Positions 1 to 64,000 of a DNA stretch of 64,000 nt are shown here, piece after piece. Under the pieces are notes generated by a model. The model saw only the letters and a list, made by a program, of their open reading frames with translations, ran no database searches and was not told the DNA's origin. Numbering within the stretch: the stretch's first letter is position 1; the number at the start of each line of letters is the position of its first letter. Source of the stretch: Parvularcula sp. IMCC14364 (lineage in GTDB: Bacteria; Pseudomonadota; Alphaproteobacteria; Caulobacterales; Parvularculaceae). The position numbers were made by a program, and so were the translations under genes. Where the stretch lies: contig NZ_CP132334.1 of the NCBI RefSeq assembly GCF_030758415.1, positions 1,674,001 to 1,738,000 of the forward strand. Direction: 5' to 3'.

Positions 1-1073
1 ATGATACCGCCTTCGTTGGCGGCAAGGTTACCATCCTTGACATCAGTGTACAGCTTGTCAATTTCCGGCTTTGACGCAGCAGGGACAATTTTCATCCATT
101 TGCTCGCATCCTCGGCAACTGCCTGACTGGCCGTGTAAAGATCTGTCACAAATTTTCCGCCTGTGGCCTTGGCCCGTTCTGCCGCATAGGCTGGCATGAA
201 GAAAAGCTGGGAGCGGTCATGAATGTAGCCCTCTCCTTTGCGCTCTTCATCCCAATGGGACGCCCCTACAATAACTGTATGCCGCATATTATCCGCGAGA
301 TGCCGGTGAAGCTCTGAAAGGGTTGCGCCGTTACCAGAGAAATCCACAATAACTGTCGGTGACGCGGCATCCATCGCGCCTACTTCATCATAGGAGAATA
401 CCTTGTCATAATATCCCGTATCCTGCACCGACGCCTTGTTGCTGGCCGAAGTCAGGCCTGCGATTGTCTTGCTTTGCAGGTTTGTACGCCCAAGAAGATA
501 AGCAAGGCCGAGGGAAGTTTTACTGGAGGCACTCACCAGCAGAATAGTCTCCGCACCCTGATAGTCTGTTTCTTTCAACCAGTCGGCAAGGCCAAATGAT
601 GTACCAGCAAGCGGGAACCAGAGTGCCCGGTATTCTTCAAGATCAGGGTTATAGAACGGATCTGCTTTCAATCGTATCATCACATTATATATGGCGGGCA
701 AATCCTTACGGTGCGCAGATGCATCCCGGAACTGGTTTTCCTGAACACTGCCTGGTTTCACGATGAAATCCGTGCCCATGGGCAAATAGCCATAAACGCG
801 CTCACCCTTGGCAAATTCGGGGTGCCTGCTCTCTGTCACATCTGCAAAGCCCCAGACAGGAATAATGCCCCAGTCGTCTTCCTGCACCGGATAGAATTTC
901 CAGTACCCGAATTGATCCCCGATAGCACCATAAGTGATATTGTTGGCGGTAAAGGCAAAGTGGTCGACTTTGAGTTGAACATCACCATCTTCAAGCGGCG
1001 GCAGACTCGCATCAGCCCAGCGGGTCTTGTTGATGTCGGATTTCTGTACCTGCAACTGGGTAATACTGGTCAT
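1..1073 (-). CDS. DUF2855 family protein (3' end outside the window)
   Basis: The minus-strand frame stays open from the start at 1073 to the left edge, giving about 357 residues with the C-terminus missing. The sequence (start MTSITQLQVQKSDINKTRW, then a dehydrogenase-like stretch with GYLPMGTDF and VSASSKTSLGLAYLLG) resembles the DUF2855 family, which is distantly related to zinc-independent medium-chain dehydrogenases; no substrate is established. ATG at 1073 was chosen over the in-frame ATG at 1079 because AAGGAG lies six bases before 1073 and abuts 1079. Its upstream neighbour, a response regulator, is on the same strand 94 bases away. Family assignment is from recognition, not from a search. 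Confidence 0.75.
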   Translation of the reverse strand, partial: MTSITQLQVQKSDINKTRWADASLPPLEDGDVQLKVDHFAFTANNITYGAIGDQFGYWKFYPVQEDDWGIIPVWGFADVTESRHPEFAKGERVYGYLPMGTDFIVKPGSVQENQFRDASAHRKDLPAIYNVMIRLKADPFYNPDLEEYRALWFPLAGTSFGLADWLKETDYQGAETILLVSASSKTSLGLAYLLGRTNLQSKTIAGLTSASNKASVQDTGYYDKVFSYDEVGAMDAASPTVIVDFSGNGATLSELHRHLADNMRHTVIVGASHWDEERKGEGYIHDRSQLFFMPAYAAERAKATGGKFVTDLYTASQAVAEDASKWMKIVPAASKPEIDKLYTDVKDGNLAANEGGI

Positions 1074-1167
1074 CTCCATCTCCTTTTTCACTCAGGTTGG
1101 CGACAGCCGAACCCATGGTCAAGCGTCTGACTCAGCATCAACAGGTGACCATGAATAGCCTTGCTGC

Positions 1168-1548
1168 TCAATCCGTTTTCAGCACACTCTGCACAGCGTC
1201 GAGGATTTCGTCGTTGGTAAATGGCTTGATCAATACCTGATTGGCGCCGCGCACATCAGCGATTGCCATTGCCTGCTCAAGTGTCCGACCCGGGCCACCA
1301 CCAGACATAACAATGACCGGCCCCTCAAAACCATCTGTCCGTATTTCGCCCAGCAGCGTCAGCCCGTTTTCCTCCCCAAGCCAGACATCCAGCAATATCA
1401 GATCGGTCTGGCCATCGTACTGCTCAAGATGCGCCTGACCAGCGCGGGCACTGTCCGCCTGCATAACGATATGCCCCTCGCTCACGAGCACAGCCTGCAA
1501 GCCATCCCTGACATGCTGGTCATCATCTATAATCAGAATTGTCGCCAT
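1168..1548 (-). CDS. Single-domain response regulator (receiver only)
   Basis: This 126-residue protein is a stand-alone receiver domain. The acidic pocket is visible as IDDD at residues 7-10, the phosphoacceptor Asp in LILLDVW at about residue 54, the Ser/Thr position in VIVMSGG, and the conserved Lys in IKPF near residue 108. There is no output domain, so it probably acts by protein contact, as a phosphate shuttle or sink. It is divergent from the PAS histidine kinase beginning at 1649, with about 100 bases between the starts, so they are likely a cognate pair and may share a promoter region. The pairing is inference from position. Confidence 0.88.
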   Translation of the reverse strand: MATILIIDDDQHVRDGLQAVLVSEGHIVMQADSARAGQAHLEQYDGQTDLILLDVWLGEENGLTLLGEIRTDGFEGPVIVMSGGGPGRTLEQAMAIADVRGANQVLIKPFTNDEILDAVQSVLKTD

Positions 1549-1648
1549 ATATGCTTCTCGTTTAGCGCAGGCAGATGGTTATCACAAACCCGCCGCGCAG
1601 CAAGGCGACGGCAAGACCAGCTCGCCAAGCAGTTCTACGCCCAATGAG

Positions 1649-3646
1649 ATGTTTTTTTCTGTGCGCAATAACTGTAATATTGGCTTTATGGTAATCAAAA
1701 ATATGAAAGCCACCCCGGTCTCTTCCCTGTCTTCAGCACTGGATCAGCCAGGCGCCTTTGAGAAATCCCAGAGGCTGGCCCGGGTGGCACATGCGGTGAA
1801 TGACGTGCGCGAAGGATGCTGGACGGCATCGGACATGCTATGGGAAATGCTTGGCCTGCCACCACAGAAAAAACCGGTCACGTATGAAAGTCGACGTGAG
1901 AAAAAGCTGCTTGGACCATACTACGAAGAGATCATTCGTATGCGTAGCGCCTGCATTCGCAACGGCTCTTCACAATCCCATGAACTTCATGCGCATAATG
2001 CCCGTACCGGTGAACCAGCCATCTTTCGTCTGGAGTTCCATCCCGAGTTGGACGAAGCTGAGAGTGTCACATCCTTCTTCCTGATCTTTTCCGATGTCAC
2101 ACGCCAACGACATCTTGAGCAACGTCTGAAAGATGAACGTGAGGCATTGGCAAGAGCACAACGCATCGCGCGCGTCGGGCACTTCTTTCATGACCTGTCC
2201 GATCATTCAGTCACTGGCTCAGAGATGCTCTGGGACATTCTGGGCGTTGATAGCGCTACCGGGCCCAAGACCTATGATGCTGCTGCAAAACTGTTATTTG
2301 ATAGCCAGACACTCGAAACAAGCCTTGCCAGAAGAGAACACCTGCTCAGTACCGGGAAGGACATAAAATATGAAATAGAGTTGCCCCGGGTGGATACAGG
2401 TGAGAAGCGTATCTTTAATGTGGAAATCCATCCGGAAAAAGGGCCGGATGGAAAGGTGCAGCGTTTTTTCGGTGTTGTGGCTGACATAACAGATCAGAAA
2501 CATCTTGAGCAAAGCCTGAGATATGAACAGAGCCTCTCGTCAAGAGCTCAGGAACTGGGGCGCGTCGGGCATTTTTATAATGACTATGTGAACAGGAGCC
2601 TGTTCTGGTCTGAAACCGTCTATGAGATTTTCGGGATAAAAGAACGCAACCTGCACCTGCTTGGTACTGAAAGGCTGCGTCCTGCCCTATTGCCTGGAGA
2701 AGCAGAAAGATTTGAAGCGGAAGGACGCCGGGCAATAAACAGCCATGAAAAATCATTTTCCTATACGTTTCATGGCAAGCGCCCTACTGACGGCAGGGTT
2801 ATCTTTGTACAGAGTGATTGTACGGTTGAGTATGAAAACGGAAATGTAAAAGCCGTGCTGGGGTTTCTGCAGGACATCACAGAGCGCATAGAGGCGCAAT
2901 ATACGCGTGAGAAGCTGGAAGCAGCATTGCAGGAAGCACAGAAATCAGAATCCCTTAATTATTTTGCGGGCGGCATGGCCCACGAATTGTCCAACCTGCT
3001 TCAGCCAGCGGTCAGCTTCGGCACGCTTGCCAAAAATGCCGCCAGCAAAGGGGACAGCAAGACCGCCGAGCAACACATGACGCAAGCCCTGAAGGCCATC
3101 ACTAGGGCAACAGACATCACCCGCAAGGCGCTGCAATTTGTACGGAACTCTCCTGCCAGCACTCAGAGTATAGAAATCCTGATCGCTCTGGAAGAAGCCC
3201 GAGCGATCCTGCGGTCCAGCTCCGGTAATATCGACTGGCAATTGAACCGCGATCTAATCGGAGTGAAAGCCGTTGCCGACACAACAGGACTGGTGCAGAT
3301 ACTTCTCAACCTCGTCAGAAACGCCATGGAAGCAACAGGCGACAGGGGCGACGTGAAAATCAGTGCTGCAACGCACACGGTCACAACATCCTCAACAGAA
3401 CTTGCAGGTATTGAGCCGGGTGAATATGTAGAGATCTGTGTACGTGATTATGGCCCCGGTATTCCGGACAATCTGACAGATAAAATTTTCGATCCGCTTT
3501 TTACTCCTAAATCCGGCGGCATGGGCACTGGGCTGGGGCTCCCGGTATCAAAAGGCCTGGCTGAGAGATGGGGCGGCACGCTCGCCTTGCATGATACTGA
3601 CAATCAAGGCGCTGAATTCTGTCTTCTGCTGCCAGTAGCAGAATAG
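1649..3646 (+). CDS. Triple-PAS sensor histidine kinase
   Basis: A 665-residue soluble-looking sensor kinase with no clear transmembrane segment. Three PAS-like units repeat in tandem; each opens with a related motif (RLARVAHAVNDV, RIARVGHFFHDL, ELGRVGHFYNDY) and the second and third end in DIT-type PAC segments. The phosphoacceptor His is in GGMAHELSNLLQP (about residue 445). The ATPase part shows an N box (NLVRNAMEA), G1 (DYGPGIPD) and G2 (GGMGTGLGL). No receiver domain is fused, which fits use of the divergent single-domain regulator at 1168-1548. The start is uncertain: in-frame ATGs also occur at 1688 and 1703, and none has a good Shine-Dalgarno. The signal sensed is unknown. Confidence 0.88.
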   Translation: MFFSVRNNCNIGFMVIKNMKATPVSSLSSALDQPGAFEKSQRLARVAHAVNDVREGCWTASDMLWEMLGLPPQKKPVTYESRREKKLLGPYYEEIIRMRSACIRNGSSQSHELHAHNARTGEPAIFRLEFHPELDEAESVTSFFLIFSDVTRQRHLEQRLKDEREALARAQRIARVGHFFHDLSDHSVTGSEMLWDILGVDSATGPKTYDAAAKLLFDSQTLETSLARREHLLSTGKDIKYEIELPRVDTGEKRIFNVEIHPEKGPDGKVQRFFGVVADITDQKHLEQSLRYEQSLSSRAQELGRVGHFYNDYVNRSLFWSETVYEIFGIKERNLHLLGTERLRPALLPGEAERFEAEGRRAINSHEKSFSYTFHGKRPTDGRVIFVQSDCTVEYENGNVKAVLGFLQDITERIEAQYTREKLEAALQEAQKSESLNYFAGGMAHELSNLLQPAVSFGTLAKNAASKGDSKTAEQHMTQALKAITRATDITRKALQFVRNSPASTQSIEILIALEEARAILRSSSGNIDWQLNRDLIGVKAVADTTGLVQILLNLVRNAMEATGDRGDVKISAATHTVTTSSTELAGIEPGEYVEICVRDYGPGIPDNLTDKIFDPLFTPKSGGMGTGLGLPVSKGLAERWGGTLALHDTDNQGAEFCLLLPVAE

Positions 3647-3656
3647 ATCGCAAAGT

Positions 3657-4784
3657 TTATCCCTGACGCGCCATGAAATCCTGCTGAAATTTTTCAAACT
3701 GCCCCCGCGCAATTGCCTCACGCATCCCGGACATGAGTTGCTGATAATAATGCAGGTTATGCCAGGTAAGTAGCATCGGCCCAAGATATTCCCCAGCTTT
3801 GAACAGATGATTGAGATAGGCTTTGGTATATTGTGACGAGGCAGGACACTCACTATCCGGGTCCAGCGGTGTATTGTCCTCAGCAAACCGGGCGTTTTTG
3901 ATATTGAGCGGGCCATCCGGCGTCCAGGCCTGACCATGACGACCGGATCGCGTTGGCAAAACGCAGTCAAACATATCCACCCCCCTTGCCACAGCACCGA
4001 CCAGATCAGAAGGCTTGCCAACCCCCATCAAGTAGCGCGGCTTGTCTCCTGGCAAGTGCGGCGTTGTAAAATCCAGCACCCGGAACATTTCTTCCTGCCC
4101 CTCCCCAACAGCCAACCCGCCGATTGAGAAGCCAGGAAAATCAAGGTCAATCAGCCCCTCCAGGGAGCGGCGACGCAGATGTTCGAATGTAGAACCCTGA
4201 ACAATACCGAACAAAGCCTGTCCGGGCCGGGCCATTTCGGCAAACGCCGCCTGCGAGCGTTTCGCCCAGCGCAGGGACAGTTCCATGGACGCTTCCGCCG
4301 CATCCTCTGTAATCGGATAAGGTGGACATTCGTCAAGCTGCATCTGGATATCAGCTCCAAGCAGACACTGTATTTCTATACTGCGCTCTGGCGACAGAGC
4401 GTGAGCAGACCCATCAATATGGGACCTGAAAGTGACCCCCTCCTCCGTCATCTTTCTTAACGAGGCCAGCGACATGACCTGAAAGCCCCCAGAATCCGTG
4501 AGGATTGGCCCTTTCCATTGCATGAATTCATGCAAGCCTCCCAACCTGTGGATTCGCTCTGCCGTTGGCCGCAGCATCAGGTGGTAAGTGTTGCCCAGTA
4601 TGACATCAGCGCCAGTTGCAGCCACATGCTCGGGGTGCATCGCCTTGACGGTCGCAGCTGTACCCACCGGCATGAAGGCAGGCGTGCGGATTTCACCACG
4701 CGGCGTCTTTATGGCACCAGTGCGCGCCTGCCCGTCTGTGTGCTGTACGCTGAATGAAAAAATATCCGTCTTATCAGTTGTCAT
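3657..4784 (-). CDS. tgt: Queuine tRNA-ribosyltransferase (TGT)
   Basis: This enzyme exchanges guanine-34 of GUN-anticodon tRNAs for preQ1 in bacterial queuosine synthesis. At 375 residues it has the family length, with the general acid/base Asp in [11 protein letters not shown] (D97) and the nucleophile Asp in [10 protein letters not shown] (D273). ATG at 4784 is preceded by GGAG and overlaps the queA stop by 11 bases, so translation is probably coupled; longer starts at 4805 and 4811 are less likely. Oddly, the C-terminal zinc site, normally CxCxxC plus His, keeps only one Cys (C313 in SECPASSQY) and the His (H342); two ligand positions are Ser. QueA, the next enzyme in the pathway, is directly upstream. 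Confidence 0.95.
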
Positions 4785-5838
4785 GACGCTCCAGATAGCA
4801 GGCATCGCCATAAGAGTAAAAACGGTAGGCGTTTTCTATGGCGTGTTCATATGCTGCTTTCATCCGCGCCTGCCCGGAAAAAGCCGAAACGAGCATAAAC
4901 AGTGTTGATCGTGGCAGATGAAAATTTGTCAGCAAGCCGTCAACTGCTCGAAACCTGAAACCGGGTGTGATGAATATATCTGTTTCATCACTGAAAGGTT
5001 GAACGCCCTCATCCGTGGCGGCGCTTTCGAGCAACCTCAATGATGTTGTACCAACACTGACAACCCTGTTTCCGGCCGCACGTGTTTCATTGATAAGACT
5101 GGCTGTTTCAGCAGATACTTCCCCCCATTCAGCATGCATCTTGTGATCTTCTGTATCTTCGGCTGTCACCGGCAAAAAAGTCCCAGCCCCAACATGCAAG
5201 GTCACGTCGGCAAGGCGCACCTTCCTGGCCGCAAGTTGCGCAAATATTTCTTCCGTGAAATGCAGCCCGGCTGTGGGCGCAGCAACTGACCCCTGCTCAC
5301 TGGCAAATACCGTCTGATAGTCTTCTTCGTCCCGCTCATCGACCTGCCGCTTGCGACCGATATAAGGCGGTAAGGGCATGTGTCCGGCGTCCCGGAGCGC
5401 CCTGTCAAAAACCTCGGCGCTCATACGGAAACTCAGCTCTATTTCAGCACCAGTCCGGCTACTGACTGTAGCCTCCAGCGATGGCGAGAAGACTAGACGG
5501 TCACCCTGCTTCAGGCGCTTTGCCGGACGCGCAAAGGCGCGCCAGTTGATACACGCATCATCGTCAACTGACACAAGTTTATGAAGATTTATCTCGACCT
5601 GTATATCTTGCCCGGCTGCGTCACGAGCGAGGCGTATGCCCTGAAGAGCGGCGGGGATGACCTTGGTGTTGTTGCGCACCAGCAAGTCACCGGGCTTCAG
5701 GATGCCGACTATATCTGCAAACTGAAGATCAGCCAGCATGGCACTAACATGCAACAACCGCGAAGCAGAACGTGGTGATGCAGGCCGCAGTGCAATCAGC
5801 TCTTCTGGAAGATCGAAATCAAAGTCATCCACGCGCAT
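4774..5838 (-). CDS. queA: S-adenosylmethionine:tRNA ribosyltransferase-isomerase
   Basis: QueA transfers and isomerises the ribosyl moiety of S-adenosylmethionine onto preQ1-modified tRNA to make epoxyqueuosine. The protein has about 354 residues and family signatures throughout: [19 protein letters not shown] at the start, [39 protein letters not shown] and [19 protein letters not shown] at 5838 fits the usual N-terminus; a GTG at 5853 would add five residues and has no better ribosome site. It lies immediately upstream of tgt with overlapping ends, forming a queuosine pair. Confidence 0.96.
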
Positions 5839-5951
5839 TCTGGGCAGGCTCACTTAAATAACTGAAACATCGCTACGCGAAGCCGAACCATAATGGGTGC
5901 GCATCGGTCAAAACCGAAACGCTCCACAACCCACGAGTTTTAGACTGAGAC

Positions 5952-5966
5952 CTGTTCAGAGAACAG
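5952..5966. repeat. Short inverted repeat just past the cyclophilin stop codon
   Basis: CTGTTC and GAACAG flank a three-base centre directly downstream of the cyclophilin stop at 5968 (minus strand). It could form a six-pair hairpin after that gene, but no T-run follows, so it is a weak terminator candidate at best. Confidence 0.25.
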
Positions 5967-5967
5967 C

Positions 5968-6417
5968 TCAGGCAGCCTTGCGGAACTTGACGATCTTCGT
6001 GGGGGTCGCCGGCGGCTCGCCCTTATTGATGGCATGTACATTTTCAATGCCTTCAATCACCTTACCCCAGACAGTGTATTGGCCATCAAGGAAAGACGCA
6101 TCATCTAGGCAGATAAAGAACTGACTGGAAGCAGAGTCAGGGTCCTGAGCGCGCGCCATGGAGCAGATACCTTCCGCATGGCTCACATCATTGAACTCCG
6201 CCGGAATATTCTCGTCTGCACCGCCCATGCCGGTGCCATTAGGACAACCGCCCTGCGCCATGAAACCGTCAATAACCCGGTGGAAACTCAAGCCATCATA
6301 GAAACCGTCTTCCGCAAGACGCGTGATTTGCGCCACATGCTTTGGCGCTTTATCCGGATACGTCTCTATGACAATATTACCTGCATCAGTCTCAAGTATC
6401 AGATTATTCTCGGTCAA
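5968..6417 (-). CDS. ppiB: Cytoplasmic cyclophilin-type peptidyl-prolyl isomerase
   Basis: A compact 149-residue cyclophilin catalysing cis-trans isomerisation of Xaa-Pro bonds. The active-site block is clear: FHRVIDGFMAQGG (catalytic Arg in FHRV), then QFFICLDDASFLDGQYTVWGKV. It has no signal peptide, so it should be cytoplasmic. The only possible start is TTG at 6417, because the first internal Met is beyond the active-site Arg; this TTG overlaps the TGA of the upstream cyclophilin (TTGA), suggesting coupled translation. It is probably a tandem duplicate of the exported neighbour. Confidence 0.93.
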   Translation of the reverse strand: MTENNLILETDAGNIVIETYPDKAPKHVAQITRLAEDGFYDGLSFHRVIDGFMAQGGCPNGTGMGGADENIPAEFNDVSHAEGICSMARAQDPDSASSQFFICLDDASFLDGQYTVWGKVIEGIENVHAINKGEPPATPTKIVKFRKAA

Positions 6418-7310
6418 AGCTCTATTTCTCCATTGATTTTGGTTGGTATTCTAATGTTACAGACATCTTTCACATACCCATCCTGTGTGATCTCGGCACC
6501 AGCAGAAAGATAGTTACGGAATTCTTGACCGTCTGTACGCAGGACTTCCACATAGTCACGATCTTCAACCGGCACATCGCTACCAAGTCGCATACGTACA
6601 ATTGGTGTTGGTCTCTCTGGCGGCTCGCCTCTGTTGATACGGCGAGCATTTTCAAATCCGTCAACAATGCGCCCCCAGACGGTATATTTCTGATCCAGCG
6701 AACCTCGAGAATCGCCAAACATCAGGAAGAACTGACTGTTAGCGCTGTTGGGGTCGCCAGCACGCGCCATGGACATCACGCCGCGACAATGCATCCCCCA
6801 AAGCGCAATATTATCTTCAACCAGAAAGTCTTTCATGGTTTCAGGCTGGGCTGCCACTGGAATAGGCCCGATAAACCCAAGCCGTGGTGAGCGGGCATCT
6901 CTACCAATCGCAGAAAAGCCGGTCGCTGCAGCTTCTGTTGCGTCACGCATGAACTCTGCTTGAAGGTTGGGGAGATCAGACGAGCCTGTCCCTGTGCCAG
7001 TGGGATCGCCGCCTTGGGCCATGAACCCTTCAATCACGCGATGGAACAACAGCCCATCATAAAAACCCTGGCGTGTCAGAGTCTTGATACGCTCCACATG
7101 CAGCGGGGCAAAATCCTCGCGCAACTCAATAATGATCCGTCCGCTTGGCAGATCCATGAACAAAAGGTCATCCGGGTCGACATAGCGCCAGGCATTTTCA
7201 GGCGCGGCCTGAACAATCTCCTCAGGTGTCGCGGCAGAAGCAAGGGGTGCTGCAAGGGCCAGAAATGGAAGTGCGGCAACAGCAGCCAGTATTTTTTTCT
7301 TGAAACGCAT
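6414..7310 (-). CDS. Exported cyclophilin-type peptidyl-prolyl isomerase
   Basis: About 298 residues: a Sec signal peptide (KKKILAAVAALPFLALAAPLASAA) followed by a cyclophilin domain with FHRVIEGFMAQGGDPTGTG and SQFFLMFGDSRGSLDQKYTVWGRIVDGF. The insert between the two blocks (about residues 120-180) and the C-terminal extension are longer than in the minimal cyclophilin. It is likely periplasmic and may help fold outer-membrane or secreted proteins. ATG at 7310 was chosen over TTG at 7319 because GGAGGAG lies ten bases before it. It is followed by the cytoplasmic paralogue with overlapping stop and start codons. Confidence 0.92.
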   Translation of the reverse strand: MRFKKKILAAVAALPFLALAAPLASAATPEEIVQAAPENAWRYVDPDDLLFMDLPSGRIIIELREDFAPLHVERIKTLTRQGFYDGLLFHRVIEGFMAQGGDPTGTGTGSSDLPNLQAEFMRDATEAAATGFSAIGRDARSPRLGFIGPIPVAAQPETMKDFLVEDNIALWGMHCRGVMSMARAGDPNSANSQFFLMFGDSRGSLDQKYTVWGRIVDGFENARRINRGEPPERPTPIVRMRLGSDVPVEDRDYVEVLRTDGQEFRNYLSAGAEITQDGYVKDVCNIRIPTKINGEIEL

Positions 7311-7402
7311 TAGGGTCAATCTCCTCCGATGCCCGCCAGAACAATGGGCATAATTAACCCAACTTATCGCAAGCGGCTAGAGTGGATGCTGCTTTGAAGC
7401 TC

Positions 7403-7903
7403 TTAATTACCAAATTTTTCGTTTAGCCTGCTGGCAACGTCTGCCGGCACAAAACTGGTAATATCCCCTTTCAGTCTGGCAATTTCCTTCACCAGCTTGG
7501 ATGCGATTGCCTGATGGTGCGGGTCAGCCATGAGGAAGACCGTCTCGATCTCATCATTGAGGAAAGAATTCATACCAACCATTTGAAATTCATACTCAAA
7601 ATCGGCAACAGCCCGAAGCCCGCGAATGATAATGTCGGCCTTCAGTTCCTCTGCAAATGACATGAGCAGTGTATCAAAGGGCACGACCTTGATGACTGAA
7701 TTGCTCCCATCACTCAGAGCTTTTGTTTCGGCCTCGACCATTTCCACCCGCTGTTCGAGAGAAAAAAGTGGTCCCTTGTCGCGGTTTATCGCCACGCCGA
7801 TATAGAGTGTATCAACCAGCTTGAGTGCGCGACTGATGATGTCCAGGTGTCCATTTGTAAGAGGGTCAAAAGTGCCAGGGTAAAGACCCGTCCTGCTAAC
7901 CAT
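7403..7903 (-). CDS. coaD: Phosphopantetheine adenylyltransferase
   Basis: CoaD catalyses the penultimate step of coenzyme A synthesis, joining 4'-phosphopantetheine to AMP. The 166-residue protein begins [21 protein letters not shown], with the T/HxGH nucleotidyltransferase motif in TNGH, and has [18 protein letters not shown] at 7903 (or 7906) overlaps the last codons of gyrA by eight bases with a G-rich ribosome site in the gyrA tail, so the two genes are probably co-translated. Confidence 0.96.
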
Positions 7904-10667
7904 CATCCTCGCCCCCCTCTTCCTCACTGATTTCCGGCACATGCTCGACAGAGACAACTTTCTCATCGTCTCTGGTCTTCAGAATGGTTACACCCTGCGT
8001 GCTGCGCCCAGCGATACGGATATCTTCTACATTTGTGCGGATAAGCTGCCCACCATCGGTGACGAGCATGATCTCGTCGGCTTCTTGTACCGGGAAAGAG
8101 GCCGTCACGCGACCGTTTCGCTCATTCGTGGCAATCGCAATAATGCCCTTCCCGCCACGACCTGAAGTCCGGTACTCGTAAGAAGAGGAGCGTTTACCGA
8201 AACCATTTTCAGTGACGGTCAAAATAAACTGCTCGCGCACCTGCAACGCGGCGATACGCTCGTCAGAAAGGACTGTATCCGTCGCCTCCTGAGAGCCGCT
8301 ATCACCGTCATCTTCTTCCGGATGGCTCGCCTCACCGGCAATCGCCCGGCGCATGGCTGTTGCATATTTGAGATAGGCTTTGGCTTCATCAGATGTAATT
8401 TCAACACCATCCAGAATGGCCATTGAAATAACCCTGTCGTCCCCGAGGGCAGATGTTTCATCCAGTCGGATGCCACGCACACCCGTTGATGTACGCCCGG
8501 TAAACACACGTACAGCGTCAACCGGGAAGCGGATGCAGTTGCCGCTGGATGTCGTCAGCAGCACATTGTCTGTCTCCCGTGCCAGCTGCACACCGACAAT
8601 CTGGTCGCCCTCATCCAGCTTCATGGCGATCTTGCCGTTGCGGTTGATCTGGGTGAAATCAGAGAGCTTGTTGCGCCGAACACCACCAGAGCCCGTGGCA
8701 AACATAATGTCCATCTGCGCCCAGTCTCGTTCATCTTCCGGCAGCGGCAGGATCGTCGTGACACGCTCACCCTGTTGCAGCGGCAGCAGATTGACGAATG
8801 CCTTGCCACGCGCTGACGGCGCCCCTTCCGGCAACCGCCAGAGCTTCATCTTGTACACCATGCCTGATGACGTGAAGAACAGCAGCGGCGTGTGGGTACT
8901 GCCGACAAAAAGCTGAGAGACGAAATCCTCGTCCTTCATTTTCATGCCTGCCCGTCCCTTCCCGCCGCGCCGTTGTGCACGATAAGTCGAGAGCGGTGTC
9001 CGTTTGACATACCCCCCATGCGTAACCGTCACGACCATTTCTTCACGGGCGATCAGGTCTTCATCCTCCATCTCGAAACCGGCATCAATAATCTCGGTAC
9101 GGCGTGGCACAGCAAACTGCTCACGCACCTCCGCCAGTTCATCGAGAATGATCTGCATGACGCGAGAACGCTTGCGCAGGATGTCCAGATAGTCCTTGAT
9201 TTTCTCAGCCAGGCCCTTCAGCTCATCACCAATCTCATCGCGGCCCAGCGCTGTCAGACGTTGCAGACGCAAATCGAGAATGGCCCGCGCCTGCTCCTCG
9301 GACAGTTTCAGTGTGCCATCCTCCTGCAGGGAGTGGCGCGGATCGGCCACAAGAGCCACCAGTGGTGCAAAATCCTTGGCCGGCCAGTTGCGTGACATTA
9401 ACTCCTCGCGAGCCGTTGAGGGGTCCGGTGCCCGGCGAATAAGCGCGACAACTTCGTCAATATTAGCCACGGCGATCGCCAGGCCAACCAGAACATGGGC
9501 CCGGTCACGGGCCTTGCGCAGTTCAAACTTCGTGCGACGGGTCACAACTTCTTCGCGGAAGCCGATAAATGATGTCAGCACGGAGCGCAGGTTCATCTGC
9601 TCCGGGCGCCCCCCATTCAGGGCGAGAATGTTCGCGCCGAAGCTGGTCTGCAACTGAGACTGCTTGTGAAGGTTATTCAGCACCACATCCGGCACGGCAT
9701 CGCGTCGCAGTTCGATCACAACCCGGATACCGGTACGATCGGACTCATCGCGCAGATCAGCGATTCCTTCGATCTTCTTCTCACGGACGAGCGCAGAAAT
9801 TTTCTCGATCATCTGCGCCTTGTTCACCTGATACGGCACGTCATGCGCAATAATCGCCATCCGGTCTTTGCGGATTTCCTCGATACTGGTGCGCGCTCGC
9901 ATGATAATGGAGCCGCGCCCGGTCAGTAGCGCTGAACGCGAACCTGACTGACCAAGAATCTGCGCACCCGTCGGAAAATCAGGCCCAGGCACAATCTCCA
10001 GAAGGTCTGCATCAGGCAAATCAGGATTATCAATCAGGGCAACCGTCGCATCAATGATTTCCCCCAGATTATGCGGCGGGATATTGGTCGCCATGCCCAC
10101 GGCGATCCCGCCGGCACCGTTGACCAGCAGGTTCGGAAAACGGGCGGGCAGTACGACCGGCTCTTTTTCCTTGCCATCATAATTGACCTGGTAATCGACC
10201 GTGTCCTTCTCAATATCGGCGAGAAGCGAGTCAGCGGGCTTGGCCATCCGCACTTCTGTGTACCGCATGGCGGCTGGCGGATCGTTGTCTATGGAGCCGA
10301 AATTCCCCTGACCGTCGAGAAGCGGCAGGCTCATGGAGAAGTCCTGCGCCATACGCACAAGCGCATCATAGACAGCCTGATCTCCATGAGGGTGATATTT
10401 ACCAATCACATCACCAACAATCCGGGCGGATTTGGAATATGGCTTGTTCCAAACCTGTCCGTTCGTTTGCATGGACCAGAGAACACGCCGGTGCACGGGC
10501 TTGAGGCCGTCGCGCGCATCAGGAATGGCGCGCGAGACGATGACGCTCATGGCATAGTCCAGATAGGACTTGCGCATCTCGTCTTCTATGGAAATCTGCT
10601 GGATATCTTCACCGGGCGGGAGTCCGCCAGGATTTTCCGGCGATGAATCGTCGTTTTTATCGTTCAC
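7896..10667 (-). CDS. gyrA: DNA gyrase subunit A
   Basis: The 923-residue GyrA cleaves and rejoins DNA in the A2B2 gyrase. The catalytic Tyr is Y136 in [10 protein letters not shown], and the GyrA box that directs wrapping and supercoiling is in AQRRGGKG, which separates it from ParC. The start is GTG at 10667; an overlapping ATG two bases upstream is out of frame. In the quinolone-resistance region the residue matching E. coli Ser83 is Gln97 ([10 protein letters not shown]) while the Asp87 equivalent is kept. An acidic insert, [17 protein letters not shown], interrupts the C-terminal beta-pinwheel. Confidence 0.97.
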
Positions 10668-10790
10668 ATTAAGTCCGTTAGAATCATTGCGTTTTTTCTC
10701 AATTATTTTAGCATTTTAGTTGGTGGTGCCGCAAGCAATGCGACAGACTTTTACATTACGTGCGTATCTGGCAGATTTGCCCGGAAGGTT

Positions 10791-11405
10791 ATGATGAAAA
10801 ACATGCTGCAAAAAAGAATGGTGACGGCGGCGGCTCTGGTCATGACTGTTGTTGCCTGTGCCCCTGAGCAACAGACATATCGCGGCGAAGCAGACCCACT
10901 TCTTGAAACACTGGCCCCCGCAGCAGGCGCAACAGCGAGTGCGAAGTTCATTTCCCCTGATGGTGAATTTCTCGGCAACGTCACCATGAGTGACAGTACC
11001 AACGGCGTGCTGATCAGGGTGGACCTGAAAAACCTTCCCCAAGGGTGGCATGGCATCCATCTCCACCAGATTGGTGACTGCGGTGACGGCTCGGAGGGCT
11101 TCAAGGCGTCCGGCGGACATATCAACCCGGACGGTAATGCCCATGGCCTGTTAAACCCGGACGGCTATGAACGCGCTGATATGCCGAACATATATGCCGG
11201 GGCAGATGGCCGCGCGACAGCAGCCTTCTTCAATTCCTATGTGCGTCTCAACAACAGCGAAGATGTTGCCGAAACCGTCGGCTTCGGCGCCGTTCTTCTG
11301 GACACAAACGGTTTTGCCATGGTTGTGCATGAAAATGCTGATGACCATCAAAGTCAGCCCATTGGCGGGGCCGGACCACGCATCGCCTGCGCCGCATTCA
11401 ACTGA
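10791..11405 (+). CDS. sodC: Cu/Zn superoxide dismutase, probable lipoprotein
   Basis: A 204-residue Cu/Zn-type superoxide dismutase with a lipoprotein signal: hydrophobic segment then VVAC, putting the lipidated Cys at residue 23. Copper ligands are visible as HGIHLH (H90, H92), bridging H110 in GGHINP, and H180 in MVVHEN; C97 and C200 fit the usual disulfide. The zinc region is not standard: the family's HAGD is YERAD here, so the third zinc His is Glu127 while Asp130 is kept. GGAAGG precedes the paired ATGs at 10791/10794. It likely removes superoxide in the periplasm. A Ni-SOD is at 50262. Confidence 0.9.
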   Translation: MMKNMLQKRMVTAAALVMTVVACAPEQQTYRGEADPLLETLAPAAGATASAKFISPDGEFLGNVTMSDSTNGVLIRVDLKNLPQGWHGIHLHQIGDCGDGSEGFKASGGHINPDGNAHGLLNPDGYERADMPNIYAGADGRATAAFFNSYVRLNNSEDVAETVGFGAVLLDTNGFAMVVHENADDHQSQPIGGAGPRIACAAFN

Positions 11406-11417
11406 CGGGAGCTTCTC

Positions 11418-11840
11418 ATGGGAAAGTCAGACAACAAGACCGTCGCCACCGACGCAGATGTTACGGCCTTTCTTGAAGCCGTCGAACCGGAAAAACGCAG
11501 GCGCGACGGCTTTCGTGCTCTTGAGATGCTCAAACGTGTCACCGGTCACGAGCCCAGAATGTGGGGGCCAAGCCTCATAGGCTTCGATGAATATCACTAC
11601 AAATATGAAAGCGGTCGCGAGGGCGATTTCCTTGCGATCGGCTTCAGCCCGCGCAAAGCCAACATGGTTTTCTACCTGATGCCCGGCTATCAGGATTTCG
11701 GCCCGCAACTGGAGCGCCTCGGCAAGCATAAGCTGGGCAAGAGCTGCCTCTATATCACGGACCTCGACAAGGTCGATATGTCCGTACTGGAAGAAATGTG
11801 CACCAACGCTTACCAGTATATTGTGGACAATTATCACTAA
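11418..11840 (+). CDS. DUF1801 (YdhG-like) domain protein
   Basis: A 140-residue soluble protein with the DUF1801 pattern: an N-terminal helix with FLEAVEPEKRRRDGFRALEML, then GPSLIGFDEYHYKYESGREGD, FSPRKANMVFYLM and the C-terminal KLGKSCLYITDLDKVD. The fold is YdhG-like and no biochemical activity is firmly established for the family. GGGAG precedes the ATG. It sits twelve bases after sodC and may be co-transcribed with it. Confidence 0.85.
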   Translation: MGKSDNKTVATDADVTAFLEAVEPEKRRRDGFRALEMLKRVTGHEPRMWGPSLIGFDEYHYKYESGREGDFLAIGFSPRKANMVFYLMPGYQDFGPQLERLGKHKLGKSCLYITDLDKVDMSVLEEMCTNAYQYIVDNYH

Positions 11841-12130
11841 CCATCAAAGCCTGCGCCTGACCTGCCCCAGGTATATTCGCAACATGAGAAACTGACAGCC
11901 GTTTCCCTGAGCAAAATGACCAAAGGCACGACGGTTTTGAGGCGGTCCCAAAAGACTTCCCAAAAAACTTATGTGCCCCCCTCTGTCATGGCCTATTGTC
12001 CTTCGCAGACCAACTCTAGAGAGGGTGAGGCAGATCAAAAGCCCAACAAATGTGGCTGTCACATCATGGTGTCTTTTTGTGAGCTGCCAGAAGTGTCATG
12101 TCAGGCACTTCAATAACAGGAGTGCGACCA
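11841..12130. other. 290-base intergenic region, no supported gene
   Basis: Open frames on both strands here are short and without recognisable protein character. The only structure seen is a six-base inverted repeat, GAAGTG and CACTTC, at 12090-12111 just before the ribosome site of the next gene. It probably holds the promoter for the 12131-14610 run, but no clear promoter motif was identified. Confidence 0.4.
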
Positions 12131-13399
12131 ATGAGCGTTAGACCCATCAAACTGAGTTTCCCCGGCGCATCTGGTGCTGATCTTGCGGCGCGGCTGGATT
12201 TGCCGACCGGGCATATCCGCGCCTATGCGCTGTTTGCCCACTGTTTTACATGTTCCAAGGATCTCATTGGTGCGCGCAAGATATCAGAAGCGCTGACCCG
12301 TCAGGGCATTGCGGTCATGAGATTTGACTTCACCGGGCTGGGTGACTCAGGTGGCGATTTTGCCTCGACGAATTTCTCGACAAATCTTGCCGACCTGGCC
12401 AGTGCGGTTTCGTTCCTGCGCGACACATATAAAGCACCGGCGATTTTGATCGGCCATTCCCTTGGTGGCCGCGCCATCCTCAGCATGGCAGCGGATGTGC
12501 CGGAGGCTAAAGCAGTGGTGACGATCGGCAGCCCAGAAAGCCCGGCGCATGTGACCCATCAGTTCGCCGAGCAGCTTGATGTCATACGCAAGCAGGGAGA
12601 AGCTGCCATCAGGCTTGGGGAGCGCCCCTTCACGATCCGGCGGCAGTTCCTGGATGACCTGGAAAAGCATTCCCTCGCCGATATCAGTCGCCAGCAGCAC
12701 TATGCCCTGCTGGTCATGCACTCGCCCACTGATACAATTGTCGGCATAGAGAACGCCACGGGCATTTTCACCAGTGCCAGGCACCCGAAAAGTTTTGTAT
12801 CCCTCGATACGGCAGACCATCTCCTCTCAAACAGGAAAGATGCCACTTATGCGGCCACAGTGATTGGTGGCTGGGCCAGTCACTATATAGATGATGATGA
12901 AAGTACCGAGGAGGAAGAAACAGAAACCGGTATCGTGGAATTGAGCGAAACCGGCCTTGGTAAATTTCAGAACACGGTGCGTGTCGGCCCCCATAAACTG
13001 CTGGCAGATGAGCCGCTGGATATGGGTGGGCTTGGCTCTGGCCCCTCGCCTTACGAGTTTCTTTCGACCGCACTGGGCGCCTGCACAAACATGACCCTGC
13101 GCATGTATGCTGACCACAAGAAAATCCCCCTTGATCGTGTCGCCATCAGGGTGCGCCACTTCAAGACCCATGGTCGGGACAGCGAAAGTGCAGCGGGAGA
13201 CAAGGACGCGCCGGCGGCAAAACTGGATCATTTCGAGCGGGAAATCGCGCTTGAGGGGGATTTTGATGATAAAACCCGCGCAAGATTGCTTGAAATCGCG
13301 GATAAATGCCCCGTACACAAGACGCTCGAAACGGGCGCAAAAGTGCTCACCCGTGATGTCACCGAGGCAGGAGAGACAGATGACCAAGGCAGCAGCTGA
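12131..13399 (+). CDS. Alpha/beta hydrolase-OsmC fusion protein
   Basis: Two domains in 422 residues. Residues 1-255 are an alpha/beta hydrolase with nucleophile elbow GHSLGG (S110), acid candidate D201 in SPTDTIV and His230 in TADH. Residues 270-410 are an OsmC/Ohr-type domain with the peroxidatic Cys318 (LGACTNMTLRMY) and resolving Cys393 (ADKCPVHKTLE). This pairing is a recognised bifunctional arrangement in proteobacteria; the OsmC half suggests reduction of organic hydroperoxides and the hydrolase half possible ester hydrolysis. AGGAG eight bases before ATG 12131 fixes the start over the ATG at 12098. It overlaps the next gene by 20 bases. Confidence 0.93.
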   Translation: MSVRPIKLSFPGASGADLAARLDLPTGHIRAYALFAHCFTCSKDLIGARKISEALTRQGIAVMRFDFTGLGDSGGDFASTNFSTNLADLASAVSFLRDTYKAPAILIGHSLGGRAILSMAADVPEAKAVVTIGSPESPAHVTHQFAEQLDVIRKQGEAAIRLGERPFTIRRQFLDDLEKHSLADISRQQHYALLVMHSPTDTIVGIENATGIFTSARHPKSFVSLDTADHLLSNRKDATYAATVIGGWASHYIDDDESTEEEETETGIVELSETGLGKFQNTVRVGPHKLLADEPLDMGGLGSGPSPYEFLSTALGACTNMTLRMYADHKKIPLDRVAIRVRHFKTHGRDSESAAGDKDAPAAKLDHFEREIALEGDFDDKTRARLLEIADKCPVHKTLETGAKVLTRDVTEAGETDDQGSS

Positions 13400-13682
13400 T
13401 TGCGACAATATGGACGAAGTGCGTGTTGAAATAGATCGCATTGACGCTGCGCTGATTGATCTGATGGCGGAGCGCTGGGACTATGTGGACCGTGCATGGC
13501 AATTGAAGACAAGCCCGGCAGAAGCAACAGTGCCCTGGCGCATCCAGCAGGTCATTGACAAAGTGCGTAGCCGGGCGGAGGCGGGCGGCCTGCCCCCTTC
13601 CCTGGCGGAAGCTCTCTGGCGCCAGTTGATAGGCTGGGGCATTCAGTATGAAGAAGAAAAACTGCGTGACCGGCACAAGTGA
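13380..13682 (+). CDS. Chorismate mutase, AroQ class
   Basis: A small all-helical protein of 100 residues with the AroQ pattern: EVRVEIDRIDAALIDLMAERWDYVDRAWQLK, then WRIQQVIDKVRSRAEAGGLPPSLAEALWRQLIGWGI. It would convert chorismate to prephenate in Phe/Tyr synthesis; an isochorismate-pyruvate lyase of the PchB type cannot be ruled out. ATG at 13380 has GGAG upstream and lies within the end of the hydrolase-OsmC gene. Its stop overlaps the GTG start of the following thioesterase (GTGA). Confidence 0.88.
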   Translation: MTKAAADCDNMDEVRVEIDRIDAALIDLMAERWDYVDRAWQLKTSPAEATVPWRIQQVIDKVRSRAEAGGLPPSLAEALWRQLIGWGIQYEEEKLRDRHK

Positions 13683-14143
13683 CAGAACATCCCGATATCC
13701 CCTCACCGCTTTCACCTGTTCAGCAGGCCGCGAAGGCTTTTATCGAGAGCGAGCATCCGCTTTTCACCAAACTCGGATTGAAAGCAACGCGCATCTCTGA
13801 AGGAGAGATCAGTTTCCGTCTCACGATTCCACCGCAATATAGCGACGGTGACCATGTTCACAGCGGCATCATGGCCATAATGCTGGACACAATTCTCGGC
13901 AATGCTGTCTGGACCTCGCTTGACCGGTTTGTCCCCATCGCAACGATCAATCTGAAAACTGATTATTTCACCAAGGTTTCACCGAATACGCCACTGATCT
14001 GCAGCGGCATCTGCGAGGGTATTCGTGATGACGTTGCCTATAGTACAGGGCGCGCCATGATCGCAAAAACTGGCGAGCTAGTGGCGATGGCTGCGGGCAC
14101 GTTCATGGTCGGCACCCGCAGCAAATCCAGGTCACGATTATGA
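13679..14143 (+). CDS. Hotdog-fold (PaaI-type) thioesterase
   Basis: A 154-residue single hotdog domain. The family features are HPLFTKLGLKATRISEG, the helix HSGIMAIMLDTILGNAVW and the strand IATINLKTDYFTKVS. Members hydrolyse acyl- or aryl-CoA thioesters; the substrate is not predictable here. The start is GTG, overlapping the chorismate mutase stop, and its own stop overlaps the ATG of the following paralogue (ATGA), so the four-gene run looks like one translationally coupled operon. Confidence 0.9.
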   Translation: MTEHPDIPSPLSPVQQAAKAFIESEHPLFTKLGLKATRISEGEISFRLTIPPQYSDGDHVHSGIMAIMLDTILGNAVWTSLDRFVPIATINLKTDYFTKVSPNTPLICSGICEGIRDDVAYSTGRAMIAKTGELVAMAAGTFMVGTRSKSRSRL

Positions 14144-14610
14144 GTCGCAGTATGATCCCCACACTCCCGCACAATGTAATCACCAGACTGGAGAGCCGCA
14201 TTGCCGCATCTGAAATGGCTGGCTGGCTCAACCTGTCTGTAACACTGGAGGATGACACGCTGATTTATCATCTCGGGTTCGATGAAGCGCATATCGGTAA
14301 TCCGGTTATTCGCGCCATTCATGGCGGTGTGGTTTCAACATTTCTGGAAACGGCATCCTAGTATGAAACATATGCCCGCCTGCCGGAGGATGTCGACATC
14401 AATGTTACCAGCGTTCACACAAATTTTTTGCGCTCAACAACGCCGACAAATGTTCATGGCAGCGTTTCCATTCACCGGCTCGGGCGTCGTTTCGGATTTC
14501 TTGCGGCGACCTGCTGGCAGGAAAACAGAGACAATCCCGTGGCAACAGCGGAAACAGGCATCCGCATCAAGCGCCCGGAGGAAGTATCAGTCACGGCAGG
14601 CAAGGCATAA
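14140..14610 (+). pseudogene. PaaI-type thioesterase interrupted by an in-frame TAG
   Basis: Reading from ATG 14140, the frame encodes the first half of a hotdog thioesterase, with IHGGVVSTFLETAS as the central helix, then stops at TAG 14359-14361. The same frame continues without another stop to TAA at 14608-14610 and supplies the missing half (YETYARLPEDVDINVTS, NVHGSVSIHRLG, ATAETGIRIKR). The whole would be 156 codons, matching its upstream paralogue. One C-to-T change (CAG to TAG) would explain it. Other genes here end in TAG, so amber is not reassigned. It is either a recent nonsense mutation or a sequencing error. Its 3' end overlaps the convergent DksA-like gene by 24 bases. Confidence 0.85.
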
Positions 14611-14919
14611 TTCTGTAGCTGGATCAATCAATAGTCTCTGCTCGGCTATTTCTTCCTCACATTCCTGACACAGACCATAATCGCCACCCTCAAGGCGGTT
14701 CAGGGCACGCTCTATGCGGGCAAGGTCACGTTGGCGCAATTTCTCCTGAGCCTTCGCCATGGCCTGCTGCTGCAAGGCATCCTGCCGCGACAGGCGACCA
14801 ACAGACTGCTGGTCAAGTTCAACAGGCTTGCGCGCATCTGAAGCGCGGCGCGATAGATCAAGCAGGTCGCGCTTTCGCTCTTCCAGCAGGCCGCGGAATT
14901 TTTCGGGATCAGAGGGCAT
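14587..14919 (-). CDS. DksA/TraR-family zinc-finger protein
   Basis: A 110-residue protein with a long N-terminal coiled-coil helix pair and a C-terminal four-Cys zinc finger: GLCQECEEEI and ELCLACRD. It is shorter than E. coli DksA and resembles the small DksA-like RNA polymerase secondary-channel regulators. ATG at 14919 shares its A with the TGA of holC (TGATG), so the start is set by coupling rather than by the longer in-frame options. Whether it responds to ppGpp cannot be judged from sequence. Confidence 0.87.
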   Translation of the reverse strand: MPSDPEKFRGLLEERKRDLLDLSRRASDARKPVELDQQSVGRLSRQDALQQQAMAKAQEKLRQRDLARIERALNRLEGGDYGLCQECEEEIAEQRLLIDPATELCLACRD

Positions 14920-15368
14920 CACCCCTGCTTTTCCCATCTGCCCTGTACTGACTGTCGCCAGTATGTTGGCTGATGTTCGCTGCCTTTCAGGTCTTTCCAA
15001 AACTGTCGTGCCTTGTTCAGGGCATTTTCATCAGCACCATCAAAAATGGATATGCACCGTGTCAAATGCTCGATTTCAGCCAGTTCCACCTCGGCGCCTT
15101 CGACCAGAAACAGAAGGTCCCGGTTCGCATCCAGGTCAGTTTCAGTTGTCAGCCAGACCGGATGATCCGTACTGTCCCCGGCAGAGCCATGCGGGAGAAA
15201 ACTCTCGTCAGCATACGTCCACAGGAGATTTTCGAGATGCTCCAGCTTGTCATCAGCCCCAACACGGACCGTTGCCCGCCAGCCTCTTTCCAGTGTTTTT
15301 GCCAACAGATCAGGCAAAACCGTTTCCAGCTTCGCCTGTTCAAGATGGTAAAAAAGCACTTCCGCCAT
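14919..15368 (-). CDS. holC: DNA polymerase III chi subunit
   Basis: The 149-residue protein matches HolC: start MAEVLFYHLEQAKLETVLPD, the middle TYADESFLPHG...HPVWLTT and the terminal FWKDLKGSEHQPTYWRQS. Chi links the clamp loader to single-strand binding protein at the replication fork. It lies 14 bases after pepA on the same strand, a common alphaproteobacterial pairing, and is coupled to the DksA-like gene by TGATG. Confidence 0.93.
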   Translation of the reverse strand: MAEVLFYHLEQAKLETVLPDLLAKTLERGWRATVRVGADDKLEHLENLLWTYADESFLPHGSAGDSTDHPVWLTTETDLDANRDLLFLVEGAEVELAEIEHLTRCISIFDGADENALNKARQFWKDLKGSEHQPTYWRQSVQGRWEKQG

Positions 15369-15382
15369 GAGCCTTGCAGGCC

Positions 15383-16873
15383 TCAGCTTTCGTAATTGGC
15401 CCGGATGAATTCATCCAGCAGGCGCACACCATAACCAGCACCTCCTTTAGGGCAGGTCGGCTTGTCCTTGGTCTGCCAAGCCATACCGGCAATATCCAGA
15501 TGTGCCCAGGGTATGTCATCACTGACAAACCGCTTGAGGAATGCCGCCGCACTGGAGGAACCACCTTCCCGGCCGCCGATATTCTTCATATCCGCAATGT
15601 CGGACTTGATCATGTCATCATGGGCTTTGCCAAGCGGCATCCGCCATAACTCTTCCCCTGTGGCAGTGCCAGCATCAGTCAGTGCCGTAACAAGCTCATC
15701 ATCGGGCGAGAAACATCCACCATATTCATGTGCCAGAGAAATGATGATGGCTCCTGTCAGGGTCGCCAGATCAACTATAGCCGCTGGCTTGAACTTTTCC
15801 TGTGTATATGTGAGCGCATCAGCCAGCACCAGACGACCTTCGGCATCAGTATTCAGCACCTCGATTGTCTGGCCGGACATTGACGTGACAACATCACCCG
15901 GACGCTGGGCATTGCCATCCGGCATGTTCTCTACCAGTCCGATAATGCCGATGACATTGGCCTTCGCTTTCCTGCCTGCCAGCGCCACCATCGCACCAGT
16001 GACTGCAGCAGAACCACCCATGTCCCATTTCATGTCCCACATGCCGACAGGCGGCTTGAGAGAAATACCACCAGTGTCAAAGGTAACGCCCTTGCCGACG
16101 AAGCAGACCGGCTTCTGGCCTTTCTTGCCGCCCATCCATTTCATCACAACGAGCTTGCTTTCGCGAACAGAGCCCTGACCCACGCCAAGCAGAGAGCCCA
16201 TGCCAAGCTTTTTCATTTCCTTCTCGCCAAGCACACTCACTTCAAGTCCCAGAGACTCCAGGTCCTGACAGCGTGCTGCATACGTTTCCGGGTGCAGGAT
16301 ATTTGCTGGTTCCGACACCAGATCACGCGCACAGAAAACGCCATCTGCAACCTTATCAAGTCCGGCATATGCTTTCTTGGCATCCGTGGCCTCGGGAGAA
16401 CTGACGGTGACTTTGGTTAGGCTGGGCAGCTCTGATTTCTCTGCTGTCGTCCTGTAGGCATCAAAAGAATAGGCACGCAGGCGGGCTCCATACGCCACAG
16501 CAGCGTGAAGGTCGCTCGCATCCACAGCATCGTTGTCGAACCCGTCAAGGGCAAAAACCAGGCTCTTTTCAGCGCTGCGGAAATACCGCGCCACAGCCTT
16601 GCCCCCCAGGTTTTGGGCTTCAAGCAAAGTCATGTCTTTTCTGTTCCCGGCTCCGATCAACAAAATGGCGCTATTGCTGATCCCATCCGGCCCGGTCACT
16701 TCGACCTGCTGACCAGCTTTGCCGGAAAAATCTGCGGCTTTTTCGGCGCGCATCAAAGCGCCGCCCGTCTGGTCATTCAGTTCGGTAAAAGCTGAGCTGC
16801 GATCCTCGTTTGCATATACCGGCACGATAACAGCGCCGGACTTGGGCAGTGAGGATTTTGAGAATGTGATCAT
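15383..16873 (-). CDS. pepA: Leucyl aminopeptidase (M17)
   Basis: The 496-residue cytosolic aminopeptidase has the M17 two-metal signature NTDAEGRLVLADAL, with the upstream ligands in VGKGVTFDTGGISLKP and the DMGGSAAVTGAM segment. It removes N-terminal residues, preferentially Leu, and in enteric bacteria PepA can also bind DNA for Xer recombination. The C-terminal part is typical (AWQTKDKPTCPKGGAGYGVRLL). It is the first gene of pepA-holC-dksA-like and is divergent from lptF, with about 160 bases between. Confidence 0.96.
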   Translation of the reverse strand: MITFSKSSLPKSGAVIVPVYANEDRSSAFTELNDQTGGALMRAEKAADFSGKAGQQVEVTGPDGISNSAILLIGAGNRKDMTLLEAQNLGGKAVARYFRSAEKSLVFALDGFDNDAVDASDLHAAVAYGARLRAYSFDAYRTTAEKSELPSLTKVTVSSPEATDAKKAYAGLDKVADGVFCARDLVSEPANILHPETYAARCQDLESLGLEVSVLGEKEMKKLGMGSLLGVGQGSVRESKLVVMKWMGGKKGQKPVCFVGKGVTFDTGGISLKPPVGMWDMKWDMGGSAAVTGAMVALAGRKAKANVIGIIGLVENMPDGNAQRPGDVVTSMSGQTIEVLNTDAEGRLVLADALTYTQEKFKPAAIVDLATLTGAIIISLAHEYGGCFSPDDELVTALTDAGTATGEELWRMPLGKAHDDMIKSDIADMKNIGGREGGSSSAAAFLKRFVSDDIPWAHLDIAGMAWQTKDKPTCPKGGAGYGVRLLDEFIRANYES

Positions 16874-17034
16874 GAGGCTCTCTCCATTGTCGTATTTTGT
16901 CAGGCAATTACCTGAATTTCATTCAGACGCCAGTTCGATTTGTTTGCGCACAACGCCGATTGTGTTAGGCCAAACAGCGGTCTAGTCTGGGTGTGGGACA
17001 TGACATTCTGCGTCAGATAAGTATAGAGGTTTGT

Positions 17035-18168
17035 GTGAACCAGCTGGACAGATATATTTTCGCGCAGAGTCTGAAGCCGCTCGTCATCATGACCGCCTGC
17101 GTAACAGCTATCGTATGGCTGACACAGATATTACAGAAATCAGAAATCATGGTGGAAGATGGGGGCAGCTTCGTCGCTTTTGCCCGCGTCTCAATATTGA
17201 TCATCCCCAATCTGCTCTCGGTGATTACGCCGTTTACCGTATTTGCAGCAACGATCTACACATTGAACAGACTCAAAACAGACAGCGAATTGCCAGTCAT
17301 GTCGGCAACCGGCGCAAGCACACTCAGGGTCGCAAGACCGCTCCTTTTGCTGGCGCTGGCAGGCACTGTCCTGACCTTTTATCTGAATCTGGATCTGATG
17401 CCCAAAAGCTATCGGCAACTGAAGCAAACAGTTTATGAGGTACGCACCGACATTGCACATTCTCTGGTGCAAAGCGGTGTCTTTACGACTGTGAGTTCCG
17501 GCCTGATGATTTATGCTGAAGAAGTCAGGCCCGGTAACCAGTATCTTGGCATTCTGATCCATGACCGGCGCAAAGCCGATGAGCCTGTCACCTATATGGC
17601 CGAAAGTGGTCTCTATCGTGACACCGAGACAGGCCCGCGCCTTCATCTGGCACGCGGCACAATCCAGCGAGAAGCCGCTGACGTAAATGGCGTGAACATT
17701 GTAAAATTTGATGAGACAGCCGTCGATCTGCGACCGTACCAGAAGCCGGCTGAGCTAGCGTATCTTGAGGAGACGGAGCGATACATCTCAGAGCTTCTCA
17801 CACCGGACATGAGCAAAGCCTATGACCGGGAACAGGCTGGTGTGCTTGTCGCTGAAGGTCATGCGAGACTGGCCACACCGTTTTATAATCTGTTATTCGC
17901 TCTCATTGCCATGGTCGCCCTCCTCAAAGGCGGTTTCAACCGCTTCGGCTATGGGCGCCGTATTCTGATCGCTATTGCTGCGGTCCTGTTCTTCCGGGTA
18001 ACAGGTTTTGCCCTGCAAAATGCAGCAGCAGCCACTGCAAGCCTCAACATTCTGCAATATCTGTCGCCATTTCTGGGCATTGGTGCCTGTCTGGGGCTTT
18101 TGATCGGCAAACCACGCCTGGGACTGAGGCACCATAAAAACAGCGTCCATGCGATGGGGGGGACATGA
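17035..18168 (+). CDS. lptF: LPS export permease LptF
   Basis: LptF and LptG are the membrane halves of the LptB2FG ABC transporter that extracts LPS from the inner membrane. The protein (about 377 residues) opens QLDRYIFAQSLKPLVIMTACV, with transmembrane segments near residues 15-35, 55-80 and 95-120, a periplasmic beta-jellyroll in the middle and three more segments at the C-terminus. GTG at 17035, with GAGG five bases upstream, was chosen over the GTG at 16993. Its stop overlaps lptG (ATGA). Confidence 0.95.
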   Translation: MNQLDRYIFAQSLKPLVIMTACVTAIVWLTQILQKSEIMVEDGGSFVAFARVSILIIPNLLSVITPFTVFAATIYTLNRLKTDSELPVMSATGASTLRVARPLLLLALAGTVLTFYLNLDLMPKSYRQLKQTVYEVRTDIAHSLVQSGVFTTVSSGLMIYAEEVRPGNQYLGILIHDRRKADEPVTYMAESGLYRDTETGPRLHLARGTIQREAADVNGVNIVKFDETAVDLRPYQKPAELAYLEETERYISELLTPDMSKAYDREQAGVLVAEGHARLATPFYNLLFALIAMVALLKGGFNRFGYGRRILIAIAAVLFFRVTGFALQNAAAATASLNILQYLSPFLGIGACLGLLIGKPRLGLRHHKNSVHAMGGT

Positions 18169-19262
18169 CCCTGCCGCTGACCATGTACCGTTATCTTACG
18201 ACGCAGGCGGTGATCGGCATCGTCGGTCTGTTCCTTATCCTTTCCGGGCTTATCCTGCTTATCGATCTAATCGAAAGCCTTCGGGAAGTCGAAAAAATTG
18301 AGGCTGCCGGTTTTGATTTCGCCCTGAAACTTACCCTCCTGAGAGCGCCGAAACTGGCCCTGACCCTGACGCCATTCATTTTTCTGTTTGGGGCCATGTG
18401 GGCATTTTATCAGCTCAACAGGCGCTCAGAGATTGCGGTGATGCGCTCCGCCGGTATGTCGGTATGGGCCATCATCAGCCCGGTAGCCGTTTTGTCTTTC
18501 TGCCTTGGAGTGATCGTATTGACGCTTCTGGACCCTCTGGCTTCCAGAATGTCAGCACAAGCTGATGCTGAGAAAAACAGCATCCGCGGCAAGAGCACAC
18601 AACTGCTGACAACCGTGGAAGGGGATATCTGGGTCAGGCAGCGTAGCGATGACCTTGCGCTTATTCTTCACGCCGGGAGTTATGACCTCGCCAATCGCAC
18701 TCTTTCAGATGTCTCTATCTGGAGGCGAGATCTGCAAGGGGTTTTCATCGAGCGATGGGATGCTGAAAAAGTATTGCTCGAAAACAAGGAATTCGTCCTG
18801 ACAGACGCCTATCGCAGTCGACCAGGTGACACCACACCTGTTCTCGTCGCGTCCGAGAAAATACCCTCGGCCTTCAATCTGGAAGATTTGCGAGAAGACA
18901 TTGCAAAGCCCGACAGCCTGTCAATCTGGACACTCAGGGACTTCATGCAGGTCATCGAAGACGCAGGACTGCCTGTTGTTGCCTATCAACTCCGATATCA
19001 TGACCTCATTTCACTACCCGTGAAGCTGGTAGCAATGGTACTTATTGCAGCCCTCTTCTCCATGCGGCCTCTGCGAAGCGGTGGAACCCTGCCGCTTATC
19101 CTGTCCGGGATCGCCGCAGGCTTTCTGCTTTTCATTACCTCGGAGCTATCCAATGCAACTGCCGAAGCACAGGTCGCCCCGGTCTGGCTTGCGGCCTGGG
19201 CACCAGCGGCCATCGCTGTGTTGTTGTCCCTTACGATGCTCCTTTACACGGAAGACGGATAG
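18165..19262 (+). CDS. lptG: LPS export permease LptG
   Basis: The 365-residue partner of LptF, starting LPLTMYRYLTTQAVIGIVGLF and sharing its six-helix plus periplasmic jellyroll layout. FLFGAMWAFYQLNRRSEIAVMRSAGMSVW is the conserved cytoplasmic coupling region (only the family pattern is noted; LNRRSEIAVMRSAG is the key part). It overlaps lptF by four bases and precedes lptD, so three of the seven Lpt components are encoded together here. Confidence 0.95.
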   Translation: MTLPLTMYRYLTTQAVIGIVGLFLILSGLILLIDLIESLREVEKIEAAGFDFALKLTLLRAPKLALTLTPFIFLFGAMWAFYQLNRRSEIAVMRSAGMSVWAIISPVAVLSFCLGVIVLTLLDPLASRMSAQADAEKNSIRGKSTQLLTTVEGDIWVRQRSDDLALILHAGSYDLANRTLSDVSIWRRDLQGVFIERWDAEKVLLENKEFVLTDAYRSRPGDTTPVLVASEKIPSAFNLEDLREDIAKPDSLSIWTLRDFMQVIEDAGLPVVAYQLRYHDLISLPVKLVAMVLIAALFSMRPLRSGGTLPLILSGIAAGFLLFITSELSNATAEAQVAPVWLAAWAPAAIAVLLSLTMLLYTEDG

Positions 19263-19338
19263 GCCGGTGGCTCAGATTTTTCGAAAATCACATTCATTTA
19301 CGCACCAGGTTTTGCGCGAGTCACTCTACCTGACAGGT

Positions 19339-21711
19339 ATGGTCTTGCGTTGTGCCTTTTTGAAGCCGCTCCCGCGTAAACTTGTTGCTGTAGCCGCAGC
19401 GACAGTTACGGCGGCGTCAGCTATTGCCTATGCCCAACTGGCCCCCAATCGCGACGAGATTGTTCTATTCGAGGCTGATGTCGTAAATCGATCGAGTACC
19501 GAAAGTCCGATCATCGCAGAAGGGAATGTAAAGGCCTATTTTGGGGAGCAATTCCTGACTTCTGACAAGGTTATCTACAATCCTGCCACAGACATTGTTA
19601 TCGCCGCTGGTAATGTTTCCATCACGGACACGGATGGGCTCACATATTTTGCCGATGAAGTAGAACTGACCGGTGACCTAGCAGATGGGATAGCGACCAA
19701 TTTTTCCGCCATGCTGGAAAACAACTCCAAGCTGGCTGGCAACACGGTCATCAAGACCGGTGACGAGAAAAATGAACTCTCCCGCGCTGTTTATACTTCC
19801 TGCGAGGTCTGTTCCGAAAGCGGTAATGAAAAACGACCGACATGGCAGGTCAAGGCTCTCAGGGTTACGCAGGATAAGGAAGATGAAGTCATTCGTTTCA
19901 GGGACGCACGGCTCGAAGTGCTTGGTGTCCCGGCACTTTATCTGCCCTATATGCAAATTCCCGAACCTTCCGTGGAAAGACAGTCCGGCTTTCTGACACC
20001 GGATTTTGGCACAACAACACAACAGGGTTTTTACCTTGAAACGCCGTATTATATTGCCATCTCCGACTCCCAGGACGCGACCGTTTCAACCAAGGTTATG
20101 GAGCGCCAGGGCGTACTTTATATAGGCGAATACCGTGCCAAGGCAGCGCGTGGCGAAGCTGTCCTGCAAGGCGGCATAATCGACACACGTGAAAAGGAAA
20201 TACTCGAACGCGCGAACTCAATTGGCGATCAGAACCCAGATGGTCGTTCGGTCCCGGGCACGCGATTCCATTTCTTTGGTGAAGCAGAGTACAGGTTACC
20301 TGGGGAATGGCGTGCTGGATTTGACGCGAATTATGTCTCCGACAAGTTTTACATTCTCACATATGATGTTCTGCCGCGTGGCGATTTGCGCAGCGCGCGT
20401 GGGGTGTTTCGCCCTGATCGACTCACCAACAATGTCTATCTGAAACGGCGCACGGAGAATACACTCTTCTCAGCCGAGTTCCTCGGTTTCGAGTCCTTAC
20501 GGATAACAGAAGACAATGATAATGTGGGTCATGCCCTCCCCCGCATCCAGTATAATGCAAATATTTTTGGCACTCCGTTAATTGGTGGGCAGACGAATTT
20601 CAATGCCAGCTTTGTCGCCTTGGCGCGCAATGATGGTGTCTCAAGCCAGCGTATAACCATGGCGACTCAGTGGGACAGGATATTCACCTCCAGTGGCGGT
20701 CATCGTTTCAAACTGTATGCGGAGTTGCGTGGCGACGCCTATAGTTACAGCCGATTGGATAGAGGCAGCGAGCTCTGTAACGATTTCGATTCAAGAAATA
20801 CTGCAACCGGGCAAACTGATTTTGAAGCTTGTCTTGAAACATTCCCCGGTCAGGGGCAGGAAGAGTCTACATCCAAAAGCAGACTTCTGCCAACGGCTGG
20901 ACTTGAATGGTCTTATCCTCTGGTTCGACGCAACGAGAATTCGACCATTATCATCGAACCAAAAATTCAACTGATTACGGCGACCGATGAAGACTTCAAC
21001 AGTGAACGCTTCGATATAGATGGTGACCGATTTCTGCTGCCTGAAATCGTCAATGAGGACTCCCAGTTCTTCCAGTTCGATACAACAAGCCTCTTCGATT
21101 GGAACAAGTCATCTGGGTACGACCTTTGGGAGAATGGTAACAGAGCCAATATTGGCCTGAACGCCTCCGCTGTGTTCGACAATGGTCTCTCGATGAAGGG
21201 CGCGATTGGCCAACAGTTCAGGGATCAGGAAACAACCATATATGAAGCCTATGGGCTGACGCCAGGCCTCGGCGCGACCGAATCGGATATTGTCGGCTCG
21301 TTCCGTTTAAGTAAGCGTGGTCTGTTCAACTTTGATAACAGATTCAGGTTCGACAAGGACGATGCCAGTCTGCGGCGCGCCGAGAGCAATTTCACTGGCC
21401 GATTTGGCCGCTTTGCAACCAATCTCTCTTATGTCAAAGTTGAAACAATTGAAGTTGACGAAACAGAGAAAAATAACGAGTTTCTCGTCAGCGGAGTATC
21501 TTACAATCTCACCGACAACTGGACGGTTGGCGCGCGCCAACGCAATAATATATCAAGAGGGAACGTGACCCAGCAGGTTATTTCTCTCGGATATCGCGAC
21601 GAATGTAGCAGGCTGCTACTCGCTTATCGCATCGATAATACCAATGCAGGTGGGTTGGAATTTGGCGACTCATTGACAATCAATCTCGAACTAACAGGTT
21701 TTGGTAATTAA
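19339..21711 (+). CDS. lptD: LPS-assembly outer-membrane protein LptD
   Basis: LptD with LptE places LPS in the outer leaflet. The 790-residue product has a signal peptide (KLVAVAAATVTAASAIAYAQ), an N-terminal OstA/LptA-like jellyroll (about residues 40-150: EGNVKAYFGEQFLTSDKVIYN) and a long C-terminal beta barrel ending in an aromatic-poor GFGN. Cysteines that could form the LptD disulfides are in TSCEVCSES and near residues 480-500 and 760. ATG at 19339 is the likely start; it has no strong ribosome site, and a much longer frame upstream lies inside lptG and is not credible. Confidence 0.92.
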   Translation: MVLRCAFLKPLPRKLVAVAAATVTAASAIAYAQLAPNRDEIVLFEADVVNRSSTESPIIAEGNVKAYFGEQFLTSDKVIYNPATDIVIAAGNVSITDTDGLTYFADEVELTGDLADGIATNFSAMLENNSKLAGNTVIKTGDEKNELSRAVYTSCEVCSESGNEKRPTWQVKALRVTQDKEDEVIRFRDARLEVLGVPALYLPYMQIPEPSVERQSGFLTPDFGTTTQQGFYLETPYYIAISDSQDATVSTKVMERQGVLYIGEYRAKAARGEAVLQGGIIDTREKEILERANSIGDQNPDGRSVPGTRFHFFGEAEYRLPGEWRAGFDANYVSDKFYILTYDVLPRGDLRSARGVFRPDRLTNNVYLKRRTENTLFSAEFLGFESLRITEDNDNVGHALPRIQYNANIFGTPLIGGQTNFNASFVALARNDGVSSQRITMATQWDRIFTSSGGHRFKLYAELRGDAYSYSRLDRGSELCNDFDSRNTATGQTDFEACLETFPGQGQEESTSKSRLLPTAGLEWSYPLVRRNENSTIIIEPKIQLITATDEDFNSERFDIDGDRFLLPEIVNEDSQFFQFDTTSLFDWNKSSGYDLWENGNRANIGLNASAVFDNGLSMKGAIGQQFRDQETTIYEAYGLTPGLGATESDIVGSFRLSKRGLFNFDNRFRFDKDDASLRRAESNFTGRFGRFATNLSYVKVETIEVDETEKNNEFLVSGVSYNLTDNWTVGARQRNNISRGNVTQQVISLGYRDECSRLLLAYRIDNTNAGGLEFGDSLTINLELTGFGN

Positions 21712-21855
21712 TTCAGTTGGTTAGCTGGAAAACTCCCCATTTTGCTCAACCGTGCCAATTTGAGATTTACGGCTTTTTCACGCTGCATCTGCTTGCACAT
21801 CATGCTTAATGCGGTATTTTCCAGAACAATCTGAAATGACAAGGTACGCTCAAAT

Positions 21856-23148
21856 ATGGTGTTTGCTCCAAAGTCCATTCTGTCTTCTGCCGCTACAGGT
21901 CTGTTGGCTTTAATCTGTGCGACCTCCGCGCAGGCACAGGAAGTACAGGCCACGGAGGCCGTCGCTGCCACTGTCAATGATGAGATGATCTCGACATTTG
22001 ACGTGTCGCAGCGCATGCGCCTCATGCTGCTCACATCCGGTGGTCGGATACCGGAGTCGGCATATCCGCAACTGCAAAAACGTGCCTTGCAAGACCTTGT
22101 GGATGAGAAAGTGAAGCTGCAGGAAGCTGGTCGTCTGGAATTTCAGATCAGCCCTGAACAGGTTGAAGAAGAATTCGGGCGGATCGCCGCTTCGGTTGGC
22201 GCCACAATCCCTCAGTTGGAGCAACAGCTGCTCTCTCAACAAATTGCCCCTTCTACGCTGCGCGATCAGTTGCGCTCTCGCCTTGTCTGGCAGCGTCTTG
22301 TTGCTGCCCGCTACCGCGACAGAGTGCGCGTGAGTGACGAGGAAGTTGACGAAGTCATGGACCGCCTGATGGCAGACACGAGTAAGGAACAATATCTTAT
22401 TTCAGAGATTTGCCTGCCAATTGAAGACAACGACAGTTCTCAGGAAATCTACAATGCCGGCATGCAGATGATTGAGCAGATGCGCAACGGCGTGCCCTTT
22501 GACGCCTTGGCGAGGCAGTTCTCATATTGCACATCAGCCGCAAATGGTGGTGACCGAGGCTGGACCAGCCTAGCAGAAATGGAGCCTGAGCTGGCAACCG
22601 TTGTCGAAAAACTCAATGAAGGCAGTGTTTCTATTCCAACACCGCATGATGGTATGATGCACATTATGGCGGTGCGCTCCAAACGCGAGCCAAAGGTTGC
22701 CGGCACGAAAACCTACGAAGTCGCTTATGCGGGAGCGCCATTATATGTTGGCGAACAGACCGCACGCGAAGCCTTTGCTAAACTGAACCAGACGAATGTC
22801 TGTGCCGGTACTGGCGAACTCAGCATCGACCTGGGGTCTGATATTGGCGTGACACTTCTATCCAATGTGCCCGAAGATGCGATGGAACTTCCTTTCCGTG
22901 CGCCAGTCGGCGCTCTTGAAAGAGGTGAGGTTAGTGACGTTATCACAACAGCCAACGGATACCATGCCTTGCTGTTATGTGCGAAAGACGAAGGCTTGGG
23001 CCTGCCGCCACGTGAAGCGATTGAGGACAAGCTTTTTGCAGATCAGCTGGAGTTGATTTCGCGCCGATATCTGCGTGACCTGAAGCGTGACTCAGCTGTC
23101 GATATGCGCCTGACCAGCCAGACAGAACCCACAGACGACAATTCATAA
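21856..23148 (+). CDS. surA: Periplasmic chaperone / parvulin-type isomerase SurA
   Basis: A 430-residue exported protein: signal peptide ending ATSAQAQ, a SurA N-terminal domain (AATVNDEMISTFDVSQRMRLML, then RALQDLVDEKVKLQEA) and a parvulin region with MIEQMRNGVPFDALARQFSYC and GGDRGWTSLAEMEPEL. SurA escorts outer-membrane proteins, including LptD, across the periplasm, which fits its place after lptD. A second, less conserved isomerase-like segment follows at about residues 280-390 (MELPFRAPVGALERGEVSDV). Confidence 0.92.
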   Translation: MVFAPKSILSSAATGLLALICATSAQAQEVQATEAVAATVNDEMISTFDVSQRMRLMLLTSGGRIPESAYPQLQKRALQDLVDEKVKLQEAGRLEFQISPEQVEEEFGRIAASVGATIPQLEQQLLSQQIAPSTLRDQLRSRLVWQRLVAARYRDRVRVSDEEVDEVMDRLMADTSKEQYLISEICLPIEDNDSSQEIYNAGMQMIEQMRNGVPFDALARQFSYCTSAANGGDRGWTSLAEMEPELATVVEKLNEGSVSIPTPHDGMMHIMAVRSKREPKVAGTKTYEVAYAGAPLYVGEQTAREAFAKLNQTNVCAGTGELSIDLGSDIGVTLLSNVPEDAMELPFRAPVGALERGEVSDVITTANGYHALLLCAKDEGLGLPPREAIEDKLFADQLELISRRYLRDLKRDSAVDMRLTSQTEPTDDNS

Positions 23149-23159
23149 GTTTCTGATCG

Positions 23160-24248
23160 TTGCCAAATCCGTCCGTCAAAAACACGCTGCCCGTTGCGGT
23201 CACAATGGGAGAGCCTGCGGGGATCGGAACGGAGATAACGCTCAAGGCATATCGTTTCTATCGTGACCTTGCACCAGAGTCAGGGATCCCCTTCTTTCTG
23301 GTAGATGACCCGGCACGGGTGTCCCTGGCACGGCGCGCACTCGGGATTGATGTCCCGGTTGTGACGGTTTCAGCACCGCATGAGGCAATCAGTGCATTCC
23401 CGACAGGCTTACCCGTCCTGCCCCTACAGGGTGTTACAGGTAAACCTGCTGATTTTGCGCCCGGCGTACCGTCAGCTGAGACTGCCGGTAGCGTAATCGC
23501 CTCGATTGAGGAGGCCGTAAAATTAGCCCTGAAGGGCGACATTGCCGGTATTGTCACGAACCCGATACAAAAAGAGATGCTCACGAGGTCAGGGTTTGGC
23601 TTTGCCGGGCATACGGAATTTCTGGGTGCACTGACAGAAAACACTGAAATTCCAACAGGTCTGGCGCGCGGCCCGGTCATGATGCTCGCCGGGCAAAGTT
23701 TGAAGGTAGCCCCCGTAACGATACATATTCCTCTGGAAGAAGTTGCCGCAGCCTTATCAACAGAAAAAATCGTTTCTGTGTGCAGAGTTGTTGCCGAGTC
23801 GTTGGTGCGCGATTTTGCCGTAGCAGACCCCGTCCTTGCCATTGCCGGTGTCAATCCACATGCCGGAGAAGGCGGGACCATCGGCTCACAGGAACAGGAA
23901 ATTATTCTGCCAGCCATTACAGCCCTGAAAGCAGCAGGCGTGAAAGCGGCAGGGCCCCTGCCCGCAGACACAATGTTTCACGAACAGGCAAGAGCGCAAT
24001 ATCATGCCGCAATTACCATGTATCACGACCAGGGACTCATCCCGATCAAGACGATAGACTTTTTTGGCGCCGTTAATGTGACCCTTGGCTTACCCATCGT
24101 CAGAACGTCACCTGATCATGGAACAGGTCTCAACATTGCCGGCAAAGGCCTCGCAAACCCACAAAGCCTCATCGAGGCCATCAAGCTCGCCTATTATACC
24201 CATTACAATCGAACTGCATTTGACAACGCCCGCTCAGGGAAAAATTGA
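23160..24248 (+). CDS. pdxA: 4-hydroxythreonine-4-phosphate dehydrogenase
   Basis: PdxA oxidises 4-phosphohydroxy-L-threonine in the long pyridoxal phosphate pathway. The 362-residue protein has PVAVTMGEPAGIGTEI, FAGHTEFLG, GVNPHAGEGGTIG, AITMYHDQGLIPIK and VRTSPDHGTGLNIAG, including the metal-binding His residues. The start appears to be TTG at 23160; the first internal Met is inside the MGEPAGIG core. It follows surA by eleven bases and overlaps the rsmA reading region, a standard surA-pdxA-rsmA order. Confidence 0.95.
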   Translation: MPNPSVKNTLPVAVTMGEPAGIGTEITLKAYRFYRDLAPESGIPFFLVDDPARVSLARRALGIDVPVVTVSAPHEAISAFPTGLPVLPLQGVTGKPADFAPGVPSAETAGSVIASIEEAVKLALKGDIAGIVTNPIQKEMLTRSGFGFAGHTEFLGALTENTEIPTGLARGPVMMLAGQSLKVAPVTIHIPLEEVAAALSTEKIVSVCRVVAESLVRDFAVADPVLAIAGVNPHAGEGGTIGSQEQEIILPAITALKAAGVKAAGPLPADTMFHEQARAQYHAAITMYHDQGLIPIKTIDFFGAVNVTLGLPIVRTSPDHGTGLNIAGKGLANPQSLIEAIKLAYYTHYNRTAFDNARSGKN

Positions 24249-24250
24249 GT

Positions 24251-25102
24251 ATGAGCGCGCCTGCCCTTCCCCCGTTACGGGACGTGATAGATACTTATGG
24301 GCTCAACGCAAAGAAATCACTGGGGCAGCATTTCCTGCTCGATTTGAACATTACACGGAAAATTGTACGCCAGTTGCCGCTTCAACCCGGGGATACCGCG
24401 ATAGAGATTGGTCCGGGCCCCGGTGGCTTAACGCGCGCGCTCCTGGAAGCTGGCGCCTGCCTGACTGTGGTAGAACGCGACAGGCGCTGCATTGAAGCAC
24501 TGACTGATCTCCAGCAACATTACGGTGAAAATCTGTCGATCACGGAAGCAGATGCTCTTGGCATTGACGAACGGAGTTTGACCAGCATGGGCGCAGGCCA
24601 GTCTCTGGCATGGCTCGTTTCGAATCTGCCGTACAACATTTCAACAGAACTGCTCATCAAGTGGCTGAAAGCATCACCGCGATGGTGGCGCGGCATGGCG
24701 TTGATGTTCCAGAAGGAGGTGGCAGACAGGATTATCGCCGCTCCAGGGAACAAGACATATGGCCGGCTTTCAATTATCAGCCAAACAGTCTGTGACGTAA
24801 CCAAAGGTTTTGACTTGCCGGCGCGGGCATTTACGCCACCGCCGAAAGTAGACTCAACGGTACTGGTTTTTTTCCCCCTGGAAGAGCTTGAATGCGACCT
24901 TTCTGTGCTTGAGCGGATTACGGCTGCGGCCTTCTCGCAGAGGAGAAAAATGCTCCGCACATCACTCAAGGCTATCTTCGGAGATAACACAGAACTGGCA
25001 TTGGAGACGGCGCATATTGGCCCGACCCAGAGAGCTGAACAGGTTTCCGTGACGGACTATCAGCAGCTAACGCGGCTAAGTGAATATTTCACGGCGCAAT
25101 GA
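24251..25102 (+). CDS. rsmA: 16S rRNA dimethyladenosine transferase
   Basis: RsmA (KsgA) dimethylates A1518 and A1519 of 16S rRNA. The product, about 283 residues, has KKSLGQHFLLD, the SAM motif IEIGPGPGGLT, the catalytic NLPYNIST and FTPPPKVDSTVL. ATG at 24251 follows an AGGGA; a TTG two codons earlier overlaps the pdxA stop and is the alternative. Its 3' end overlaps that of the convergent gmk by 14 bases. Confidence 0.95.
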   Translation: MSAPALPPLRDVIDTYGLNAKKSLGQHFLLDLNITRKIVRQLPLQPGDTAIEIGPGPGGLTRALLEAGACLTVVERDRRCIEALTDLQQHYGENLSITEADALGIDERSLTSMGAGQSLAWLVSNLPYNISTELLIKWLKASPRWWRGMALMFQKEVADRIIAAPGNKTYGRLSIISQTVCDVTKGFDLPARAFTPPPKVDSTVLVFFPLEELECDLSVLERITAAAFSQRRKMLRTSLKAIFGDNTELALETAHIGPTQRAEQVSVTDYQQLTRLSEYFTAQ

Positions 25103-25745
25103 TCTTGTTTACTGCATCGCTCAGGCCGGTCTGGCGCGTACGCTTCAATCGTTCAGCTACCAGAATGCAGCGCATAAGCTGCTCTGCTTCATCAATGTCG
25201 TAATTGACAACAGCATAGTCATATTCTGCCCAGTGCGATATTTCACTTTCCGCCTTGGCCATTCGCATGGCCACCACATCATCTGTATCCTGAGCACGGC
25301 TTTTCAGTCTCCGCTCAAGCTCATCACGTGACGGCGGCAAAATGAAAACCTTGACGAGGTCGGTTGGGACTGTCTCACCAAGCTGCTGCGCGCCCTGCCA
25401 GTCAATATCAAACAGAATATCCTGACCTTTTGCCAAAGCCTCTTCAACCGGTGCGCGAGGCGTACCATAATAGTTGCCGAACACCTTGGCGGACTCGAGA
25501 AACTGACCTTGCTGCTGCATATCGAAAAAAGTCTGCTCAGAAACAAAATGGTAATCCTGGCCATCTTTCTCACTTGGTCGCATGGGTCTGGTTGTCGCAG
25601 ATACAGAGAGAGTAAGGTCGGGGTCGGTTTTCAGAAGGCGATTACAAAGTGTCGTCTTACCGGCACCAGACGGGCTTGATACGACGAACAAAAGCCCACG
25701 TCGCCTGATCTTATCTACCGTCACAAAGGGCGTGTCATTCGACAT
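25089..25745 (-). CDS. gmk: Guanylate kinase
   Basis: Guanylate kinase phosphorylates GMP to GDP. The protein, about 218 residues, has the P-loop SSPSGAGKTTL, the GMP-binding TTRPMRPSEKDGQDYHFV and FDIDWQGAQQL. ATG at 25745 lies within the end of yicC (11-base overlap) and fits the family start; GTG at 25760 would add five residues. yicC-gmk is a conserved pair. Confidence 0.96.
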   Translation of the reverse strand: MSNDTPFVTVDKIRRRGLLFVVSSPSGAGKTTLCNRLLKTDPDLTLSVSATTRPMRPSEKDGQDYHFVSEQTFFDMQQQGQFLESAKVFGNYYGTPRAPVEEALAKGQDILFDIDWQGAQQLGETVPTDLVKVFILPPSRDELERRLKSRAQDTDDVVAMRMAKAESEISHWAEYDYAVVNYDIDEAEQLMRCILVAERLKRTRQTGLSDAVNKIIAP

Positions 25746-26649
25746 TCTGTACCTGTTCACGCATCTGGTCGATTGTGGCTTTCATGCTCAAACCGATATT
25801 TTTAAGATCAAGATCATGGGCTTTTGAGCACAAAGTGTTCGCTTCACGGTTAAACTCCTGAATCAGGAAGTCCAATCGGCGCCCTACAGCGGTGTCGTCC
25901 TGCAACAAGGAACGCGCGGACTGGATGTGCGCCTCTAACCTGTCGAGTTCTTCCCTGATGTCAGCTTTTACGGCCAGCAGGGTTACTTCCTGCGCAATGC
26001 GCTCATTTGGTATTGCCTCACCCAGCAATGACGTGACCTGTTCATTTAATCTGGTCTGCAGGGTTTTGATCGCAGCATCAGCGCAAGCATCAGCTTTTTT
26101 AAGAAGCCCGGCAATCTCTTCAAGCTGTCTTTCAAGCACATCCTGAATTGCCCGTCCTTCCGAGAACCGGGCTTGTGTCAATGCATTCAGGGCCTCACCA
26201 AACGATTGCAAGAGACTGCGCGTCAGATCATCGCGTTCTTTCTCCGGCAGTTCGAATTCTTTCACGGACAGAACACCGCGCATGGCAAGGATACCGTCAA
26301 CGGTGGCAGGTGCCGAACCGGGAATTTTTTCCTGTACCAATGCTGCTGCTTTCAGCGCCTGCTCCAGGCCATCGGGATCAACGACCAACTGCTGCTCGCT
26401 GGCATCCGACTTGAGAGAGAGATTGGCTGTGATCGAACCTCTTGAGAGGCTTGCCTTAATCTCTGATCGAACATTGTGTTCCAGATTTTCCAACCATGAT
26501 GGCAGGCGACACCTGATATCCAGACCCTTGTTATTGAGGCTTCTGAGTTCCCAGACAAACGAGAAAGATTTTTCATAAACCTCAACTTCTCCCATCGTCC
26601 GGGAAAAGCCGGTCATGCTCTGTATGTTGGGTCGTTCAATCACAGACAT
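25735..26649 (-). CDS. yicC: YicC family endoribonuclease-like protein
   Basis: A 304-residue helical protein starting with SMTGFSRTMGE and ending with the conserved EEL(D)R-type region REELDRLEAHIQSARSLL and the terminal IGLSMKATIDQMREQVQNVE. YicC family members in E. coli and Bacillus have been reported as RNA-degrading enzymes involved in stress adaptation. It starts two bases after the mltG stop and overlaps gmk, so mltG-yicC-gmk are likely co-translated. Confidence 0.93.
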   Translation of the reverse strand: MSVIERPNIQSMTGFSRTMGEVEVYEKSFSFVWELRSLNNKGLDIRCRLPSWLENLEHNVRSEIKASLSRGSITANLSLKSDASEQQLVVDPDGLEQALKAAALVQEKIPGSAPATVDGILAMRGVLSVKEFELPEKERDDLTRSLLQSFGEALNALTQARFSEGRAIQDVLERQLEEIAGLLKKADACADAAIKTLQTRLNEQVTSLLGEAIPNERIAQEVTLLAVKADIREELDRLEAHIQSARSLLQDDTAVGRRLDFLIQEFNREANTLCSKAHDLDLKNIGLSMKATIDQMREQVQNVE

Positions 26650-27678
26650 TTAGTTGCTGTTTCTTTCACGCTCGATTTGTCGCCACTTGCGCACATTGGC
26701 ATTGTGCTCAGCCAGCGTTTTTGAAAACGCGTGGCCGCCAGTCCCGTCTGCCACAAAAAATATGTAATCTGTGTCTGTTGGATTGAGGACTGCTGCTATT
26801 GCATCTTCGCCCGGATTGGCGATTGGAGTCGGCGGCAGGCCCCGAATGACATAGGTGTTGTAAGGCGTCTCGCCGCGTAGTTCGCTCACTCTCAAACCGC
26901 GCCCCAGAGGCTCGCCAGCCGTAATGCCATAGATGACAGTGGGGTCAGACTCCAGGCGCATGCCTCTGCGCAAACGATTGACAAATACGGAGGCAACTTT
27001 GCCACGTTCACCGTCAACACCGGTCTCTTTCTCGACAATCGAGGCGAGAATAACAGCCTGCTCTTTAGTCTCTATTGGGAGATCTGCAGCTCTTTCCTGC
27101 CACAGGGTATCAAGCAGATCCTGTTGTGCAGTCTGCATCCGCCTGACAATCTCATCACGCTCATCCCCCCTGACGAAAGCATATGTCTCGGGCAATAAAG
27201 CTCCCTCATAGGGCGACAGGGTTAGCTCTCCGCTCAATTTATCGTTGCTTTCCAGGACGCGCAGAGCCTGTTGCGTGGTAATGCCCTCGGGAAAGGTAAT
27301 GCGGCGCAAATACGGGCTGCCTTCCGATAAAATAACGATGATCTCTTCGATACTGGCGCCAGCCGGGATCAGATATTCCCCGGCCTGAAGACTGGACTGG
27401 ACCTTCCGAAGCCTGACAGCAATCTTGAAGGCAATATCCGACTCTATCGCCTGTTCACTCACCAAAAGGTCCGCAATGCGGTTCACACCCATACCGGACT
27501 TGACCCAGATTATTTTTTCTTCTGCCAGCGGTCCGGGCTGGGTGATTTTTTCATGGATTTTATAGGCCGCACCAGCAGCCACAACGCCGCCAATGAAAAT
27601 CAAAAACAGGAAAAAAAAGAGCAGTGACTTGATGACCCCACCATGCTGCGCATTTCTTATACCCGCTCTAGTCCCCAT
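26650..27678 (-). CDS. mltG: Endolytic murein transglycosylase MltG
   Basis: MltG (YceG) cleaves nascent glycan strands in the inner-membrane periplasmic face and may set glycan length. One transmembrane segment (LLFFFLFLIFIGGVVAAGAAY) anchors a LysM-like part and the catalytic domain with ILASIVEKETGVDGERGKVASVF (the catalytic Glu in VEKET) and ESDPTVIYGI and PYNTYVIRGLPPTPIANPG. ATG at 27678, with GGAG and AAGG upstream, lies 20 bases after fabF; the longer frame overlaps fabF. Confidence 0.95.
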   Translation of the reverse strand: MGTRAGIRNAQHGGVIKSLLFFFLFLIFIGGVVAAGAAYKIHEKITQPGPLAEEKIIWVKSGMGVNRIADLLVSEQAIESDIAFKIAVRLRKVQSSLQAGEYLIPAGASIEEIIVILSEGSPYLRRITFPEGITTQQALRVLESNDKLSGELTLSPYEGALLPETYAFVRGDERDEIVRRMQTAQQDLLDTLWQERAADLPIETKEQAVILASIVEKETGVDGERGKVASVFVNRLRRGMRLESDPTVIYGITAGEPLGRGLRVSELRGETPYNTYVIRGLPPTPIANPGEDAIAAVLNPTDTDYIFFVADGTGGHAFSKTLAEHNANVRKWRQIERERNSN

Positions 27679-27697
27679 GACCTTGTGCTCCCCGTGT

Positions 27698-28996
27698 TCA
27701 GACTTCACGAATGATGATGGATGCATTCGTCCCGCCAAAACCGAACGAATTTGACAGCACCGCAGAAATATTTTTTTCGACTTTCCGGTTTGCCGCCAGA
27801 TTTATTTTTGTCTCTACAGACGGATTGTCGAGATTGATTGTTGGCGGGGCGACATTGTCACGCATGGCAAGGATGGAAAAGATCGCTTCAATGGCACCTG
27901 CCGCGCCCAACAAATGACCGGTCGATGACTTGGTCGAAGACATGACCAGGTTGTCCGTGGCCCCGGCAAATAATCTCTCCACAGCACGCAGTTCTATCTC
28001 GTCACCCTTTGGTGTCGAGGTGCCATGCGCGTTGATGTAATCGATCTGGTCTGGCGTCATCCCCGCAGCCTTAAGTGCTGCGCTCATTGCTCTGTAACCA
28101 CCATCACCATCTTCAGCCGGTGCCGTAATGTGGTAAGCGTCGCCAGACATACCGTAGCCAACAATCTCGCCATAAATTTTTGCACCTCGGGCCACTGCAC
28201 GCTCATACTCTTCTATGACCACGACGCCCGATCCCTCCCCCATCAGAAAACCGTCCCGATCGCTGTCATAAGGCCGGGAGGCTTTTTCTGGTGTCTCGTT
28301 GAAGCCTGTCGTCAGGGCCTTGCAGGCCGCAAAACCGGATATACCAAGACGGCAGACTGATGCTTCGGCACCGCCCGCCAGCATGATGTCCGCATCGCCA
28401 TACATGATGAGACGTGCTGCATCGCCAATAGCGTGAACGCCTGTTGCGCAAGCTGTCACAGCGGAATGGTTTGGCCCTTTAAGGCCATATTTGATCGACA
28501 CATTGCCGGATACGAGATTGATGAGGGCGCTCGGGATAAAGAAAGGCGAGACTTTGCGCGGACCTTTTTCATATAGCTCAATGGTGGTCTTCTCGATTGA
28601 TTCCAGGCCGCCAATGCCGGAACCAATCATGACACCTGCGCGCTCTTTTTCTGCTTCGCTCAGATCCGTGATGCCCGCATCTTCGATAGCCATGTCAGAA
28701 GCAGCGAGACCGTAGACGATAAAATTATCCAGGCGACGCTGCTCTTTGGGCGAAACCCACTCATCTGCATTGAAGGCTAATGCGCCTGCGGCTGCACCAC
28801 CGGCACGCCCGTCACTGTGCGGAACTTCCGCTGCAATTTTGCAGGGCAGATCACTGACATCAAATTTTTCAATCGGATTGGCGCCAGAGTCGCCGTTCAA
28901 GAGGCGCTGCCAGACCCCTTCAATGCCCCTACCTTTGACACCAGCGCCCAAAGGGGTGACGAGCCCAAGACCTGTAATGACTGCGCGTCTTGCCAT
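27698..28996 (-). CDS. fabF: 3-oxoacyl-ACP synthase II
   Basis: FabF elongates acyl-ACP by condensation with malonyl-ACP. The protein, 432 residues, has the Cys-His-His triad: C183 in TACATGVHAIG, His in NAHGTSTPKGD and His in SSTKSSTGHLLGAAG. ATG at 28996 has AGGAGA seven bases upstream, so the TTG two codons earlier was not used. The gene is downstream of acpP, separated by a hairpin likely to reduce its expression relative to acyl carrier protein. Confidence 0.96.
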   Translation of the reverse strand: MARRAVITGLGLVTPLGAGVKGRGIEGVWQRLLNGDSGANPIEKFDVSDLPCKIAAEVPHSDGRAGGAAAGALAFNADEWVSPKEQRRLDNFIVYGLAASDMAIEDAGITDLSEAEKERAGVMIGSGIGGLESIEKTTIELYEKGPRKVSPFFIPSALINLVSGNVSIKYGLKGPNHSAVTACATGVHAIGDAARLIMYGDADIMLAGGAEASVCRLGISGFAACKALTTGFNETPEKASRPYDSDRDGFLMGEGSGVVVIEEYERAVARGAKIYGEIVGYGMSGDAYHITAPAEDGDGGYRAMSAALKAAGMTPDQIDYINAHGTSTPKGDEIELRAVERLFAGATDNLVMSSTKSSTGHLLGAAGAIEAIFSILAMRDNVAPPTINLDNPSVETKINLAANRKVEKNISAVLSNSFGFGGTNASIIIREV

Positions 28997-29072
28997 CTGC
29001 AACTCTCCTCATCTGATCTGCCATCGTTCTAGCACAGGTTGGCAGGAAGAATAAAAGATCAACTGTAAAGTA

Positions 29073-29107
29073 AAGCCACCGGAAGCTTGTGGCTAAACCG
29101 GTGGCTT
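29073..29107 (-). terminator. Hairpin between acpP and fabF (terminator or attenuator)
   Basis: A perfect ten-base stem (AAGCCACCGG and CCGGTGGCTT) with a 15-base loop lies downstream of acpP. Read on the minus strand it ends in TTTACTTTAC, a weak T-rich tail. It would let abundant acpP transcript end before fabF while allowing read-through. Confidence 0.6.
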
Positions 29108-29157
29108 GTCTGTTTTAGATTAGCCTTGAACCCCAGCCCTGGAGGCTCGGCAGGCGA

Positions 29158-29394
29158 CTAGCCTTTGTGCTGCTCAATGAACGTGATTGCGTTCTGAACA
29201 GTTTGAATGGACTCAGCTGCATCATCAGGGATTTCGAGATCAAATTCTTCTTCGAAAGCCATGACAAGCTCGACGATGTCGAGGCTGTCTGCACCGAGGT
29301 CATCAATAAAACTGGCTTCTGGCACTACCTTGGCGGCATCGACATCAAGGTGTTCAACGGTTAGCTTTTTTACGCGCTCGGCGATATCAGACAT
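29158..29394 (-). CDS. acpP: Acyl carrier protein
   Basis: The 78-residue acidic carrier of fatty acid intermediates. The phosphopantetheine site is S37 in [24 protein letters not shown] seven bases before the ATG gives a strong ribosome site, suited to a very abundant protein. It lies between fabG and fabF in the usual order and has its own gaps of about 150 bases on both sides, consistent with a separate promoter and a terminator. Confidence 0.97.
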
Positions 29395-29544
29395 TCACAT
29401 GCTCCTTTTCGTAAACTCTTTTGGGCGTTTTCCCTGGTTATAGGCTTTTTTGATTCTTACCCAATCCGGAAACCGTCCATGTAGGGGGCGATAAGGCAAA
29501 TTTCAAGCGAACGCAACTGTCCAGTTAATCAGGTCTTGAGCCAG

Positions 29545-30282
29545 TTAAATCATTGCCATCCCGCCGTTGATATGCAGCGTCTGGCCAGTCATATAGCCAG
29601 CTTCAGCTGAAGCAAGATAGACGACAGCACTCGCGATATCATCGGGCGTTCCCATGGCGCCGGCAGGAATTTTTAGTGCAATCATCTCTTTTTGCTGGTC
29701 TGTGAGCGCCTCTGTCATGGCAGTGCCTATGAAACCGGGCGCAACGCAATTCACCGTAACACCTCGTGTTGCTATTTCCTGTGCGAGTGACTTGGACATG
29801 CCGATCATACCGGCCTTGGAAGCGGCATAATTGGCCTGGCCGGGGTTTCCTGTCACCCCCACCACGGACGTGATTCCAATGATCCTGCCGAAGCGTTTTT
29901 TTGTCATGCTACGCAGCGCTGCTTTTGCCAGACGATAATATGCCGAGAGGTTGACTTTCAGCACGGTGTCCCAATCCTCTTCCTTCATGCGCATGAAAAG
30001 CTGATCGCGCGTAACACCGGCGTTTGACACCAGGATATCAAGGGATCCCATTGCCTCAACGGCCTGAGCGGGCAGTTTATCTACTGCCTCAAGATCAGAA
30101 AGGTTACACGGCGTGACATAGGCCCGCTCGCCAAGTTCTGACGCCAGTGCAGTCAGCTTGTCGAGATTCGTGCCCGAAAGGGCGACGCTGGCGCCCTGAG
30201 CGTGCAAGGCCTTCGCAACAGCGGCGCCGATACCACCGGAAGCGCCCGTTACCAGTGCAGTCTTTTCAGTAAGGTCGAACAT
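29545..30282 (-). CDS. fabG: 3-oxoacyl-ACP reductase
   Basis: A 245-residue short-chain dehydrogenase reducing 3-oxoacyl-ACP with NADPH. The Rossmann motif is TGASGGIGAAVA; the catalytic Ser is in IGITSVVG and the Tyr/Lys in YAASKAGMIG. C-terminal HINGGMAMI is typical of FabG. It lies 26 bases downstream of fabD and is part of the fatty acid synthesis block. Confidence 0.96.
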   Translation of the reverse strand: MFDLTEKTALVTGASGGIGAAVAKALHAQGASVALSGTNLDKLTALASELGERAYVTPCNLSDLEAVDKLPAQAVEAMGSLDILVSNAGVTRDQLFMRMKEEDWDTVLKVNLSAYYRLAKAALRSMTKKRFGRIIGITSVVGVTGNPGQANYAASKAGMIGMSKSLAQEIATRGVTVNCVAPGFIGTAMTEALTDQQKEMIALKIPAGAMGTPDDIASAVVYLASAEAGYMTGQTLHINGGMAMI

Positions 30283-30308
30283 GTGCCGTTATCCCTGTTG
30301 TTGATTGA

Positions 30309-31235
30309 TTATGGGCTTGTGAAAGCAGAAACGTCATCCGGAGACGAGACTGATAGTGTCGTCGCTTCGCGATCAATTTTTTTTATGAGACCGCTCAACA
30401 CTTTACCTGAGCCTGTTTCTACAAAACGGGACGTGCCATTTTCACGCATGAACCGTACTGAGTCCACCCAGCGCACCCTGCCAGTGACCTGTTCAACAAG
30501 TAACTTTCGGATATCGTCAGGGGCCTTCACGGGTTGCGCAGTGACATTCGCGACAACAGGAACCTGCGGTTCCCCGATCTTTGCGTCAGCCAAGGCAGTA
30601 GCCATTTTTTCAGCCGCAGGCGCCATCAGGCTGGAATGAAAGGGCGCAGACACTGCTAGTGGGACAACACGTTTGGCGCCTGCCTCTTTAAGGCTCAGTG
30701 ACGCTACTTCAATCGCCTGTGCGGTGCCCGATATCACCACCTGACCGGGACAGTTATCATTTGCGACCTGACAGTCATTCAGACTGGTCAGTGCCTGCTC
30801 GACCTCTTCAATACTCAGGCCGAGCACGGCTGCCATGCCTCCCTGTCCGGCAGGCACAGCGGCCTGCATGGCATCACCGCGTATGCGCAAAAGACGTGCA
30901 GTTGTGGCAAGGTCCATCGCCCCGGCAGCGCACAAAGCGGAATACTCGCCCAGAGAGTGCCCCGCGAGACAGGAAACCTGTTCCAGTGACAAGCCGGCTT
31001 CAGCCTGAAGAACACGGAACGCAGCCATGGAATGCGCCATCAGCGCGGGCTGCGTGTTGGCGGTCATGGTCAATGCCGATTCAGGGCCGGACCACATGAT
31101 TTCGCTGAGTTTCTGGGAGAGCGCCGCATCGACTTCTTCGAAAACGGCTCTGGCGACGGGGAACTGTTCCGCAAGGTCCCTGCCCATGCCGACTGTCTGA
31201 CTTCCCTGCCCCGGGAACACCAATGCTGTGCTCAT
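30309..31235 (-). CDS. fabD: Malonyl-CoA:ACP transacylase
   Basis: FabD loads malonyl groups onto acyl carrier protein. The 308-residue protein opens ALVFPGQGSQTVGMG and carries the nucleophile Ser94 in GHSLGEYSALCAAG, with the His in VSAPFHSSLM. ATG at 31235 is preceded by GGAGG at seven bases, so the 18-residue longer frame was discarded. It begins the fabD-fabG-acpP-fabF series. Confidence 0.96.
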   Translation of the reverse strand: MSTALVFPGQGSQTVGMGRDLAEQFPVARAVFEEVDAALSQKLSEIMWSGPESALTMTANTQPALMAHSMAAFRVLQAEAGLSLEQVSCLAGHSLGEYSALCAAGAMDLATTARLLRIRGDAMQAAVPAGQGGMAAVLGLSIEEVEQALTSLNDCQVANDNCPGQVVISGTAQAIEVASLSLKEAGAKRVVPLAVSAPFHSSLMAPAAEKMATALADAKIGEPQVPVVANVTAQPVKAPDDIRKLLVEQVTGRVRWVDSVRFMRENGTSRFVETGSGKVLSGLIKKIDREATTLSVSSPDDVSAFTSP

Positions 31236-31347
31236 CACGCATCCTCCATTCTTCGCTATGGCTGTATCGCTGGCCGGACAATCAGGCAAGAGGATGCACC
31301 AGAGCTTGACGCTGGCAGCTTCACGCCAGCATCCTGTTCAGGAAAGA

Positions 31348-32319
31348 TCAAGCTAGGCCGTTTCGGCCTATGGTGAGGAATTTCTCGCGTCGCTGTCGGC
31401 GCAATTCATCCGGGCTCATGTTCTCGAGATCATGGATATTATGCTCGACCGCATCGCCCAAGCGCTCAATCGCTGTCTTGGGATCACGATGCGCGCCGCC
31501 AAGCGGTTCTGAAATAATCTCGTCAATCACTTTAAGTTCAAGCAGATCCTGTGCTGAGATACGCATGGCTTCCGCCGCATCCGGTGCTTTGTTATCGCCC
31601 TTTGAGGCTGCATCTTTCCAGAGGATAGAGGCACAGCCTTCTGGCGAAATCACGGAATAAACTGCATGTTCAAACATCAGCACGCGGTTTGCCCCTGCAA
31701 GCGCAACCGCCCCGCCGGAACCGCCCTCCCCGACGATAACCGAAATAACAGGCGCACCGAGCCCGAGGCACTTTTCCGTACAGGTCGCAATCGCTTCCGC
31801 CTGCCCGCGCTCCTCTGCGCCAAGGCCGGGATAGGCACCTGGTGTATCAACAAGTGTGATGACCGGCAGGTTGAACCTCTCCGCCATTTCCATGAGCCTG
31901 ATAGACTTGCGATATCCCTCAGGGCGCGCCATGCCAAAATTATGCTTCAGGCGGCTATCCGTATCATGACCTTTTTCATGGCCGAGGACCATCACAGACC
32001 TGCCCCGGAACCGGGCCGGACCACCCAGTATCGCCAGATCCTCGCCATAGGCCCGGTCACCCGAAAGAGGGGTAAAGTCCTCGAACAGGTCCGCGACATA
32101 TTCCCGAAAATGCGGACGTGCCGCATGACGGGCAACAGAGGTTTTCTGCCACCGGGTCAGTTTTGCGTAGGTGTCAGAAACCAGCTTCTCTGCACGTCCC
32201 TCAAGACGCTTGATTTCTTCAGAAACATTCACATCTTCTGCGGTATCCATCTGGCGCAGATCGTTGATCCGCCCTTCAAGCTCCGCAATGGGTTTTTCGA
32301 AATCAAGATATGTTCGCAC
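31348..32319 (-). CDS. accA: Acetyl-CoA carboxylase carboxyltransferase subunit alpha
   Basis: AccA with AccD transfers carboxyl from biotin carrier to acetyl-CoA. The 323-residue protein has [18 protein letters not shown], the oxyanion segment [32 protein letters not shown] (key parts EGGSGGA and SPEGC) and [17 protein letters not shown]. The start is GTG at 32319, matching the usual [10 protein letters not shown]-terminus. It lies about 110 bases upstream of fabD on the same strand, linking the first committed step to the rest of the pathway. Confidence 0.96.
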
Positions 32320-32426
32320 GCAGACAGCCTCTCAAATAACAATGCTTTGTAGCATTTCGCCTACAGGTAAATAAAGGGTGAGCCAACCGCTGTCAAAAAC
32401 TGGCTAGAGAGCGGGAAGTGCAAGCA

Positions 32427-32442
32427 GGCGCGGGAACGCGCC
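32427..32442. repeat. GC-rich hairpin in the leader of the RTX gene
   Basis: GGCGCG and CGCGCC flank a GGAA tetraloop. It lies between the accA start and the RTX gene and could sit in the RTX 5' untranslated region. No T-run follows, so it is not an obvious terminator. Confidence 0.35.
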
Positions 32443-32520
32443 ATTAACCATCACCGGGCCTGTTAACCCATCATTATCGCCTGTGCTTACAATGTCATTG
32501 TTTCGACATGGAGGAGTGCT

Positions 32521-33647
32521 ATGGCGGACGATACACAAGGCATATTCATCTTCGGTACCAGCGAGGATGAAACGCTCGTCGGGACGGATTTTGACGATAT
32601 TCTGAACGGTGCCGACGGTGATGACATCATTCGTGGCGAAGGCGGCAATGATCGCCTGCTTGGATCAAACGGCAATGACCGTCTGTTCGGACAGGACGGC
32701 GATGATTCGCTGTTTGGCGGCAGCGGAGAGGACATTCTAAATGGTGGCACCGGTCAGGACCTGCTCAATGGCGGCGCGGACAATGATCGCCTGACGGGCG
32801 GTGATGGGAATGACCAGCTGCTGGGCGGCGATGGCGACGACATATTGAATGGCGGGCTGGGCGCAGATTTTCTTTCCGGAGAAAGCGGTAATGACCGGCT
32901 TGCTGGTCAGGATGGTGATGACACGCTGAATGGCGGCCTCGGTGATGATCGTCGAGCGGCGGGAATGGCCAGGACAGGCTCATCGGCGAGAGCGGCGATG
33001 ATCTGCTGAATGGCGGGAATGACAATGACGAGCTGTTCGGCAAGGCCGGCGCAGACCGGGTCATTGGCGGCGCCGGTGATGATATCGTTGATGGCGGTGA
33101 TGATAATGACGTTGTCAGCGGTAATGACGGAAACGACATTGTTATTGGCGGATCAGGCGATGACCGGCTCTTCGGCGGTAATGATAATGATCTCCTCTCC
33201 GGAGAGGATGGCATTGATGATCTACGCGGCGGTCGCGGGGATGATATACTCAATGGCGGTGCCGGTGATGATGCGCTGCGCGGGCAGCGCGGCAATGACA
33301 CGCTTTTCGGCGAAGACGGGAATGACAGCCTGTTTGGTCATGCGGGCGACGATGTTCTGAACGGCGGCCTTGGCGATGATTTTCTGAATGGCGGAAATGG
33401 TGCCGATACGTTCGTGTTTGCCGCAGGATCCGGCCAGGACACGGTCAGTCGTTTCGAAAACGATACAGACAGCCTACAACTCAATAGTGATTTGTGGAAC
33501 AATACGGACCTGACGATAGCAGATGTCCTAGCGACTTTTGGGTCTGTCGCCGGACGGGATACCATTCTTGATTTTGGTGACGACGTTCTGGTGATTCAAC
33601 GCCTGCGGGAAATTGACCTGCTTATTGATGATATCCTGATTGTCTGA
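32521..33647 (+). pseudogene. RTX calcium-binding repeat protein with a one-base frameshift
   Basis: GGAGG six bases before ATG 32521 starts a run of GGxGxD nonapeptides (for example [18 protein letters not shown]). After codon 144 the frame breaks: at 32953/32954 one base is missing, and the first frame ends at 33009. The next frame continues the repeats at once ([20 protein letters not shown]) to TGA 33647, ending in a non-repetitive tail, [20 protein letters not shown], like type I secretion signals. Restored length would be 375 residues. RTX repeats bind calcium after secretion; the protein is almost all repeat, with no enzyme domain. It is a decayed gene, or one sequencing error in a repetitive stretch. 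Confidence 0.88.
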
Positions 33648-33652
33648 CGTGG

Positions 33653-34615
33653 TCAGGATTCATCCGTAAGTGGATGATGTGTAGTGATCAGTTCTTTAAG
33701 TCGTTCCTGCTGCAAATGTGTGTAGATTTCAGTGGTTGTAATGCTGGCATGTCCCAGCATTTGCTGCACCATTCTGAGATCAGCCCCGCCTTCCAGCAGG
33801 TGCGTTGCAAAGGCGTGACGCAATACATGCGGCGACACCCTGTCTGGATCAATTTCCGCCCTGACCGCCAACTGTTTCAAGAGTTGAGCAAACCGTGCCG
33901 ATGTCAGATGGCCAGCCTTCCCGGCGGAGGGGAAGAGCCATTTCTGACAACGGGCATATTCCGGCACCAGGACCGGCCAGCTTTGCTGCACATAGGCAAG
34001 CGTCACCTCCTTGGCTTTCTCTGAGAGCGGAATAATACGCTCTTTGTTACCCTTCCCGATAACACTGAGATAGTCGCGATTTTCATGAACAGCCGTCTTG
34101 GGCAGACTCACCAGTTCCGACACCCGCAAACCGGATGCATACAGAATTTCCAGAAGACATATCAGGCGATGCGCCTTGGCTTTGTTCTTTTTTGTTAACG
34201 CCCCCTCCGGGCTGGCCGCCGCCTCCAGCAGATTATCAACTTCCTGAACTGCGAGAACCTTTGGCAGGTTGCGCCTTGCTTTCGGTCGCTCGATATGCTG
34301 CGCAGGATTATGGGAAATAATTTTTTCCCCGTACAGATATGAATAAAACTGCTTCAGCGCGGAAACGCATAATGCCTGAGTTGCTGGTGCGCATTCATTG
34401 TCGCTCAGCAACCTGATATAGCCGGAAATATCTTCGTGGGATGTTTGCCTGAGGTTTTTGGGCTGTTTGCCCAGATACGCCGCAAAACGGTCTATGTCCC
34501 TGCCATAATTCCGGATCGTCCTGTGAGAGACACCTCTCTCTACAGCCATCATTTCAAGGAATGATTCCTTGTCCGCCAGATTTTGTGTGCGAATTTCGGT
34601 GTCAGCCTTATCCAT
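33653..34615 (-). CDS. xerD: Tyrosine recombinase XerD
   Basis: XerD with XerC resolves chromosome dimers at dif. The 320-residue protein has an N-terminal SAM-like core-binding domain (ESFLEMMAVERGVSHRTIRNY) and a catalytic domain with Arg in ASGLRVSELVSL, Lys in GKGNKERIIP, HxxR in HVLRHAFATHLLEGG, His in GHASITTTEIYTH and the nucleophile Tyr in that last motif. ATG at 34615 overlaps the stop of the upstream gene by eight bases; the much longer frame is not credible. XerD is preferred to XerC on the LRVSELVSLP and GHASITTTEIYTH motifs, by recognition only. Confidence 0.92.
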   Translation of the reverse strand: MDKADTEIRTQNLADKESFLEMMAVERGVSHRTIRNYGRDIDRFAAYLGKQPKNLRQTSHEDISGYIRLLSDNECAPATQALCVSALKQFYSYLYGEKIISHNPAQHIERPKARRNLPKVLAVQEVDNLLEAAASPEGALTKKNKAKAHRLICLLEILYASGLRVSELVSLPKTAVHENRDYLSVIGKGNKERIIPLSEKAKEVTLAYVQQSWPVLVPEYARCQKWLFPSAGKAGHLTSARFAQLLKQLAVRAEIDPDRVSPHVLRHAFATHLLEGGADLRMVQQMLGHASITTTEIYTHLQQERLKELITTHHPLTDES

Positions 34616-36323
34616 CAATATCTGGCTTGACCCGTGGCACAATGTCAGTGCCGGGATTGACTGCCTGTGCTGGACCCGCACCTGATCCACTGGTTGAATT
34701 ATTGGCGCGTATCGGAGAGGCCCGATATTTTTCGACGATTTCCTGCACCCTTTTGTAAAATTCTCCTTCCGCGTAAACATCATCAAGGCCAGCAAGTGAC
34801 AGGTTTTTTGTCTGTAACACTTCCCGAATGCTGTTCATGTCACCGGTGGCGGAGATATGGCTCGCCAATAATGCGACAAGTGCTGCCTGGCCTTTGGACA
34901 CGACACCGCTATTGGGGACGCTGACACCGACAAGTTCCGGCAGCAGGGATTGCGATTTGTTGCCGGAGGTCAGCTCAAGGCGCCGACCGGTTGTCTCAGG
35001 GCGCGTGATGGTCAGTCCGGCATAACTGCCGATTGTCCGGGCGCGACTTTCGTTGCGGATCGACATGAGTTGCAGCAGGATAACGCCATGCTCGGTGCCA
35101 TTGGCAAATCCGGGATCAGTAATCATGGAGATAAGCCAGCGTTCAGCCAGATTCTGATCTCTGGCGAGAAGTCCCGCCAAAGCAAAATACCTGGCGTAAT
35201 CCGCATAGGCAGAGGTCGTGTTGAGCTGGCTGATCATTGGTGCGTAAAGCACAGAGAGCGCAAGAGCTCTTTCGGTCGTGGCTGCTGTTGCAAGAGATGC
35301 AGCGATAAGCCCAGCCTTGTCATCTGTAAACTCAATGGCATTCATTTGCAGCACGGACTGATATACCAGCGCATCCACCAGTACATTGTCAGGTTGTTCC
35401 TGCAGAAGGCTGCGGACTGACGCCAGTCGCTCAACCGGGAACTGAAAATCTGTGAAAATATCCGCCAGGTCCTGCCCTGTCATTAGCCCAAGATGTGCAG
35501 CGCGCTCAGCTGCGAAGACCCTAACATTCTGCGGCGCTTCTTTCTCAGTTGCGAGCGCAACAAGGACCGCCCCTTCGGCCCCCTCAAGATCAGCCACATT
35601 GAAAGGCAACTTCAGTTGCCGAACTGCTGCATATTGAAAACCGGTTTCGATCGCCAGTTGGCCTGACGGGGCCACGCCTGTGGCAAGGGCCGTAAACAGG
35701 GTTTCATCCGTTGGTGTCAGAACATTCTGATCGCGCAACAAATTGTAAGTCAGGTCAGCTGCCGCACTTTCGCCGGAGACCGTGTAACAGAAAAAGCGCA
35801 GCTTCAGCCAAAACGCGCTATTGCGCCCGGACTGCAAGCCCGCCCCGCGGCGACATGCCGCTGTAACATCACCACGCATCATATCAGCATAGGCAACGCT
35901 TTCCGCGAGAGCTGGCCGACTGTCGAGCCCCCCTGCCAGCTCTGCCAGCGAAGCAGCCTGTTCAAAATATCCTGCTCGTGCGAGGGTCATCAGCTTTTTG
36001 GCGGTCAGCGCCGTATCAGCATTTGCCGGCCCATCGCCTGACGATAACAGGGCCCGGCGGAATATCTGTGCTGCAACAGGGTCAGAAAAACCGGTTGGAA
36101 TATTATCCAGCAGAAAGCCGACATCTTCTGCATTCGCGCCCTGCCACAGATCACGTGGCAACGCGCCATCTTGCGGGGTCAGAAGTCCGATAGAGAAAGT
36201 ATCTTCACCAAAGGAGGTCGTTTCAACCGCGACTGGTCCGGTATATTGGGCAACAGCTGTCTGCCACCAGAACAGACTTATCAACGCTGTAACCAAGACC
36301 TTGTTACTGTGACTCAAGATCAA
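34608..36323 (-). CDS. Exported protein of unknown function upstream of xerD
   Basis: A 571-residue protein with a signal peptide (VLVTALISLFWWQTAVAQ). The mature part is Ala/Leu-rich and helical, with short repeated units such as AKKLMTLARAGYFEQAASLAELAGG and LAESVAYADMMRGDVTAAC, suggesting TPR- or Sel1-like solenoid structure, but no clear family motif. The C-terminus is low in order (NNSTSGSGAGPAQAVNPGTD). Similar proteins in alphaproteobacteria sit between aroK and xerD and sometimes carry an uninformative antifreeze-glycopeptide label; that is recollection, not a search result. It overlaps xerD and the small protein upstream, so the three are probably one transcript. Confidence 0.8.
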   Translation of the reverse strand: MILSHSNKVLVTALISLFWWQTAVAQYTGPVAVETTSFGEDTFSIGLLTPQDGALPRDLWQGANAEDVGFLLDNIPTGFSDPVAAQIFRRALLSSGDGPANADTALTAKKLMTLARAGYFEQAASLAELAGGLDSRPALAESVAYADMMRGDVTAACRRGAGLQSGRNSAFWLKLRFFCYTVSGESAAADLTYNLLRDQNVLTPTDETLFTALATGVAPSGQLAIETGFQYAAVRQLKLPFNVADLEGAEGAVLVALATEKEAPQNVRVFAAERAAHLGLMTGQDLADIFTDFQFPVERLASVRSLLQEQPDNVLVDALVYQSVLQMNAIEFTDDKAGLIAASLATAATTERALALSVLYAPMISQLNTTSAYADYARYFALAGLLARDQNLAERWLISMITDPGFANGTEHGVILLQLMSIRNESRARTIGSYAGLTITRPETTGRRLELTSGNKSQSLLPELVGVSVPNSGVVSKGQAALVALLASHISATGDMNSIREVLQTKNLSLAGLDDVYAEGEFYKRVQEIVEKYRASPIRANNSTSGSGAGPAQAVNPGTDIVPRVKPDIDG

Positions 36324-36429
36324 TCTCCTGTTCGATCAAACGGGTTTCAGGCTCCTGTCCGCTCCCCAGAACGTAGAGAACAATAACTGTCAGTACGAAC
36401 AAGACAAACAGAAAGAGAAAAAAACGCAA
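36304..36429 (-). CDS. Tiny single-span membrane protein (41 aa)
   Basis: A short frame that standard length cut-offs would miss. From TTG at 36429 it reads LRFFLFLFVLFVLTVIVLYV, a full transmembrane helix, then an acidic tail, GSGQEPETRLIEQEIDLESQ. GAGGG lies six bases before the TTG, an ideal ribosome site. Its stop at 36304 lies inside the next gene's start (20-base overlap), the same coupling seen between the next two genes. A GTG at 36474 would give 56 residues with poorer signal. No function is known; it may anchor or assist the exported protein downstream. Confidence 0.55.
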   Translation of the reverse strand: MRFFLFLFVLFVLTVIVLYVLGSGQEPETRLIEQEIDLESQ

Positions 36430-36559
36430 ACCGATACCCTCAAAAAGTGTTTGGCATCGTATATGACATTTCACTGCGGCATAAAAGCGGCAAGCGTTTA
36501 ACCCTTGCGCAAACACGGCAGCTGGCGAAATATACGTTTTCGCGACCCAAAGCAGCTTG

Positions 36560-37117
36560 ATGGCAAGAACATCTGACAAATTGCACCCTGATGCAGCCCT
36601 GAACGACAAGACGATTGTCCTTGTTGGTATCATGGGTGTTGGCAAGACAACCGTCGGGCGACGCCTCGCCTCTCTTTTGAAGATGCCCTTCTTTGACGCT
36701 GATGCAGAGATAGAGCTGGCAGCCGGCATGCCAGTCGCGGAGTTCTTCGAGCGCTATGGTGAAAAAGAGTTCCGCAAGGGAGAGCGCCGGGTGATGAGCC
36801 GCCTGCTCGACCAGGCCCCGCATGTTCTGGCGACCGGCGGCGGTGCCTTTGCGGATGAAATGATCCGGAGTCTGATACAGAAAAAGGCGATTTCAGTCTG
36901 GTTGCAGGCTGACCTGAAAGTACTGATTGAGCGCACATCGAGGCGCGACACCCGCCCGCTGTTGAAAGACAAAAATCCTGCAGAAGTGCTGACGAGACTA
37001 CTTGAGGAACGGACACCTTTCTATGAGCAGGCTGATATTCATATCGCCTGCAAAGAAGGGCCACATATGCGGACAGCGGAAAAAATACTTCAATCTCTGA
37101 ACAACTTCGTTCACTAG
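36560..37117 (+). CDS. aroK: Shikimate kinase
   Basis: AroK phosphorylates shikimate. The protein, 185 residues, has the P-loop GIMGVGKTTVG, the shikimate-binding FFDADAEIE and the GGGAFAD segment, plus RRDTRPLL in the lid. ATG at 36560 is used rather than the TTG just before it. It is divergent from the small membrane protein and starts an aroK-aroB run with only six bases between. Confidence 0.95.
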   Translation: MARTSDKLHPDAALNDKTIVLVGIMGVGKTTVGRRLASLLKMPFFDADAEIELAAGMPVAEFFERYGEKEFRKGERRVMSRLLDQAPHVLATGGGAFADEMIRSLIQKKAISVWLQADLKVLIERTSRRDTRPLLKDKNPAEVLTRLLEERTPFYEQADIHIACKEGPHMRTAEKILQSLNNFVH

Positions 37118-37123
37118 AATACC

Positions 37124-38239
37124 ATGGGCACCCCTGAAAAAATCCGCGTCGGCCTCGGCGAGAAAAGTTACGATATTTATGTGGGCACGGGCCTGATTGC
37201 GCGTGCCGGAGAGTTTCTGCAGCCACATCTGAACCGGGACAGGGTTGTGGTTGTGACTGATGAAACCGTCGGCGGCCTTTACCTGTCGCCCCTGTCGGGT
37301 GCACTTGCTGAAGCGGGGATTGCAGTCGAGGCGATTACGCTGCCCCCGGGCGAGAAAACGAAAAGTTTCGAGCAGCTTGAAACGCTGTGCAATCAGTTGA
37401 TCGCACTCAAAGTTGAGCGCAGCGACCTGATTATCGCGCTGGGCGGCGGGGTGATCGGAGACCTCACCGGGTTTGCCGCCGCCATCCTGAGGCGCGGGTG
37501 CCGATTTCTGCAAATCCCGACGACCCTGCTGGCACAGGTAGACAGCTCCGTCGGCGGCAAGACAGCAATCAATGCCAGCCACGGCAAAAATCTCATCGGT
37601 GCCTTTCATCAACCCGTGCAGGTGCTGGCGGATATAGATGTGCTGCAATCTTTGCCGGAACGGGAATTGCGGGCCGGATATGCCGAAGTGGCAAAATATG
37701 GCTTGCTCGGCGATGCCGAATTTTTTGCCTGGCTTGAGGAAAATGGCGCTGACCTGCTCAATGGTGATGCCAGTCTCAGGGCAGCGGCCGTGACGCATTC
37801 CGTGAAAGCCAAGGCAAAAATTGTTGAACTGGACGAAAAAGAGCATGGCCTCCGGGCGCTTCTGAATCTCGGGCATACTTTTGGCCACGCATTTGAGGCA
37901 GAAACCGGCTTTTCCGAGAGGCTGCTGCATGGCGAAGCTGTCGCGCTGGGAATGGTTATGGCCTTCGAGTATTCAGCAACCAAAGGCTTCTGCGCACACG
38001 AAGACGCTACAAAGGTTCGCGCGCATCTTGCCGCAACCGGATTGCCCGTGAATACCAAAGACATTGACGGGCTGGATACATCCGCTGAAGCGCTTCTGGA
38101 TCACATTTTTCAGGACAAGAAAGTGACCTCGGGGCAACTCACCTTTATTCTCGCAAAGGGAATCGGAGAGGCATTCATTGCCAACGATGTGCCCCCAGCA
38201 GAGATCAGGAATTTTCTCTCCGCCAAACTGGACCCCTAA
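37124..38239 (+). CDS. aroB: 3-dehydroquinate synthase
   Basis: AroB makes 3-dehydroquinate, the second step of the shikimate pathway. The 371-residue NAD- and metal-dependent enzyme shows LGGGVIGDLTGFAAAILRRG, QIPTTLLAQVDSSVGGKTAIN, EVAKYGLL, and metal ligands in LNLGHTFGHAFE and LHGEAVALGM. Paired with aroK as in most proteobacteria. Confidence 0.97.
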   Translation: MGTPEKIRVGLGEKSYDIYVGTGLIARAGEFLQPHLNRDRVVVVTDETVGGLYLSPLSGALAEAGIAVEAITLPPGEKTKSFEQLETLCNQLIALKVERSDLIIALGGGVIGDLTGFAAAILRRGCRFLQIPTTLLAQVDSSVGGKTAINASHGKNLIGAFHQPVQVLADIDVLQSLPERELRAGYAEVAKYGLLGDAEFFAWLEENGADLLNGDASLRAAAVTHSVKAKAKIVELDEKEHGLRALLNLGHTFGHAFEAETGFSERLLHGEAVALGMVMAFEYSATKGFCAHEDATKVRAHLAATGLPVNTKDIDGLDTSAEALLDHIFQDKKVTSGQLTFILAKGIGEAFIANDVPPAEIRNFLSAKLDP

Positions 38240-38257
38240 CACCCGTCAGGAAATGAA

Positions 38258-39529
38258 ATGACTACTGATATATATGGCACTGTACTGATCATATTTACGC
38301 TGCTGTTTGTCTCTGCTTTTTTCTCAGGATCGGAAACAGCCCTAACGGCCACGTCAAAGGCAAGAATGCGCGGTCTTGCAGATCAGGGTAAAAAATCTGC
38401 CATGCGCGTCAACACGCTGATTGATGACATGGAGGGATTGATTGGCGCCATCCTGCTGGGCAACAATCTGGTGAACATTTTTGCCACCGCTTTGACGACA
38501 GCTGTATTCAGTGCGCTTTTCCCGAACGGGGAAGGCGTGGTTTATGCAACGATTGTCATGACCATCCTCGTCCTGGTTTTTGCTGAAATCACGCCGAAGA
38601 CGGCTGCCATTTCACGCCCCGATTCTGTGGCGATGTTTGTCTCCTGGCCGATGAGCTTCATTGTCAAAATCTTTGGGCCGGTCGTCAGTCTGGTGCAGGT
38701 CTTTGTCAGATTTGTCCTGCGCCTTTTCGGATTTGATGTGTCTGAACAGATGCATGTTCTGTCTCCAGCCGATGAAATAAAAGGCACCCTGGACCTGCAT
38801 CTGGAAGAAGGTCGTGTGGACAAGGATGCGCGGGACATCATTCGCGGCGCCCTTGAACTGGATGATATCCGGATCGAGGAAGTGATGATCCACCGCAAGT
38901 CAATCGAGATGCTGGATATAGACCTGCCCCCATCAGAGATTGTCTCTGCCCTGATGGCCAGTAACTATACTCGCATACCCTTATGGCAAAATGATCCGGA
39001 TAATATTGTAGGTGTACTTCATGCCAAGGATGTCTTGCGCGCGCTCTGGGAAGTGCAGAATGATATGTCCAAAATAGACATCAAGACCCTCTCCATGGAG
39101 CCTTATTTTGTTCCGGAGACGACCACCCTTCTGGAACAGCTGACCGCGTTCAAGATCAACCAGCAGCATTTTGGTCTCATCGTGGATGAATATGGGGCGC
39201 TGATGGGTCTGGTCACCCTTGAGGATATTCTCGAGGAAATTGTTGGTGAAATAGAAGATGAGTATGATGAGCCCATCCAAGGCGTGCGCCCGCAACCAGA
39301 CGGCACGGTTATCGCAGATGGCGATGTAACCATTCGTGACATCAACCGGGCATTGGACTGGCGATTGCCGGATGAAGCTGCCGTGACCATTGCAGGGCTT
39401 GTTATCCATGAAGGTCAGACTATACCCGAAGTGGGGCAGGTTTTTTCCTTTTACGGTTTCCGCTTTCAGATTCTGAAAAGGCGCCGCAACCAGATTACGG
39501 TATTGAAAATCACGCCGCTTGAAAACTGA
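38258..39529 (+). CDS. CNNM transmembrane / CBS-pair / CorC-HlyC protein
   Basis: A 423-residue membrane protein: a DUF21 (CNNM) transmembrane domain at residues 1-190 with FFSGSETALTATSKARM, a CBS pair at about 215-340 (VMIHRKSIEMLDIDL; EYGALMGLVTLEDILEEIVGEIEDE) and a C-terminal CorC_HlyC domain at 345-423. Relatives are linked to magnesium or cobalt efflux and are often misnamed hemolysins. It follows aroB by 18 bases, a common alphaproteobacterial neighbourhood, and is likely in the same operon. Confidence 0.92.
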   Translation: MTTDIYGTVLIIFTLLFVSAFFSGSETALTATSKARMRGLADQGKKSAMRVNTLIDDMEGLIGAILLGNNLVNIFATALTTAVFSALFPNGEGVVYATIVMTILVLVFAEITPKTAAISRPDSVAMFVSWPMSFIVKIFGPVVSLVQVFVRFVLRLFGFDVSEQMHVLSPADEIKGTLDLHLEEGRVDKDARDIIRGALELDDIRIEEVMIHRKSIEMLDIDLPPSEIVSALMASNYTRIPLWQNDPDNIVGVLHAKDVLRALWEVQNDMSKIDIKTLSMEPYFVPETTTLLEQLTAFKINQQHFGLIVDEYGALMGLVTLEDILEEIVGEIEDEYDEPIQGVRPQPDGTVIADGDVTIRDINRALDWRLPDEAAVTIAGLVIHEGQTIPEVGQVFSFYGFRFQILKRRRNQITVLKITPLEN

Positions 39530-39544
39530 CCGCAGGGGCCAAGA

Positions 39545-40861
39545 ATGAAGTTGCCACAGCCGAAACTGACGAAGCACGCGCTTGGCTTCCTGTTCCTCGT
39601 CATCCTGCTTGATGTCATTGGTCTTGGCATCATCATCCCGGTATTGCCACAACTGTTGATCGAACTGACAGGACGTGCAGAGAATGAGGTTGCCCTGCTC
39701 GGCGGCTATCTTCTGTTTGCCTATGCCGGTGCGCAATTCGTCATGTCCCCCATTCTGGGTGGCATCAGTGATCGCTATGGTCGCCGGCCAGTCATCCTTT
39801 TTTCCCTGCTCGGCTATGCCGTTGATTTCACCCTGATGGCCCTTGCGCCAACTTATGCCTGGTTGTTCCTTGGCAGGGTTATGTCCGGTGCCTTTGCTGC
39901 GACCTACGCTACCTCCTACGCATTTATCGCCGATGTCAGCCCGCCGGAAAAACGCGCCGGGAATTTCGGGTTGCTGGGTGCGGCCTTCGGCATAGGGTTC
40001 ATTCTCGGCCCGTTGCTCGGCGGGGTTCTTGGAGAAATAGATACACGCTTGCCGTTCTTTGCTGCCGCCGCGATTGCCTTCGCCAATTTTGTGTACGGTA
40101 TATTTGTCCTGCCTGAGTCGCTGGCGCCGGAAAAACGCCGCAAGTTTGAGCTGAAACGCGCGAATCCTCTTGGCAGTCTGCTTCAGCTGCGTACATATCC
40201 GATCGTTCTGGGCGTTCTGCTGAGCTACTTTCTTATGCAGGTCGCGCATAACTCCCTGCCCGCCATCTGGTCCTATTTCTCTACCGTCAAGTTTGGCTGG
40301 AGCCCGAAAGATATCGGCTTTTCACTTGTCTATGTGGGCATCACCGCAGCCTTTGTTCAGGGCTATCTGACGCGCAAGCTCATCCCCGTCATCGGCGAGA
40401 GAACGGCTGTGCATATCGGTCTTATCGCCATGACCATTTCGTTCATGGGGTATGCCTTTCTCACCCCCACAGGTGGCTGGGTTTATGTCTGGATCACGAT
40501 CGGTGCTGCCGGCGGTTTCATGATGCCCGGTATGCAAGGATTGATGTCCCGCACCACACCGGAAAATGCGCAAGGCGAGTTACAGGGGGCAATCGCAAGC
40601 GTGATGAGCATCACGATGCTTGTCAGCCCCCTTTCCATGACCTGGATTTTTGATCGCTACACCGCAGATGATGCACCCGTTTACTTCCCCGGAGCGCCCT
40701 TCCTTATCTCCGGCCTCATTCTCCTGAGCGCGCTTGTACCGTTCTGGCTGACATTGAGCAAAGCGGAACTGCGTAACAGGAAAACGCAAGCCGCAGCCGC
40801 TGACAGCGCAGCTGTGGCAAGTCTGGATGCTGACGGTCCATCTGCCGAACCCAGAGAATAG
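39545..40861 (+). CDS. MFS transporter, TetA-like
   Basis: A 438-residue major-facilitator protein with about 12 transmembrane helices. Motif A appears as [17 protein letters not shown] between helices 2 and 3, and the first helix has [18 protein letters not shown], typical of the TetA/DHA1 group of drug:H+ antiporters. The substrate cannot be read from sequence; tetracycline resistance should not be assumed. It follows the CBS protein by 15 bases. A 13-base palindrome (GCTGTC-A-GACAGC) abuts its stop and may be part of the transcript end. Confidence 0.9.
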
Positions 40862-40906
40862 CTGTCAGACAGCAAGCCGTTTGGTTGATGCTAATTCCCG
40901 TAAAGC

Positions 40907-41755
40907 CTAGAACCAGTAGGGGTTGGTCAGGCGCTGAAGGAATATCGGCGTATCGCTGGGGGTCATAGAAATGCTCCAGGCCCCATTGCCTCCTTTTGAT
41001 GCCTCAAACGATTCAAGGGCAATCGCGTATCCGCGGGCCTCGATCCTGGTCCATAGCTTAGCCTGCGCATCGAGCCCCGGAATTGTGGTCCGGATTGTCA
41101 GGACATTCCCGGCGAAAGAAGCATCCGCACCGCCATTGCGGAACAGGTCATAGGATGTTTTGGTCTGTTCATTGTAGAGACGACCGCGCAAGGCACCACG
41201 ACGTATCATCTGACTCAGGTCTTCACGCAGTCCTTCGGGAAACTCGACCCGGATAACAAGACTGTAGCCGATCGCTTCAGAAGACTGCTGCAAGGCCACG
41301 TTTGTAGGCGCAACAGATTCAGGGAACGCAGTCTCCTGCTGACCCAAGCCGGATATTATCTTTGCTTCGACCTGCTGCTCAGTTGTCGTTGCTTCCGGCA
41401 TTTCCGGCGGTGCTGCATTAACGTAATTGGCTGGCAGGATCGTCATGAGTCCGGCCAACACGCCAAAACCCTGCAGAAAGGCCTCGCGCATACTCAACGG
41501 CTGAAAGAAGAATATCGAGAGCGCCCCGAGGGACATCAGCGCCAGGAGGATGACGTAAAAGGGCATGAATTCAATGCCGGTCAGCCTGGTTGTGAAAATA
41601 CTGATCTGAAAAAGGGCCGAGGCTTCACCGCGCTGATTGAGGTCAGCCAGCGTTGCAGCCATGATCCCGATTGCCCCCGAACTGCCCATGAGAAAATAAT
41701 CACCGACGCCGTATTCGCCGGGATCTTTCATGCCACGCTTGTCACCATACGCCAT
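40907..41755 (-). CDS. Membrane protein of unknown function
   Basis: A 282-residue protein not recognised. It has hydrophobic segments near residues 20-38 (LMGSSGAIGIMAATLA), 64-82 (FMPFYVILLALMSLGALSIFF) and 92-108 (FLQGFGVLAGLMTILP), then a long soluble C-terminal part, about residues 115-282, rich in beta pattern (SLVIRVEFPEGLREDLSQM, LTIRTTIPGLDAQAKLWTRI) and ending LQRLTNPYWF. The soluble part may be periplasmic. It lies convergent with the MFS gene and downstream of the histidine phosphatase on the same strand. No function is proposed. Confidence 0.8.
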   Translation of the reverse strand: MAYGDKRGMKDPGEYGVGDYFLMGSSGAIGIMAATLADLNQRGEASALFQISIFTTRLTGIEFMPFYVILLALMSLGALSIFFFQPLSMREAFLQGFGVLAGLMTILPANYVNAAPPEMPEATTTEQQVEAKIISGLGQQETAFPESVAPTNVALQQSSEAIGYSLVIRVEFPEGLREDLSQMIRRGALRGRLYNEQTKTSYDLFRNGGADASFAGNVLTIRTTIPGLDAQAKLWTRIEARGYAIALESFEASKGGNGAWSISMTPSDTPIFLQRLTNPYWF

Positions 41756-41838
41756 AAGATCACTCCACCATCACTCTCCCGAGGGCGTAAGGCTAGCACA
41801 GCTAGCGCATCTGCCAATAAGGAAGTCGCGGGTAAGGA

Positions 41839-42579
41839 TCACATTTCCGGTGCCAGACGCCGTCCTTTGAAATCTATGTCGAAAAGATGCTCAAGGCTGG
41901 TCTTGTACAGGGCCTGCTTCACATCGTCGTAAGGCGTCACATTGATAGCCTTGAGGATGATGCGTTGAATCCGGGGCGTGTCGTTTTCATCCGGAACAAT
42001 ATCTGCATCCAGGACGTTAATGCAGGCAAGATCCTGCTCAAAAGCAGCGATACCGCCAAGGCCAGCCTTGCTGATGTAACTCAGCAGCAGGCGATTAACG
42101 CCTTCATGAGCCACAAGGAGCGCCGTTCGCCACTCTTGACTTAAGATCATATCTTCAAAAGCTGCCGTTATGCGTTGATATGCCTCAGAAAATTTCTCTC
42201 CGCCAGGCAGAAATTCTGCGCCTTCCTCACTCGCCATTTCGAATGAAAAAGCAAGCCTGGCAGCAAGTTCTTCACGGCTGTCAGTCACGTAGACACCGCC
42301 GCGCAACTCTTCCATGCCGGGCGAGCTAATATGGGTCAGACCGTCGGATGCTTCATTACATGACATGACGATTTCTGCTGTCTGCATCGTTCTGGGAAGG
42401 CCGGAATGATAAACCGCATCAAACCTGACTCCGGCCAGAGCCTTACCGGCAGCTTCAGCCTGATGCCGACCGGTTTCGGTCAGTGGAACCTGACGAAAGT
42501 CAGTCACATCTTCAGCGAAGTAATCAACGTGTCCGTGGCGCATCAGATAAAGGCGGCGCCTGCCCATCATTCCTGACAT
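41839..42579 (-). CDS. Histidine phosphatase (phosphoglycerate mutase) family protein
   Basis: About 246 residues with the histidine phosphatase core: LYLMRHGHVDYF (catalytic RHG), the second-half motif VYHSGLPRTMQTAE, the Glu in EELRGG and the second His in LLVAHEGVNRLLL. Members remove phosphate from diverse small molecules, and this is not a glycolytic mutase by evident signature. The start is uncertain among ATGs at 42579, 42570 and 42567; the listed one is the longest ATG choice. Confidence 0.85.
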   Translation of the reverse strand: MSGMMGRRRLYLMRHGHVDYFAEDVTDFRQVPLTETGRHQAEAAGKALAGVRFDAVYHSGLPRTMQTAEIVMSCNEASDGLTHISSPGMEELRGGVYVTDSREELAARLAFSFEMASEEGAEFLPGGEKFSEAYQRITAAFEDMILSQEWRTALLVAHEGVNRLLLSYISKAGLGGIAAFEQDLACINVLDADIVPDENDTPRIQRIILKAINVTPYDDVKQALYKTSLEHLFDIDFKGRRLAPEM

Positions 42580-42759
42580 GGGCGTTGCTATGATCGTTTT
42601 CGCACGCAGCCTCAACCGTTGATTTCCAGCAACACTGCGCCTGAATCCGTTAAATCAGCCATAAGAGGTAAAAAGGGGCAGGAATAACCCTTTGGCTGGC
42701 GCGTAAATTGAGTATGATTTAGTGTTTTCAAAGCGCCGGTGGGGAGCTGGACCTTACGA

Positions 42760-44493
42760 ATGATCAAACCGCCCAAATTACTGTCCTTTATTTTCGTGGC
42801 TGCCGTGCTGGCCTACGTTACCGCCTTCTGGGTGATGGTGACGGTGGACCCGGACTCTGCGCAAAGCAGATTTGATATCCTTGTCAGCGAGAATGCCTAT
42901 GGCAGGTCCATTGGCCATGGCGAACAGCTGATTGCCTTGCGCCTTGAGCAAGGAGCTGCAGCCGATGATCTGGCCGAGGTGAAACTGAGCCTTGCCGAAG
43001 CCCATCGCCTGAAAGGCAAGCCTGACCGTGCGGTAGAATTATACCGTGATGTTCTTGCATCCAGACTGGCCACGAGACTCAGCCTTGAGGAGCGGCGCTC
43101 TATCAAGAAGCATGTTGCTGACCTTGAACTCAACCTCGGTCAACCGGTGGAAGCAGCGGGTATCTACGCAGAGTTTCTTGACATCGCAGGCGATGAAGCA
43201 GCTCGGCGCACACCGCGTTTTCCCGGCTCGATGGAGGCTTCCTATGTCCTGCTTGTGCAAGGCGCCATGGACAGCTTTGCGGAAGCCCTGCCCCCTCTGC
43301 ACGAAACTGATATTACCGAGGGCACGGAAGCAGATAAGCTGCAGGCCGCAACAAACCTTGCCAAACTGGGTGGCTATTACGCAGCGCAGGATGGTGGCAA
43401 CTATGCCGCAGCAGGGTTGCTTTCGGCTGCCTACAGAACCCGCATCACCCTGCTCGGCCCGGCCCATAAAGACACGTTGCACACTGCCCTGTTGTTGGGG
43501 CCAATCTATCAGGACATCCAACGCCACAACGAAGCGGAAGAATTATACCTTTCTGCCTTTCACGCGCAGGAACGCGCACGTGGCTCGAATAATCCTGACC
43601 TGAGCCTGTATATCCGTCTGCTGGCTGATGTTTACAAGAAACAGGGCCGGTTCACGGAAGCCGAAGCCTTGAATACGCATATCCAGCGTCTGTTCAAGGA
43701 CGCTTTTGGCGCAAGAAGATATGTCACTAACAAGTTGCGCGATCGCCGGATGGACATAAACCGCCCTGTGTCGGCCGCTTTTCCCCTTTCGACAGACTAC
43801 CAGCCTGACGATCTTGTCAAAGCTGTCGGCTTCGATGTACCTTTGAGCAAGAATGCCGACCTGGCAGAAATGTCTGTGAGACTGGCACCTGAACTTGATG
43901 AAGACGGCGAAATTGGTCTTCCCGCTGCCCTTTCTGCCCTGATGACAGCCTGCCAGACATCGGACGATGAAACCTTGTCGCTGCGCTCGGGCTATCGATC
44001 TTTTGCCACCCAGAAAGATCTTTACGGGCGCATTGGCCATCTGGGCACTGTCACAAAGCCCGGCATGTCAGAACACCAACTTGGGTTGGCGGTGGACATA
44101 GATGTTAACCGACGCCTCATGCGTCAGACCGATCGCGCCTATCAGTGCTTTGAGGAAAATGCCTGGCGGCACGGTTTCATCCTGTCCTACCCGCCCGGCA
44201 ACAAATACCTGCCGGGAGACGATACATATGAACCGTGGCACTGGCGTTATGTCGGCAAGCGCACGGCACTTCTCTATCGTGAGGCAGGTCCGATCAACAA
44301 ACCGCAGGAATTCCTGGCTGCTCTGCCTTGCTATGAAGAGCGCGCCATGGCCGGCATCTGGTCCATCGCCGAGGAACAGGACGTCTGTCTTGAGGGCATA
44401 AACGTTAACGTCTCCGCTGCTGCCGAATCCGATAGCAGCAAAACGGGAGATAACATTTACTACGATAATAATTCTGTTGTCCCGTCTGACTAG
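42760..44493 (+). CDS. TPR protein fused to a VanY-type D-Ala-D-Ala carboxypeptidase
   Basis: About 577 residues in three parts. An N-terminal membrane anchor (LLSFIFVAAVLAYVTAFWVMV) is followed by TPR-like helices to about residue 330 (EVKLSLAEAHRLKGKPDRAVELYRDV has the TPR pattern in short; EAEELYLSAFHAQERA and RFTEAEALNTHI follow). The C-terminal 200 residues form an M15B peptidase: SGYRSFATQ, the zinc motif SEHQLGLAVDID (about residue 437) and EPWHWRYVG (about 490). Such enzymes trim D-Ala from peptidoglycan stems. ATG at 42760 is preferred to GTG at 42739. The fusion of TPR scaffold and peptidase is notable. Confidence 0.88.
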   Translation: MIKPPKLLSFIFVAAVLAYVTAFWVMVTVDPDSAQSRFDILVSENAYGRSIGHGEQLIALRLEQGAAADDLAEVKLSLAEAHRLKGKPDRAVELYRDVLASRLATRLSLEERRSIKKHVADLELNLGQPVEAAGIYAEFLDIAGDEAARRTPRFPGSMEASYVLLVQGAMDSFAEALPPLHETDITEGTEADKLQAATNLAKLGGYYAAQDGGNYAAAGLLSAAYRTRITLLGPAHKDTLHTALLLGPIYQDIQRHNEAEELYLSAFHAQERARGSNNPDLSLYIRLLADVYKKQGRFTEAEALNTHIQRLFKDAFGARRYVTNKLRDRRMDINRPVSAAFPLSTDYQPDDLVKAVGFDVPLSKNADLAEMSVRLAPELDEDGEIGLPAALSALMTACQTSDDETLSLRSGYRSFATQKDLYGRIGHLGTVTKPGMSEHQLGLAVDIDVNRRLMRQTDRAYQCFEENAWRHGFILSYPPGNKYLPGDDTYEPWHWRYVGKRTALLYREAGPINKPQEFLAALPCYEERAMAGIWSIAEEQDVCLEGINVNVSAAAESDSSKTGDNIYYDNNSVVPSD

Positions 44494-44534
44494 ATCAGGC
44501 AAGCTTCCTGCGGGTATAGCATTTCTCGCACCGG

Positions 44535-45923
44535 GTGAGCAGGACGGGGACCGTGAAAAGCACGTTCAGGGCAGTAGTCAGGTATGAAGCACTTCCAGGT
44601 GCTGTGCGTGATGAAACATATGCCGAGCTGTTAACTGATAACCTCTATAAAGTCCTAACTGCCAAAGATTTGTCTGCTGAAACAGATGCAGATATTCTGC
44701 TGCTTGACGGCAGACATCTTGCAAGCCTTGCGCAGGAAAGCACTGCTGCACTCCAGTCGTTGAAAGAGCAGCACCCGAAAAGCGCTGTGATGATCATCAT
44801 CTCCCCGGAGACGAGGAGTGAACTGAGGCAGGCACTGAAGCAGCACGGGACTTTATGCGCCTCGGGAAACAAACCCGAGTTACTACTTCCACGGATAAAA
44901 CGGCTGCTTGAGAACCTCTCCCTTGCTGATGAATGCGGCAACAGACTGAAAACTCTCGCCAGTCTCAACAGATATTCGAGCGCGAACAGCCCCCTGCATA
45001 CAGAGGCGAAGCCGGTACGCGTGTTGGTAACCGGTCCTGCTTCAGCCGTGCTCTTGCGTGTTTTTTCTTCTCTGGAGCAGGAGAGTTTCGAGGTTACCGC
45101 GGCCATGTCTGTGCCCCAGACCACGCGCTATCTTGAGACCTGCGCTTTTGATGCACTCGTCATCGTGCCTGGCGGCAAGGGAAAGGTGTACGCATCATTG
45201 ATCAAGTTGCTGAGGCGCAATGACCGTACCCGTACTTTGCCCATTATCGTCTTCTCCGGCATCAACCTGCATGGCTCCGGTCAGCCAGCATATCACTATC
45301 TCAAACAGGGCGCTGATACGGTTCTGCCAGAAAGTGACATTGAGAAGTCAGCTTTACCTGAAGTGCAGGCTTTCGCGCGACGTAACAGGTTGACCAAAAG
45401 TATGCGCCAGTTCCTGCGGCAATCTGTGCAGAGTGAAACGCGGCCAAAACAGCTGATCTGTGAAACGGACTTTTTCGAAAACCATCTCGCACGCCAATGC
45501 GCCAACAGTCGGAACACGACACGCAGCCTTTGCCTCTCAGCTTTTCGCCTCCGGTCAGCAGGCGATAGACAGCCTGCGCGGCAAACCTGCAAACAGGCCG
45601 TCTCCTATATGGATATGGTAATAAACGATACTGATCTCATTACAGTCATCAGCGATGACCTGATCCTGTTGTCCCAACCTGCCACTTCTCTGGTTGACGC
45701 AAGACAGACGAGACAGAAGATCGTGAATTTGCTTCATGAGATAAGATTTCAGAGCAGCTTTGCCGGACAAGCCTATGAAGACCTCTATGTCGATTCCAGC
45801 ACCGTCAGTTATGGTGAAAGCGAAACACCTGAGGATATGATTGCCCGTGCACTGAATACTCTTGAAAAATCCCAACGCCCTGCCCCTGAACAGGGACCGG
45901 TCACGCTAACTGTCGTCAACTAG
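44535..45923 (+). CDS. Degenerate REC-REC-GGDEF-like signalling protein
   Basis: A 462-residue soluble protein. Residues 10-135 and 155-300 each look like a receiver fold; the first keeps an Asp (DILLLDGRHLASL), but the second has IVPGG where the phosphoacceptor should be and lacks other pocket acids. Residues 305-450 follow a GGDEF pattern (TDFFENHLARQCANSRNTTR ... SLVDARQTRQKIVNLLHEI ... VSYGESETPEDMIARA), but the catalytic GG(D/E)EF is ISDDLIL, so no cyclase activity is expected. The layout recalls the PopA/PleD type of alphaproteobacterial cell-cycle proteins, by inference. GTG at 44535 or 44553 starts it. Confidence 0.7.
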   Translation: MSRTGTVKSTFRAVVRYEALPGAVRDETYAELLTDNLYKVLTAKDLSAETDADILLLDGRHLASLAQESTAALQSLKEQHPKSAVMIIISPETRSELRQALKQHGTLCASGNKPELLLPRIKRLLENLSLADECGNRLKTLASLNRYSSANSPLHTEAKPVRVLVTGPASAVLLRVFSSLEQESFEVTAAMSVPQTTRYLETCAFDALVIVPGGKGKVYASLIKLLRRNDRTRTLPIIVFSGINLHGSGQPAYHYLKQGADTVLPESDIEKSALPEVQAFARRNRLTKSMRQFLRQSVQSETRPKQLICETDFFENHLARQCANSRNTTRSLCLSAFRLRSAGDRQPARQTCKQAVSYMDMVINDTDLITVISDDLILLSQPATSLVDARQTRQKIVNLLHEIRFQSSFAGQAYEDLYVDSSTVSYGESETPEDMIARALNTLEKSQRPAPEQGPVTLTVVN

Positions 45924-45931
45924 CAACGGGA

Positions 45932-48900
45932 TCAGTCATTCCTGGCAATATCAAGAAGCAACATCAGGATTTTACGACATCCCTTGAGGCGCTGCTTCTC
46001 TCCTGGCCAGGCCTGTTTGAAGACGAGGGTTTGATCAGGGCGTAATTTCACATCATAAGGTGAAGCCGCAATAAATTCGACCAGACCGGCCGGGTTTGCA
46101 AATTCATTGTTGCGGAAGCTGACCACAGCACCTTTAGGACCTGCGTCAATCTTGGCAACACCTGCCTGACGACACAGAGACTTGATCGCAACAATCTCCA
46201 GCAGATGCTCCACCTCTGCAGGCAATGCGCCAAAGCGGTCAATAAGTTCTGCACCGAACGCATCAAGCTCATCCTGCTCTGTCAGATTGGAAAGGCGTCT
46301 GTACAGGGACATTCTCAGATCGAGATCCTCAATATAAGTATCAGGAATGAGGACAGCTGCGCCGATGTTGATCTGCGGTGACCAGGTTTCCTCGAGGGCG
46401 CCACCCTCGCGGAATGAAGCGACCGCTTCTTCGAGCATGTGCTGATACAGTTCGACACCAACTTCCTTGATATTACCAGACTGCTCCTCACCAAGAAGAT
46501 TACCAGCGCCGCGAATATCAAGATCGTGCGAGGCCAGGGTAAAGCCCGCCCCAAGCGTGTCCAGGGACTGCAACACTTTCAACCGGCGTTCGGCCCCGGC
46601 TGTCATTTTCTTTCGCGCGGATGTCGTGAGATACGCGTAGGCTCTTGCTTTGGAGCGCCCTACCCGACCCCTTATCTGATAAAGCTGCGCCAGTCCGAAC
46701 ATATCGGCTCTGTGCACAATCAGTGTATTTGCACTTGGCACATCAATGCCGGATTCAATGATTGTTGTCGCCACAAGTACATCAAACTTGCCATCATAAA
46801 ATGCGTTCATGATGTCTTCCAGTTCACTCGCTGCCATCTGACCATGAGCAACCTTGAATTTCACTTCCGGCACTTGCTCTGTCAAAAACTCGGCGATGAA
46901 GTTCAGGTCGGCTATACGCGGTGCAACAAAAAAGCTCTGTCCGCCCCTGTAATGCTCACGCAATAAAGTTTCGCGCGCCACAACGGAATCAAAAGGCCCA
47001 ATACTGGTTCTGACCGCCAGTCGATCCACCGGCGGTGTCGCTATAAGCGACAGGTCTCGAATACCACTCATGGATAATTGAAGCGTACGCGGAATAGGTG
47101 TCGCCGTCAGTGTCAGCACATGCGTATCGGCCCTGAATTCTTTCAACCGTTCCTTGTGCTTCACCCCGAAATGTTGCTCCTCATCAACAATGACTAGACC
47201 GAGACTATCAAACTTCGTGTTCTTGGAAAGCAGCGCGTGCGTGCCGATCACGATATCGACTGTTCCATCGGTAATGCCCTTGCGGGTCTCTCCCGCTTCC
47301 TTGGTGGAGACCATGCGGGAGAGTTGTTTGACCTGTAACGGAAAACCGGCAAAGCGCTCCATGAAGTTCCTGAAATGCTGCCGCACGAGCAGTGTCGTCG
47401 GCGCGATAATGGCAACTTGCTGACCATTCATGGCTGTAATGAACGCTGCACGCAGCGCAACTTCTGTCTTGCCGAAACCGACATCACCACAAATAAGTCG
47501 ATCCATCGGCCTGCCCATGGCCAGATCATCCAGAACGTCCTGTATGGCGTTCTCCTGATCTTCTGTTTCAGCATACGGAAAACGTGCGCAAAATTCATCA
47601 TATGCACCTGCTGGCGGATCCAGACTTTCGGCTTTTTTTGTTTCCCTTTTCGCCGCAATCTTGATGAGTTCGGCGGCCATCATCTTGATGCGGTCTTTCA
47701 GGCGGGCTTTGCGATTCTGCCAGCCTGCCCCGCCCAATCTGTCCAGTTGCGCATTGGGGTCATCGGACCCGAACCGGGACAGCAATTCAATGTTTTCAAC
47801 AGGCAGGTACAACTTGTCACCACCGGCATAAACAAGATTGAGGCAGTCATGGGGCGCACCACCAACATCGACAGTATGAAGACCTTCATACCGTGCAATG
47901 CCATGGTCCACATGTACGACCAGATCGCCGATGGAGAGAGAAGCTGCTTCGGTCAGAAAGTTATCAGCGCGCTTTTTCGTACGCCGCCTGACAAGACGGT
48001 CGCCAAGAATATCCTGCTCTGCAATAACTGCCAGTTTTTCTGTTTCGAAACCGTGTTCCACACCAAGGGCGACCAGCACAGCTGTATCAGTCGCCTGTTC
48101 CTGCGCCTGACGCCAGTTCATGACATTGCTGGTAACGCTGACGGCGTGATCGCGCATGACTGTGCCCATTCTGTCAGCGGAGCCTTCGCTCCAGCCTGCC
48201 ACAATCACTTTCTTGCCAGCCCCTTGAAGCATCTTGATATGCTGATTGAGCGCATCGAAGACGTTGACGTTACCGGCACTTCTTTCCGCAGCGAAACTAC
48301 GCCCCTGCCGCGCACCAAAATCAAAGGCCCGCGTCTGTTCTGGCGGCGCAAAGGGCGTTAACTGACGAAAAGGATGGGCCGACAGCTTTTCTTCCAGTCT
48401 GCTGCGTGACAGATACATGGTCTCCGGGGCGACAGGGTAATAGGGCTCTGTGGTGAAGGATGACTTTTTGTCCGCGCTGTCTTCAAGGCGTGCTGCGTGA
48501 TAATCCGTGACCTGCGCATAGCGCTCATCAGCAGCTTCTGCGGCCAGATGATCGAGGAAAAACAACCCATCAGGCGCAAAGTCGAAGAAGCTGCCCGGCG
48601 TTTCGTAAAAGAACGACAGCCAGTGCTCCATGCCCGCATGCTTTCGCCCGGCAGCAACAGCCTCATAAAGCGGGTTATCGGTCACCACCCCAAAAGACAT
48701 TCTGAATTTCTGCCTGAACTGGCGGATACTGTCGTCAGTTAACAGAATTTCTGATGCAGCCGTCAGGTTGATAGCCTGCCGCTGGGCTGTCGTGCGCTGT
48801 GTTTCGGCATCAAACGCCCTGATGCTTTCCAGTGTATCCCCGAAAAAGTCGAGGCGCAGCGGCTCAGCTGTTCCTGGCGGAAATATATCAACCAGCCCGC

Positions 48901-49423
48901 CACGCACGGCAAATTCACCCGGCTCACGCACCGTGCTTGTACGGGCATAGCCGTTCGCCAGCAAATGCGTCACAAGATCATCCCCATCAACGCTACCACC
49001 TGGCCGGGCAGAGAATGCGGCCTTGGTGATGATCTCCGCCGGTGGTGTGCTCATCGTGACGGCGTTGACAGATGTGACAACAATCATTGGTGCTTCTGTC
49101 TTGCGCGTCAGCAGCGCCGAGAGAACAGCCATGCGCTGCGCTGAGACATCACTGGATGGGGACACGCGATCATACGGCAGGCAGTCCCAGGCCGGAAAAG
49201 TCATCACCGGTATATCGCTGGCAAAAACGGAAATTGCTGAAGCTGTTGCTGCCGCCCGCGCGGCGTCACGCGCAATATGCACTACGAGGTTCTGACGCGC
49301 GCGCGCAGCTTCCACAATGGCCAGCGCATCAGCGCCTTCCGGCGCGCCATAGACAGTCAGACTGCCATCATCCAGCCAGGCCTGTTTTGAGGATATTCGC
49401 GATGTCAGCGAGATTTCTGTCAT
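45932..49423 (-). CDS. mfd: Transcription-repair coupling factor Mfd
   Basis: Mfd removes stalled RNA polymerase and recruits UvrA. About 1163 residues: a UvrB-like N-terminal half, a polymerase-interacting domain (IGDLVVHVDHGIARYEGL), then a RecG-like translocase with Walker A in GDVGFGKTEVALRA, DEEQ in VIVDEEQHFGVKHKE, TATPIPRTLQ, and a C-terminal regulatory domain. ATG at 49423 is preceded by GGA at six bases; the longer frame starts with GTG. It lies in the mfd-sdhE-recG region common in alphaproteobacteria, though four genes intervene here. Confidence 0.97.
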   Translation of the reverse strand: MTEISLTSRISSKQAWLDDGSLTVYGAPEGADALAIVEAARARQNLVVHIARDAARAAATASAISVFASDIPVMTFPAWDCLPYDRVSPSSDVSAQRMAVLSALLTRKTEAPMIVVTSVNAVTMSTPPAEIITKAAFSARPGGSVDGDDLVTHLLANGYARTSTVREPGEFAVRGGLVDIFPPGTAEPLRLDFFGDTLESIRAFDAETQRTTAQRQAINLTAASEILLTDDSIRQFRQKFRMSFGVVTDNPLYEAVAAGRKHAGMEHWLSFFYETPGSFFDFAPDGLFFLDHLAAEAADERYAQVTDYHAARLEDSADKKSSFTTEPYYPVAPETMYLSRSRLEEKLSAHPFRQLTPFAPPEQTRAFDFGARQGRSFAAERSAGNVNVFDALNQHIKMLQGAGKKVIVAGWSEGSADRMGTVMRDHAVSVTSNVMNWRQAQEQATDTAVLVALGVEHGFETEKLAVIAEQDILGDRLVRRRTKKRADNFLTEAASLSIGDLVVHVDHGIARYEGLHTVDVGGAPHDCLNLVYAGGDKLYLPVENIELLSRFGSDDPNAQLDRLGGAGWQNRKARLKDRIKMMAAELIKIAAKRETKKAESLDPPAGAYDEFCARFPYAETEDQENAIQDVLDDLAMGRPMDRLICGDVGFGKTEVALRAAFITAMNGQQVAIIAPTTLLVRQHFRNFMERFAGFPLQVKQLSRMVSTKEAGETRKGITDGTVDIVIGTHALLSKNTKFDSLGLVIVDEEQHFGVKHKERLKEFRADTHVLTLTATPIPRTLQLSMSGIRDLSLIATPPVDRLAVRTSIGPFDSVVARETLLREHYRGGQSFFVAPRIADLNFIAEFLTEQVPEVKFKVAHGQMAASELEDIMNAFYDGKFDVLVATTIIESGIDVPSANTLIVHRADMFGLAQLYQIRGRVGRSKARAYAYLTTSARKKMTAGAERRLKVLQSLDTLGAGFTLASHDLDIRGAGNLLGEEQSGNIKEVGVELYQHMLEEAVASFREGGALEETWSPQINIGAAVLIPDTYIEDLDLRMSLYRRLSNLTEQDELDAFGAELIDRFGALPAEVEHLLEIVAIKSLCRQAGVAKIDAGPKGAVVSFRNNEFANPAGLVEFIAASPYDVKLRPDQTLVFKQAWPGEKQRLKGCRKILMLLLDIARND

Positions 49424-49517
49424 GACTGTTCCACGCACAAAAAGCGCGAGGTCCTGTCTGAACTCACGCGGGCCGCGTCACGTAGCCTGTGTGTCGTGCT
49501 CTTTCAAGAGCAGGGGG

Positions 49518-50228
49518 TCAGTTTCGTCGCGCCAGCATGTTGGTTATGCGCAACAACGCGAGCCCCAATCCCGCGAGGAAGAACACCACCGCGAGCGATG
49601 CCGTCATCCTGATCCACCAGGAATTGAAATTCTCGCGGCTGGACCAGTCCATAATGTGCAGTCCCCACATGAAATCGAATGTACGCCAAAGCATGGTTCT
49701 CACAGCCTTTACCTCACCCGTCTGCGGATCGACGTAGAACGTCGCCTTGTCCGGTGCGCTGAAACTGATTTGCCAGACCGGACCAGCGCGACCATATTCC
49801 TGCGGCGGCACCTGTAGAAATTCCGCAGAGATAATCTGCCCTGCCCCTGCATAAGACGAAAACGCAATGCTGCGTGCAGTTGACTCATTCAGTGGGGAAA
49901 TAACCTCACCCGCAATAGCGTCAATCAGCACTGTCCCGCTATCTGTCTCGACACGCCAGACCGGTTTGCCATTCAGCACCGTTGCCGTTGCCTGCTCAAC
50001 TGGTTTAGCCGCCAGTGTGACCACATCTGCAAGGGCAACATTATAGTGAGACCATACAATCTCGGGCGTTGGCGCACTGGCGCGCAAATGTTCCCCCCTG
50101 ACATTTTCAATCGGAAACCAGGTCATGAAGAGACCACTGATCAACCACAGGCCAACCTGCGCCCCAATGGCGAGGCCAAGCCAAAGATGCAGTTGGCGCA
50201 AGCGCCGGTTGAGCAATGCCCTGTTCAT
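49518..50228 (-). CDS. PepSY-domain membrane protein
   Basis: A 236-residue protein with an N-terminal transmembrane helix after a basic start (HLWLGLAIGAQVGLWLISGLF), a periplasmic PepSY-like part (RVETDSGTVLIDAIAGEVIS and FYVDPQTGEVKAVRT) and a second membrane helix at the C-terminus (SLAVVFFLAGLGLALLRI) preceded by a conserved FDFMWGLHIMDW. This layout is close to PepSY-associated TM proteins often found with siderophore or metal systems. It lies 33 bases downstream of the Ni-SOD gene and is likely co-transcribed; a role beside that enzyme is inference. Confidence 0.85.
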   Translation of the reverse strand: MNRALLNRRLRQLHLWLGLAIGAQVGLWLISGLFMTWFPIENVRGEHLRASAPTPEIVWSHYNVALADVVTLAAKPVEQATATVLNGKPVWRVETDSGTVLIDAIAGEVISPLNESTARSIAFSSYAGAGQIISAEFLQVPPQEYGRAGPVWQISFSAPDKATFYVDPQTGEVKAVRTMLWRTFDFMWGLHIMDWSSRENFNSWWIRMTASLAVVFFLAGLGLALLRITNMLARRN

Positions 50229-50261
50229 GCTGGTTTCCAGTTATACTGCGGGGCGTACGGA

Positions 50262-50735
50262 TCAGTCGTGGCTATGATCCTTGAAATAATGCGCCTTGTA
50301 AGACGCAACCAAGTCCCGCAATTTTTCAACATGCTGAAGGTCTGTTGTCTGCTTGCATTTCATGGCTGCCACGAGAATCTGATGCAGCAATGTCGTATGC
50401 TCTACGTAATCCGACCATTCTGCACCTGCCTGGGTCGCGGGCACCTTGACACGTTGCGTCAGAAAATAGGCGTGTGCAATATCCTGTATCTCCTGCGCAT
50501 GTTCTTCTTTATTGGCAGTCCACCGGGCAACCATGTGGTAGTCGGCAGGTGATGCCGCGCTGAGCCGGTCAATCTCCATCATGGATTTTTCAACCGTGCG
50601 AATATGTTCGTCCAGTTCATCGAACTGTCTTTTATCGTCATAGATACCGCATGGTATCTGGCAGTGCGCCAGAGCGGGTGACGTAAAAAACGGCACGGCC
50701 AATATGCCAAGCAGGGCCAAAAGTGTAATGCGCAT
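50262..50735 (-). CDS. sodN: Nickel superoxide dismutase with a Sec signal peptide
   Basis: The mature N-terminus would be HCQIPCGIYDD, the nickel hook in which His1, Cys2 and Cys6 bind nickel. It is followed by the four-helix protein of the Ni-SOD family (DELDEHIRTVEKSMMEIDRL, YHMVARWTANKEEHAQEIQ). The 157-residue precursor begins with a 23-residue Sec signal (LLALLGILAVPFFTSPALA), so signal peptidase cutting after ALA would expose His1 (residue 24). In most characterised cases a separate protease, SodX, removes a short leader; none is seen here. It probably acts outside the cytoplasm. The PepSY protein follows. Confidence 0.93.
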   Translation of the reverse strand: MRITLLALLGILAVPFFTSPALAHCQIPCGIYDDKRQFDELDEHIRTVEKSMMEIDRLSAASPADYHMVARWTANKEEHAQEIQDIAHAYFLTQRVKVPATQAGAEWSDYVEHTTLLHQILVAAMKCKQTTDLQHVEKLRDLVASYKAHYFKDHSHD

Positions 50736-50798
50736 GAACTCTCTCCTCGTTTTGATGGGACAACCTTAGCTGGCGCGCCGCTGGTTTCAAACAGTCAA

Positions 50799-51698
50799 TT
50801 ACGGCGTCTCGATCAATCGACTTTGCAAAAAACTGAAGACCGCGTCACGGGCCGCCAGCGTCGCCGAGCCCTCTGCATCAATCAGGTCTCTCGTCAGCAC
50901 CGCATGGGGGAACGGATTGCCATCGGGGTTCTGGTGCCTGTCATCGAGTTCGATGCGGTTGAACCTCTCCGGCCCGACCAATGCCTCAATCGCATCAAAT
51001 CTTGCCTTGGTGCAGCTTGGATCACCTTTGAAACGCAGTGCCATCACATCAACTGCCTTACGCTCCTGCAAAGCCTGCTTTTCTTTAGCTGACATATGCA
51101 AGGCCGCTCTCGACCGCCTGGAAAGAACACTGATCGGCATGGCAGGCTGCGAGGCCACCGGCGCAATCACGGGGGCGTCGAGCACCAGTGACAGGGCAAA
51201 ATTGCCTGTCATGCACATGCCGATTGCCCCAACTCCCGGCCCGCCACATTGCTCATGAATGTGCGTTGCCAGTTTACGCAGCCATTGTGTGACAGGGCTG
51301 GACGCATTTTGTGCAAAAAGGTGAATTTCCCTGGATATGCAGGCTCTTGCCAGATTTGCAGACAGGGATGGGGGCGTCGGGCCACGTAATTTATCCTCGT
51401 AAAGATCCGGCGCAAAAACCGTGAAGCCCGCCTCTTTAAGCCAGTGGGCAAAGCGCCAGAATTCAGGCACCATGCCCGGTAATTCATGCATCAGAAGAAC
51501 ACCCGGGCCTGTCCCGTCGATATATACCGGATGCGTAATATCGTCTGACTTGAACAGCTCGCGTGTCGCAAAAGGCGGATAGTCGACTGTTTCGCTTTTG
51601 TCAGTCGCCGATGCGTTGCCCACTGGCACAGTGCCAGCTGCAACCGCCCCCGTTACAGAAGCCAGCAATGCTCTTCTCGTGGGAGGCGTGCTGGCCAT
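50799..51698 (-). CDS. Dienelactone hydrolase family protein, Tat-exported
   Basis: A 299-residue alpha/beta hydrolase with a twin-arginine signal (PTRRALLASVTGAVAAG). The nucleophile is Cys in IGMCMTGNFALS, as in dienelactone hydrolases, with Asp in FKGDPSC and His in FPHAVLT completing the triad. LLMHELPGMVPEFWRFAHWL is typical of the family. The natural substrate is unknown. Its ATG overlaps the stop of sdhE (TAATG), so the two are co-translated, an arrangement probably of convenience rather than of function. Confidence 0.88.
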   Translation of the reverse strand: MASTPPTRRALLASVTGAVAAGTVPVGNASATDKSETVDYPPFATRELFKSDDITHPVYIDGTGPGVLLMHELPGMVPEFWRFAHWLKEAGFTVFAPDLYEDKLRGPTPPSLSANLARACISREIHLFAQNASSPVTQWLRKLATHIHEQCGGPGVGAIGMCMTGNFALSLVLDAPVIAPVASQPAMPISVLSRRSRAALHMSAKEKQALQERKAVDVMALRFKGDPSCTKARFDAIEALVGPERFNRIELDDRHQNPDGNPFPHAVLTRDLIDAEGSATLAARDAVFSFLQSRLIETP

Positions 51699-51973
51699 TA
51701 CCCCGCTGTGCCCATAACGTGTTCTGAGAGAGGAAAACGCTTCAGGTCATCCAGTATCTTGCAGTCATGGTTTGCCGGGTTGGCTTTTTCGCCGATAATC
51801 CATGAATATAATTCACGATCAGGCACCTCCAGTAATTGTTCGAACTGGTCCAGTTCATCGCTCGACATCGTAGCAAGGTTCTGTTGTGCAAATGTGCCCA
51901 GCACAATGTCAGCTTCCTTGAAGCCCCGGTGCATGGCACGGTAGAGTAGTTTTTTGCGGCGCGGATCGGTCAT
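51698..51973 (-). CDS. sdhE: Succinate dehydrogenase assembly factor SdhE
   Basis: A 91-residue helical protein with the SdhE signature RAMHRGFKEADIVLGTFA (RGxxE) and DRELYSWIIGEK. SdhE aids covalent FAD attachment to SdhA and related flavoproteins. ATG at 51973 has AAGGAG six bases upstream; the second ATG at 51976 is too close to it and the longer frame runs into the recG promoter region. It is divergent from recG with about 70 bases between, the usual alphaproteobacterial arrangement. Confidence 0.94.
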   Translation of the reverse strand: MTDPRRKKLLYRAMHRGFKEADIVLGTFAQQNLATMSSDELDQFEQLLEVPDRELYSWIIGEKANPANHDCKILDDLKRFPLSEHVMGTAG

Positions 51974-52044
51974 CATGCTCTCCTTCGGGAAATATGTAAT
52001 ATGATATGCAGCGCCCGTCACCTGTTCCGGAATAATACCAGCTG

Positions 52045-54144
52045 ATGCGACCCGAAATTCTCAACCCACTATTCACCGATGTGACCTATCTGCCCGGCGT
52101 CGGGCCAAAGGTAGCTGCTCTTATTGGCAAGGTCGCGGGGCCCCGCATCATCGATTTACTGTTAACCCTGCCCACGGGCTTGATTGACAGGTCATCCCGC
52201 CCGCAGATTTTACAGGCCGAGGAAGGGCAACTCGTAACGCTCGAGATAACCGTCGAGAAACATACCCCCCCACCCAAAGGCATGTCGCGAATACCTTATA
52301 AAGTCATCTGCTCGGATCAGAGTGGCTTTATTACGCTGGCGTTTTTTCATGCGCGTTCTGATTATCTTCTGAAAAATCTGCCACAGGGTGCAACAAGGCT
52401 GGTCAGTGGCAAGGTCGAGAGGTTTTCTGGTGGACTGCAAATCGTGCATCCGGACCATATTGTTGATCCGGATAATGCCGATGCGCTACCATTGTATGAA
52501 CCGGTTTATCCCCTCACCGCCAGCCTGCACAGCAAAACCATGAGAAAAGCCGCTCAAGGCGCTGTGGAACGCTGCCCGGATCTGCCTGAATGGCTGGACC
52601 CGGCATTGGTGGCGCGAGAAAAATGGCCGACCTGGCCTGATGCCATGCGCAGCGCCCATCACCCCGAGAGCCGGCTTGACCTCACGGGCGAAAATGTTGC
52701 CCGGCAGCGCCTTGCCTATGATGAACTTCTCTCCAATCAGCTTGCTCTGGCATTGATACGGCAAAATCGTCACCGCAGCGCTGGCCGCAGCTTGGAGGGC
52801 AACAATGTCTTGCGCGAAGCTGTTCGTGCTGCGCTGCCTTTCCACTTGACCACAGATCAAGAGAAAGTCCTGACAGAAATCTTTGAGGACATGGCCGCTG
52901 CCACCAGAATGATCCGACTGGTACAGGGGGATGTCGGCTCGGGTAAAACTGTTGTCGCCTTGCTGGCCCTGCTTTGCGCCATAGAATCAGGTGCTCAGGG
53001 CGCTTTGATGGCCCCAACAGAGATACTGGCACGCCAACATTACGAATTCATCGCCCCCCTGCTGGCCGAAACAAATGTCAGTGTGGAACTGCTGACCGGT
53101 CGCGACAAGGGACAGGAGCGACAGGCCAAACTGTCCGGACTGGAGAAGGGCTACATTGATATTCTGATCGGCACACATGCCATCTTTTCGGAAGATGTGG
53201 CGTACAAGGATCTGGGGCTGATTATCGTTGACGAGCAGCATCGCTTCGGCGTCTTTCAGAGGCTTGCCCTTCAGGAAAAAGGGGTACATGCCGACGTCCT
53301 GGTCATGACGGCAACGCCGATCCCGCGCTCCCTGGCGCTGACAACATATGGCGATATGGATATCAGTCAGATCAGGGAGAAACCACCGGGCAGAAAGCCT
53401 GTAGATACGCGTGCCCTGCCTCTGGAACGCCTCGAGGATGTTACCATGGCAGTGCGCCGGGCAATAGAGCGCGGCGAACAGGTTTACTGGGTCTGCCCCA
53501 TGGTAGAAGAAAACGCCGACATAGAACTGACGGCTGTAGAAACCCGCTTTGCGCATTTGCAGCAATCACTCGGGGCAAGCGTCGGCCTTGTGCATGGCAA
53601 GATGAAATCAGCTGAAAAAGACGCCGTTGTGACTGCTTTTTACAACAAGGAAATCAGCCTGCTTGTCGCAACGACTGTTATCGAGGTCGGAGTAAACGCG
53701 CCAGACGCGACCATCATGGTTATCGAACATGCGGAACGCTTTGGCCTTGCACAGCTTCACCAGTTACGGGGGCGCGTCGGGCGTGGCGATCGTCAGTCTA
53801 CCTGCCTTCTTCTGTACAAGGCGAATGCCAAAGGTGAATTGGGTGAAACTGCCAAGGCACGGCTGAATGTTTTACGCGAAACGGATGATGGTTTTCTGAT
53901 CGCAGAGGAAGATCTGCGCTTGCGGGGCCCGGGCGACTTTCTTGGCTCTGCGCAATCAGGCTTTCCTGACTTTCGTATCGCTGATGCGACAAAGCACAAG
54001 GCATTGCTGGACATGGCAAGGGATGACAGCACCCTGATTATATCTCAGGACCCTGCGCTCGAAACGGGAAGAGGCACAGCCCTTAAAACCCTCTTGTATC
54101 TTTTCACTCGTGATGAAGCGGTAAAGCTACTGAAATCCGGCTAG
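52045..54144 (+). CDS. recG: ATP-dependent DNA helicase RecG
   Basis: RecG regresses stalled forks and processes branched DNA. The 699-residue protein has the N-terminal wedge with an OB fold (LPGVGPKVAALIGKV, LVTLEITVEK), Walker A GDVGSGKTVVALLAL, DEQH in IIVDEQHRFGVFQ, ATPIPRSLAL, VEVGVNAPDATIMVIE and QLRGRVGRG. It ends TAG at 54144, and a three-gene peptide cluster begins 88 bases further on. Confidence 0.96.
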   Translation: MRPEILNPLFTDVTYLPGVGPKVAALIGKVAGPRIIDLLLTLPTGLIDRSSRPQILQAEEGQLVTLEITVEKHTPPPKGMSRIPYKVICSDQSGFITLAFFHARSDYLLKNLPQGATRLVSGKVERFSGGLQIVHPDHIVDPDNADALPLYEPVYPLTASLHSKTMRKAAQGAVERCPDLPEWLDPALVAREKWPTWPDAMRSAHHPESRLDLTGENVARQRLAYDELLSNQLALALIRQNRHRSAGRSLEGNNVLREAVRAALPFHLTTDQEKVLTEIFEDMAAATRMIRLVQGDVGSGKTVVALLALLCAIESGAQGALMAPTEILARQHYEFIAPLLAETNVSVELLTGRDKGQERQAKLSGLEKGYIDILIGTHAIFSEDVAYKDLGLIIVDEQHRFGVFQRLALQEKGVHADVLVMTATPIPRSLALTTYGDMDISQIREKPPGRKPVDTRALPLERLEDVTMAVRRAIERGEQVYWVCPMVEENADIELTAVETRFAHLQQSLGASVGLVHGKMKSAEKDAVVTAFYNKEISLLVATTVIEVGVNAPDATIMVIEHAERFGLAQLHQLRGRVGRGDRQSTCLLLYKANAKGELGETAKARLNVLRETDDGFLIAEEDLRLRGPGDFLGSAQSGFPDFRIADATKHKALLDMARDDSTLIISQDPALETGRGTALKTLLYLFTRDEAVKLLKSG

Positions 54145-54195
54145 GGTGTAACAATTTCACTTTACAACCTATGGTTGATTATGCCTTACTGTGCA

Positions 54196-54212
54196 CGCGC
54201 AGATTGAGCGCG
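54196..54212 (+). repeat. Small hairpin in the leader of the peptide gene
   Basis: CGCGC and GCGCG flank a seven-base loop 20 bases before the peptide's ATG, just ahead of its ribosome site (AAAGGAG). It could help control translation of the peptide; the stem is only five pairs. Confidence 0.3.
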
Positions 54213-54232
54213 AATCTTCAAAGGAGTGAGAC

Positions 54233-54367
54233 ATGCAGAAAATCAACATCGAAGATATTCCTGTCCTGACATACGATGCCGGCATTCCAGACACGCGCTG
54301 GGGAGAAACATCCTCCAGTGCCGTTACTGGTGTAATCGTCAGTATCATTGTTCTCTTGTCAGACTAA
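54233..54367 (+). CDS. Putative precursor peptide (44 aa), likely RiPP-type
   Basis: The frame encodes MQKINIEDIPVLTYDAGIPD, then TRWGETSSS, then the hydrophobic AVTGVIVSIIVLLSD, ending TAA 54365-54367. AAAGGAG lies six bases before the ATG, the best ribosome site in the neighbourhood, so abundant translation is expected. The layout (polar, acidic N-terminal part resembling a leader; short core with Thr, Ser and Val/Ile-rich segment) and the coupled pair of putative enzymes downstream fit a ribosomally made, modified peptide. It could also be a small membrane peptide. No family was recognised; no protease or transporter is nearby. Confidence 0.6.
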   Translation: MQKINIEDIPVLTYDAGIPDTRWGETSSSAVTGVIVSIIVLLSD

Positions 54368-54375
54368 TTTATCGC

Positions 54376-54403
54376 GATGCGCGCCGCCACTCTGGCGCGC
54401 ATC
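54376..54403 (+). promoter_or_regulatory. Perfect hairpin between the peptide gene and the first enzyme gene
   Basis: GATGCGCGCC at 54376-54385 and GGCGCGCATC at 54394-54403 are exact inverted repeats around an eight-base loop. The stem starts nine bases after the peptide stop and no T-run follows. Such hairpins after RiPP precursor genes can act as partial terminators or stabilise the upstream message, giving more peptide than enzyme; this role is inference. Confidence 0.65.
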
Positions 54404-54424
54404 TATCCTGAACAGGAAAACCCA

Positions 54425-55408
54425 ATGACCATTTTCACTCGCCCTGAGGCAGGTTTCCGCAAGGCTGTCCTGAAGAACTCCAACGCATATCTAGAGATGC
54501 TGTTCTCCCTGCAACAGGAAACGCGGGATTTTTACCGGCAACATGCACCGCTTGCCCGAACCATCCAGGCAATAAACGAACTGCCTGCACCAACAGCAGG
54601 AGATATCGTTCGTCTGGCCGAAGAGTATATAGACTTCGATACAGTCAAGCCATTGATTGATTATGAAGCCAGCCGGTACACGGCCTTTCCCATGTACTAC
54701 TCCCCCATGACAGCCCTGAATACTGGCGCCGTAACGGGTTGGGTTCTCATCAACCATCCCAAAGTGCTGGTCATGCTGATCGCTTTTGACAGTACTGAAT
54801 TTCGCACCCAGAAACGCCTTGGCAGGATGAATGAGACAATCAACTTCTCCGCCGGTGATATTTCGCTGCGATTGTTGAAATCAGGCGGATTTACCTGTTC
54901 ACACTGGCAAGCCCCCCTGATCACGGATGATCTGGCAATGACTGGCGATCTACAGTGCGTTCATGAACGAACCAAGACATATAAAACCGGTGATCGAATT
55001 TTTACAAAAGGTGGCACAGAAACGATTGTTTATGAAGATGTAGCCGGGCCGACCATTGGGCTACAGGTTTATTCCCGCATCTTTCGCACCAATGTCATGG
55101 CGGATTACGACCCGGTATCGCATCTGGTGAAAACCCTCTCCGCTGCGGACCAACGCTCCAGCCGGGTGCAGATGCTGAACACTGTTGCGAGATTGTTTGA
55201 CCGACAGGATGCCGTGCCCCCCATGCAATCGCTCATGAAGCACCCGGACCACTATGTTCGCTGGCAAACAGCGCGGGAACTTGTCGCGCTGGACCCTGAA
55301 GCTGCTGAACACCCCTTGAGGCAGATGAGCGAACAGGATGCCAACCCCGATGTTCGCCGCATGGCGGCCCGTACACTCCAGATGTTTTACACAGAAAGTA
55401 CGCACTGA
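54425..55408 (+). CDS. Cupin-like/HEAT-like protein A of the peptide cluster
   Basis: A 327-residue protein not matched to a known family. Residues 1-85 are helical; 85-225 contain a beta-rich, cupin-like part (AVTGWVLINHPKVLVMLIAF, then CSHWQAPLI, QCVHERTKTYKTGDRIFTKGG, PTIGLQVYSR) with His160 and His180 as metal candidates; 240-325 are HEAT-like (HYVRWQTARELVALDP, NPDVRRMAARTLQMF). AGGA seven bases before ATG 54425 was used instead of the ATG at 54377, which is inside the hairpin. Its stop overlaps gene B (TGATG). The shared design suggests paralogy with B; an oxygenase or modification role is inference. Confidence 0.72.
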   Translation: MTIFTRPEAGFRKAVLKNSNAYLEMLFSLQQETRDFYRQHAPLARTIQAINELPAPTAGDIVRLAEEYIDFDTVKPLIDYEASRYTAFPMYYSPMTALNTGAVTGWVLINHPKVLVMLIAFDSTEFRTQKRLGRMNETINFSAGDISLRLLKSGGFTCSHWQAPLITDDLAMTGDLQCVHERTKTYKTGDRIFTKGGTETIVYEDVAGPTIGLQVYSRIFRTNVMADYDPVSHLVKTLSAADQRSSRVQMLNTVARLFDRQDAVPPMQSLMKHPDHYVRWQTARELVALDPEAAEHPLRQMSEQDANPDVRRMAARTLQMFYTESTH

Positions 55409-56343
55409 TGCTTGTTCATATTGACACAAATGAAAAGGATGACTTCACGCTGGATGAACTTGTGCATTGGCTTAAGGAAAACCGAATAGACACGTCTTCT
55501 CACCAAGATATGCTCAAAGCTGCCCCTGCACTGAAAAGGCTTGCCAATAACAGGTCATTTCTAGCAGATCTGGCTGTATCCGAAATAAAGGATGTCTGCA
55601 CATCTGATCCGCATATTTATCATTACTCTGCACAGGTTATGCTCTTACACTTGCCTGACAACCAGCAGGACAACTTCTATATCAGGGCGAACTTCTGGCC
55701 TTCTGTAAAAGACCAGCCGCTTGTCGCAGCAGGTCCTGGACCGTTCTTCTACAACCGTCCCCATGACCACAACTTCAACTTTCTGACTGTCGGGTATTAT
55801 GGGCCGGGTTACTGGAGCAACTACTATGAATATGACCATGAGCGTGTGACAGGTTATCCCGGTGAGCACGTACCTGATCTGGTGTTCACGGAAAAACGGG
55901 CACTGACCGAAGGTCATGTCATGCTTTACCGCGCGTCACAGGATGTGCATGAACAGCTTCCCGCTGACAGTATGTCGATAAGTCTGAATATCCTTGAAAA
56001 TACACCGCGCGTAAGATTGACTGATCAGTACTCGTTTGATCTGGAGCGTAATGCCATCAGACAAATCATCAACATTTCTCTGGCCCCTGCCGTTTTCAAT
56101 ATGGCCCTGCATCTTGGTGGTGAGGATGGACGTGATGCGCTGTCGGAAATAATCAGATTGTCACCTGATCCATTTATCCGTTTCAATGCCTATAAAGCGT
56201 TGGCAAGTGAATGCCGTGAGCCAGCAAAATACTGTGAAGCTCTGGCATCAGCTTTATCAGACAAGTCGTCCATGGTGACCCGGTGGGCCGATCGTCATAT
56301 CGCAGACGTTCAACGCGGCATGAACGAAGGCAGCACTGGCTGA
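55408..56343 (+). CDS. Cupin-like/HEAT-like protein B of the peptide cluster
   Basis: A 311-residue protein with the same order of parts as A. The helical N-terminus is followed by a cupin-like core with the metal motif RPHDHNFNFLTVGYYGPGYW (His119 and His121) and a later His181 in YRASQDVHEQLP, as in iron- or 2-oxoglutarate-using cupins. Residues 205-305 hold HEAT-like helices (FIRFNAYKALASECREPA, MVTRWADRHIADVQ). The start ATG shares a base with A's stop, so the two are translated together. B has the better metal site; A may be a partner or a second enzyme. No family name is known to me. Confidence 0.75.
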   Translation: MLVHIDTNEKDDFTLDELVHWLKENRIDTSSHQDMLKAAPALKRLANNRSFLADLAVSEIKDVCTSDPHIYHYSAQVMLLHLPDNQQDNFYIRANFWPSVKDQPLVAAGPGPFFYNRPHDHNFNFLTVGYYGPGYWSNYYEYDHERVTGYPGEHVPDLVFTEKRALTEGHVMLYRASQDVHEQLPADSMSISLNILENTPRVRLTDQYSFDLERNAIRQIINISLAPAVFNMALHLGGEDGRDALSEIIRLSPDPFIRFNAYKALASECREPAKYCEALASALSDKSSMVTRWADRHIADVQRGMNEGSTG

Positions 56344-56358
56344 TCAGTCTGTATCTGC

Positions 56359-57150
56359 TTAGTCTTTTGTACGGGAAAAGAGCGAGAACTTTTTATTAGG
56401 TTCATCGTTCGATTGTTCCGACAACTGCACGGCGGCAGCCTCAAGCTCTTTGACGCGCTCATCCGGATCAAATGCTGGTGTCACAAGACCCGCAGAGAAG
56501 ATGAGTTTCGCGCCCTCCTCCACAGTCATATCGAGTATGCGCAAATTGCCGGATGGCACAAAGAGCAGAAACCCGGAGGTTGGGTTTGGTGTTGTAGGCA
56601 CAAAAACGCTGACCAGGTTATCGTCCACATCCTGCAGTTTGTGACGGATCTCTCCTTTGGTGGAAGTCACAACGAAAGCCATGACCCACAGGCCCTCTTT
56701 CGGATACTCCACAAGCGCAACTTCCTTGAAAGAGCGTTCCGATTGCTGCAGGGCCATTTCAAAGACATTCTTGAAGAAGCCGTAGAGATTTCGCACCACC
56801 GGCATGGAATCAACGAGGCGCTCTCCGGTTTTGATAACCGTCCGGCCAATAAAATTCTTGGCCAGCGCCCCCAAAACAATAAGCGCAACAATAGCGAGTA
56901 CGATTCCGGCCCCTGGCAGATAGTCGAGCACATTTGGCGGAATGAACCTTGCCGGGATGACACGTTTGACCTGTCCATCCAGGTCGGCCAATGGACCCGT
57001 CACAAAAATATAGATCAGCCAGAAAGTGATACCAAGAGGGGCCGCGACGACGATCCCGGTCAGCAGGTCGTTTCTGAGACGTGTCAAGAAACTGGGCTGT
57101 TGCGGCTTTATCAATTTCGAACCGGATTCTTTGTCAGGTGACTTTGCCAA
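56359..57150 (-). CDS. DUF502 family membrane protein
   Basis: A 263-residue protein with two transmembrane segments (LLTGIVVAAPLGITFWLIYIF and GAGIVLAIVALIVLGALA) and a conserved soluble part (DSMPVVRNLYGFFKNVFEM, VVTSTKGEIRH, SVFVPTTPNPTSGFLLFVP, DMTVEEGAKLIFSAG). The family is widespread, has a plant relative implicated in membrane traffic, and no firm bacterial role. It is convergent with the peptide cluster. In related genomes it tends to lie next to recG, so the cluster appears to sit in a conserved pair. Confidence 0.92.
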   Translation of the reverse strand: MAKSPDKESGSKLIKPQQPSFLTRLRNDLLTGIVVAAPLGITFWLIYIFVTGPLADLDGQVKRVIPARFIPPNVLDYLPGAGIVLAIVALIVLGALAKNFIGRTVIKTGERLVDSMPVVRNLYGFFKNVFEMALQQSERSFKEVALVEYPKEGLWVMAFVVTSTKGEIRHKLQDVDDNLVSVFVPTTPNPTSGFLLFVPSGNLRILDMTVEEGAKLIFSAGLVTPAFDPDERVKELEAAAVQLSEQSNDEPNKKFSLFSRTKD

Positions 57151-57322
57151 GGGGTTTCTCTCTATCTGTCAGTAAGTGTGCATGATAGCGGTAATCAGAA
57201 GTAGTGACAATTTCGTGACCTGTTTGTTCCAAAATTAAGTCACGCACCCTATCACACGCCAGACATAAAGGGTAAGTTGGTCACTCTAATGATAAATTAC
57301 ATCGTTACTGGACATCCTGACC
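57151..57322. other. Divergent intergenic region between DUF502 and DUF3089 genes
   Basis: A 172-base region with no gene. It should hold promoters for both flanking genes. No clear -35/-10 pair or operator could be named. Confidence 0.35.
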
Positions 57323-58495
57323 ATGCCCTTGAGACTTCTAATTGGTAGCGCTGTATTCTGTGTCAGCCTTGTTCTGGCGCTGGCGGTGTGGGTCTTCCAG
57401 GATAATATCGCCAAGTTCGTCATGAACCCGCGTGTACCCTATGAGATATACACGCCACCTGAAGCACCGGATTATACGCAGCAGGAAAACTGGCTGACAT
57501 GGCCTGATCCCGACAGCGAAAAGCTCGTTGATGTTTTTTACGTTCCCGGTACGGCTTATGCCTCTTCGGATCACTGGAATGCGCCGCTCGACAATCGCGA
57601 GACACGCTCAACCCTGCAGCAAGTTTTACTGCCCAATGAAGCAGGGCCATTTGCACAAACCAGCAATATTTATGCACCATATTATCGTCAGGCCACGCTG
57701 TTTTCTTTTTTCACCCAGAAACATCAGGGACGAGCCGCAAGAAAAACAGCATATGCCGATATCAAGAAAGCTTTTGAATATTTCCTGGCTCAGTCTGATC
57801 CGGCCCGGCCCCTGATTCTTGCAGGCTACGATCAGGGTGGCCTGCATGTTCAGGGGTTGCTGATAGACTTTTTCCAGAATGACGAAGATCTTCATCGTCG
57901 GCTGGTCGCCGCCTATATTATAGACCAGAGTACGCCGCTTGACCTGTTCAACTATACGCTGACGGAAACACTGCCCTGCAAATATCCAACGGATGTGCGC
58001 TGTGTTGTCTCGTGGAATGCACTGGAAGCGAGACATAAGGATGAAATCTGGCGCAAGAGCAATCGCCTGCTGGTATGGAACAGCAACGGCACACTGGAAT
58101 CCGTTGAAAAGCGCCCTCTTTTATGCACCAACCCCCTCGACTGGCGGCTGACAGCCGACGTCGTCGAAAAAGACAAACACCGCGGCGCGGCATCTGCAGG
58201 GGGCATCGGTTTTGGTGAGCAACCGGCAATAATAGAAAACGCTGTCAGCGTGCAGTGCCTAGAAGGCGTCGCTATCGTAACACAGCCCCGGCAATCCTGG
58301 CTGCAGCGCCCGCACGGCTTCGGCAAGCAGTGGCAGTCCCTGGACTATAACCTGTTTTTTGAAGACATTCGCGTGAACGCAGAAGAACGCGTTATCGCGC
58401 TGGCGAGCCTACTGGAACAGGAAAACAGGATAGCGCCGCCAATTATCGATACCGTCGAAATCGGCGAAGCCCCCATCAAAAAAATACCAAACTAG
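57323..58495 (+). CDS. DUF3089 alpha/beta-hydrolase-like protein with altered nucleophile
   Basis: A 390-residue protein with an N-terminal membrane helix (LLIGSAVFCVSLVLALAVWVF). It shares DUF3089 features: VDVFYVPGTAYASSDHWNAPL, SNIYAPYYRQATLFSFF and DIKKAFEYFLAQSDPARPLILAG. At the nucleophile elbow the family has GHSQG, whereas this protein has GYDQGG (Asp170), so a Ser-dependent hydrolase mechanism is unlikely unless Asp serves instead. The rest of the fold looks intact and free of frameshifts. Its 3' end overlaps convergent kdsA by four bases. Confidence 0.85.
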   Translation: MPLRLLIGSAVFCVSLVLALAVWVFQDNIAKFVMNPRVPYEIYTPPEAPDYTQQENWLTWPDPDSEKLVDVFYVPGTAYASSDHWNAPLDNRETRSTLQQVLLPNEAGPFAQTSNIYAPYYRQATLFSFFTQKHQGRAARKTAYADIKKAFEYFLAQSDPARPLILAGYDQGGLHVQGLLIDFFQNDEDLHRRLVAAYIIDQSTPLDLFNYTLTETLPCKYPTDVRCVVSWNALEARHKDEIWRKSNRLLVWNSNGTLESVEKRPLLCTNPLDWRLTADVVEKDKHRGAASAGGIGFGEQPAIIENAVSVQCLEGVAIVTQPRQSWLQRPHGFGKQWQSLDYNLFFEDIRVNAEERVIALASLLEQENRIAPPIIDTVEIGEAPIKKIPN

Positions 58496-59370
58496 TCCGC
58501 ATCAGCAAAGAAATGCAGATTGCGCCGTGCCTTGGCAACGCGGTCGATTTCCTGCAACTCCTGCAAATATGCTTTGAGATATCTCAGGGGAATCATATTC
58601 GGCCCGTCGGAGGGGGCACTGTCCGGGTCAGGATGCGTTTCGGCAAAGATGCCCGCCACGCCTACTGCCACAGCAGCGCGTGAAAGGGTTGGCACCATCT
58701 CGCGCTGTCCCCCGGACGTACCGCCCTGCCCGCCCGGTTGCTGCACAGAATGCGTCGCATCAAAGATAATCGGTGCGCCCGTATCGCGCGCCATTGTCGG
58801 CACACCCCTGAAATCGGTAACCAGCGTATTATAGCCAAAACTGGCACCGCGCTCTGTCACCAGCACTTTTGAATTACCGGCTTCGGTTACCTTGGCGACG
58901 ACATTTTTCATGTCCCACGGCGCAAGGAATTGTCCTTTCTTGATCTTGATGACCCTGCCTGTCTCGGCAGCTGCAATAAGAAGGTCAGTCTGACGGCACA
59001 GGAATGCCGGTATCTGCAGCACATCCACAACTTCACTCACCGGAGCGCATTGCGCCCGCTCGTGAATGTCGGTCAGCACTGGCACCCCAAGCGTTTCGCG
59101 TATCTCAGCAAAAACCGGTAGCGCATCCTTCAGACCGACGCCTCTGGCACTGCCAAGACTTGTCCGGTTGGCTTTGTCGAATGAGGTCTTGTAAACAAAG
59201 CCGATGCCAAGATCAGACGTGATTTCCTTGATAGCAGCCGCAACTTCGAGAGCATGATCCCTGCTTTCCATTGCACAGGGGCCCGCAAAGAGCATGAATG
59301 GAAGGTGGTTACCGACGTCGACAGGCGTTTTCGCGCTGTCTATCGTTACTGTCTTTTTGGCTGAAGTCAT
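58492..59370 (-). CDS. kdsA: 3-deoxy-8-phosphooctulonate synthase
   Basis: KdsA condenses phosphoenolpyruvate with arabinose-5-phosphate in Kdo synthesis for LPS. The 292-residue protein has FAGPCAMESRDHALEVA, YKTSFDKANRTS, GVPVLTDIHE, DVLQIPAFLCRQTDLLIA and DATHSVQQPGG. The Cys in PAFLCRQ and the Cys in GPCA suggest the metal-dependent versus independent forms cannot be settled by eye. It is divergent from kdsD, which makes its substrate. Confidence 0.96.
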   Translation of the reverse strand: MTSAKKTVTIDSAKTPVDVGNHLPFMLFAGPCAMESRDHALEVAAAIKEITSDLGIGFVYKTSFDKANRTSLGSARGVGLKDALPVFAEIRETLGVPVLTDIHERAQCAPVSEVVDVLQIPAFLCRQTDLLIAAAETGRVIKIKKGQFLAPWDMKNVVAKVTEAGNSKVLVTERGASFGYNTLVTDFRGVPTMARDTGAPIIFDATHSVQQPGGQGGTSGGQREMVPTLSRAAVAVGVAGIFAETHPDPDSAPSDGPNMIPLRYLKAYLQELQEIDRVAKARRNLHFFADAD

Positions 59371-59480
59371 TTCTCAATCCTGTACATAGCCCGCTGGACG
59401 GTGGCCGCGTTTCGTCCTAGATGGCGGCTGAACAGAATTACTGCAAGGTGTTTTCAGCACTCATCCGTCTGGCTTAATTT

Positions 59481-60455
59481 ATGACAACACATCTTATTAC
59501 TGCACAGGAAGTCCTGACCGTCGAAATTGAAGGCCTTCAGGCTATCCTGGAACAACTCACCGACAGCGAGACGCCTTTTTCGACCGCGTTCAATCACGCC
59601 CTCAGTCTCATCGAGAATGCGACAGGGCGAGTGATTGTTACCGGCATGGGGAAGTCAGGACATATTGCAAAGAAAATTGCAGCTACGTTTGCCTCGACGG
59701 GGGAAGCGGCAAGCTTTGTCCATCCGGGCGAAGCGAGCCATGGCGACCTTGGCATGATCAGCCAGGATGATATTGTCATTGCCTTGTCAAATTCCGGCGA
59801 AACCCCGGAATTGCGGGACGTCATCGCCTATTGTGGTCGTTTTGACATTCCCCTGATTGCCATAACATCGGGTGTTAAATCCGATCTGGCCGAGGCAGCA
59901 GACGCTGTTCTGCTGCTGCCACCTGTGCGCGAAGCCTGCGAAGAAACACGAGCACCAACCACTTCCACCACAATGTCCCTTGCGATTGGTGATGCACTCG
60001 CGGTTGCGCTTTTGCGCTCAAAAGGGTTCACAGCTTCTGATTTCCGGAATTTCCACCCGGGCGGTAAACTCGGCGCAGCCCTGCGCAAGGTTGGCCATTT
60101 CATGCATGGGCCTGAAGTATTGCCGCTTTGTCAGCACGACACACCCATTGAGAAAGCTGTTCAACAAGTTAGTGCAGGCGGTTTTGGCTGCGTGGGCGTT
60201 GTCGCCCCTGATGGTGAGCTGCTTGGCATCATCACGGATGGTGACCTTCGCCGACACTTCAATGATTCACTGGAAAACAAGGTGGCAGCCGACATAATGA
60301 CCGCCAACCCCAAGACGGTAACGCCGGAAACACTGGCCGCCGATGCACTGGCCATCCTGAGCCAGAAACGCATTACGGCGCTTTTCGTCACCCGGGATGG
60401 AAAACCCGTTGGCCTGCTGCACATTCATGATTGTCTTTCAATCGGCGTCATCTAA
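59481..60455 (+). CDS. kdsD: Arabinose-5-phosphate isomerase
   Basis: This SIS-domain isomerase makes arabinose-5-phosphate from ribulose-5-phosphate for KdsA. The 324-residue product has the SIS core (VIVTGMGKSGHIAKKIAATF, STGEAASFVHPGEASHGDLG, ALSNSGETPEL) and two CBS domains at about residues 205-324 (GVVAPDGELLGIITDGDLRR, LFVTRDGKPVGLLHIHD), as in KpsF/KdsD. It is divergent from kdsA by 110 bases, and precedes phr by nine bases. Confidence 0.95.
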   Translation: MTTHLITAQEVLTVEIEGLQAILEQLTDSETPFSTAFNHALSLIENATGRVIVTGMGKSGHIAKKIAATFASTGEAASFVHPGEASHGDLGMISQDDIVIALSNSGETPELRDVIAYCGRFDIPLIAITSGVKSDLAEAADAVLLLPPVREACEETRAPTTSTTMSLAIGDALAVALLRSKGFTASDFRNFHPGGKLGAALRKVGHFMHGPEVLPLCQHDTPIEKAVQQVSAGGFGCVGVVAPDGELLGIITDGDLRRHFNDSLENKVAADIMTANPKTVTPETLAADALAILSQKRITALFVTRDGKPVGLLHIHDCLSIGVI

Positions 60456-60464
60456 CTCATTTGA

Positions 60465-61922
60465 ATGAATTCATCCGCCCAAGATAAGAGCGCGCCGTGC
60501 GTCGTCTGGTTCCGGCAGGACCTGCGCACGAAGGATAATCCTGCGCTGCGGGCAGCAGCAGACTCTGGCAAACCGGTGATCTGCCTCTTCATTCTTGATG
60601 ATCAAAACCCGGGTGAATGGAGCGCAGGTGGCGCTTCGCTCTGGTGGCTGCATCATTCCCTCAACGAGCTGTCTGGAAAACTGGAAAAAGCGGGTGGCGC
60701 GCTTGTACTGCGACGTGGTGATGCCCGAAAGATCATTCCGGACATTATGGAGAGCACGAGCGCCGACAGCATTTTCTGGAACCGTCGCTATGCGCCCTTC
60801 GATATTGAGCTCGACAAAATTCTCAAGGAAGATCTCCAGAGCGGGGGATATGATGTTAACACCAGCAATGGTCGTCTTCTTTTTGAGCCATGGGAAGTGG
60901 AAACCCAGTCCGGTGGACCCTATCGGGTGTTCACGCCTTTCTGGAAGGCCATGCAGGCCAAAGGCATAAACAGGGAGCCGTTACCGGAAGTCACCAGATT
61001 GTATGGCCCTAAATCGCTACCGAACTCTGATGCCCTTGATGACTGGGCACTGCTGCCAACGAAACCTGACTGGGCACAAGGCTTCAAAAGCGAATGGTCA
61101 CCGGGCCAGAGCGGCGCATTGACACGTCTTAAAGACTTTCTGAATGACGCTGTCGGCAGCTATTCTGATGACCGCAACCGGCCTGATAAAACCGGTACAT
61201 CCGGCCTGTCGCCGCATCTGCATTTTGGTGAAATAAGTCCACTACAGATATGGTCAGCCACGCAGGACAGACTGGCGCAGGAAGAAGTCCCCGCAGACCA
61301 TGCCAAGACTTTTCTGTCAGAAATTGCCTGGCGGGAATTCTCCTATTCCCTGCTGTTTTATAATCCCAAAATGCTCGACAAGGAATTGAATGAAAAATTC
61401 AGGAAATTCCCATGGGTATCGGACAGGGAAAAGCTTAAAGCCTGGCAGCAGGGCCAGACTGGTTATCCTGTTGTTGATGCAGGCATGAGGCAGCTCTGGC
61501 AAACCGGGTGGATGCACAACCGTGTACGCATGATTACAGGTAGCTTTCTGGTCAAGCACCTGCTGATCGACTGGCGCGAAGGCATGAAATGGTTCTGGGA
61601 CACGCTGGTGGATGCAGATATCGCCAGCAATACAGCAAGCTGGCAATGGATTGCAGGTTGCGGTGCAGATGCCGCGCCATATTTCCGTATCTTTAATCCG
61701 ATGACTCAGGGTGAGAGATTTGACCCCTCAGGCGATTATGTTCGCAAGTACGTTCCGGAATTGCAGAAAATGCCGAAAAAACATATACATACGCCTTGGG
61801 AGGCTGACGCGGCCGTGCTGAAGGAGGCCGGTGTTCAACTGGGGAAGGATTATCCATACCCGATTGTAGACCACAAACCTGCACGGCAGGCCGCGCTCGA
61901 TGCCTATGAGAAAATAAAGTAA
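60465..61922 (+). CDS. phr: Class I CPD photolyase
   Basis: A 485-residue FAD-binding photolyase that uses blue or near-UV light to split cyclobutane pyrimidine dimers. Recognisable parts are the N-terminal antenna domain (VVWFRQDLRTKDNPALRAAA), GGASLWWLHHSL, and the catalytic domain with AWREFSYSLLFY, QTGYPVVDAGMRQLWQTGWM, and the FAD/DNA region TASWQWIAGCGADAAPYFRIF. It is followed by a cyclopropane-synthase-like gene and a (6-4) photolyase remnant, a grouping that recalls RpoE/ChrR singlet-oxygen regulons; that link is inference as no sigma factor is seen here. Confidence 0.96.
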   Translation: MNSSAQDKSAPCVVWFRQDLRTKDNPALRAAADSGKPVICLFILDDQNPGEWSAGGASLWWLHHSLNELSGKLEKAGGALVLRRGDARKIIPDIMESTSADSIFWNRRYAPFDIELDKILKEDLQSGGYDVNTSNGRLLFEPWEVETQSGGPYRVFTPFWKAMQAKGINREPLPEVTRLYGPKSLPNSDALDDWALLPTKPDWAQGFKSEWSPGQSGALTRLKDFLNDAVGSYSDDRNRPDKTGTSGLSPHLHFGEISPLQIWSATQDRLAQEEVPADHAKTFLSEIAWREFSYSLLFYNPKMLDKELNEKFRKFPWVSDREKLKAWQQGQTGYPVVDAGMRQLWQTGWMHNRVRMITGSFLVKHLLIDWREGMKWFWDTLVDADIASNTASWQWIAGCGADAAPYFRIFNPMTQGERFDPSGDYVRKYVPELQKMPKKHIHTPWEADAAVLKEAGVQLGKDYPYPIVDHKPARQAALDAYEKIK

Positions 61923-61949
61923 TCGGGCGCAAGCACCCGGAGCAAGATA

Positions 61950-63197
61950 ATGGACATGCCCGAAATCATTCAGTCAGCCACATTGGTCACAGACCAGAAC
62001 AGAGACACGCTGCTTAGGAATAAACCAATATTCTTTCGCCTGCTGGTCAGCATCCTGAACCGCCTTTCCTTTGGCACGCTTGTTCTGGTTTTGCCGGATG
62101 GTCAGAAACTTAAATTTTCATCCCCTAATGAAATAGATCAGTATGCGATTATAAAAGTCCGGGACTATGCGGTTGCCCGGCGGGTTTTGCTCGGTGGCAT
62201 TATCGGTTTTTACAAAAGCTACCAGGCCGAAGAATGGGATACACCTGAACTTGCTCAGACGCTCTATATTCTGGCAAGAAATGCAGACGACATTCAGAAC
62301 ACTTTGTTGGCACATCCCGCTGTGAGGTGGCTGAATACGGTCGCTCATGCGATGAACAAAAATACCAAATCCGGCTCCAGGAAGAATATTATGGCGCATT
62401 ATGATCTTGGTAATGAATTTTATGAAAAGTGGCTCGACTCAAGCATGACGTATTCTTCTGCCTTCTTTGATGGCAGAGATCAGTCACTGAAAGACGCCCA
62501 GCATAGCAAATATGCCTCCCTTGCAACCCGCATTAACTTGCAGGAGGCAGACAATGTACTTGAAATCGGCTCTGGCTGGGGCGGCTTTGCCGAATATGCT
62601 GCCAAGGAAGTGGGCGCTAAAGTGACAGGTCTGACCATATCACCGGCACAATATGATTATGCCTGCGAAAGAATGTTCCGTCTTGGCCTGAACGAAAAAG
62701 TGGAAATCCGCCTGCAAGATTACCGCGATGTGGAAGACACCTTTGACAAGGTTGCATCTATCGAAATGTTTGAGGCGGTGGGCCGCGAATACTGGCCTGC
62801 CTATTTCAACAAGATCAATGACTGCCTTGTATCAGGTGGGCAGGCCGGGCTTCAGATCATCACAATAGCAGACCGGTTCTTTGATAATTATGTGCGCAGT
62901 ACAGACTTTATTCAAAGATATGTGTTTCCGGGTGGCATGTTGCCAAGCCCCTCGGTGTTCAAGAGGCACGTAGAAGATGCAGGCCTCACACTCGCGAGCA
63001 GTCTCTCCTTTGGTCAGGATTATGCACGCACACTTTCCAGTTGGCACAAGAGTTTTCTGGACTCCTGGCAGGACCTGCAACCAATGGGTTTTGACCAGCA
63101 ATTCAAGAAACTCTGGGAATTCTATCTGGCCTATTGCGAGGCAGGTTTTCGGGCAGAAACCACGGATGTCAAACAGGTAACCCTTGTGAAGGCTTGA
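61950..63197 (+). CDS. Cyclopropane-fatty-acyl-phospholipid synthase family methyltransferase
   Basis: A 415-residue SAM-dependent methyltransferase of the Cfa family. The SAM motif is VLEIGSGWGGFAEYAA, preceded by MAHYDLGNEFYEKWLDSSMTYSSAFFD (key parts HYDLGNEFY and MTYS), and followed by KVASIEMFEAVGREYWPAYF and QIITIADRFFDNYVR. The enzyme likely methylates double bonds of membrane phospholipids in place. GGAG precedes ATG 61950 at a workable distance. It follows phr by 27 bases. Confidence 0.93.
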   Translation: MDMPEIIQSATLVTDQNRDTLLRNKPIFFRLLVSILNRLSFGTLVLVLPDGQKLKFSSPNEIDQYAIIKVRDYAVARRVLLGGIIGFYKSYQAEEWDTPELAQTLYILARNADDIQNTLLAHPAVRWLNTVAHAMNKNTKSGSRKNIMAHYDLGNEFYEKWLDSSMTYSSAFFDGRDQSLKDAQHSKYASLATRINLQEADNVLEIGSGWGGFAEYAAKEVGAKVTGLTISPAQYDYACERMFRLGLNEKVEIRLQDYRDVEDTFDKVASIEMFEAVGREYWPAYFNKINDCLVSGGQAGLQIITIADRFFDNYVRSTDFIQRYVFPGGMLPSPSVFKRHVEDAGLTLASSLSFGQDYARTLSSWHKSFLDSWQDLQPMGFDQQFKKLWEFYLAYCEAGFRAETTDVKQVTLVKA

Positions 63198-63199
63198 GA

Positions 63200-63437
63200 T
63201 CAGGACAGATTTTTCAGAAACTTTTCTGCAGAGGCCTTGATCGCTTTCAGTTCCGCGACTGATTTCCTGTCCAGATTTTTGTACACCAGACCCATCCGGC
63301 CATTACCTTCCAGCTTGTCCCGGTGCTGATCTATGAAATGCCAGTAAAGGTAATTGAACGGGCACGCATCATCGCCTGTTTTCTCTTTCACCTTATAGGA
63401 ACAGTTTTTGCAGTAATCGGACATGCGGTTTATGTAA
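63200..63437 (-). pseudogene. C-terminal remnant of an FeS-containing (6-4) photolyase (PhrB-like)
   Basis: The frame reads YINRMSDYCKNCSYKVKEKT, then DDACPFNYLYWHFIDQHRDK and a helical tail. This matches the C-terminus of bacterial FeS-BCP/PhrB photolyases, in which these Cys residues help hold a 4Fe-4S cluster. Such proteins are about 500 residues; only about 79 codons remain before the IS5-family element, and an in-frame TGA follows just inside the element. Without the flavin-binding part it cannot be functional. The ATG at 63424 is an internal Met, not a real start. Confidence 0.82.
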
Positions 63438-64000
63438 GAGTCTGAATCAAAAGTCTTTCATATGAAACATGCTCTTGCCAGTCGTCTTGTTGCGATACGG
63501 ATGTGAGCCATGAATAGCCATGCGATAGCTGAGGTCCAGCATCGTTCCCAATCCTTGGCGAGACGGCGTGATCGCCCTAACCATGCGAATGTGCGTTCTA
63601 CGACCCATCGCCGGGGCAGGACTTTAAAGCCTTTCATTTTATCGGATCGCTTGATGATTTCCATCCGGAATGGACCGACTTTTTTAAGTTTGCGCTTTAG
63701 CTTATCTCCCGCATAGCCACCATCGGCAAAGATATGGCGAAGCCATGGAAATTTGTCTCGCGCTTCCATCAACACCGCTGGTGCGCCGTCGCGATCCTGT
63801 ACATCCGCGGCATGCACAAGTGCTGTCACCAGAAAGCCTTCCGTATCCGTCAGAATATGCCGCTTGCGGCCTTTTATATTTTTGCCCGCGTCAAAGCCAG
63901 TAATACCGCCACTTTCTGTGGTTTTAACCGACTGGCTATCGATCACACCTGCGCTGGGGTGTGGGCTTCTGCCGTGTGCTTCGCGGCATTCAAACAGCAG
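63438..64000 (-). mobile_element. IS5-family insertion sequence (one end, continues past the window)
   Basis: The element interrupts the photolyase gene. Its visible end seems to begin about 63438 (GAGTCTGAATC), 20 bases beyond the transposase stop, beside a TAA that could be the three-base target duplication. The boundary and the family-specific inverted repeat are inference until the far end is seen. Confidence 0.75.
63458..64000 (-). CDS. IS5-family transposase, 5' part outside the window
   Basis: At least 180 codons of a DDE transposase. The first catalytic Asp is in VIDSQSVKTTE, the second in FADGGYAGD and the Glu in RWVVERTFAWLGRSRRLAKD; KGRKRHILTDTEG is typical of IS5-group proteins. 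The frame stays open upstream to the window edge (SPHPSAGVIDSQS), so a GTG at 63946 is not the true start. In this family the two halves may be joined by a programmed frameshift, which cannot be judged here. The coding sequence looks undamaged. Confidence 0.9.
   Translation of the reverse strand: MLFECREAHGRSPHPSAGVIDSQSVKTTESGGITGFDAGKNIKGRKRHILTDTEGFLVTALVHAADVQDRDGAPAVLMEARDKFPWLRHIFADGGYAGDKLKRKLKKVGPFRMEIIKRSDKMKGFKVLPRRWVVERTFAWLGRSRRLAKDWERCWTSAIAWLFMAHIRIATRRLARACFI

Follow-up and report, generated by a model that had tools for sequence, protein, structure and literature searches.

The window analysed here, a stretch of 64,000 nucleotides from Parvularcula sp. IMCC14364, carries a compact cassette between recG, which ends at position 54144, and a DUF502 gene on the minus strand (56359-57150; both genes named by Pfam). 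The cassette encodes a small precursor-like peptide (P) and two larger proteins, A and B, and has the following features:

54145..56358, forward strand: whole cassette, flanked by recG and the DUF502 gene; two same-genus genomes lack it at the corresponding site
54220..54226, forward strand: ribosome-binding site AAAGGAG of the peptide gene, read directly
54233..54367, forward strand: precursor-like peptide P, 44 aa, supported by homologues and pN/pS
54376..54403, forward strand: 11-bp stem-loop lying between the peptide stop and the start of A, supported by fold energy and by stems and covariation in relatives
54425..55408 (open frame from 54377), forward strand: A, HEAT-tailed partner, 327 aa, supported by HEAT_2 and a profile match to B
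55408..56343, forward strand: B, putative CDO-like cupin, 311 aa, supported by His conservation and hhalign to the cysteine dioxygenase (CDO) profile

A sequence-only reading of this DNA had pointed to a small ORF with a strong ribosome site and to a stop/start overlap of the two larger genes, and both are present: AAAGGAG precedes the peptide start by a spacer of six bases, and TGATG joins A and B at 55406-55410. The start of A is most likely at 54425 (MTIFTRP..., 327 aa) rather than at 54377, since the ATG at 54377 sits within the stem-loop and 327 aa is also the length of A at locus L007 (same contig as L003), where A is 75% and B 79% identical. A simple scan found no promoter-like site before the peptide gene and a terminator-like site inside its 3' end (54325-54344); terminator-like sites in the stretch numbered 4, against 1.8 expected. 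No known RNA family was found in the 64-kb window. A nickel-containing superoxide dismutase is encoded at 50262-50735 on the minus strand (Pfam Sod_Ni, E 2.7e-27).

Distribution and inheritance of the cassette

A search with one sequence found relatives of B in 5 of 150 genomes of the order, and a nine-row profile found them in 5 of 385 genomes at class level and in 15 of 398 at phylum level; these counts include the window's own genome and partly overlap in the genomes sampled. With a 26-row profile, relatives were detected in 4 of 6 genomes of the window's genus, in 87 of 249 genomes (44 of 96 genera) of the alphaproteobacterial family f17, probably the Sphingomonadaceae to judge from the named loci L009-L011, and in 2 of 274 genomes of another class of the phylum, probably the Gammaproteobacteria. 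Plasmid records from Alteromonas (43% over 96% of B) and Vibrio (24% over 55%) also match. The 100 loci compared are not independent, close relatives being among them; L003-L006 and L008 are duplicate or truncated entries, L049 stands outside the set, and the rows of the 87/249 count that were left out (G957, G1015, two from G1042, two from G1038, and G1053) are contig edges or fragments. A precedes B in 99 of the 100 loci, the exception (L152) lying at a contig end.

The peptide, A and B are missing as a block in two genomes of the same genus (L187 and L188), where the matches to recG and DUF502 lie roughly 0.1-0.3 kb apart, against 2.2 kb in the window. Since recG and the DUF502 gene are adjacent in these cassette-less genomes, the three genes are gained and lost together. 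In a FastTree phylogeny of 99 B sequences, the copy on the Alteromonas stellipolaris plasmid is placed beside the window clade with a local support of 0.97, which suggests transfer of the cassette between classes. Viral contigs, phages and PHROGs held no relative of the cassette, and on that ground we rejected a viral or phage origin; a defence system was set aside for want of a PADLOC match.

We also considered as a partner the DUF3089 alpha/beta hydrolase gene at 57323-58495. It was rejected because it also stands beside recG-DUF502 in the cassette-less same-genus genomes, and its position therefore reflects host synteny in this lineage; a DUF3089 gene lies within 5 kb of the unit in 38 of 100 loci, the flank available at many of them being limited to about 3 kb. 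The eight window neighbours scanned gave no match to a protease, exporter or RRE-like domain, and no export gene was noticed by eye at the other alphaproteobacterial loci. Because no export gene was found near the alphaproteobacterial units, their product may remain intracellular or leave by general routes. The Alteromonas plasmid locus holds Yip1, HlyD, ABC and MacB-type genes, two candidate peptides, A and B, together with an ABC ATPase and an ABC-2 permease.

Several individual loci have neighbours of their own. The cassette lies between yidC and an engB-like GTPase gene at L040 (Pfam), beside yidC at L047, where a C-terminal yidC fragment was read, and beside yidC by eye at L144. A small ORF with a double-glycine-like leader (MRELTSAEIAMVSGGNGD) occurs at L031:10846-11118, about 2.7 kb 3' of B. 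At L146, which comes from a genome of another class and has no recognisable precursor, a JmjC/Cupin_8 protein (L146:1173-2120; Pfam Cupin_8, E 4.4e-41) is encoded directly 5' of A/B. The Vibrio sp. ED002 plasmid carries a short A/B-like pair (L049:7192-8748) in which B stops before the HEAT tail, with a different 59-aa ORF 3' of the pair and restriction-modification genes nearby.

The precursor-like peptide and the stem-loop after its gene

The window peptide (MQKINIEDIPVLTYDAGIPDTRWGETSSSAVTGVIVSIIVLLSD) has a conserved, acidic N-terminal part and a C-terminal part rich in Val and Ile, and matches no family in Pfam or NCBIfam. The earlier proposal of a peptide-modifying system depended on a small ORF recurring beside homologues of A and B and on its conservation, and both are borne out: a precursor-like ORF lies 5' of A in 96 of 99 loci, and selection on the peptide is purifying. 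A profile made from 13 peptides matched upstream of A in 84 of the 99 loci at E<=0.01 and in 71 of the 86 loci outside the profile; on controls, it matched none of 495 randomised and none of 198 downstream regions at E<=0.1, the best control reaching 5.7 bits. Among the 15 loci without a profile match, a small ORF was found by eye in 12, leaving L044, L146 and L149 with no recognisable precursor peptide. An alignment of the 64 strongest peptides reads LPKIDLSSLPDLDTxTGLFGS, a variable spacer and then DDRIVIIMVYLYE, with one Pro kept in 64/64 and one Gly in 62/64. The core is also conserved within the main group.

The peptide evolves as a protein, with purifying selection on both halves. In 30 non-overlapping pairs picked by B identity (60-98%), pS was 0.53 and pN 0.18 in the N-terminal part (pN/pS 0.35), and 0.51 and 0.22, respectively, in the last 24 residues (pN/pS 0.42). 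Eighteen pairs preselected by peptide identity gave lower ratios (0.24 N-terminal, 0.32 C-terminal), since such preselection reduces pN.

Composition was counted in 95 peptides, the L133 peptide being left out. Cys is present in 13 of them, never in the first 20 positions, and is absent from the window peptide. In the last 24 positions, no residue among the 17 counted (all but Ala, Leu and Gln) is as frequent as Val (13.9%) and Ile (11.7%); Cys aside, Tyr is the most enriched counted residue relative to the first 20 positions (5.2% vs 0.5%). At least one Cys, Tyr, Met, Trp or His occurs within the last 24 residues in 89 of the 95 peptides and none in the other 6; the window peptide has one Trp there and no Cys, Tyr, Met or His. 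The longest hydrophobic run has a median of 9 residues.

The stem-loop after the window's peptide gene folds at -24.3 kcal/mol (z -4.6; 0/200 shuffles) and is followed by no T-run. Perfect stems of at least 9 bp within 110 bases after the peptide were found in 22 of 84 loci; the rate was 2.5% in randomised sequences and 0.3% in 924 further-downstream windows, which lie mostly in A/B. Covariation was counted in 33 of the 84 loci, picked by the L-R-x-D...Q protein motif of A and not by pairing, in which the equivalent hairpin lies in the first codons of A. There, 88.4% of cells pair, and sliding lowers pairing to 23-55%; 31 cells are changed on both sides (shuffled mean 9.7, 0/500 reaching 31), a count that leans toward the structure because the structure was itself derived from these sequences and the stretch is under protein constraint as well. 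The stem-loop is not universal, since the mean folding z over the 84 loci is just -0.67, with 16 below -2 and 10 above 1.

Protein B, its partner A and the cysteine dioxygenase superfamily

The HxH...H triad of the cysteine dioxygenase superfamily (Pfam CDO_I, PF05995) is present as a predicted metal site in all 99 B sequences compared, which leave out L112 (matched stretch of 200 residues or less). H119, H121 and H181 are invariant in 99/99, as are W97, F123, T127, G132, G134, Y135, L166, Q183, N194 and Q207. In hhalign comparisons, whole B matched CDO at 90% with nine CDO-like rows (eight plasmid sequences and L154) and at 85% with a tenth (L153). The alignment runs over 173 collinear columns through the helical N-terminal and cupin parts, with HDH on HDH and DVH on DIH. 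Without the HEAT tail, B still gave 56% (score 36.1), the core alone 20% (nine rows) or 8% (ten rows), and the tail alone 0.1%; 22 decoys, taken as clusters of long ORFs from around the loci and with unchecked antisense frames among them, reached at most a score of 21.0 and 1.5%. A JmjC/Cupin_8 relationship for B was rejected (hhalign 0.1%).

Family libraries were largely silent. Each of 26 B relatives was scanned against Pfam and NCBIfam, and no cupin family appeared at E<=1, with CDO_I itself unmatched at this threshold; the sole oxygenase name in the family scans was tryptophan 2,3-dioxygenase in one B member (E 0.042). NCBIfam gave nothing above cut-off for the window's A and B, and no curated family in Pfam or NCBIfam covers the B core. 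AlphaFold models of B from 6 sequences were poor (pLDDT 51.7 for the whole, 35.7 for the core), and when PDB sequences were searched with the two profiles, most hits were designed HEAT (alphaRep) proteins and the others weak. The profile comparisons suggest that B is related to CDO, from which it differs in the low core match, the lack of a Pfam-level match, an extra HEAT-like tail, and a partner and precursor as neighbours, the peptides being mostly without Cys. B would adopt a cupin fold, bind a metal and act on the peptide; a catalytic role is favoured because the active-site-like residues are invariant.

A presents a different picture. HEAT_2 matches it above the Pfam cut-off (41.8 bits vs 27.7; E 1.4e-10), no His column is filled in more than 52% of 92 rows, so that it offers no conserved His site, and it gave no CDO signal (1.2-1.3%; 1.3% without the tail). 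No cupin family matched any of 25 A relatives in Pfam at E<=1. The sequence-only reading had given both proteins a cupin-like middle and HEAT-like C-terminal helices. The cupin-like middle stands in part for B, through a moderate CDO profile match with no Pfam or NCBIfam match above cut-off, and fails for A, which lacks a conserved His site and, without its tail, matches B weakly and CDO not at all, so that a pair of cupin enzymes was at most half right. The HEAT-like helices hold for A and fall below the Pfam cut-off for B (20.7 bits).

Whole-profile comparison of A with B gave 97.6% over 251 columns, but when the match was split, the HEAT tails matched at 94.9% and the remainder at 12.6% (score 25.8 over 160 columns; best decoys 20.3 for B and 15.8 for A), and the B core alone matched A at 2.6%. 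Since the tails carry most of the match, we dropped homology from end to end. In these profiles, the HEAT tail is clearly common to A and B, and kinship outside it is just suggested because the remainder and core values are low; A is a possible degenerate paralogue of B. B keeps an invariant triad that A lacks, the pattern expected of a catalytic subunit with a scaffold.

Candidate roles of the cassette

With moderate confidence, we propose that the cassette is a RiPP-type unit whose precursor peptide is modified by B, a CDO-like cupin, and its partner A, and whose stem-loop sets the ratio of peptide to enzymes. The genomic side of the earlier RiPP proposal is well supported, both by the recurrence of a precursor-like ORF (96 of 99 loci) and by the purifying selection acting on it; modification of the peptide, and its chemistry, we infer. 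A short encoded precursor beside dedicated putative modifying proteins, one trait of a RiPP cluster, is present, and the loci further resemble such clusters in the conserved N-terminal and hydrophobic C-terminal parts of the precursor, in the co-inheritance of the putative enzymes, in the stem-loop after the precursor gene and, at one locus, in the presence of export genes. Known RiPP enzyme classes and RRE-like domains, in contrast, gave no match to A or B.

In such a unit, the conserved N-terminal half of the peptide, with LPKIDLSSLPDLDTxTGLFGS as its consensus in the main group, would serve as a recognition leader that A or the HEAT tails may bind, and the C-terminal Val/Ile-rich stretch, preceded by acidic residues, would be the core. 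A, which has its HEAT tail in common with B and is probably a degenerate relative of it, would bind and present the peptide; B would use Fe(II) and O2 at its three-His site (H119, H121, H181), Fe(II)/O2 chemistry without 2-oxoglutarate being expected of a CDO-like enzyme. The stem-loop may set a high peptide-to-enzyme ratio. The residue modified, removal of the leader, export and the biological role can be sketched only in this conditional form.

CDO-type enzymes are known for thiol chemistry. The 13/95 count, which bears only on the case in which the peptide is the substrate, excludes Cys as the common target, and the common reaction is probably not thiol dioxygenation, the window peptide itself being Cys-free. 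Oxidation at aliphatic (Val/Ile) positions or at an acidic residue is a guess, and a weak one as regards the aliphatic target because 89 of 95 peptides hold Cys, Tyr, Met, Trp or His within their last 24 residues, Tyr showing the strongest enrichment of the residues counted apart from Cys; an aromatic residue or Met may also be the target. More tentatively, and in our estimate with less than an even chance, the unit may represent a new RiPP class, in which a non-heme iron cupin of CDO type joins a degenerate partner, each with a HEAT tail, in a heteromer that oxidises unactivated Val/Ile or a flanking acidic residue of a beta-strand-like hydrophobic peptide. Such a class would be common within a single alphaproteobacterial family, occur on at least one plasmid and have a core domain without an annotated family.

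Several results count against a RiPP-type unit: (i) CDO_I is unmatched, the core scores are weak and the AlphaFold models are poor; (ii) three of 99 loci have no recognisable peptide, and the scanned window neighbours include no protease, exporter or RRE; (iii) a terminator-like site lies in the peptide end and no promoter-like site precedes it; and (iv) the core is conserved within the main group, which would be unusual for a fast-diversifying bacteriocin. This conservation also fits the strongest alternative, that the peptide is a functional small protein bound or regulated by A/B rather than a chemically changed substrate; an A/B complex that senses O2 or a metal might, for instance, control how stable a hydrophobic microprotein is or its insertion into the membrane. 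The lack of a protease or exporter among the scanned neighbours, with none noticed at other alphaproteobacterial loci, and the yidC genes at L040, L047 and L144 point the same way. We nevertheless regard this as rather unlikely, since the invariance of B's active-site-like residues argues for catalysis and the Alteromonas plasmid unit stands among export genes.

Three further explanations seem improbable to a similar degree. The small ORF could be the regulatory leader peptide of an attenuator, with A/B acting on something else; ilv/leu leader peptides likewise consist of a short Val/Ile-rich ORF followed by a hairpin, and the short ORF, its Val/Ile run, the stem-loop before A and the terminator-like site in the peptide end all recall them. 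Conservation is, however, at least equal outside the Val/Ile run (the invariant Pro and near-invariant Gly; pN/pS 0.35 vs 0.42), the window hairpin lacks a T-run, the hairpin of the 33 relatives lies inside the coding sequence of A, and the Alteromonas plasmid has two different candidate peptides before A, all of which make an attenuator very unlikely. There is similarly little to commend a toxin-antitoxin-like pair in which A/B neutralises a hydrophobic toxic peptide: the hydrophobic character of the peptide and the patchy distribution (87 of 249 genomes) would suit it, but no PADLOC match was obtained, the hydrophobic run is shorter than a usual membrane helix, and an antitoxin would not need invariant metal-site-like residues. 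It is equally hard to credit that B works on small-molecule thiols in the manner of ordinary CDO, as its profile similarity might imply, with the peptide a neighbour of unrelated function, given that the three genes are missing as a block and reappear together in distant lineages.

Returning to the RiPP-type unit, two described groups of enzymes come close. The ADO/PCO N-terminal cysteine oxidases are described as O2-using thiol dioxygenases that act on polypeptides (PMC8503633, PMC12098869); those enzymes act on an N-terminal Cys, whereas few of the present peptides, and not that of the window, contain Cys at all. Cupin-4 enzymes have been reported in proteusin-type clusters, which likewise place a cupin beside a RiPP precursor (PMC9426513); they differ in that the A and B members lack a Pfam cupin match and the window peptide a Pfam or NCBIfam family. 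Neither this unit nor a CDO-like RiPP maturase was described in the literature searched, the coverage of which left subscription papers and bioRxiv mostly outside.

If the proposal of a RiPP-type unit is true, it would add a peptide-modifying oxygenase class that has no name in present family libraries and is present in about a third of the sampled f17-family genomes, and a CDO-type enzyme acting on mostly Cys-free peptides would widen the scope of the 3-His iron site. A subgroup of precursors (L108, L112, L118, L120, L124, L127, L128, L130 and L143) has E-V-(G/A)-G-x-x-C as a core motif and, in contrast to the Cys-free window peptide, possibly undergoes different chemistry.
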